Of a stretch of DNA of 32,021 nt, positions 1-32,021 are shown one piece after another. The stretch covers positions 1-32,021 of the forward strand of contig CAJAIK010000075.1 in NCBI GenBank assembly GCA_903939765.1, read 5' to 3'. Below the pieces are notes generated by a model, which did no database searches, was not told where the DNA came from, and was given only the letters and a program-made list of their open reading frames with translations. Source of the stretch: an uncultured Chlorobiaceae bacterium. GTDB taxonomy: Bacteria > Bacteroidota > Chlorobiia > Chlorobiales > Chlorobiaceae. Positions within the stretch are counted from its first letter, which is position 1, and the number at the start of each line of letters is the position of its first letter. The translations under genes were made by a program, and so were the position numbers.

Positions 1-1240
1 AGCTGCCGTAGCCGCTCACCTGCGCGACCTGACCGAGTCCTTCGAGGTTGCCGGTCGAGCGGTCAAGGGTGTCGTTCTCATGGCCAAGCGCATCTTCGTA
101 GACCATCGCCGTCACCGCCGCAGGGGCGTTGCCGCCACTCAGGTTCAGCGTGGGGACGTCGTTTTCGACCGTGATGGTAAAGCTCCCCTTGACCGTAACC
201 GGGGTACCGCCACTGTCCGTTGCTACCAGAGCACTGGAAAGATCAAGGGTCAGAACGGCATTGTCGCCACTTCCGTCAGGATGATCGACCTGGTCCCTCA
301 GAATAAAGGTATAATTTGAGCCATCCAGCTTCAGCGTAAAAACAGACCGGTCGGGAGAGCCGGGAACATACCCTTCCAACACTCCACCAACAAGCCGGTA
401 AAGGACAGGTTCGCCTTGTGATGTCACGGGGAACCCTTCTGACGTTACAACAGAAGGGCCGGGAACCTGCAAACTGAAGGATATCGGCAGAGGCCCAGAG
501 GAAACAAGAGAAGCAACAGGGCCCGATGCTTTCACCGTTTTGTCACCTTCTCCCAAACTGTTTCCGCCCGGCAGTGCATCTTCCTGCACCGCACCCGTCA
601 CTGGCACGATTACTGACGGAACGAAAGTCGGCTGTAACGGCTGAGCCTCCCCCAGCACGATGGGTAGCTGCTCCGGCAACGGCTCCACATAAGCAGTTGC
701 CATCGGTTCAAGCGGCAGAGCGATACGCTCATCGACTGTCGCTCTTCCTTCAAAAAAAGGATCGAAATTTGCCGAACGGAGTTGAGTCTCCGGATTATAC
801 CTACCCGTAAACGACCAATACTCGTATACCGGTGTGGTTACTGATTCGTTAATACGTTCTACATTAAGAAATCCATGCAGGGTCTGAGGGCCGGTAGCAT
901 TACCTGGAGAAAGAGTGAGTGGAACGGCAGACGCTGCTGGCGCGTCGGGCACACCGTCCGTTGCGGCTATCAATCCCCTCAAATCGAGCGTAAAGGTATT
1001 TTCACCACCGTCAAAAAGCCCGTCAGCAAGGGCAACCTCCTTGCCTTCAGTAACCTTCAGATCAGCGCCATTTGCATTCCGAAGCACAACAGTACTTCCG
1101 GTTTCCGTAAGAATAACTTCACCTTCATAGACCGCATCCCCAACCTCGAGGATATGCCTGGTCCCATCTCCAGCCACGGCCCATACTTTCCCTGTAATAT
1201 CAGCGACAGTAGCTAACGGAGTACTAGTATTGGTACTCAT
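1..1240 (-). CDS. N-terminal part of a giant retention-module adhesin (type I secreted), runs off left edge
   Basis: I translated the minus strand from the ATG at 1240 and found 413 codons without a stop, continuing past base 1. Residues 11-75 look like a LapA-type retention module (a beta-rich FecR-like fold; ITGKVWAV, LEVGDAVYEGEVI, TGSTVVLRN, LKVTEGKEVAL). There is no Sec signal peptide, as expected for type I secretion. A Pro/Glu-rich linker follows (about 95-215). Residues about 215-360 resemble a T1SS-143 adhesin repeat (VLTLDL, FTITVENDVPTL), and a second repeat appears to begin near residue 380 (VYEDAL). In the family, such proteins are held in the outer membrane by the retention module and released by a LapG-type protease; PAAS at residues 101-104 is a candidate cleavage site. 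The T1SS exporter genes are not in view. No clear ribosome binding site precedes the ATG. Full length cannot be judged. The plus-strand open frames here are shadows. Confidence 0.83.
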   Translation of the reverse strand, partial: MSTNTSTPLATVADITGKVWAVAGDGTRHILEVGDAVYEGEVILTETGSTVVLRNANGADLKVTEGKEVALADGLFDGGENTFTLDLRGLIAATDGVPDAPAASAVPLTLSPGNATGPQTLHGFLNVERINESVTTPVYEYWSFTGRYNPETQLRSANFDPFFEGRATVDERIALPLEPMATAYVEPLPEQLPIVLGEAQPLQPTFVPSVIVPVTGAVQEDALPGGNSLGEGDKTVKASGPVASLVSSGPLPISFSLQVPGPSVVTSEGFPVTSQGEPVLYRLVGGVLEGYVPGSPDRSVFTLKLDGSNYTFILRDQVDHPDGSGDNAVLTLDLSSALVATDSGGTPVTVKGSFTITVENDVPTLNLSGGNAPAAVTAMVYEDALGHENDTLDRSTGNLEGLGQVAQVSGYGS

Positions 1241-1287
1241 TTGAAGAATGGCTATAATTAAACTTCGAAAAAGTGGCTCATCACTCA

Positions 1288-1299
1288 GGTGGTACTACC
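1288..1299. promoter_or_regulatory. Near-palindrome in the divergent adhesin/elbB intergenic region
   Basis: The 195-bp AT-rich gap between the divergent adhesin and elbB starts contains GGTGGTACTACC, a dyad of GGT/ACC arms around a central GTAC with one mismatched pair. It sits about 48 bp upstream of the adhesin ATG and could be an operator. I could not identify convincing -35/-10 pairs for either gene. The assignment rests on symmetry and position only. Confidence 0.2.
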
Positions 1300-1435
1300 A
1301 TCCAAAACAAAAAGGGGCAACAACGTATATAGCCTAATGTATATAATCTTGAAATGAATATACAATTTTCATATCACCCCGCAATGAGCACAGCTAAATA
1401 ACAAACTACATTAGCAATAATACGCAATTAATCCA

Positions 1436-2092
1436 ATGAAACAAATAGCAGTTCTACTTTCCGGGTGCGGTTTTCTTGACGGATCCGAGATTCACGAAGC
1501 CGTACTTACCCTTCTGGCCATTGAGCGGGCCGGAGCTCAAGCTTGCTGTCTGGCGCCCGACATCATGCAGCACCACGTGATCAATCATTACAGTGGCGAG
1601 ATAATGCCAGAAGAATTTCGAAATGTCCTTGTCGAATCTGCACGCATTGCAAGGAGTCGCATCACGGATCTCAAGGAGATTGATACGCTTGCCCTCGACG
1701 CCATGATCCTGCCAGGAGGTTATGGAGCAGCAAAAAACCTCAGCACTTATGCCTTCAAGGGAGCCGACTGCAACATCAACCCGGATGTTGCTGCCGCAGT
1801 GCAATCATTCTACAAAGCAGGAAAACCGCTTGGCTTTATCTGCATTGCTCCGGTAATAGCGGCCAAAATATTGGGCCACGAGCAGCTTGACCTGACGATC
1901 GGCAATGACCCGCAGACAGCCGCTGATATCGAAGCAATGGGTGCCCATCATATCGATTGTCCTGTCTGGGAGACCGTTCTCAACAGAGAGAAAAAAGTAG
2001 TCACAACACCGGCCTATATGTTTGACGCTTCGATAGGTGAAGTCGCCAAAGGCATCGAAAAACTTGTACAGGAACTGCTCAGCCTACTCTGA
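1436..2092 (+). CDS. elbB: ElbB, DJ-1/PfpI-like glyoxalase (isoprenoid biosynthesis-associated)
   Basis: The 218-residue protein matches the ElbB family over its full length. It opens with the diagnostic VLLSGCGFLDGSEIHE, has the nucleotide-fold strand LDAMILPGGYGAAKNL (88-102) and a nucleophile elbow FICIAP with the likely catalytic Cys136, and ends with the family-typical VTTPAYM segment. ElbB (formerly scrp-27A) is a class I glutamine-amidotransferase-like protein; the E. coli member has glyoxalase activity and was linked genetically to isoprenoid synthesis. It is probably cytosolic and monocistronic: the gene to the left is divergent, and the one to the right is convergent, overlapping its last 9 bases tail to tail. 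The ATG gives the canonical family N-terminus although no Shine-Dalgarno sequence is visible. Confidence 0.9.
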   Translation: MKQIAVLLSGCGFLDGSEIHEAVLTLLAIERAGAQACCLAPDIMQHHVINHYSGEIMPEEFRNVLVESARIARSRITDLKEIDTLALDAMILPGGYGAAKNLSTYAFKGADCNINPDVAAAVQSFYKAGKPLGFICIAPVIAAKILGHEQLDLTIGNDPQTAADIEAMGAHHIDCPVWETVLNREKKVVTTPAYMFDASIGEVAKGIEKLVQELLSLL

Positions 2093-2965
2093 CAGACGGT
2101 TTTTCTCAAATGGAGTGCCTGCATCCCGCGGAGCAGCACTCCGGCCGACAAACCCGGCAAGCACGACCAGCGTTATGACGTAGGGAAGTGACTGCACCAA
2201 CTGGGAGGGAATCCACCCCGTCTGGAGCCAGATCTCCATCGACTCAGTCGCCGCAAAAAGCAAACTGGCAAGTGCCGCTCCAACTGGACTCCACTTGCCG
2301 ATAATCATTGCCGCAAGTGCGATATAACCCCGACCGGCCGACATATTATCAGTAAAGGTGTGCTGCTGAAACACAAGAAAAGCTCCGCCGAGCGCCGCAA
2401 GCGCCCCTGAAACCAGCACACCGGAGTAGCGCATCCGATCAACATTGATGCCCGCGCTGTCAGCACTTTCAGCGCTTTCACCGGCAGCCCGAAGCCTCAG
2501 CCCATAAGGCGTCTTGAACAAAAGCAAATGCCCGACAACGACTGACGCCACAGCGGCAAGAAAAAGCGGATCCAGCAAAAGAGAGGGAAACTCAAACCCC
2601 GCAATCCGCGGCGAATTCATCGAACTCCCGAAAAACATACTGAGACCGAACCGGGTCGCGCCCATAACAAGCATATTGATGGCAATACCGGCAACAATCT
2701 GGTCTGCCTTCAGCGTCACCGTCACAAAAGCAAAAAGCAACGCCACACCAAGACCGCAGAGAAGAGCCATAAGAATTCCCACCAGGGCTGAGCCACTCCA
2801 ATACTGGCCAAGCGCCGCGCCAAACGCACCAACAAGCATCATTCCCTCAAGCGCCAGATTGACCACCCCGCCCCGCTCCGAAAACGTTGCACCGACAGAG
2901 GTAAGGATGTATGGTACAGCAAGGCGAAGTACCTGGAACAAAATGACAAGAGGCTCAATTCCCAT
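2084..2965 (-). CDS. ABC transporter permease, nucleoside/simple-sugar type (BPD_transp_2)
   Basis: This 293-residue integral membrane protein has about eight hydrophobic segments. It carries the permease signature of the basic-membrane-lipoprotein (BmpA/NupQ-YufQ) nucleoside importers: an N-terminal GGVVNLALEGMML, AINMLVMGATR in the middle, the cytoplasmic loop GLRLRAAGESAESADSAGI, and a GRGYIALAAMIIGKW segment. Such proteins are one of two permeases working with a duplicated ATPase and a lipoprotein binding protein. None of these partners is adjacent: upstream is the divergent ppdK and downstream the convergent elbB, so it is a lone permease gene here. The substrate is inferred from family only and could be another small sugar. 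Confidence 0.83.
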   Translation of the reverse strand: MGIEPLVILFQVLRLAVPYILTSVGATFSERGGVVNLALEGMMLVGAFGAALGQYWSGSALVGILMALLCGLGVALLFAFVTVTLKADQIVAGIAINMLVMGATRFGLSMFFGSSMNSPRIAGFEFPSLLLDPLFLAAVASVVVGHLLLFKTPYGLRLRAAGESAESADSAGINVDRMRYSGVLVSGALAALGGAFLVFQQHTFTDNMSAGRGYIALAAMIIGKWSPVGAALASLLFAATESMEIWLQTGWIPSQLVQSLPYVITLVVLAGFVGRSAAPRDAGTPFEKNRLSE

Positions 2966-3120
2966 AATAAATCAGAATGAAATATCCTTTACGGTAGTTT
3001 TTACACCAGCTTTTTAGTAAACTTCGTTTTCGATAAAAGTAGTCAACTTCACCTGTTTTTTCACCATAGAGCGCTGTTTTTTGATTCTTGGTGCCAAAAC
3101 ACAATTACCTATAAAAAATC

Positions 3121-5871
3121 ATGCCACAATCTGAGATTACCAGCGGAAAGAGCAGCAGTAAACAATACATTTACAGTTTCTCTGGCGGCAATTCTGAAGG
3201 TGATGCCTCCATGAAAAACCTGCTGGGCGGCAAAGGCGCCAACCTTGCAGAAATGGCAAACATCGGTTTGCCGGTTCCTCCGGGATTCACCATTTCAACT
3301 GAAGTCTGCACCTACTACTACGACAACCAGAAAAACTACCCCCGAAACCTTTTCCAGCAAGACATCCCCGACGCACTCAAAAAAATTGAAGAAGCACTCG
3401 GCAAAAAATTCGGAGACCCTGAAAACCCCCTGCTCGTCTCGGTGCGTTCAGGCGCAAGAGCCTCAATGCCCGGCATGATGGACACCATTCTCAATTTAGG
3501 CCTTAACGCCAAAACTGTTGACGGCCTGGCCCGAAAATCAGGAAATCCCCGATTTGCCTGGGACTGTTACCGCCGTTTCGTGCAGATGTACGGTGATGTC
3601 GTGCTCGACCTCAAACCGACCGACAAAAAACAGATTGACCCCTTCGAAAAAATCCTTGAAGCAAAAAAACACGAGCTCGGCATCGAACTCGACACCGAAT
3701 TCACCGTTGAAGACCTTCAGGATATCGTCGCAGACTATAAAGCCGCAATTCTGGAAAAAACGGGCAAAACTTTTCCCGAAGATCCTCATGAACAGCTCAT
3801 CGGAGCCATCGGAGCCGTCTTCAACAGTTGGAACAACGAACGGGCCATCGTCTACCGCAAGCTCAACCACATTCCCGGCTACTGGGGCACCGCCTGCAAC
3901 GTCCAGGCAATGGTCTTCGGCAACATGGGCGAAGATTGCGGTACCGGCGTAGCCTTCACCCGCGATGCCGCCACCGGCGACAACATCTTCTACGGCGAAT
4001 TCCTCATGAACGCCCAGGGCGAAGATGTGGTAGCCGGCACCAGAACCCCGCTCAAAATTGAACAGCTCAAGGCCGAAAACCCCGGCATTTACAACCAGCT
4101 CGAAGAGATCCGTTCCATACTCGAACACCACTATCACGACATGATGGACATCGAGTTTACCATCGAGAACAACCAGCTCTTCATGCTCCAGTGCCGCGTC
4201 GGCAAACGCACCGGCATGGCCGCCGTCAAAATCGCTGTCGACATGTACAACGAAAAGCTGATCGACGAAAAAGAGGCACTGCTGCGCATAGAACCCGAAC
4301 AGCTCAACCAGTTGCTCCGGCCGGTCTTCGACATAAAAGAAAAACAGGCCGCCATTGCTGAAAAAAGACTCCTCGCAACCGGGCTGAATGCTGGCCCTGG
4401 CGCCGCTACCGGCAAGATCTATTTCAATGCCGTTGATGCTTACGAAGCAGGCAAACGCGGAGAAGCGGTCATTCTTGTCCGCATCGAAACATCACCGGAA
4501 GATATCAAAGGAATGGACGCCTCCGAAGGCATCCTCACCGAGCGGGGTGGTATGACCTCACACGCAGCGCTGGTTGCCCGCCAGATGGGCAAAGTCTGCG
4601 TCGCGGGATGCGGAGCGCTCAGCATCGACTACCAGAGAGGCGAACTGCGGGTACAAGGCAATGATATTGTCCTGCATGAAGGCGACTACATCTCCATCGA
4701 CGGCAGCACCGGAGAAGTCATCGCCGGCAAAGTTGCGACCAAAAACTCCGAAATCATCGAAGTCCTCGTCGACAAAACCCTCAAACCCGAAGATGCCCCG
4801 ACCTGGCCAATCTACGAGCAACTGATGAAGTGGGCCGATAAATACCGCAAACTCAACATCCGCACCAATGCCGACCAGCCCGACCAGGCTGAAATCGCCA
4901 TCACCTTCGGCGCAGAAGGGATCGGCCTCTGCCGCACCGAACACATGTTCTTCGGCGGAGAGCGCATCGACGCCATGCGGGAGATGATTCTGGCCGACGA
5001 CGTCGAAGGGCGCAAAAAAGCACTTGAAAAACTGCTCCCCTTTCAGCGCGACGACTTCTACGGCATCTTCAAGGCAATGGGCTCACGCCCGGTCACCATC
5101 CGCCTGCTCGATCCGCCGCTTCACGAGTTTTTGCCGCACACCGACAGCGAAATCCGTGCGCTTGCCAGCAAAATGAACACCTCCTTTGAGGCGGTCAAAG
5201 AGCGGATCAACGACCTGCACGAATTCAACCCCATGCTCGGGCTTCGCGGCTGCCGTCTCGGCATCCTGCACCCCGAAATCACCGTCATGCAGGTACGGGC
5301 AATTATCGAAGCCGCCTGCAAGCTCAAAAAAGAGGGGCTTGTTGTGGTACCCGAAATCATGGTACCACTCATCAGCACCGTCAAAGAGCTTGAAATCACC
5401 AGCGAAGTGATCCACAAAACCGCACGCAGCGTCATTGCCGAACAGGGCACCGGGGTCAAATATCTCGTTGGCACCATGATTGAGGTACCCCGCGCGGCAA
5501 TCACCTCCGACCAGATTGCCACCGCCGCCGATTTCTTCAGCTACGGCACCAACGACCTCACACAGATGGCACTCGGCATGAGCCGCGACGACTCCGGCCA
5601 GTTTTTGCCCATTTACCAGCAGCAGGATATTTTTGCACGCAACCCCTTCGAATCCATCGACATGGATGGCGTGGGCCGGCTGATAAGCATTTCGGCCAAA
5701 GAGGGACGGGCCGTCAAGCCGGAACTCAAACTCGGCATCTGCGGCGAACATGGCGGCGACCCGTCCACCGTCGAATTCTGCCACCAGTTGGGGCTCAACT
5801 ACGTCTCATGCAGCCCCTACAGGGTGCCGATTGCGCGCCTGGCTGCCGCAAGAGCTGCACTGAAGGGATAG
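3121..5871 (+). CDS. ppdK: Pyruvate, phosphate dikinase
   Basis: This 916-residue enzyme interconverts pyruvate + ATP + Pi and PEP + AMP + PPi; in autotrophs using the reverse TCA cycle it makes PEP from pyruvate. Domain order is standard. An ATP-grasp region (about 20-390) starts with [12 protein letters not shown] and includes [19 protein letters not shown]. The swivelling phosphohistidine domain has [12 protein letters not shown] with catalytic His481. The C-terminal PEP/pyruvate TIM barrel has [17 protein letters not shown] and GTNDLTQ, and ends with the catalytic CGEHGGDP (Cys874). It is slightly longer than the roughly 875-residue clostridial enzyme, mainly through an N-terminal extension of about 15 residues. 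It is transcribed alone, divergent from the permease, and ends at a strong intrinsic terminator. The large antisense open frames within it are shadows of its GC-biased codons. Confidence 0.97.
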
Positions 5872-5899
5872 CACAAAGAGCCGCACGCTCACCCTCACG

Positions 5900-5928
5900 A
5901 AAAAAGGCGACACAAAGTCGCCTTTTTT
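5900..5928 (+). terminator. Intrinsic terminator of ppdK
   Basis: A perfect GC stem GGCGAC/GTCGCC (5906-5911 with 5917-5922) with a 5-base loop is followed by six T (5923-5928) and preceded by six A, extending the stem to 12 pairs. The A/T tracts make it potentially bidirectional. It begins about 28 bases after the ppdK stop and separates ppdK from uvrA. Confidence 0.92.
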
Positions 5929-6111
5929 CATTGCTTGAAAACCACGTCACCACAACACTCTTCACTTTTTCAGCCCACTTCCGGAAAAAAATTTCCATAT
6001 TGAATGTTCCGGAAACGAAACCGTAACCTTCCGCACAACGTTACCAGCACGGCATCAACCACTCAGACCGGTTGCCAGAGCACAGAGAAAACAGAGGCAC
6101 AAAAAACAACA

Positions 6112-8955
6112 ATGGAATTCAGCCATATCAACATCAGGGGAGCAAGAGTCCACAACCTCAAGAACATCTCTCTCGATATTCCACGCAACAAATTTGTCGT
6201 CATCACCGGCCTCTCAGGGTCAGGAAAATCGAGCCTCGCCTTCGACACCATCTACGCCGAAGGGCAGCGTCGCTTTATGGAAACGCTCTCACCCTACGCC
6301 CGGCAATATATCGGCAGCATCGAACGCCCCGACGTTGACTTTATCGAAGGGCTCTCACCGGTCATCTCCATCGACCAGAAGAGCACCAACCGCTCGCCCC
6401 GATCAACGGTGGGCACCATCACCGAAATTCACGACTTTATCCGCCTCCTCTACGCCAAGGCCGGAAGACGATACGACCCCGTCACTGGCGCCGTGCTCCA
6501 GCAGCAGAGCGAAGAGGCCATCTGCGAAACCCTGCTCGCCCTGCCACACGGCACAAAAGTGCAGATACTCTCCCCCCTCGTCACCGGACGCAAAGGGCAC
6601 TACCGTGAGCTCTTCGAACGGCTTCTCCTCAAAGGGTTTCTCCGGGTCCGTATCGACGGCAAATACCGCGAAATGGAGAAGGATATGCAGATCGAGCGCT
6701 ATAAAAGCCACTCCATCGAACTCGTTGTCGACCGCCTCGTCATCGGCCCCGACTGCGAAGAGCGCCTCAGAGATGCCGTCAGCATGGCCATAACCATGTC
6801 GGAACATAAATCGACGGTCATCTGTGACCCGACGACGGAGAGCGAGCAGAAAGAGCTCACCTTCAGTACGCGCTACGCCTATTCAGACGGCTCCGTACCG
6901 GTCGACAACCTTGCGCCAAACCACTTCAGCTTCAACTCCCCCTACGGCGCATGCCCCGAGTGCAACGGCCTCGGAGAGCTCATGCAGCTTTCAGGAGAGC
7001 TGATGATCCCCGATGAGACGCTCTCCCTCAACGAAGGCGGGCTTGACCCCTTTGGCAAATCAGGAAAACGCAACCTCTGGCAGGTAATCAGGGCAATCGC
7101 CAAAGAGTTCAACTTCACCCTCGACACCCCGATTTCCGCCATTCCGAAAGAGGCGATGCATATATTGCTCGACGGCTCCGGCAGCCGCACCTTTGACGTC
7201 AGCTACAGCTACTCCGGCCACGACACCCTCTACCCGCAACCCTTTCCCGGAGCAGTGCCCTACGTCGAAGAGATCCTCAAAAATGCGAGCTCCGCCAAAA
7301 TACGCGAGTGGGCCGAAAACTTCATGCTCCGCCAGCCCTGTCCCTCATGCAAAGGGGCAAGACTGCGCAAAGAGAGCCTTCTGGTCAAAATAAACGAGCG
7401 CAACATTGCCGAATGCGAATCCATGAACCTGCCGGAAACGCTTGCCTTTTTTAATGCACTGCCCGACACCCTCACCGCAAAAGAGAAGCTTGTCGCCACA
7501 CCCGTCCTGCACGAAATCACCAAACGACTTGAGTTTCTCCTCAACGTCGGCCTCAGCTACCTCTCACTCGACCGCAGCTCGCAAACCCTCTCCGGCGGCG
7601 AAGCTCAACGCATACGCCTCGCATCCCAGCTCGGCTCGCAGCTCAGCGGCGTCCTCTACGTCCTCGACGAACCAAGCATCGGTCTCCACCAGCGCGACAA
7701 CTCGAAGCTCATCACCTCACTCAAGCGACTTCGCGATCTCGGCAACACCGTCCTCGTCGTCGAACACGACAAAGAGACCATGCTCGAAGCCGACGAAATC
7801 ATCGATCTCGGCCCCGGAGCAGGAGAATACGGCGGAGAGATTGTTGCCCAGGGAGCCGCCGCCACCCTTGATCCCGACTCACTGACCGCAGGATACCTCA
7901 GCGGAAAAAAACAGGTACAGTGCCCAAAAGAGGAAAAAACGAGCGCCGAAGAGCCGCAATTCCTGCGACTCAAAGGGTGCCGGGGCAACAACCTGCAAAA
8001 CGTCGACATCACCATTCCGCTCCGCTCACTCGTCAGCATCACCGGCGTCAGCGGCTCAGGCAAATCGACCCTCATCAACGAAACCCTTTTCCCGATCCTT
8101 GCGCGCCACTTCTACCGCTCAAAACTGCTCACCTACCCCTACGACAGCATCGAAGGCATCAAGCATATCGACAAGGTGGTCAACGTCGACCAGTCACCCA
8201 TCGGGCGCACGCCCCGCTCCAACCCCGCAACCTATACCGGAGCCTTCACCTTCATCCGCGACTTCTTCACCCGCATGCCCGAAGCGCAGATACGGGGCTA
8301 CAAAGCCGGGAGGTTCAGCTTTAACGTCAAAGGAGGGCGATGCGAAGTGTGCCAGGGAGCCGGAACCCGGAAAATAGAGATGAACTTTCTGCCAGACGTC
8401 TACGTCCAATGCGAAAACTGCAAAGGCGAACGCTACAACCGCGAAACCCTGCTGGTCAAATACCGTGGAAAATCCATCGCCGACGTCCTTGCCATGTCGA
8501 TCACCGAAGCCGCAGAATTCTTTGTTGACTTCCCCCGCATCATGCGCATCCTCACCACCATGCAGAGCGTCGGACTCGGCTACCTCAAACTCGGCCAGCC
8601 ATCCCCCATGCTCTCAGGCGGCGAAGCACAGCGCATCAAACTCTCGGCGGAACTCGCCAAAATACAGACCGGCAACACCCTCTACATTCTTGATGAACCC
8701 ACCACCGGGCTCCACTTTCAGGATATCCAGCACCTGCTCGAGGTGCTGCGTCGGCTTGTCGACAAAGGCAACAGCGTCATCATCATCGAACACAACCTCG
8801 ACATCATAAAAAACAGCGACTGGATTATCGACATTGGCCCCGAAGGAGGCTACGAAGGAGGCAACATCATCGCCGAAGGCACCCCTGAAGAGATTGCCCG
8901 AACGGCGCACTCACACACCGGCCAGTTTTTAAAGGGCGAAATGGGAATCGTTTAA
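6112..8955 (+). CDS. uvrA: UvrABC excinuclease subunit A
   Basis: UvrA is the damage-sensing ATPase of bacterial nucleotide excision repair; a dimer scans DNA and loads UvrB. The protein has two ABC ATPase halves. The first Walker A is GLSGSGKS (33-40) and the second GVSGSGKS (645-652). ABC signatures LSGGEAQR lie at about 493 and 834, each followed by a Walker B ([11 protein letters not shown] and [11 protein letters not shown]). Zinc-binding CxxC pairs are present in the first half (CPECNG, CPSCKG) and in the second (CEVCQG from Cys744, CENCKG). I chose the ATG at 6112 ([15 protein letters not shown]), which matches the usual UvrA N-terminus and gives 947 residues. An in-frame ATG at 6004 would add 36 residues with no family match. 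AGAGG at 6093-6097 is a modest ribosome binding site. Confidence 0.96.
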
Positions 8956-9160
8956 AGCTGCAAATGAAACGTTATAAATCCGGTCTCTCCTATAGCCCCG
9001 ACCTCAGCCATGCAACCCGGGAATTACTCGATACACCGTATTTTAAATCAATATCTCAAAAAAAGCTTGTACTTATCAAGTGAAAAAAGTTACATTAAGA
9101 TTGGGTTAAGTACGTTGTGTCGTTAAGGGAGTTTTTTCAGAAAAGCTATATATTTCCTTC

Positions 9161-9167
9161 AGGAGGT
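9161..9167 (+). promoter_or_regulatory. Strong ribosome binding site for the PEP-CTERM gene
   Basis: AGGAGGT ends 10 bases before the ATG at 9178. It is a full match to the anti-Shine-Dalgarno sequence and contrasts with most genes here, which have weak or no visible sites. It suggests efficient translation of the exported product. Confidence 0.85.
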
Positions 9168-9177
9168 ATGCACTACA

Positions 9178-9900
9178 ATGAGAAAAATTTTTTATTTGCT
9201 TCTATCGTTGGTCGTAATGGCGGTGTTGAGTACATCGTTGCATGCTGCGACTGTGGACCTGATTAACATCAACTTTAACTTGAGACCCTACGTCGGGGCC
9301 GGGGTGATTGGTAGTGCGGGGGATAAATGGAATCAATTCTTTTTGGAGCCTACTGATTCTCGCTCCGGGCTTATTAATTCAGCAAACGCAATAACAACGG
9401 TTGACTTCAGTTATAATTCCGACGGCTTTGATTCGCACAGTACTGTAAGCGGTTTTAGTCCAACGACTTACGCAAATATGATGACTGGTCATATGTACAA
9501 TGACAATTCTGGAACGAATACAATGACCTTTTCAAACCTGGTGGCAAATCAATCATATGAGCTGTTTGTGTATAGTCAAGGAGGAATCGGGGAAGATCAA
9601 TCTGCACTATTGCAACTGACAGTCAATGGAAATGCTCTTAATCAAACTATTGCATCAAATTATAATCAGAGCAGTTTTGTCAGTGGCCAAAATTACCTGA
9701 GTGGATCTTTTCTGGCAGATAATAACGGTGTTATAAACATTAATTATATAGCAACAACTGCAAGTCAAGCTCCGATCAACGCAATACAGCTTCGCGGACC
9801 AACACCTGAACCAGCAAGTCTTGTACTGCTTGGCGTCGGCGGTCTTCTGGGAGCTATAAGGCTTCGGAAGAGGTCAGGTGAACCCTCACTGGGGGTCTAA
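9178..9900 (+). CDS. PEP-CTERM sorting-domain exported protein
   Basis: The 240-residue protein begins with a Sec signal peptide (MRKIF, hydrophobic core 6-20, probable cleavage after LHA at residue 23). It ends in a classic PEP-CTERM tripartite tail: TPEPASL (PEP at 210-212), a hydrophobic helix LVLLGVGGLLGAI and an Arg/Lys cluster RLRKR. PEP-CTERM proteins are processed by an exosortase/EpsH system and are usually associated with exopolysaccharide or biofilm formation. The mature region is rich in Asn, Ser, Gly and Thr with beta-strand character (NLVANQSYELFVYSQGG), similar to lectin- or carbohydrate-binding-like PEP-CTERM domains, but I recognise no specific fold. It stands alone between uvrA and a convergent MFS gene. 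No exosortase gene is in the window. Confidence 0.88.
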   Translation: MRKIFYLLLSLVVMAVLSTSLHAATVDLININFNLRPYVGAGVIGSAGDKWNQFFLEPTDSRSGLINSANAITTVDFSYNSDGFDSHSTVSGFSPTTYANMMTGHMYNDNSGTNTMTFSNLVANQSYELFVYSQGGIGEDQSALLQLTVNGNALNQTIASNYNQSSFVSGQNYLSGSFLADNNGVININYIATTASQAPINAIQLRGPTPEPASLVLLGVGGLLGAIRLRKRSGEPSLGV

Positions 9901-10210
9901 AACCTTTTCTTGTTCTTGTGCTCTATTCTTTTTTTCGCCTTTACCATCGCCGGATGTTCCCCACATGCCGGCGATGGCATTTATGGCCAGGTTGCCATGA
10001 GACGGTACTTTTCACTCCCCATGTATTATTTCACTTGGTCCTGTTGACAGCATCCCGTACCAAGGATCCTTAGGAAACCTTTATGGAATGGAGTCACTTT
10101 GCACTTGAACTCGGTTGATGCTCAGTCAGCAAACAAGTTTTGCCGCATTTGGAACATTGCTGTGTTACCCGGAATAAGGGGATGGCAACAGGCAGAAAAG
10201 GAGTCGGGAT
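9901..10210. other. Non-coding gap between PEP-CTERM gene and MFS gene
   Basis: This 310-bp interval separates two convergent genes. Apart from the hairpin at 9944-9977 and a 10-bp palindrome AAGGATCCTT at 10062-10071, I see no gene, RNA or repeat here. No open frame of convincing composition crosses it on either strand. Confidence 0.6.
9944..9977 (+). terminator. Long hairpin downstream of the PEP-CTERM gene, probable terminator
   Basis: Perfect 10-bp arms CCATCGCCGG (9944-9953) and CCGGCGATGG (9968-9977) enclose a loop that can pair further (ATGT with ACAT, one bulged base). It lies 43 bases after the stop codon. The trailing sequence is only CATTTAT rather than a clean U-run, so it may terminate weakly or stabilise the mRNA 3' end. 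Confidence 0.55.
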
Positions 10211-11524
10211 TTACAGAAACTCCTCGTAGTAGTCGAGATCTTTGTGGAAGGTCTCTTCGAGTGCGCTGAGAGAGAAGAAGGCCGCCGTCACGCAGAGGGC
10301 GCCAACCAGCAGCGCCCCTAATTCCAGACCGTAGAGGCCCCGAAAAAACTGAAAGAGCATGGTGATGGGCACCACCATGCCGCGCACAAGATTGGGCACC
10401 GTCGTGGCAACCGTAGCGCGAAGATTGGTCCCGAACTGTTCAGCCGCAACCGTCACAAAAATAGCCCAGTAACCACCCGCAAACCCAAGGATGGCACAAA
10501 CCACATAAAAGAACTGCGGGCTCTGGTGCCCCTGCAGAAAATAGAGCGCCACAGCACCAACCGTCAAAAGCATAAACAACAGGATAACCTTTTTGCGGCT
10601 CTGCAACAGTTGGCTCAACAGCCCGCTCGAAAGATCCCCGAAAACAAGGCCGAGATAGCAGTACATCACAGCATTACCAGCCTTGACCGGCCCGGTAAGA
10701 CCAAGCTCAACACCAAACTCCGGCGAAAAGGTGATCAGTACCCCCACAACAAACCAGATCGGCACACCAATCATGATGGAATTCAAATAACGGAAAAAAC
10801 GCCTGCGGTCAGTAAACAAAGCCAGCATATTCCCCCGGCTCATACCGCTTTTTGCCTCCATCGCCTTGAACATCCCTGACTCCGCAACCCGCACACGGGC
10901 AACCAGTAGCAAGAGGCCGAGCCCCCCTCCAATAAAAAAAGCGTTGTGCCACTCATAGGTATTGGCCACAATATTGGCCAGAATCGCCCCCGAAACACCA
11001 ACCGAAGCCACAAGCATCGTCCCGTAGCCCCTTATTTTGGTATGCAGCACCTCCGAAACGAGCGTAATGCCCGCCCCGAGCTCCCCGGCAAGACCGACAC
11101 CGGCAATAAATCGCAACGCCGCATAAGCGGGCAGCGACGAAACAAAACCATTGGCAATATTGGCCAGCGAATAGAGCAGGATAGAGGCAAACATAATCTT
11201 CAGGCGCCCCTTTTTGTCGCCAAGCCACCCCCAGAGAATACCGCCAACCAGCATACCGATCATCTGCATATTGAGCAGGTAGACCCCGTAATCGATCAGC
11301 TCCTTCCCCGACAGACCGAACGACTTCAGGCTCGGCACCCTCACAATGCTGAAGAGCACCAGATCGTAAATATCAACAAAATAACCCAGCGCCGCCACAA
11401 TCACCGGCAGGCTGAAGATGTCACGTATTGATGCATGAGTATTCTGTTGCACAATGCCCTCCATTCTTCTGCTTATCAGCGCAAATTCGCGCAAAAGACC
11501 CAAACCACGCTCTCCCCCTTCCAA
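10211..11524 (-). CDS. MFS transporter, metabolite:H+ symporter-like
   Basis: This roughly 437-residue major facilitator superfamily protein has about 12 hydrophobic segments. The loop between helices 2 and 3 carries the MFS motif as GWLGDKKGRLKIM, and helix 4 has RFIAGVGLAGELGAGITLVSE, typical of the sugar/organic-acid porter branch. The substrate cannot be read from sequence. Two starts are possible. A TTG at 11524 has a good AGGAG six bases upstream. An ATG at 11464 (MEGIVQQN) gives an N-terminus closer to relatives but has a weaker purine run. I give the longer form because of the ribosome binding site. The gene lies 62 bp after the NusG-like gene on the same strand, so it may be the last gene of that unit, though it may be unrelated to polysaccharide export. 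Confidence 0.83.
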   Translation of the reverse strand: MEGGERGLGLLREFALISRRMEGIVQQNTHASIRDIFSLPVIVAALGYFVDIYDLVLFSIVRVPSLKSFGLSGKELIDYGVYLLNMQMIGMLVGGILWGWLGDKKGRLKIMFASILLYSLANIANGFVSSLPAYAALRFIAGVGLAGELGAGITLVSEVLHTKIRGYGTMLVASVGVSGAILANIVANTYEWHNAFFIGGGLGLLLLVARVRVAESGMFKAMEAKSGMSRGNMLALFTDRRRFFRYLNSIMIGVPIWFVVGVLITFSPEFGVELGLTGPVKAGNAVMYCYLGLVFGDLSSGLLSQLLQSRKKVILLFMLLTVGAVALYFLQGHQSPQFFYVVCAILGFAGGYWAIFVTVAAEQFGTNLRATVATTVPNLVRGMVVPITMLFQFFRGLYGLELGALLVGALCVTAAFFSLSALEETFHKDLDYYEEFL

Positions 11525-11530
11525 AAAAAA

Positions 11531-11535
11531 CTCCT
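11531..11535 (-). promoter_or_regulatory. Shine-Dalgarno supporting a TTG start of the MFS gene
   Basis: On the minus strand AGGAG is followed by six T and then TTG (11524-11522). The spacing is suitable, making the TTG a credible start over the downstream ATG at 11464. Confidence 0.5.
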
Positions 11536-11586
11536 GTCAAACGCCACAAAAATTGTGCGTTTTATCCCAATGACTGCCCCCTCACC

Positions 11587-12171
11587 TCACAGACGAAGAA
11601 AATGCTTCTCCACCGAAACGAGTTCAACACCGGTAGCCACCGCACCATGCCCCGGCGCACCGGCAACCGCCAAAAGCACATCAGGAGAGATGGTCACTTC
11701 AACGCCCTGCATGATACTCTCAAAAAAAACCACCAGCCGCGACTCCCTACCCTGCTTGATTACAACACCCTCAAAATCCTTGAACGGCCCGGCAAGAACC
11801 TTCACCCTCTGGCCCGGAGGAAGAGAATCAACCGTCCGGTGAACCGCATCCGGCTCCCTTACCAACTGCTTGAGCCAGTCAATATCACGCTGAGCAATCA
11901 CCGAAGGCGTTTTACCAATCCCGATAAACTTCACCACACCCTCCGTATCGAGCACCGCAATCTTCTCCCGCTGTAACGCAATATTGACAAACAGATACCC
12001 CCGAAACAGGGGTTCAGAGACCTTTTTCTTCCTGTCGCTCCACTGCTTCCAGGTATCAAGCAGCGGCAGAAAACTCACAACACTCTGCTCAAGCAGCAGT
12101 TGATGCGCCCGCTTTTCATACCGGGAGCGGACATAAAGCGCATACCACTTCAAATCATCAACATCAGTCAT
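11587..12171 (-). CDS. NusG-like transcription antiterminator (UpxY/RfaH family)
   Basis: The 194-residue protein has an N-terminal NGN domain (about 8-110; KWYALYVRSRYEKRA, LFRGYLFVNI, FIGIGKTPSVI) and a C-terminal KOW motif (PGQRVKVLAGPFKDFEGVV, about 128-147). This is the architecture of specialised NusG paralogues that help RNA polymerase read through long polysaccharide operons (UpxY in Bacteroides, RfaH in enterobacteria). Housekeeping nusG normally sits with secE and ribosomal protein genes, whereas this copy sits at the end of a surface-glycan cluster, so the specialised role is favoured. It lies 123 bp downstream of the YdcF-like gene. Such regulators are often first in their operon; here it appears to be near the end of the run. 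Confidence 0.86.
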   Translation of the reverse strand: MTDVDDLKWYALYVRSRYEKRAHQLLLEQSVVSFLPLLDTWKQWSDRKKKVSEPLFRGYLFVNIALQREKIAVLDTEGVVKFIGIGKTPSVIAQRDIDWLKQLVREPDAVHRTVDSLPPGQRVKVLAGPFKDFEGVVIKQGRESRLVVFFESIMQGVEVTISPDVLLAVAGAPGHGAVATGVELVSVEKHFLRL

Positions 12172-12294
12172 CCAATCACGTGCTAAAAAATTCCAAAAAA
12201 AAGAGGAGCCGTAAAACCTGCATCAGGGAACACCGAACTCCAAATCGTCAAAAAAAAAGTAACACATGAGCATCATTTATCAAAAAACATCCGC

Positions 12295-13065
12295 TCAATC
12301 CAGACGCACAAAACTCCGCACACGGTAAAAAAGCAACCCCATCACCTCACGCAACGCAAGCTCCGACTTCGCGAGCGCCTCCGCATTTGGCAGATAGCTC
12401 AACACCGCCGAACCGCTCTTTTCACTCCCCTGATAATCGACCGGAAACGACTCAACCTCAAAACCGGCACGCTCAAACAAAAAACGCGCCCGACGAATAT
12501 GGAAGGCACTGGTCACCAGAATAATTCTCTTCGGCACCCCCTTTGCAGCACCAAGCACCGCTTTTGCCGCAAGGGCTTCATCGGCCGTATTGCCCACCTT
12601 GCCGGTCAAACGAATAGCCGATTTCGGCACCCCAAGCAGCAACGCCCTTTTGGCCAGCACCTCACCCTCAGGCACCACATCCGGCTGCCACGGCATCTGG
12701 CCGCGCGTAAAGAGAATCAGGGGCGCACGGCCGGCCTTGAACAGCTCCATGCCTCCATCAAACCGATCCACCGCATCACCCCACTCCCCCAACGGCGCCC
12801 CCTCTACCGTCACAATCATCCCGCTCAGCACCACAATCGCATCAGCCTTCCCGACGCGGCTGACCGGCACCCTTCCGGAGCCAACCTCAACCGAGCGCAT
12901 CAAAAAATCACTCACCAGAGGCATACTGAACACAAAAAGCACCAGCATCCCGAGCAACACAAAAAAGCGGTTGCGCAACAGCAGACCAGCCAGCAGGCAC
13001 AAAAAGCTGAACCCTGAGGGCAAGAGCAGCATAGGCAATACTTTATTTAAAAGAAGCCCGTTCAT
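12295..13065 (-). CDS. YdcF/ElyC/SanA-family membrane protein (DUF218)
   Basis: The 256-residue protein has two N-terminal membrane segments (about 5-28 and 33-55) followed by a DUF218 domain. This contains KADAIVVLSG (73-82), RFDGGMELFKAGRAPLILFTRG, NTADEA, and the conserved RIILVTSAFHIRRARFLFER. ElyC/SanA-type members affect envelope or peptidoglycan and lipid-carrier homeostasis in E. coli; their exact chemistry is unsettled. Its ATG overlaps the stop of the upstream nucleotide-sugar dehydrogenase by 4 bases (ATGA), implying translational coupling and a role in the same glycan pathway, perhaps at the undecaprenyl step. That role is inference from context. Confidence 0.8.
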   Translation of the reverse strand: MNGLLLNKVLPMLLLPSGFSFLCLLAGLLLRNRFFVLLGMLVLFVFSMPLVSDFLMRSVEVGSGRVPVSRVGKADAIVVLSGMIVTVEGAPLGEWGDAVDRFDGGMELFKAGRAPLILFTRGQMPWQPDVVPEGEVLAKRALLLGVPKSAIRLTGKVGNTADEALAAKAVLGAAKGVPKRIILVTSAFHIRRARFLFERAGFEVESFPVDYQGSEKSGSAVLSYLPNAEALAKSELALREVMGLLFYRVRSFVRLD

Positions 13066-14360
13066 AGCCTGCCGTCAACCTCTTCCTTCGGCAAAACTCC
13101 CTTCACATCATACACAACGGTATGATCGTCGAAACAGAGCGAACGGATATCCAGATCTCTAAAAGCCTGATGCGCGACAGCAAGAATGATCGCCTCATAG
13201 CGGTTGCCGTTAAGCTCCGGAAGGCAGGTAAGAGCATACTCCTGCATCACCTCACCGGGATTGGCCCAGGGGTCGTAGATTTCAACCTTGGCACCATACT
13301 GCTGCAACTCGCGGACAATATCGACCACATGGGTATTGCGGATATCGGGGCAATTCTCCTTAAAGGTGATGCCGAGCATCAGCACCTTTGCCCCCTTGAT
13401 TTTATGATCCGCCGCAATCATCAATTTGATAACCTGCGAAGCAATATATCTCCCCATATTGTCGTTCAGCCTGCGGCCCGCAAGAATAATTTCAGGATGA
13501 TAACCATACTCCTGCGCCTTCTGGGCGAGATAATAGGGGTCAACCCCGATACAGTGACCGCCAACAAGGCCCGGCTTGAAAGCCAAAAAGTTCCACTTGG
13601 TGCCCGCCGCCGCCAGCACCTCATGCGTATCAATACCCATACGGTTAAAAATCATCGCCAGCTCATTGACAAAAGCAATATTGATGTCGCGCTGCGAATT
13701 CTCAATCACCTTGGCCGCCTCCGCAACCCTGATGGATGACGCGAGGTGTGTACCGGCAGTGATGATCGAGCGGTAGAGCGCATCTACCTTGGCCGCCGCT
13801 GCAGGAGTCGAGCCCGAAGTGACCTTCTTTATTGTCGTCACCCGATGCTCCTTGTCGCCGGGATTGATCCGTTCCGGAGAGTAACCGGCAAAAAAGTCAA
13901 GATTAAACGTGAGGCCGGATACCCTTTCGAGCACCGGCACACAATCCTCCTCCGTAGCGCCGGGATAGACCGTTGATTCGTAGATGACCAGGTCTCCCGG
14001 CTTCAGCACCCGGCCAATGGTTTCGCTCGCCTTGATGAGCGGCGTCAAAACAGGACGATTGTTCTTGTCGGTCGGAGTCGGAACCGTAACGATATAACAG
14101 TTTGACGCACCGAGGTCGCTGCTCTCGGCAGTAACAAAAAGCCCTCGGCTCTCCTCTCCCGCAATGTGGTTATCCTTGCAAAGCACCATCTGCAGCTCCT
14201 CACGGCTCATCTCAAGCGTCGCATCGTGACCCTCGCGCAGCTCACCAACACGCTCCGGCTTGATATCAAAACCCACCACCGGATACTTTTTGGCAAATTC
14301 GACAGCAAGCGGCAAGCCGACATAACCAAGGCCGATAACGGCAATTCTTATTGAACTCAT
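13062..14360 (-). CDS. tviB: UDP-N-acetyl-hexosamine 6-dehydrogenase (TviB/WbpO type)
   Basis: The enzyme oxidises the C6 hydroxyl of a UDP-HexNAc (GlcNAc or GalNAc) to the uronic acid with two NAD+. It has an N-terminal Rossmann motif IAVIGLGYVGLPLAVEF, the middle-domain NYx-type segments VTVPTPTD, YESTVYPGATEEDCVPVLE and FFAGYSPERINPGD, and the catalytic loop GLVGGHCIGVDPYYL with Cys270. The C-terminal UDP-binding domain is present (LGITFKENCPDIRNT). Length (432) and motif spellings closely resemble Salmonella TviB and P. aeruginosa WbpO rather than UDP-glucose dehydrogenase. I use the ATG at 14360 (MSSIRIAVIG); a TTG at 14375 is possible. The gene follows gmd by 39 bp and is translationally coupled to the YdcF-like gene. 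Whether the product is GlcNAcA or GalNAcA cannot be told. Confidence 0.88.
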   Translation of the reverse strand: MSSIRIAVIGLGYVGLPLAVEFAKKYPVVGFDIKPERVGELREGHDATLEMSREELQMVLCKDNHIAGEESRGLFVTAESSDLGASNCYIVTVPTPTDKNNRPVLTPLIKASETIGRVLKPGDLVIYESTVYPGATEEDCVPVLERVSGLTFNLDFFAGYSPERINPGDKEHRVTTIKKVTSGSTPAAAAKVDALYRSIITAGTHLASSIRVAEAAKVIENSQRDINIAFVNELAMIFNRMGIDTHEVLAAAGTKWNFLAFKPGLVGGHCIGVDPYYLAQKAQEYGYHPEIILAGRRLNDNMGRYIASQVIKLMIAADHKIKGAKVLMLGITFKENCPDIRNTHVVDIVRELQQYGAKVEIYDPWANPGEVMQEYALTCLPELNGNRYEAIILAVAHQAFRDLDIRSLCFDDHTVVYDVKGVLPKEEVDGRL

Positions 14361-14399
14361 ATCAGAAGTTGGCAAGGTTTTTTCTCTGAAAATAAAATT

Positions 14400-15587
14400 T
14401 CAACTCTCTTTACTGACCTCCACAATGTAGCCATTGGCCTTGAGCAGCGCGTGACGCCGGGCAAGGTCAAGATCGTGCGCCACCATCTCCTCAACCATCT
14501 CGTCAAGCGTAATCTCCGGTACCCAGCCAAGTTCGACTTTGGCCTTTGACGGGTCACCAAGCAGTGTCTCCACTTCTGCAGGACGGAAATAGCGCGGATC
14601 AATCCGCACAATTACCTCTCCAACGCTGAGCGAAGGGTTTGGAATGGTGAGCGACTCAATAATGCCCTCCTCCTCCCTTCCCTCTCCCTGCCAGCGGATG
14701 GTCATGCCAAGCTGCGCCGCCACCTTTTCAATAAACTGGCGGACGCTGTACTGCACGCCGGTAGCAATCACATAATCCTGCGGCTCCTCCTGCTGCAGCA
14801 TCATCCACTGCATCCGCACATAATCCTTTGCATGGCCCCAGTCGCGCAAAGCGTTCATATTGCCGATATAGAGGCACTCTTCGAGCCCCTGCGAAATATT
14901 GGCCAAACTCCGGGTGATCTTGCGCGTCACAAAGGTCTCACCCCGGCGCGGCGACTCATGGTTGAACAAAATGCCGTTACAGGCGTACATACCGTAGGCT
15001 TCACGATAGTTGACCGTCATCCAGTAGGCGTAGAGTTTGGCAACCGCATAAGGACTGCGAGGATAAAACGGGGTACTCTCCCGCTGCGGAATCTCCTGCA
15101 CCAGGCCATAAAGCTCCGAAGTAGAGGCCTGATAAAAGCGCGTTTTCCTCTCAAGCCCCAAAAAGCGGATCGCCTCAAGCAAGCGCAAGGTACCCATGGC
15201 ATCAACATCCGCCGTATATTCCGGCGACTCAAAGCTCACCGCAACATGGCTCTGCGCTCCAAGGTTATAGACCTCATCCGGCTGCACCTCTTCAAGAATG
15301 CGGGTGAGGTTGCTGCTGTCGGTCAAATCACCATAATGCAGATAGAGCTCCGGGTGAGTGACACTGGGGAGTGACTCTTTTTCAATGTCGTGACGATCAC
15401 GATAGAGGTGATCAATGCGCTGGGTGTTGAGAGAGCTGGCCCGACGCTTGATGCCATGCACCTCATACCCCTTTTCAAGCAGCAGTTCTGCAAGGTAAGA
15501 TCCGTCCTGGCCGGTTATACCGGTAATAAGGGCAACTTTCGCAGGAATTGAAGTGCCATGATGCTTTACAGGTGAGGTATCGGGCAT
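14400..15587 (-). CDS. gmd: GDP-mannose 4,6-dehydratase
   Basis: This 395-residue extended SDR enzyme converts GDP-D-mannose to GDP-4-keto-6-deoxymannose, the first step to GDP-L-fucose. Visible features are the nucleotide-binding [19 protein letters not shown], the GMD-specific [15 protein letters not shown] and [12 protein letters not shown], the catalytic STSELYG and YxxxK (YAVAK), and [17 protein letters not shown]. All are diagnostic for Gmd. Compared with the usual 345-375 residues it is somewhat long because of a 17-residue N-terminal leader before VALITG and a short insert ([12 protein letters not shown]). Its ATG abuts the stop of fcl with no gap, so the two are cotranscribed. A closely matching pathway pair is the expected arrangement. 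Confidence 0.95.
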
Positions 15588-16586
15588 TTAAGAATAGGTT
15601 AGGTGTTCGTTCAAAAAATCACTATAAGCCAGCGTCAGCCCCTCTTCAAGCCCCACGTCCGGCTTCCATCCAAGGGTGTTGAGTCGGTGGCTCTCCATCA
15701 GTTTACGGGGTGACCCATCCGGTTTTGCCGGGTCAAACTCAATCGCTCCCCTGTAGCCGACAACGGTCGCGATGGTTTTGGCAAGCTCCTTTATGGTCAC
15801 CTCCCGGCCGCTCCCGACATTGATGTGGCTCTGCATCGGAGTGGTATGGGCGGCAAAAACCGCATGATCGAGATTCATCACGTGCACGCTTGCCGCCGCC
15901 ATATCATCAACATAGAGGAACTCCCGCAGCGGTGTTCCGGTACCCCAAATCATGACGGAGTGGTGTGTGCCCTCTGCCGCGTTATTCTCCATATCAAGCT
16001 TCGCCAGATGGAATCGGCGGATCATGGCCGGGATAACATGGCTGTTTTCAGGGTGATAGTTGTCACCAGGGCCATAAAGGTTGGTCGGCATGACGCTGCG
16101 GTAATCGGTACCATGGCTCTCGCCATACTGCCGGTTGTAACTTTCGCAAAGCTTGATACCGGCAATTTTGGCAATGGCATAAGGCTCATTGGTGGGCTCA
16201 AGCGGGCCCGTCAAAAGGGCGCTTTCCTGCATCGGCTGCGGCGCCAATCGGGGATAGATACAGCTTGAGCCAAGAAAGAGGAGCTTTTGCACCCCAACCC
16301 GCCAGCTCTCATGGATAATATTGGCCTCAATCATCAGATTCTGGTAGATAAACTCCGCCGGATAAGAGTTATTGGCATGGATACCGCCAACTTTTGCCGC
16401 CGCCAGGTAGACCTGTGAAGGTTTTTCTTTCTCAAAAAAAGCCCGAACAGCCGCCTGACAGGTAAGATCAAGCTCAGCATGAGTTCTTACAAGTAAATTC
16501 TCCGCCTGTAACCCCCCGGCAAACAGGTTACGCACAATGGCCGAACCAACCATTCCCCGGTGACCGGCTACAAATATTTTATGCAC
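15588..16586 (-). CDS. fcl: GDP-L-fucose synthase
   Basis: This 332-residue epimerase-reductase converts GDP-4-keto-6-deoxymannose into GDP-L-fucose using NADPH. It shows the family N-terminus [18 protein letters not shown] and [21 protein letters not shown]. Next are [17 protein letters not shown], containing the catalytic Ser and Cys, and [20 protein letters not shown] with the YxxxK pair. [24 protein letters not shown] and [17 protein letters not shown] follow. It is the first gene of the fcl-gmd-tviB-ydcF-nusG run on the minus strand. Upstream lies a 227-bp gap holding a small dyad and a gene scar, which is likely to contain the promoter. GDP-mannose supply genes (manB/manC) are not in the window. 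Confidence 0.95.
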
Positions 16587-16615
16587 AAAAATTTCTCAAT
16601 TCATTGAACGTTAAA

Positions 16616-16630
16616 TAGCGTAAAACGCTA
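16616..16630. promoter_or_regulatory. 15-bp perfect dyad upstream of fcl
   Basis: TAGCGT-AAA-ACGCTA is an uninterrupted inverted repeat 30 bases upstream of the fcl ATG. No U-run follows on either strand, so an operator or mRNA 5' hairpin is more likely than a terminator. Nothing else identifies its binding protein. Confidence 0.3.
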
Positions 16631-16709
16631 ATATAGGCGCAAATTCTTTCTCACCCAACACACACCCATTCTTTGACACGCCCGGATGGAAAAGTGTGCA
16701 ACGCATAGT

Positions 16710-16761
16710 TTTCATCTTCCTGATCTGCTCAAGCGGTTCCCCATCGCTTACCTTGAATTCA
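16710..16761 (-). pseudogene. 52-bp relic of a PD-(D/E)XK (DUF1703-type) gene
   Basis: These bases match 18495-18546, inside the nearby AAA/PD-(D/E)XK gene, with a single mismatch (16749). In the same reading direction the relic still reads EFKVSDGEPLEQIRKMK, the segment just after the catalytic EFK. Homology stops abruptly on both sides and there is no open frame around it. It looks like a remnant of a second copy of the gene or a recombination scar rather than a functional gene. Confidence 0.7.
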
Positions 16762-16813
16762 GCGTATCAACAAGCAACGTCACCTTCCCTGGCACGAAGA
16801 TTGACGATTTTGA

Positions 16814-18295
16814 TTACTGTTTTGAAAAGTAGCCACCGGTTTTTGGTGAGCCAATGAACTCTATTTTACCAGCTTCCCGCAGTTGCTTAAGCCTGCGCTC
16901 TATGGTTCTCTGTGTTACCTTGAAAGTTGCGGCCATGTCACTTGCCCTATGACCCGGATTAGCCTGAATGTCTGCGAAAAGAGCATTTACTCCGACATTT
17001 ACTCCGACATTTACTCCGACATTTACTCCCTTCCCCACTCCGCCTCGCTGCTCTTGCAGTTTAAAAGTCATCAAAACACTGCCGGTATTTTCATGCAGCA
17101 CAGGCACTGGCAAGCCAGCAGACTGCATTAAACTGGCAATTTTAAGCGTTCCCCGCCCCCATGTTTCAATCAATCCACGACGGTAAAATACCCTGGCAAT
17201 CCAAGGGTTCCAAGGTTTTGATTCATGGGGCTGGTAAAGCATATCTGGGGTTAAACCAAAATGGAGTTCACCTGGGGAGATGATTTCCAGACGGTCGTCA
17301 TACAAGGCAACCGCAACAGAACCCGCTGCGCTGGTATAATCACGATGAATAAACGCGTTGGCAAGTGCTTCACGCACCGCTTCGGTGGGCAGGGCTGGCG
17401 TGTCGATACGCGCCATTTTGCCCGGCACGATTTTACTGGCTACCGGTAGCCAATCAATCAAAAAGCGTTCGGCCCGGCGCATAAGTGCAAAGGCGTTGCC
17501 GGTGTATTGCCGATTATCAAGAAACTCGTCCCGTGTGGTGCCTTTGAAACGGGCTACACGAAGATTAAATTGCGGGAATTCTGGCAAGGCAAGTTCATCT
17601 TTACAAAACAAGGCGACGGCGGCACGCGATAGTTGTTCGCCGTTCACCAGCAGGCCCAAGCCACGCAATACTGCCAAGGTATCGCGGGTACCGGGGTCAA
17701 CGCTGCGGCCGCGTCGAATGGATTCTTCAAGGGTAACAACAATTTCGCGGCTATCAAGATCATCCACACTGCACCCGAAGGCAGGCTGCATTTCCCAGCG
17801 GTCAGTGGTGTGCATAGACTCAATCAACAGCCGTTGGTAATTGACACGGGGCATGACACGCGTTGTGTTCAGCACTCGCTCGTAAGGTATTCCGCGAAAA
17901 GAAACGGGAGCGTATGCGACACGATCGACCTGAACAATCAAAACTTCCAATCCACGACCATCCCCTTCAGAGAGTGGTATACGCTGGAGTTGCACGGATA
18001 GTGGTGGCTCGAAACCCTGAAACTCCTGTGCCAGTTCTTCCATTGTTCGATCAGTCACTTTTTGACCGACCACTTTACCAAACGGAGTTACACCAAACAC
18101 CACTTGCCCACCTTGGCCATTAGCCAGAGCACACATACTGCGACAAGCACGCTCTTTCTCAGCCGTAGACTTTTTGAGCTCAAGCGTTTGAGATTCGCCT
18201 GCTGCAATGCTTTTTTGAAGTTCAGTAAAGTTCAATATGACAATTGTTTCTGACAGAGCTGGATTACTGTCAATAATCCTTTTCACCCTTTCCAT
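16814..18295 (-). CDS. AlbA_2 / RecG-like ATP-binding transcriptional-regulator-type protein (COG2865)
   Basis: The 493-residue protein has an N-terminal AlbA_2 (Schlafen-like) domain (about 25-150; GESQTLELKKS, ALANGQGGQVVFGV). The central and C-terminal GHKL-type region contains PTEAVREALANAFIHRDY, VALYDDRLEIISPGEL, FYRRGLIETWGRGTLKI. A C-terminal winged helix follows (RASDMAATFKVTQRTIERRLKQLREAGKIEFIG). Family members are often mislabelled ATP-dependent DNA helicase RecG although they lack helicase motifs; they are thought to be DNA-binding regulators, often on mobile or defence-type islands. A GVN-type tandem repeat lies in the linker before the winged helix. The gene lies between fcl and a PD-(D/E)XK gene and has no obvious role in glycan synthesis. 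The start is uncertain: the AlbA_2 match begins only about residue 23. Confidence 0.8.
   Translation of the reverse strand: MERVKRIIDSNPALSETIVILNFTELQKSIAAGESQTLELKKSTAEKERACRSMCALANGQGGQVVFGVTPFGKVVGQKVTDRTMEELAQEFQGFEPPLSVQLQRIPLSEGDGRGLEVLIVQVDRVAYAPVSFRGIPYERVLNTTRVMPRVNYQRLLIESMHTTDRWEMQPAFGCSVDDLDSREIVVTLEESIRRGRSVDPGTRDTLAVLRGLGLLVNGEQLSRAAVALFCKDELALPEFPQFNLRVARFKGTTRDEFLDNRQYTGNAFALMRRAERFLIDWLPVASKIVPGKMARIDTPALPTEAVREALANAFIHRDYTSAAGSVAVALYDDRLEIISPGELHFGLTPDMLYQPHESKPWNPWIARVFYRRGLIETWGRGTLKIASLMQSAGLPVPVLHENTGSVLMTFKLQEQRGGVGKGVNVGVNVGVNVGVNALFADIQANPGHRASDMAATFKVTQRTIERRLKQLREAGKIEFIGSPKTGGYFSKQ
16984..17030. repeat. 12-bp tandem repeat inside the AlbA_2 gene
   Basis: CATTTACTCCGA occurs three times in a row plus an 11-base partial fourth copy. 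On the coding (minus) strand it encodes alternating GVNV units in the linker between the ATP-binding part and the winged helix. The unit is a multiple of three, so copy-number change would lengthen the linker without a frameshift. Confidence 0.92.
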
Positions 18296-18398
18296 TATCG
18301 TAAACCCTTCTCCCTAAAAAAACAACTTTTGTATGAAGAAAGCTTTTGGTCATTAATATAACCCCCTTTCCTCCCATCAAACCTGATAAAATCTAACG

Positions 18399-19916
18399 TT
18401 ACAGCGTCTCAACCTCAAACTTGCTGACGTTTCTTTGTTTGGGGTCGAAGACAATGCCAATCAGATATCGTTCGCCGCTGTATTTCTCGTAGTATTTCAT
18501 CTTCCTGATCTGCTCAAGCGGTTCCCCATCGCTAACCTTGAATTCAAAGAGAAAGGTTTGCCCCCCGATCTTCAGGGTCAAATCTATTCTCCCCTTGTTG
18601 CTCACATCTTCGGCGATGATGTCCACCCCGAAGCTGGCAAAAAAAGCATAGAGTACGCTGGCGTAAAAGCCTTCGTAACGCTCAATATCATTGTTTGTGA
18701 AATTATTGTAGGCGATACTGGCAAAAAGTCGCCGGATGACGGGTTCCAGACCTCCAACATCTCCGGCCTCAAGAAGATCAAGCAGCTCATTGCGGATCAG
18801 CTCTTTTTGTGAACCGCTGATCATCGATTGCAAAATATACTCGTGGAAACTGATTTGCACCTCCATGTTCGGAAACCCCAACTCGTATCGAACTCCCCTG
18901 CCCGATTGTATCAAGCGATTGATGGTCAAATAGCCAGTCTGGAACAGGATGGCCTCCAGATCAAGATTTTCAATGTCAAAACTATTAACCAAACTCTTGT
19001 CAACGTTGATATTCAAAAAATCAGGGATAAAATATCTGTTTTTTTTGATCAACTCAACCAAAAAACGCGGCGTACCGGTCTCAAACCAGTAATTATCGAA
19101 CACACAATGGTTCTTGATAAAGAGCAGGATATCAAACGGATTATAGACCTTTTCACCCAAAAAGTTATACCCGTTGTACCACCGTTTAACCTGCTCCATA
19201 TCCACCCCTTCGAGATAAGGGGAAAAAGTGGTGTCGAGGTCAAGCTGGGTATAACCGCAGACATTGCCAAAGTCAGGGTTCAGGCTGATGTCTTCGAGAT
19301 TGTTCAGGCCGCTGAAGAGCGAGACCTTTGAGAATTTGCTCACTCCGGTAAGAAAGGCAAAGCGCAGATACCGGTCGTTCTCCTTGATTTTGGTATAAAA
19401 GTCACGCATTCCATCCCGGATAACCAGAGCCTCGGGAATGTTCTCAATATTGTCGAGAATCGGCTTGTCATACTCATCAATCAGGATAACCACCTTCTGA
19501 TGATATTTCTCATAGGCTTTCTCGATTAATTCTGCAAAACACTGGTTGGGATCCTCTTTTTCGTCGCAGTGAATATCAAGTCGTTTCTGATTGTCATTCA
19601 GGATATAGAAAAGATTTTTGCGAAGAGTTTCCCTACTGTGAATTCCGCCACTAAAACTGATCTTGATGACCGGATATTTCACTTCCCAGTTCCATTGATT
19701 CTCAATCAGCAGACCCCGGAACAGCTCCTGATTTCCCTCAAAAATATTGTTCAGCGTATCGAGAAACAAGCTCTTCCCGAATCGCCGGGGCCGTGACAGA
19801 AAGACATATTTGAAGTTGTCGATCAAGCTATAGGCAATCCCTGTTTTGTCGATATACAGGTAATTCTCGTTTATGATCTCGCTGAAGGTCTGTATGCCAA
19901 CTGGCAGCTTTTTCAT
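18399..19916 (-). CDS. AAA-ATPase-like / PD-(D/E)XK nuclease-like protein (DUF1703 family)
   Basis: The family N-terminus MKKLPVGIQTFSEI begins at the ATG at 19916, giving 505 residues; a longer frame to 19997 has no family match. An AAA-ATPase_like domain carries FLSRPRRFGKSLFLDTL (Walker A variant), VVILIDEYDKPILDNI (Walker B) and LTGVSKFSKVSLFSGLNNL. The C-terminus is a PD-(D/E)XK domain: GRIDLTLKIGGQTFLFEFKVSD with the Asp and Glu-Phe-Lys catalytic set, then YLIGIVF. These proteins are abundant and multi-copy in Bacteroidetes and Chlorobi, and their role is unknown; selfish, defence or genome-maintenance roles have been suggested. A 52-bp copy of part of the nuclease domain lies at 16710-16761. 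Codon use differs little from neighbouring genes by eye. Confidence 0.85.
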   Translation of the reverse strand: MKKLPVGIQTFSEIINENYLYIDKTGIAYSLIDNFKYVFLSRPRRFGKSLFLDTLNNIFEGNQELFRGLLIENQWNWEVKYPVIKISFSGGIHSRETLRKNLFYILNDNQKRLDIHCDEKEDPNQCFAELIEKAYEKYHQKVVILIDEYDKPILDNIENIPEALVIRDGMRDFYTKIKENDRYLRFAFLTGVSKFSKVSLFSGLNNLEDISLNPDFGNVCGYTQLDLDTTFSPYLEGVDMEQVKRWYNGYNFLGEKVYNPFDILLFIKNHCVFDNYWFETGTPRFLVELIKKNRYFIPDFLNINVDKSLVNSFDIENLDLEAILFQTGYLTINRLIQSGRGVRYELGFPNMEVQISFHEYILQSMISGSQKELIRNELLDLLEAGDVGGLEPVIRRLFASIAYNNFTNNDIERYEGFYASVLYAFFASFGVDIIAEDVSNKGRIDLTLKIGGQTFLFEFKVSDGEPLEQIRKMKYYEKYSGERYLIGIVFDPKQRNVSKFEVETL

Positions 19917-20236
19917 CGTCAAACTCAATTTAAACATTAGCCCATCACAGGCGTCGGCACCCCAACACGACTCCACACTTTTATTACTACACAACAAAAT
20001 ATAAAGCTTTTTTGACAGGAAAACAGAGCGCGCGATCCGCTTTAACGAATAGCTCTCAACCGACGGACACCGACGAGGCCTGCAACGATTACCAGAATTT
20101 TATGTGCACGCGATAAAGCAAGTTATTCGAGGGTTTGTTGGGTTCAGGCTACGGTAATCGGGGGCGTATGGGTGGTTGAAATGCTATAAACCGTTCATCG
20201 CAAATAAACGATTTATAATAAAAGAAAAGGCGTTTA

Positions 20237-20443
20237 TCACTCCCCTGACAGGGCTATAATGTGGACAAAAACATACATCGCAAGCAAGGCGGTAATGGCC
20301 ACACCGGCGATTACGGCAAGAGTTTGGTGCTTGCGGACAAACTTGACCAAGGTTTCGGTGGTCACCTCTTCAACGACCTTTTTCTGGCGGGTTTTACTGG
20401 AACTGTGCCGACGATGGTGGCGGTGGCGATGGGAAGAGCTCAT
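20237..20443 (-). CDS. Small His/Arg-rich protein with one C-terminal membrane helix
   Basis: The 68-residue frame starts MSSSHRHRHHRRHSSSKTRQ, a strongly basic Ser/His/Arg-rich head. Then comes a charged amphipathic stretch (VVEEVTTETLVKFVRKH) and a single hydrophobic helix TLAVIAGVAITALLAMYVFV near the C-terminus, suggesting a tail-anchored inner-membrane protein with a cytoplasmic basic head. I do not recognise the family. The frame is open 22 codons further upstream, but that stretch overlaps the WecB-like relic, so the internal ATG is preferred. It follows the sugar transferase by about 95 bp on the same strand. It could be a real small gene or a chance frame; the coherent topology favours a gene. 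Confidence 0.55.
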   Translation of the reverse strand: MSSSHRHRHHRRHSSSKTRQKKVVEEVTTETLVKFVRKHQTLAVIAGVAITALLAMYVFVHIIALSGE

Positions 20444-20462
20444 CTTTTTTTGATACTTGCGT

Positions 20463-20546
20463 TCAGTTCTTTGCCTGCAGCGTAGAAATAATACGCTTGA
20501 CGGCATCACCGTTGCCTTTTTCGCTGCAAAAGGGAGTTAGTGCGAA
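20463..20546 (-). pseudogene. C-terminal relic resembling a WecB-type UDP-GlcNAc 2-epimerase
   Basis: Directly overlapping the end of the sugar transferase, a different frame reads 27 codons to a TGA, ending EKGNGDAVKRIISTLQAKN. This resembles the C-terminal tail of non-hydrolysing UDP-GlcNAc 2-epimerases (the NPYGDGxAxxRIVxxL signature). No upstream part of such an enzyme remains, so an internal deletion may have joined the sugar transferase to the last codons of a following wecB. The match is short and judged by eye. Confidence 0.4.
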
Positions 20547-21100
20547 ACCCCATCTCCCTTGAGAGCTTTGAATATGGTCTGGATTATTATTTTCAAGTCA
20601 AAGAGGAAAGAGCGGTTCTTGAGATAGTGCTCGTCAAATTCTACTTTGACGGGAATTGGCAACTCATCGCGGCCATTGATCTGCGCAGGGCCAGTCAAGC
20701 CGGGGGTCAGGAGATGCACCCCTTTTTCTGTCCGAAGAGCAATCAAATCGTCCTGATTGAAAAGTGCCGGACGAGGCCCGACGATGGTCATATCCCCCGT
20801 TAAAATAGTCCAGAGCTGAGGCAGCTCATCAAAGCTCGTTCTCCGAAGCAACTTGCCTATCGGGGTAAGAAAACGGTCTGGATCAGCCATAAGATGGGTC
20901 GCAACAGCCGGAGTATCCACAAGCATGGTGCGGAACTTCGGCATCCTGAAGATGACATTATTTTTTCCAACCCTGTTCGACCAGTACAGTACGGGCCCCT
21001 TCGAAGTCAACTTTACAAACAACGCCACAACCACCATCGGCAAACTGAGCACCATAAAAGCCAACAGCGACATGCAAAAATCAAAACAACGCTTTCTCAA
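20537..21100 (-). CDS. Initiating sugar-1-phosphate transferase (WbpL/PglC/bacterial sugar transferase family)
   Basis: This enzyme loads the first sugar phosphate onto undecaprenyl phosphate at the cytoplasmic face. It has one N-terminal hydrophobic segment (CMSLLAFMVLSLPMVVVALFV). The bacterial sugar-transferase core follows: VGKNNVIFRMPKFRTM, RRTSFDELPQLWTILTGDMTIVGPRPALF and LTPGLTGPAQINGRDELP. It is the short monotopic form of about 187 residues. The start is unsettled. The frame is open to 21301 across the preceding epimerase, but the family match begins at FLRKRCFDF. I place it at TTG 21100. An ATG at 21111 (ATGAAGTATTTTT) would fit perfectly if the five-T run had six. It ends the main glycan operon, 49 bp after the epimerase stop. 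Confidence 0.85.
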   Translation of the reverse strand: MRKRCFDFCMSLLAFMVLSLPMVVVALFVKLTSKGPVLYWSNRVGKNNVIFRMPKFRTMLVDTPAVATHLMADPDRFLTPIGKLLRRTSFDELPQLWTILTGDMTIVGPRPALFNQDDLIALRTEKGVHLLTPGLTGPAQINGRDELPIPVKVEFDEHYLKNRSFLFDLKIIIQTIFKALKGDGVSH

Positions 21101-21149
21101 AAATACTTCATGAAAATAAATTATAAAGACAACTGCATCACGGCAAGGA

Positions 21150-22106
21150 TTATTTTTTGTGCGATGCCAAAAACGCTTCGGCAGTTTTGTGGAGCGCCTC
21201 GTCAACCGACACGACGGGCGTCCATCCCAGAAGATCACGAGCCTTCGAACTATCCACCTGCAACGACCCAAAAAGCCGCTGCGCAACATCCCCCTTGCCA
21301 ATCAGTTTAGCCGCAGCCTCCATCACACCAACCGGCACAGGAATCAACCGAGCTGGCTTGCCCAAAGCCTTACCCATGCGTTGCAGCAACTCTGTTGTTG
21401 ACAAGTCCTCACCATCCGACACCAAAAAAGTTTGATTAGCCGCCGCTGGATGCTCAAGGCAGGTCACAATCAAATCAACCAGATTATCCAGCGCCACGAA
21501 GCTACGTTTATTGTGAACCGCTCCCAACGGAAGAGGAATCCCCTTAAAAAGCCAGCGAATCATGGACGCAAAATTTGCCTTTACGCCCGGCCCATAGACC
21601 AGCGGAGGACGAATAATCACCACCTCCATTCCAGAGCTCAAGGCCAACTCCCGTAAACCCAGTTCCGCCTCATGCTTACTGATGCCATAAGAATCCTGCG
21701 GTTCAGGCTCATCGTCAGCAGAAAATGGATGACCCAAAAGCGTAGACTCTCCATTAACCTTGACGGAACTCACAAACACAAAACGCCGAACACCAGCAAA
21801 TGCCGCCTGCCGCGCCAGGTTCAGAGTTCCATCGACATTCACCCGACGAAACTCAGCCAGCGGATCGGCAGCCTTGTCATGCATCACATGCACACGAGCG
21901 GCAAGATGAACAACACTATCTACGCTATTCAACGACTCACTCCAGTCAGTCTCAGGCACAAGATCACCCACACGAACGAAGTCAACCCCTTGAGAGGCTG
22001 ACTTTCCCTCCCTGCGTATCGCCGCTCGAACAGCGGCATTATCGGTTGTCAACTGTGCGACCAAGGCTGAGCCAACAAACCCGGTTGCACCCGTAACCAG
22101 AATCAA
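21150..22106 (-). CDS. NAD(P)-dependent nucleotide-sugar epimerase/reductase (WbpV/WbjF type)
   Basis: This 318-residue extended SDR has an N-terminal Rossmann motif ILVTGATGFVGSALVAQL, VVHLAARVHVMHDKAADP, the catalytic FVSSVKVNGE and YGISKHEAE (YxxxK), VIIRPPLVYGPGVKANF, and a C-terminal DLLGWTPVVSVDEAL. The motif spelling resembles P. aeruginosa WbpV and WbjF, which sit next to the WbpL initiating transferase; WbpV reduces the 4-keto sugar to UDP-D-QuiNAc. The same position is seen here, directly before the sugar transferase, so it may make the primer sugar. Alternatives are a UDP-GlcNAc/GalNAc 4-epimerase. It follows the WbuB-like gene by 20 bp. Confidence 0.82.
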   Translation of the reverse strand: MILVTGATGFVGSALVAQLTTDNAAVRAAIRREGKSASQGVDFVRVGDLVPETDWSESLNSVDSVVHLAARVHVMHDKAADPLAEFRRVNVDGTLNLARQAAFAGVRRFVFVSSVKVNGESTLLGHPFSADDEPEPQDSYGISKHEAELGLRELALSSGMEVVIIRPPLVYGPGVKANFASMIRWLFKGIPLPLGAVHNKRSFVALDNLVDLIVTCLEHPAAANQTFLVSDGEDLSTTELLQRMGKALGKPARLIPVPVGVMEAAAKLIGKGDVAQRLFGSLQVDSSKARDLLGWTPVVSVDEALHKTAEAFLASHKK

Positions 22107-22126
22107 TCCAGACTCTTTATTTTTTA

Positions 22127-23353
22127 TCAGTAAGCACCTCGAATCTGAAGTTCTTCAAGCCACCCCTCAAGTTGATCAATCAATTTTTTACGCCCAAACT
22201 CATCATCACTCAGCGTCTTCCCTCTCATTCCCATCGTTTTACGCTCCTCTTTTGACATCGCAGATAATTGCAAGACAGCCTCAGCAAGTGCAGCATAATC
22301 ACCCGCTGGGCAGGATAAACCAGCCTGTGCATTCTGAATAATAGCACTACCTTCCCCATTCAACATAGCAAGAAGAGGAATCCCTGAAGCCAGATACGAT
22401 TGCAACTTACCCGGAATAGTCATTGCAAAAATCGGCTCATCCTTTAAAGAGAGGAGGAGCGCATCTGCATGACGAAAAAACGACGGCATTCGCTCAACAG
22501 GATAGCGGCCCAACATCAAAACGGAGTGTTCAAGAGCACGTTTTTTTATCTCTTCCGTAACCCATCCTGCCATTCGCCCATCCCCAACAATCAGCCATCG
22601 AATATTTGAATGAGCCCTCAATTGTTCCGCCGCAGCAAGGATTGCAGGAAAATCCTGCGATTCACCAATATTTCCAGCAAACATAATATTGAAGCACCCC
22701 GATTTAACGGTAACCTCAGGAGCAAGTTCAACACCTTGCGGAGCAAAAAGAGACTCCGCCCAACTCGGGAAATACTCAATACGCCGACCACTACCAGCAT
22801 ACTTGGCTATTTGAGGAATAAAACTGTTTGATTGAGCAAGAATCAAATCACAGTGAGCATAAATGGTTGAAACCAAACTCCCAATGAGTGTCAGCATAAC
22901 CTTTGAACGCACCACTCCTATTGCCTCTAATGTTTCAGGCCACAAATCCAAGACCCAGAAGGTCAACGGCGCCCTCGTAAAAGCCCGCATGACTGCTGCA
23001 GGAATTCCTACCGTAATTGGCGACGGCTCATAAGCAAAAATGGCATCAAACTTGCATCTGCGCAACCGCCACGGTCCAATTAACGAAGCACTCAGCGCAA
23101 ATGAGATATAATTAAGCATCAACCGCACACCACCCTGCCCTCTTGGCAGCATAGGAACCCGTATCACGGTGGCCCCCATATATTCGTCAAAGTGATCAGG
23201 ATTTTCCAGAAAATCACGAAAAAATTTACCATCCGGATAATTAGGCCGTCCCGTCAATACTGTCACCTCATGACCTCGCCTGACAAACTCTTCAACCAAA
23301 TCGTTGATCCGGAAGTTTTCGGGCCAGAAATATTGAGAAACAACTAAAATGCG
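22127..23353 (-). CDS. wbuB: Glycosyltransferase, GT4 (WbuB/WbjE-like, probable L-FucNAc/FucNAm transferase)
   Basis: The protein begins RILVVSQYFWPENFRINDLVEEF, the hallmark of WbuB-type GT4 enzymes. It continues with VLTGRPNYPDG, APLTFWVLDLWPETLEAIGV, MFAGNIGESQDFPAILAAAE and IPGKLQSYLASGIPLLAMLNGEG in the nucleotide-binding C-terminal half. In E. coli and P. aeruginosa the homologue follows fnlC/wbjD and is assigned to transfer of L-FucNAc. The same order holds here, so the donor is probably UDP-L-FucNAc or its acetamidino form. No ATG is available: TTG at 23353 gives the family N-terminus (408 residues), while TTG at 23386 would overlap fnlC by 20 bases. No strong ribosome binding site favours either, so translational coupling to fnlC is likely. 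Confidence 0.85.
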   Translation of the reverse strand, partial: RILVVSQYFWPENFRINDLVEEFVRRGHEVTVLTGRPNYPDGKFFRDFLENPDHFDEYMGATVIRVPMLPRGQGGVRLMLNYISFALSASLIGPWRLRRCKFDAIFAYEPSPITVGIPAAVMRAFTRAPLTFWVLDLWPETLEAIGVVRSKVMLTLIGSLVSTIYAHCDLILAQSNSFIPQIAKYAGSGRRIEYFPSWAESLFAPQGVELAPEVTVKSGCFNIMFAGNIGESQDFPAILAAAEQLRAHSNIRWLIVGDGRMAGWVTEEIKKRALEHSVLMLGRYPVERMPSFFRHADALLLSLKDEPIFAMTIPGKLQSYLASGIPLLAMLNGEGSAIIQNAQAGLSCPAGDYAALAEAVLQLSAMSKEERKTMGMRGKTLSDDEFGRKKLIDQLEGWLEELQIRGAY

Positions 23354-23366
23354 CAAAGGAGAGCTT

Positions 23367-24497
23367 TTAATACTTCTTCCAAACAACCCGATTCACATAA
23401 TCGGTATAACTGTGCATAATCCTGACCACCTTATCAGAAACATTGGGCATCGAATAATCGGCAACCTGGCGCAAACTCCGTTCTCCACCCCTCGGCTGAG
23501 TATCGAGAATCGCCAGCGCCTGCATCACCCGATCAACTTTAAGACCAACCATCATCACCGAGCCCTCTTCCATCCCTTCTGGCCGTTCATGTGCCTCACG
23601 GATATTGAGCGCCGGGAAATTGAGGATTGACGATTCCTCATTAATGGTTCCACTATCGGAGAGCACCGCTCTGGCCTGCATTTGCAAATGCACATAATCG
23701 AAAAAACCGAGCGGCTTTAACAACTCCACACGATTATGAAAAACAACTCCACTTACCTCAACCCGCTTGCGTGTTCTTGGATGGGTTGAAACAATCACCC
23801 GTTTACCATACTCTTCAGCAAGCGTGTTCAGAATGGTAACAAGCTTCAAAAAATTCCGATCAGATTCAATGTTCTCTTCTCGATGGGCACTGACCACAAA
23901 GTACTCTCCCTCGGTAAGGCTCAGCCGTTCCAAAACATCAGAGCGATCAATTTTTTCACGGTAATGCGTCAGCACTTCAAACATCGGGCTCCCGGTCTTG
24001 ATAATCCGGTCCGCCGGTAACCCTTCACGCAAAAGATATTCCCGAGCGATATCGCTGTAGGTCAGATTAATATCAGCCGTATGGTCAACAATCTTGCGGT
24101 TGATCTCTTCCGGCACCCGCTGATCAAAGCAACGGTTACCTCCCTCCATATGGAAAACAGGAATCTTCCGGCGCTTGGCCGGGTAAACCGCAAGGCATGA
24201 GTTGGTATCTCCAAGAATCAGCAGAGCATCAGGCTTTTCGAGGGCCATCACCGCATCCGCTTTGGCAATAATTAACCCTACGGTTTCAGCCGCTGTAGAA
24301 CCTGCCGCATCAAGAAAATGGTCCGGCTTGCGAATATCGAGGTCATCAAAAAATATCTGGTTCAGCTCATAATCATAATTCTGCCCCGTATGCACCAGTA
24401 CATGCTCCGTATGCTCATCCATCTTCGCCAGCACCCGCGAGAGACGGATAATCTCCGGACGGGTACCTACAATGGTCATCACCTTTAACTTTTTCAC
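23367..24497 (-). CDS. fnlC: UDP-L-FucNAc synthase, C2-epimerase (FnlC/WbjD/CapG)
   Basis: This non-hydrolysing UDP-GlcNAc 2-epimerase homologue converts UDP-N-acetyl-L-pneumosamine (6-deoxy-L-talo) to UDP-L-FucNAc. It shows [89 protein letters not shown] and [19 protein letters not shown]. The wording is characteristic of the FnlC/CapG branch rather than WecB (for example [17 protein letters not shown]). I prefer the GTG at 24497, which gives the family N-terminus [11 protein letters not shown] and 376 residues. A TTG at 24527 directly after the fnlB stop would add 10 residues. It sits third in an fnlABC series. Confidence 0.9.
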
Positions 24498-24527
24498 CAC
24501 TCGCTTTATTAATTTTGTATGTTGCAA

Positions 24528-25646
24528 TCAGACCTGCAAAAAGTAAGTATCAGCCTTTTCAGGATTAAAGATTTCGGAGGCCCAGAAAAGGGTTACCAAT
24601 TCTCCCACACCAACGTTGGTGATATGGTGCGTATAACCTGGCGGAATATCAACAACACGAAACTCTTTGCCAGAAACCCGATGTTCGATAATCTCAGTAC
24701 CATTGATCTGCCGAAACCGAATCACCGCATCGCCTTCCACCACCATAAACTTTTCCGTTTTGGTATGGTGATAGTGGTTGCCCCGTGTAATACCCGGCTT
24801 GGTTCGGGAAACAAAAATCTGACCGAAGGCCTTGCTCTTCATCATCTCGGCAAGAGATCCCCGGTCGTCGGTTCTGACTTGAAGCGGATAGGCAAAATCC
24901 TCGCCTTCAAGATAGGAAAGATAGGTCGCATAAAGTGCCCTGACCAATGGACTGTCAAAGCCCGGCAACACAAGGGTTTGACGCGACTCCCGAAACGAGG
25001 TGATCAAGCCTGCAAGCTCGCCAAGTGTTATGGGATAAGCAGTAAGCTCCGCACCAAAAGCAAACCCTGTTTCCAGTTCTTCTTCCGCTGAAGGAATTTC
25101 ACCAATCAAAGCCGAAACAACATCATCAATATAGGTCAGCTCAATCGAGCGGGTCGGATCGGAAATCGCAACCGGCAGCCCATGGGCAATATTATGGCAA
25201 AAGGTCGCCGTCACCGAGTTGTAGTTGGGGCGGCACCATTTGCCAAAAAGGTTCTTGAAGCGGTAAACCACCGTCCGCGCGCCGGTTGTATCTGCATAAG
25301 CCTGAAGCACCTGCTCAGCTTCAAGCTTGCTGCTACCGTAGGGGTTGTCAAGCTTAGCCTGAATGGATGAGGCAAGAATGATCTTCGTATTTCTTCCCAA
25401 TCGCTGAAGAATAGCACAAATTTCTTCAGTCAACCCGGCATTACCACTCTTGAACTCATCTTCGTTTTTCGGCCGGTTTACCCCAGCAAGATGAAAAATA
25501 ACCTCAGCCTCACCAAGCTTAGCCTCCAGTTCAGCAAAAGTATTATCACAATCAAACTCCAAAATCCGGATACACTCCATCGTCCGCAAAACCGAACAAA
25601 GATTCATTCCTACAAAACCTTTCGACCCAGTTACAAGAACATTCAT
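24528..25646 (-). CDS. fnlB: Bifunctional C3-epimerase/C4-reductase of UDP-L-FucNAc synthesis (FnlB/WbjC/CapF)
   Basis: This 372-residue protein has the two-domain CapF layout. The N-terminal SDR domain contains MNVLVTGSKGFVGMNL, VIFHLAGVNRP, LASSIQAKLDNPYGSSKLEAE and YRFKNLFGKWCRPNYNSVTATF. The C-terminal cupin (about 250-372) contains the metal-binding GNHYHHTKTEKFMVVEGDA and IPPGYTHHITNVG. In S. aureus CapF the cupin epimerises C3 of the 4-keto intermediate and the SDR reduces C4 with NADPH. Length agrees with the family (369 in S. aureus). The ATG at 25646 is the family start; an upstream TTG at 25673 overlaps fnlA. It follows fnlA by 16 bp. Confidence 0.93.
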   Translation of the reverse strand: MNVLVTGSKGFVGMNLCSVLRTMECIRILEFDCDNTFAELEAKLGEAEVIFHLAGVNRPKNEDEFKSGNAGLTEEICAILQRLGRNTKIILASSIQAKLDNPYGSSKLEAEQVLQAYADTTGARTVVYRFKNLFGKWCRPNYNSVTATFCHNIAHGLPVAISDPTRSIELTYIDDVVSALIGEIPSAEEELETGFAFGAELTAYPITLGELAGLITSFRESRQTLVLPGFDSPLVRALYATYLSYLEGEDFAYPLQVRTDDRGSLAEMMKSKAFGQIFVSRTKPGITRGNHYHHTKTEKFMVVEGDAVIRFRQINGTEIIEHRVSGKEFRVVDIPPGYTHHITNVGVGELVTLFWASEIFNPEKADTYFLQV

Positions 25647-25662
25647 GGTATTTCCCAAATTA

Positions 25663-26685
25663 TTAAACCTCAACCCGTTCTCCCCTCATTGCAGCATTCA
25701 CGCAATCAAGCTTCAAAAGTAATTCGCACATCCCGTCAACATCAACTCTTGCCGTGTTGTGTGAGTTATAATCCTCCTTAAGCGACACCTCCTCACGACC
25801 TTCACTAAAGAATGCTGCGTAATTCAAATCACGGTTATCAGCAGGAACACGGTAATACCCGCCAAGATCCTGAGCAACCGCAAGCTCTTCACGAGTCAAA
25901 AGGCTTTCATACAGCTTTTCTCCATGACGAGTACCTATTATGGTGACAGGAACATCAGTCTTCATCAGTTTCTTAAGTGCCAGCGCAAGTGTTTCAATGG
26001 TCGCACTTGGAGCCTTCTGCACAAAGGTATCACCAGGCTCACCATGAGTAAATGCATAGAGCACCAGATCCACTGCATCATCAATCGTCATCATGAAACG
26101 AGTCATGTTTGGATCAGTGATAGTCATGGGCTTACCCTCCTGAATATGCTTCAGAAACAACGGAATAACCGACCCCCGACTTGCCATCACATTACCATAG
26201 CGCGTTACGTTGATCACTGTCCGATTTCCCGACACACGCGACTGCGCAACAGCAATCTTTTCCATCATAGCCTTTGAAATACCCATCGCATTGATAGGGT
26301 AAACCGCCTTATCAGTGCTGAGCACAACTACCCGCTTGACACCGACAGCAGTTGCCTGTGTCAAAACATTGTGTGTACCCATCGCATTGGTACGAAGTGC
26401 CTCTATTGGAAAAAACTCGCAGGAAGGAACCTGCTTCAGGGCTGCGGCATGAAAAATGAAGTCAACTCCCTCCATAGCATCGCGTACACTATCGGCATTG
26501 CGTACATCCCCAATATAGAACTTGAGCTTTGAGTTGGCATACAACTTCCGCATATCATCCTGCTTCTTCTCGTCGCGACTGAAAACACGAATTTCGGCGA
26601 TATCAGTTTGAAGAAAGCGGCGCAGTACAGCATTTCCAAACGTTCCAGTACCTCCTGTAATTAAAAGCTTTTTTTCCTTGAACAT
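25663..26685 (-). CDS. fnlA: UDP-GlcNAc 5-inverting 4,6-dehydratase (FnlA/WbjB/CapE)
   Basis: The enzyme commits UDP-GlcNAc to UDP-L-FucNAc by 4,6-dehydration with C5 inversion. Length is 340, as in the family. The Rossmann motif is LLITGGTGTFGNAV (8-20). Further motifs are FSRDEKKQDDMR, FHAAALKQVPSCEFFPIEAL, VLSTDKAVYPINAMGISKAMMEK and TRYGNVMASRGSVIP. As in S. aureus CapE, the usual catalytic Tyr of the YxxxK pair is replaced by Met (Met134, Lys138). This distinguishes it from FlaA1/PseB-type enzymes only in part, but together with the adjacent CapF and CapG homologues makes the assignment firm. It begins 50 bp after the HisF-like gene and runs into fnlB. Confidence 0.94.
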   Translation of the reverse strand: MFKEKKLLITGGTGTFGNAVLRRFLQTDIAEIRVFSRDEKKQDDMRKLYANSKLKFYIGDVRNADSVRDAMEGVDFIFHAAALKQVPSCEFFPIEALRTNAMGTHNVLTQATAVGVKRVVVLSTDKAVYPINAMGISKAMMEKIAVAQSRVSGNRTVINVTRYGNVMASRGSVIPLFLKHIQEGKPMTITDPNMTRFMMTIDDAVDLVLYAFTHGEPGDTFVQKAPSATIETLALALKKLMKTDVPVTIIGTRHGEKLYESLLTREELAVAQDLGGYYRVPADNRDLNYAAFFSEGREEVSLKEDYNSHNTARVDVDGMCELLLKLDCVNAAMRGERVEV

Positions 26686-26735
26686 CGATCTTTTATCTTG
26701 TTTTTAATTCAAATTTTCTATCATGCGTATTTATC

Positions 26736-27515
26736 TTAAACACAAAAATAAGTGCGTAACAGCTCATTTTTTTCAGTAGGTGTTGGATAACTTATCAACA
26801 CCGCCCTATACACCCCCTTAAACACAAACAAACTGCCTGCGGCAGCTCCAATAATGCCACATTGACGTACCAATTCACCAATGTCCTTCACAGAACCTGC
26901 TCCACCCAAAATAGTTATCGGAATATGTGCCAACAATTTGATTCGTAAAGCAAGTTCGAGGTCGTACCCTTTCATCTGGCCGTCATTGTCAATTGAATTG
27001 ACAACAATTTCACCTGCCCCAAGCTCTTGAACCTTTAAGATCATTTCAAAAAAAGTGTGTTTTGTTTTCTTTATACCATTATGAGTATAGATATCATAAT
27101 TTTTAGTCAACAGCCTTTTTTTAACGTCAAAAACAGCCACAACACTCTGACTACCAACCTCATCAGCAATTTGTGTAATCAATTCGGGAGTATCTATAAT
27201 AGCAGCACTGATAGCTACCTTTTCAACACCAAGACCTATAATTTTTTTTGCTTGCGCAGCAGTACGAACGCCACCACCATAGCATAAAGGCATCCGACAC
27301 TCAGCAGCCAAACGAGCAATCATGTTATAGTTTGGTTCTCTATTATTCGCTGTAGCATCAATGTCCAATACAATCAACTCATCCGACTCTTTTTCATTAA
27401 ATATCTTTACAGCATTGATTGGATCGCCAACATATTTAGGTGATTTAAAATTAACAGTCTTGACCAGGCCGTTATTGTGTACTAATAAGCATGGAATAAT
27501 CCTTGGTCTTAACAT
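26736..27515 (-). CDS. wbuZ: HisF-like ammonia-channel partner of an amidotransferase (WbuZ/HisF2)
   Basis: This 259-residue (beta/alpha)8 barrel is homologous to imidazole glycerol phosphate synthase subunit HisF. Motifs are RIIPCLLV, GDPINAVKIFNEKESDELIVLDIDA, YGGGVRT, VVAVFDVKK, NSIDNDGQMKGYDLELA and ILGGAGS. In true HisF the loop after strand 1 reads PCLDV with catalytic Asp11; here residue 11 is Leu, while the second Asp (in FDVKK) is kept. Loss of Asp11 fits the HisF2/WbuZ group, which is thought only to relay ammonia from its HisH partner to a sugar amidotransferase. Position supports this: it is 2 bp after the HisH-like gene and next to wbuX, with no other histidine genes nearby. Confidence 0.9.
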   Translation of the reverse strand: MLRPRIIPCLLVHNNGLVKTVNFKSPKYVGDPINAVKIFNEKESDELIVLDIDATANNREPNYNMIARLAAECRMPLCYGGGVRTAAQAKKIIGLGVEKVAISAAIIDTPELITQIADEVGSQSVVAVFDVKKRLLTKNYDIYTHNGIKKTKHTFFEMILKVQELGAGEIVVNSIDNDGQMKGYDLELALRIKLLAHIPITILGGAGSVKDIGELVRQCGIIGAAAGSLFVFKGVYRAVLISYPTPTEKNELLRTYFCV

Positions 27516-27517
27516 TC

Positions 27518-28132
27518 TTATAACTCCGCAAAGTTTTTTAGTAAACCTGTGCCGAAATGGTGGCTTTTTTCAGGATGAAATTGCACTCCATACACATTAT
27601 CAGACTGAACACAACAAGCAAAATCGATACCATAAGAAGCTTTTGCAATAATATAATTTTTATGGGTACATTCAAACAAATATGAATGAAGGAAGTAAAA
27701 TCGCGCATCTTGTTCCAAGCCCTTAAACAACCTGTGTTCACCTTCTACATGAACATCATTCCAGCCCATATGTGGTAATGGCAATTGTTCAGTACCAGCA
27801 AATGATTTAAAAGCCCTTACATGACCAGGAATCCACCCTAATCCGTGCAACACTCCTTCTTCACTTGATTCAGCAAGTATTTGCATCCCAACACAAATCC
27901 CCATTATCGGCACCTTCTTCACAAGAACTAAATGGTCAAGAACCTGACGCATGCCAGAAGCACTAAGCAACTCCATCGCGTGGTCAAAGGCACCTACTCC
28001 AGGCAAAATCAACTTTGTTGTTCCATCAAGTTCATCTGATGTCTTAGCGATTCTAACCTGTATCCCAAGACGATTGTATACATTCACAAATGCCTGAATA
28101 TTACCTAAACCGTAGTCAATAATAGCAATCAT
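27518..28132 (-). CDS. wbuY: HisH-like glutaminase subunit (WbuY/HisH2)
   Basis: This 204-residue class I glutamine amidotransferase domain has the HisH N-terminus IAIIDYGLGNIQAFVNVY and LPGVGAFDHAM. The nucleophile loop is GICVGMQIL (Cys80), and the catalytic His186/Glu188 lie in QFHPEKSH. All three catalytic residues are present, so it should release ammonia from glutamine. It overlaps wbuX by 4 bases (ATGA) and precedes the HisF-like gene by 2 bp, a tightly coupled three-gene module. By analogy with P. aeruginosa and E. coli O-antigen clusters it supplies ammonia for making an acetamidino group on a sugar rather than for histidine synthesis. Confidence 0.91.
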   Translation of the reverse strand: MIAIIDYGLGNIQAFVNVYNRLGIQVRIAKTSDELDGTTKLILPGVGAFDHAMELLSASGMRQVLDHLVLVKKVPIMGICVGMQILAESSEEGVLHGLGWIPGHVRAFKSFAGTEQLPLPHMGWNDVHVEGEHRLFKGLEQDARFYFLHSYLFECTHKNYIIAKASYGIDFACCVQSDNVYGVQFHPEKSHHFGTGLLKNFAEL

Positions 28133-29271
28133 CGAAACAACCTTTTTTCGAGTCCAAGTATGCTCATTGCCTTTGATCCGATTCCAATTAAAAATCTTTT
28201 GTTTTTGTAATCATGATACGTTTTATTTCTACCATGAAAAATCACAAGCAATTCTTCAACTGATAAATCTAACTTATGCGCAACATATTCAAACTCCTGT
28301 TTCAAAAAATGCTCATCCAGCTCAGGATTTGCAATTCGACTAAGTGCTTCATCTCTCGTCATCTGGCCAGTCATAATCAAGCTTGAAAAATGTGCACGTC
28401 GCTTTTCATAACCAAATTTTTGCGGCATCCAATAGTCTTCATAAAATCGTGTAAAGCGTGATTCATGATGCTTGTGAAGAAATGGTTCCCACCCAAAAAT
28501 ATCCGAAAGTTTTTTTTCAGCCTCACGCTTTATGTAAGGAACATAGTTCAGTGGTCTAAAAACCTCCATGCCTAATACGTACTTGTAATATATTTTATAG
28601 GTAAATATATCAACAATAGGGAAAGTTGTTAATGGTATTTTTCCAAACCTGGAATGAATATCATTAATTAACGTCTTATCAATACCTGGATATGCACCCC
28701 ACTCTTCTGGCTCACGGCAACATTCTGTAGAATAATTTCCACCAGTAAGCACGTATTTAATTTTATGTTGTCTTGCAAACTTATAAAGCATTGAAAAAAA
28801 TGCTGTATCCTGAGGTATATCCTGATCAGCTATCTGAGATTTAAGCATAGCAACCTGAAGATCCTTCATCTCTTCCCAATTGATAACCTCTGTATAAAGA
28901 TCTAGGCCAAGTCCATCAACCATTTTTTCAATATTACCAACAGCCTGGTAGGTATTCCAACCTGCATCAACATGAAACAACAAGGGTCTCAAACCCATTT
29001 TTTCTTTTACAATATACGTACAGTAAGAACTATCCAAACCACCACTAAGTCCTATGATACAATCAAAATCTCTACCATTTCCATCCTTACGAATTTTCTC
29101 TGCAATCTTCATTAATTCCGTTTCACCAACAGCTCCAGTATTCCAATTTGGATATATATTATTTTCAAAATTATTACAATATTCACACCATCCACGTTCA
29201 TCAAAAGTGATGTTTGGGTCAGATGTATCCATAATGCAATTGGCACAAATTTGGTAGGTAGACACACTCAT
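28129..29271 (-). CDS. wbuX: N-acetyl sugar amidotransferase (WbuX/LfnA/WbpG family)
   Basis: The 380-residue protein belongs to the PP-loop amidotransferase family that converts an N-acetyl group of an activated sugar into an acetamidino group. It opens with a zinc-ribbon-like pair of CxxC (Cys9/Cys12 and Cys29/Cys32). The ATP-pyrophosphatase loop IIGLSGGLDSSY follows (SGGLDSS at 76-82). Other family segments are HVDAGWNTYQAVGNIEKMV, LTGGNYSTECCREPEEWG, LNYVPYIKREAEK and HHESRFTRFYEDYWMP. LfnA (P. aeruginosa O12) and WbuX (E. coli O145) are required for L-FucNAm; WbpG acts on a different acetamido sugar. The presence of fnlABC in the same operon favours L-FucNAm here, which is an inference. 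Coupled by ATGA overlaps to genes on both sides. Confidence 0.91.
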   Translation of the reverse strand: MSVSTYQICANCIMDTSDPNITFDERGWCEYCNNFENNIYPNWNTGAVGETELMKIAEKIRKDGNGRDFDCIIGLSGGLDSSYCTYIVKEKMGLRPLLFHVDAGWNTYQAVGNIEKMVDGLGLDLYTEVINWEEMKDLQVAMLKSQIADQDIPQDTAFFSMLYKFARQHKIKYVLTGGNYSTECCREPEEWGAYPGIDKTLINDIHSRFGKIPLTTFPIVDIFTYKIYYKYVLGMEVFRPLNYVPYIKREAEKKLSDIFGWEPFLHKHHESRFTRFYEDYWMPQKFGYEKRRAHFSSLIMTGQMTRDEALSRIANPELDEHFLKQEFEYVAHKLDLSVEELLVIFHGRNKTYHDYKNKRFLIGIGSKAMSILGLEKRLFR

Positions 29272-30422
29272 TTCTTGGATATTATGTATGTTTCTGCAAT
29301 AAAATTAAAAGTTTCAGCAGCACAGCGCTTCCAGTTATATTGCTCAGAGAGTGCCTTTGCTCGCTGGGAAATGGTTAAGCGAAGTACTCTTGATTGGATA
29401 AGTTGCAAAATAGCATCAGCAAGTGATTCAGCATTTTCCGGATCAAAGTAAACTCCACCGTCCTCCAATACCTCGGGCATCGGACCACGGTCAGAGCAAG
29501 CTATAGGCAATCCAACAGCCATAGCCTCAAGTAATGTGACCGGCATGTTTTCACAACTTGAAGCAAACACAAACAGATCGGCTTTCGCCAAAAGTGCGGG
29601 TAGTTCAGTTTGGGACAAAAAATTAAGTTGCTCAACAAAAACGCTATCTGGATCTGAAACAGCAATCACATCCTGTAACAATTTTTGCGCAGGTCCTGCC
29701 CCCCCACCAACAAAGGTTATCAACAAATTATAGCCGCGCTTTCGAAGTGACGCGATAGCTTGAACCACCACCCATTGATGCTTATACATTTCCGCGTTTG
29801 AAACATAGATGCACTGGATTGGGCGTTCATCCAATGCGGGCCAAGTATTCATCTGTTGAATATTTTTAAACGCCAAACCAACACCATGAGGGATGTAAGC
29901 AATTGAAGACAACTGCCCACAAGATTGTTGTATAACTTTAGCCGCATAACGGGTCAGGAATATAACACCCTGAGAACTCTGGAACGCCAGGTTTTGCAAA
30001 ACAAGAATTGCCAGCAAACGTAACCGAGCAAACCCATAGCCAAAATAACGCATCACGCCAGGCTCATAAGAGAGCATATCTTGGCTTAAAACCACCATAG
30101 GTTTAAACCGACAAAGGGTACTGGCATCCGTAGTAAATAAAATGTCACAACCTGCATTCTTAACCTCACTTGCAAGAGTCGTTGCTTGCCATATCAGCTG
30201 CTGAATAAGGGAGTTTTCAAGAGCAATCGGATTATGTTTAATCAACCAAGGATAATCAGGAAGTTGATCAAGGAGAGAACAAAAAGACCAAACATGAATC
30301 TCAAGAATACCATGTTGTGCTGGATCTATTTCATTTAGTATGCCAATTAAATGGGCTTTCGCCCCACCTGAACGATTGCGTGACGCATCAATACCTATTA
30401 CCAAAGTGTTAACTAATTTCAC
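29268..30422 (-). CDS. Glycosyltransferase, GT4 family
   Basis: This 384-residue GT-B glycosyltransferase has LVIGIDASRNRSGGAKAHLIGIL at the N-terminus, a predicted acceptor-domain hydrophobic patch (LRLLAILVLQNLAF), and a C-terminal donor domain with YVSNAEMYKHQ, LITFVGGG, ADLFVFASSCENMPVTLLEAMAVGLPIACSDRG. The last carries the Glu-x7-Glu-like GT4 motif. It should add one sugar of the repeat unit on the cytoplasmic side; donor and acceptor cannot be told. It starts with GTG at 30422 and its stop overlaps the wbuX start (ATGA). It heads the near-continuous 10-kb run ending with the sugar transferase. The preceding 194-bp AT-rich gap may hold a promoter, but I see no clear -35/-10 pair. Confidence 0.85.
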   Translation of the reverse strand: MKLVNTLVIGIDASRNRSGGAKAHLIGILNEIDPAQHGILEIHVWSFCSLLDQLPDYPWLIKHNPIALENSLIQQLIWQATTLASEVKNAGCDILFTTDASTLCRFKPMVVLSQDMLSYEPGVMRYFGYGFARLRLLAILVLQNLAFQSSQGVIFLTRYAAKVIQQSCGQLSSIAYIPHGVGLAFKNIQQMNTWPALDERPIQCIYVSNAEMYKHQWVVVQAIASLRKRGYNLLITFVGGGAGPAQKLLQDVIAVSDPDSVFVEQLNFLSQTELPALLAKADLFVFASSCENMPVTLLEAMAVGLPIACSDRGPMPEVLEDGGVYFDPENAESLADAILQLIQSRVLRLTISQRAKALSEQYNWKRCAAETFNFIAETYIISKK

Positions 30423-30616
30423 TACACAAGCAGGTTTCGAAAGGATAAAAAAGCCACTTCAGTAAGTAACTTAGCCAATTTTGATTGCAGCATAACCGAT
30501 CAGTGGTTGAACCTTGTTAATAGGTTTGCAAAAATAGTTAAAGATATCGTACTACATCTAAAATTGTTTTTTACAAAAAAAGTAACTCGTAATGTATTTA
30601 TTAATGTCTTATTAAT

Positions 30617-31771
30617 TTATAGATGTTTATGCTCAATTATTGCATAAGTCATTTTAACAAATCGTTCTACCATAACATCAACATTATATTTATTTCGAAC
30701 TAAACACAACACGTGCTCTTTCATTCTACTTTTATTTTCTTTATCCTTTAACAAATCAACAATTACTGCTGATAGATGAAATGCGTCTCCTTCAATAAAA
30801 TTTCTCCCGGTCAGGTTGTCAGTAAATGCAGAATACTCTGGCCCATGATATTCAGATTTGCCATGCGTTATAACCGGCAAACCATATCCAAATGCATGCA
30901 ATAAACTTAAGCCAATTGCTGCTGGATGTATAAAAATTTCTGAAGAAATAAACCACGGCGCAAGTTCTTCTTCTTGATAGAGAGCTCCTACAAAACGAAC
31001 ATATTGTTCAATTCCAGCATCAGTTACCATTTTTTCAAGGTTGTCTCTTTCATCACCGTCGCCAATTAAACACCATAATATATTCGGAATTATATTAATA
31101 ATTTGCGATAGTGCTTGCACCATAATATTGAACTTATTTTTCGATTCTAACCTTGCACAAGACAAAACGATTAGTCGATTATGCAGGTTATTTTTTATTT
31201 TCCATTCTTTAATATGATTTTCAGTATATTTCGCAACAACCGAGTCAATCTTAACTTGGTCTAAGCCATTATTTATACCTAATATATAAGATTTATGAAA
31301 ATTTTTACTTTTTAAATACGAAACATCATTATCATTATATACCAATATATAATTAAATATTTTAGACCATTTTAATCGAATATATTCTGTCAATTGATTT
31401 GCTTTGTATGAGTGCGCCATTGTCCACAATACTACATTTCTATTTGTAAAATGCATTACTGTTGAAATCATAAAATCAGAGAACACTCTTGGGTTCCCAT
31501 TAATAAAAACAATATCATACTTATTCAGTATTTCACTCCACGGCAAAAACTGCCAAACAATTCGCTCTCGTTTAGCAGAGTAATACTTTACAATTTTAAA
31601 CTTATCACCATACTTTTCATGAATTGAAGCAAAATTCATACCGGGCATACTATCCTGACAGTATACTGTTATATTAAAATCATTTAGTCGAAATATTCGA
31701 TCAAAAAAACCTTCCCGATATGCAGTTACAATATTTGTTAATATTGCAATATTAATTTTTTTTCTTTTCAT
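30617..31771 (-). CDS. Glycosyltransferase, GT4-like, AT-rich
   Basis: The 384-residue protein shows a GT-B fold signature. The N-terminus is INIAILTNIVTAYREGFFDRIF, with YDIVFINGNPRVFSDF mid-domain. The donor domain has LIVLSCARLESKNKFNIMVQAL, WCLIGDGDERDNLE, VRFVGALYQEEELAPWF and IFIHPAAIGLSLLHAFGYGLPVITHG. The last resembles the GT4 nucleotide-binding motif with the first Glu replaced (PAAIGLSLLHAFGYGLP). It is markedly richer in A/T and in Lys, Asn and Ile codons than the genes left of about 26 kb, suggesting recent acquisition. Its upstream neighbour is the oppositely oriented transposase-like frame, so it is the first gene of the leftward run in this window. Substrate unknown. Confidence 0.8.
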   Translation of the reverse strand: MKRKKINIAILTNIVTAYREGFFDRIFRLNDFNITVYCQDSMPGMNFASIHEKYGDKFKIVKYYSAKRERIVWQFLPWSEILNKYDIVFINGNPRVFSDFMISTVMHFTNRNVVLWTMAHSYKANQLTEYIRLKWSKIFNYILVYNDNDVSYLKSKNFHKSYILGINNGLDQVKIDSVVAKYTENHIKEWKIKNNLHNRLIVLSCARLESKNKFNIMVQALSQIINIIPNILWCLIGDGDERDNLEKMVTDAGIEQYVRFVGALYQEEELAPWFISSEIFIHPAAIGLSLLHAFGYGLPVITHGKSEYHGPEYSAFTDNLTGRNFIEGDAFHLSAVIVDLLKDKENKSRMKEHVLCLVRNKYNVDVMVERFVKMTYAIIEHKHL

Positions 31772-31923
31772 TTAGAGATTATTTCACAAAAAAATATTTA
31801 TCTACACAAAAATTAGCCAAGCCAAAAATAAGTTTTTTTTAAACAAATCTTAAGCGCTTCATAGGAAATAATTCCGTAGGATAAGGGACAGACAGAAAAC
31901 AGATACACATGCCCCTGTAAATC

Positions 31924-32021
31924 ATGAAGTTAAGTCACTTGGAATTATCTGCCGATGAGCGTACAAAGCTACAAGAGATTGTGGCAAAGGGGAGCGATTG
32001 GCGAGCACGGCAACGGGCTCA
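31924..32021 (+). mobile_element. Start of an IS630-family-like transposase, runs off right edge
   Basis: From the ATG at 31924 the frame stays open to the edge (32 codons). It reads MKLSHLELSADERTKLQEIV and then GSDWRARQRA, resembling the N-terminal helix-turn-helix of IS630-type transposases (xLSxxERxxLxxxV...R.RAxxLL). The 150 bp before it are AT-rich and non-coding and would contain the left end of the element, but I cannot define the terminal inverted repeat without the other end. The assignment rests on a short N-terminal segment. Confidence 0.6.

Follow-up and report, generated by a model that had tools for sequence, protein, structure and literature searches.

The 5′ end of a probable outer-membrane-anchored, type I-secreted adhesin gene in an uncultured Chlorobiaceae bacterium

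The window analyzed here, 32,021 bases of DNA from an uncultured Chlorobiaceae bacterium, is the whole of contig C75 in a genome of 2.98 Mb, 128 contigs, and 99.4% completeness, referred to as G000. At its left end lies an open reading frame on the minus strand, 2..1240 (-), which begins with ATG and supplies the N-terminal 413 codons of an adhesin of the type I secretion system (T1SS). A sequence-only reading had described this frame and its 413 visible codons, and we find it as described, with no stop before the contig end. Because the left edge of the window is the true end of the contig, the gene has been cut by the assembly and not by the choice of window. An orthologue in another uncultured Chlorobiaceae MAG (L004) is 75% identical at the protein level across 413 aligned codons, and the differences between the two are distributed as 75/48/109 over the three codon positions; together, the orthologue and this pattern identify the ORF as a real gene whose frame is conserved. 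The nearest named relatives of the adhesin are uncultured Chlorobiaceae, in agreement with the green sulfur bacterial origin suggested from the sequence. Upstream, judging by ORF positions, a divergent intergenic region of 195 bp (1241..1435, no strand assigned) separates the adhesin from an elbB-like (DJ-1/PfpI) gene, and an Rfam search of the window returned no match. The original observation is confirmed, and the frame at 2..1240 (-) very probably begins the gene of an adhesin exported by a T1SS.

We explored the N-terminal part of this ORF with domain models, profiles, and structure prediction. The NCBIfam model of the retention module, NF033682, matched the ORF at 49.5 bits (E = 4.8 × 10−13), just below its curated cut-off of 50 bits, while TIGR03660, the model for T1SS-143 repeats, gave a single partial repeat match at 42.6 bits (E = 5.4 × 10−11), below its cut-off of 66 bits; Pfam yielded nothing above its cut-offs on the ORF. 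Since both NCBIfam scores lie under curated cut-offs, independent tests were made. A profile built from ten orthologous and paralogous N-termini, compared with PDB sequences, matched 5ix9 (E = 4.6 × 10−6), the sole other match having an E value of 0.5. A template-free AF2 model of the module reached a pLDDT of about 87 (86–91 over residues 11–60) and matched the same structure both by Foldseek (E = 2.5 × 10−5, TMt = 0.88) and by VIA (Z = 13.3, rmsd 1.9 Å over 74 of 76 residues), with the next VIA match at Z = 4.7. As judged from these profile and model comparisons, residues 6–79 (1004..1225, -) are a genuine LapA-type retention module, or periplasmic plug, as had been proposed. The structure 5ix9 is the anchoring domain of the Marinomonas primoryensis ice-binding adhesin (MpAFP/MpIBP), which, like the window adhesin, combines an N-terminal retention domain with a chain of repeats and a T1SS; the two proteins differ in repeat type and share only about 22% sequence identity, and the ligand domains of MpAFP/MpIBP are not seen in the part of the adhesin present in the window. 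Consistent with the earlier claim that a Sec-type signal is lacking, we found none: the first 12 residues contain no K or R, and Kyte-Doolittle hydropathy averaged over 12 residues peaks at about 1.1 in the N-terminal region.

Between the module and the repeats, an alignment of 17 N-termini delimits a conserved segment at residues 119–178 (707..886, -) with the consensus hGFlrVeR..ES....Y.fwSfTG.Y....R.....f.GRAT.DeRI, in which Y139, R155, G165, T168, and R172 are invariant in 17/17 sequences; for residues 84–176, no confident fold emerged from AF2. The GRAT.DeRI motif is near-invariant in all 17 of these adhesin N-termini of the genus. The first T1SS-143 repeat follows at residues 215–363 (152..598, -), where the TIGR03660 match covers 272–367. 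It is 42–49% identical to repeats in the adhesins of relatives G012 and G046, and its AF2 model is closest to split domains of RTX adhesins (Z = 8.8 to 9q5u), with V. cholerae FrhA and then MpAFP ranking next. A second repeat, recognized by sequence and alignment and starting VYEDALGHEND, occupies residues 380–413 (2..103, -) and is cut by the contig end. The window thus holds one full tandem Ig-like repeat and the start of another, with more in relatives; the model match, the relatives' repeats, and the fold uphold their description as T1SS-143-like.

Elsewhere in the genome, T1SS-143 repeats occur on contigs C61 and C71 only. The first gene on contig C71 is the 3′ part of an adhesin gene, 476 codons that encode a C-terminus. 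Downstream on the same strand come genes for TolC (470 aa), a rotamase of the PpiC type (237 aa), an ABC exporter (1,018 aa), HlyD (329 aa), and a TPR/GT41 protein; the successive gaps measure 51, 63, 62, −4, and 21 nt. The exporter is of the HlyB type (719 bits) and carries cNMP-binding and C39-like domains; the PpiC protein is similar to isomerase domains of the SurA type and may help in folding or export. This TolC-ABC-HlyD set bears out the expectation that T1SS genes would be found in the same genome. In G046, a single contig (C114) carries an ABC permease, a complete adhesin, TolC, PpiC, ABC, and HlyD genes, and the order adhesin-tolC-ppiC-abc-hlyD is conserved in relatives. Because the window carries nearby upstream the same ABC-permease gene that precedes the G046 adhesin, and because the G046 adhesin runs into TolC-PpiC-ABC-HlyD, synteny indicates that contig C75 most likely joins C71, so that the window adhesin would head the C71 operon. 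Physical linkage of adhesin and T1SS genes, observed in G046, would extend to the window adhesin through this join.

An alternative assignment would give the C71 C-terminus to the second adhesin of this genome, leaving the window gene to end elsewhere, perhaps truncated. That adhesin begins on C61 (L026, positions 1–1279) with a retention module of its own and is likewise cut by a contig end; its neighbors are VIT-like and nif-like genes, and similar loci occur in G002, G036, and G046. G000 yielded two adhesin N-termini but a single adhesin C-terminus, and the ends of C75, C61, and C71 share no overlap of at least 15 bases. However, it is the G046 orthologue of the window adhesin, beside the same permease gene, that leads directly into TolC-PpiC-ABC-HlyD, whereas C61-type adhesins have the other neighbors (VIT-like, nif) in G000 and G002 and similar ones in G046 and G036, and a single T1SS could export both adhesins. 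We therefore regard the alternative as unlikely and retain the join of C75 to C71. The C71 C-terminus, which by this join would belong to the window adhesin, is homologous to the adhesin C-termini of five relatives; T1SS C-terminal signal models gave no match on it, and canonical RTX nonapeptides (GGxGxDxux arrays) were found neither there nor in the G046 adhesin.

The G046 adhesin measures 2,477 aa as assembled and combines a retention module with T1SS-143 and VCBS repeats. Relatives' adhesins have either this length or, when two pieces are joined, a minimum of about 3,700 aa, so that the anticipation of a giant protein holds for relatives as far as a large multi-repeat protein is concerned, but none of these reaches the 20,000–36,000 aa class of Chlorobium chlorochromatii. 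A role in symbiosis, which the sequence-only reading had mentioned for some very large exoproteins of green sulfur bacteria, finds no support in the sequence. The names of HMM matches in the G012 orthologue, such as RtxA N-terminus, would suit a freely secreted T1SS repeat protein, or an RTX-type toxin or enzyme, and not an anchored adhesin. Against this, the N-terminal domain matches a solved retention domain, and no enzymatic or pore-forming domain was recognized in the complete G046 protein, which makes free secretion highly improbable and favors an anchored adhesin.

The retention module was found in 12 of 61 genomes, all in the window's genus. The PpiC marker occurs in ten of the 61, all within the retention-module set (10/12 versus 0/49 others; Fisher's test, 7 × 10−10, a figure that ignores shared ancestry), and the two retention-module genomes without it are both MAGs, one 85% and the other 81% complete.

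In Pseudomonas fluorescens (LapA/LapD/LapG/LapBCE) and in the Desulfovibrio Dvh system (PMC13090378), as here, a retention module is combined with an LssB/HlyB-type T1SS and a large repeat adhesin. The sequence-only reading had proposed a look for lapD- and lapG-like genes in the genome, but these did not turn up. LapG (Peptidase_C93, PF06035) is absent from the window genome, from 30 relatives, and from all 12 retention-module genomes, with a match in the Caulobacter control. No GGDEF protein was detected in the 99.4% complete window genome, a search in which 8 of 14 controls match and from which the absence of LapD, the GGDEF-EAL c-di-GMP receptor, is judged, the LapD_MoxY_N model having matched no control. 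In the 17 aligned N-termini, no [T/A/P]AAG cleavage site is conserved behind the module; TAAG is confined to the C61-type adhesins of G000 and G036, and the one in G046 lacks it. The motif in the C61 adhesin, PGTAAG, resembles a LapG site, yet its genome is without LapG. A classical Lap system, in which LapG held back by a c-di-GMP-sensing LapD releases the adhesin on demand, would draw on the genuine module and on the TAAG of the C61 paralogue, but the missing protease, GGDEF protein, and conserved site leave it only a very slim chance. With neither LapG nor a GGDEF protein, anchoring is probably permanent, or else ended by another, unrelated protease. Besides these three absences, the window system differs from Lap and Dvh (PMC13090378) in its extra PpiC, the cNMP domain on its exporter, and GT41. 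Genuine LapA-type modules in Chlorobiota without the known protease or c-di-GMP control bear on the role of a module that is left uncut.

We then considered the last gene of the C71 operon. The TPR/GT41 protein (L027, C71 7799–16413) comprises at least 2,871 aa and runs off the contig; contig C57 (L114, 2–1306) likely carries its continuation, with about 200 residues missing relative to the copy in G036, and shares with G036:C79 a downstream flank of isochorismatase-like and purD-like genes. The complete G036:C79 copy is 3,510 aa, and this giant TPR protein contains at least three GT41 (OGT-like) catalytic modules. Its GT41 region matches human OGT (E = 2 × 10−136) and keeps the His/Lys active-site motifs DFHDHATTHL, NNNYKI, and CNAHTT; with TPRs and a GT41 domain bearing active-site motifs, it belongs to the GT41/O-GlcNAc transferase family. 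Multi-GT41 ORFs, or cut ends at the same locus, were found in 6 of 12 retention-module genomes and in 0 of 25 other congeners, counts that ignore shared ancestry. The gene lies downstream of hlyD with a gap of 21 nt in G000 and in the same order in G010, G012, G032, and G036. The adhesin loci of G038 and of the G042/G047/G008/G004 type have no GT41. G036 also carries, away from a T1SS, a second multi-GT41 gene that encodes 2,178 aa (G036:C80).

This arrangement recalls HMW1 and HMW1C of Haemophilus influenzae, where a large adhesin is also encoded with a GT41 enzyme, which is needed for its stability and tethering (PMC3983070). That system differs in using two-partner secretion, in an AAD fold that replaces the TPRs in HMW1C, and in attaching N-linked hexoses. 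By analogy with HMW1C, the likeliest role of the GT41 enzyme, at about even odds, would be to glycosylate the adhesin while it is still in the cytoplasm. More tentatively, at somewhat under even odds, the adhesin might be O-glycosylated by this co-operonic OGT-like enzyme of ~3,500 residues and then permanently plugged in TolC without LapG or c-di-GMP. A competing and quite conceivable explanation, which we nonetheless rate below an even bet, is that the giant GT41 protein is an accidental neighbor modifying other cytoplasmic proteins: single-GT41 genes occur in adhesin-free genomes, the second G036 gene is remote from a T1SS, and several adhesin loci have no GT41. The shared operon and its conserved order, the confinement of multi-GT41 ORFs to retention-module genomes, and the HMW1C precedent argue instead for a connection with the adhesin. 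A full-text search of the literature collection consulted returned no earlier report of GT41 with T1SS adhesins, nor of a cNMP/PPIase T1SS, a result that does not prove their absence. The linkage offers a testable case for large T1SS adhesins having a cytoplasmic glycosyltransferase of their own, as two-partner adhesins do.

Taken together, the window ORF very probably encodes the start of a repeat adhesin that is exported by a T1SS and anchored in the outer membrane, a judgment that does not extend to glycosylation. In the mechanism we propose, the operon's GT41 enzyme would add sugars to the adhesin in the cytoplasm. Following the established Lap/MpIBP model, the adhesin would then leave through an ABC-HlyD-TolC channel with its C-terminus leading, and its chain of Ig/cadherin-like T1SS-143 repeats would reach outside the cell. 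The retention module would fold in the periplasm and, being too bulky for TolC, would keep the adhesin threaded in the channel; given the absence of LapG and GGDEF proteins, this plug would be constitutive or removed by an unrelated protease.

Adhesin operons of this type have already been described in green sulfur bacteria, and the window gene is otherwise an ordinary adhesin. As far as the portions of the sources consulted go, Prosthecochloris has RtxA/adhesin-TolC-ABC-HlyD clusters with T1SS-143 repeats that are likewise broken at contig ends (PMC7762298), and the Chlorobium chlorochromatii adhesins Cag_0614 and Cag_0616 have 36,805 and 20,646 aa (PMC4053972), far larger than the relatives of the window system. 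These clusters (PMC7762298, PMC4053972) resemble the window's in their T1SS-143 repeats and TolC-ABC-HlyD order, and the same portions describe for them neither a retention module, nor the absence of LapG, nor a GT41 neighbor. What is distinctive here is that a true retention module comes without the Lap switch and that a giant GT41 gene shares the operon. In many draft genomes of the genus, contigs end within the repeats, and such genes are consequently under-reported.

The remainder of the window includes a polysaccharide gene block with several features of separate note in or beside it, all on the minus strand. A NusG paralogue at 11587–12171 (-) lies beside genes for sugar nucleotides and polysaccharides, where RfaH/UpxY-like antiterminators are typically encoded. 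Schlafen/AlbA_2-type and AAA-ATPase_like/PDDEXK_9 proteins are encoded at 16814–19997 (-), inserted within the polysaccharide block, and HisF-like, glutamine amidotransferase-like, and Asn_synthase-like genes in the same block (26736–29271, -) possibly serve sugar amidation.
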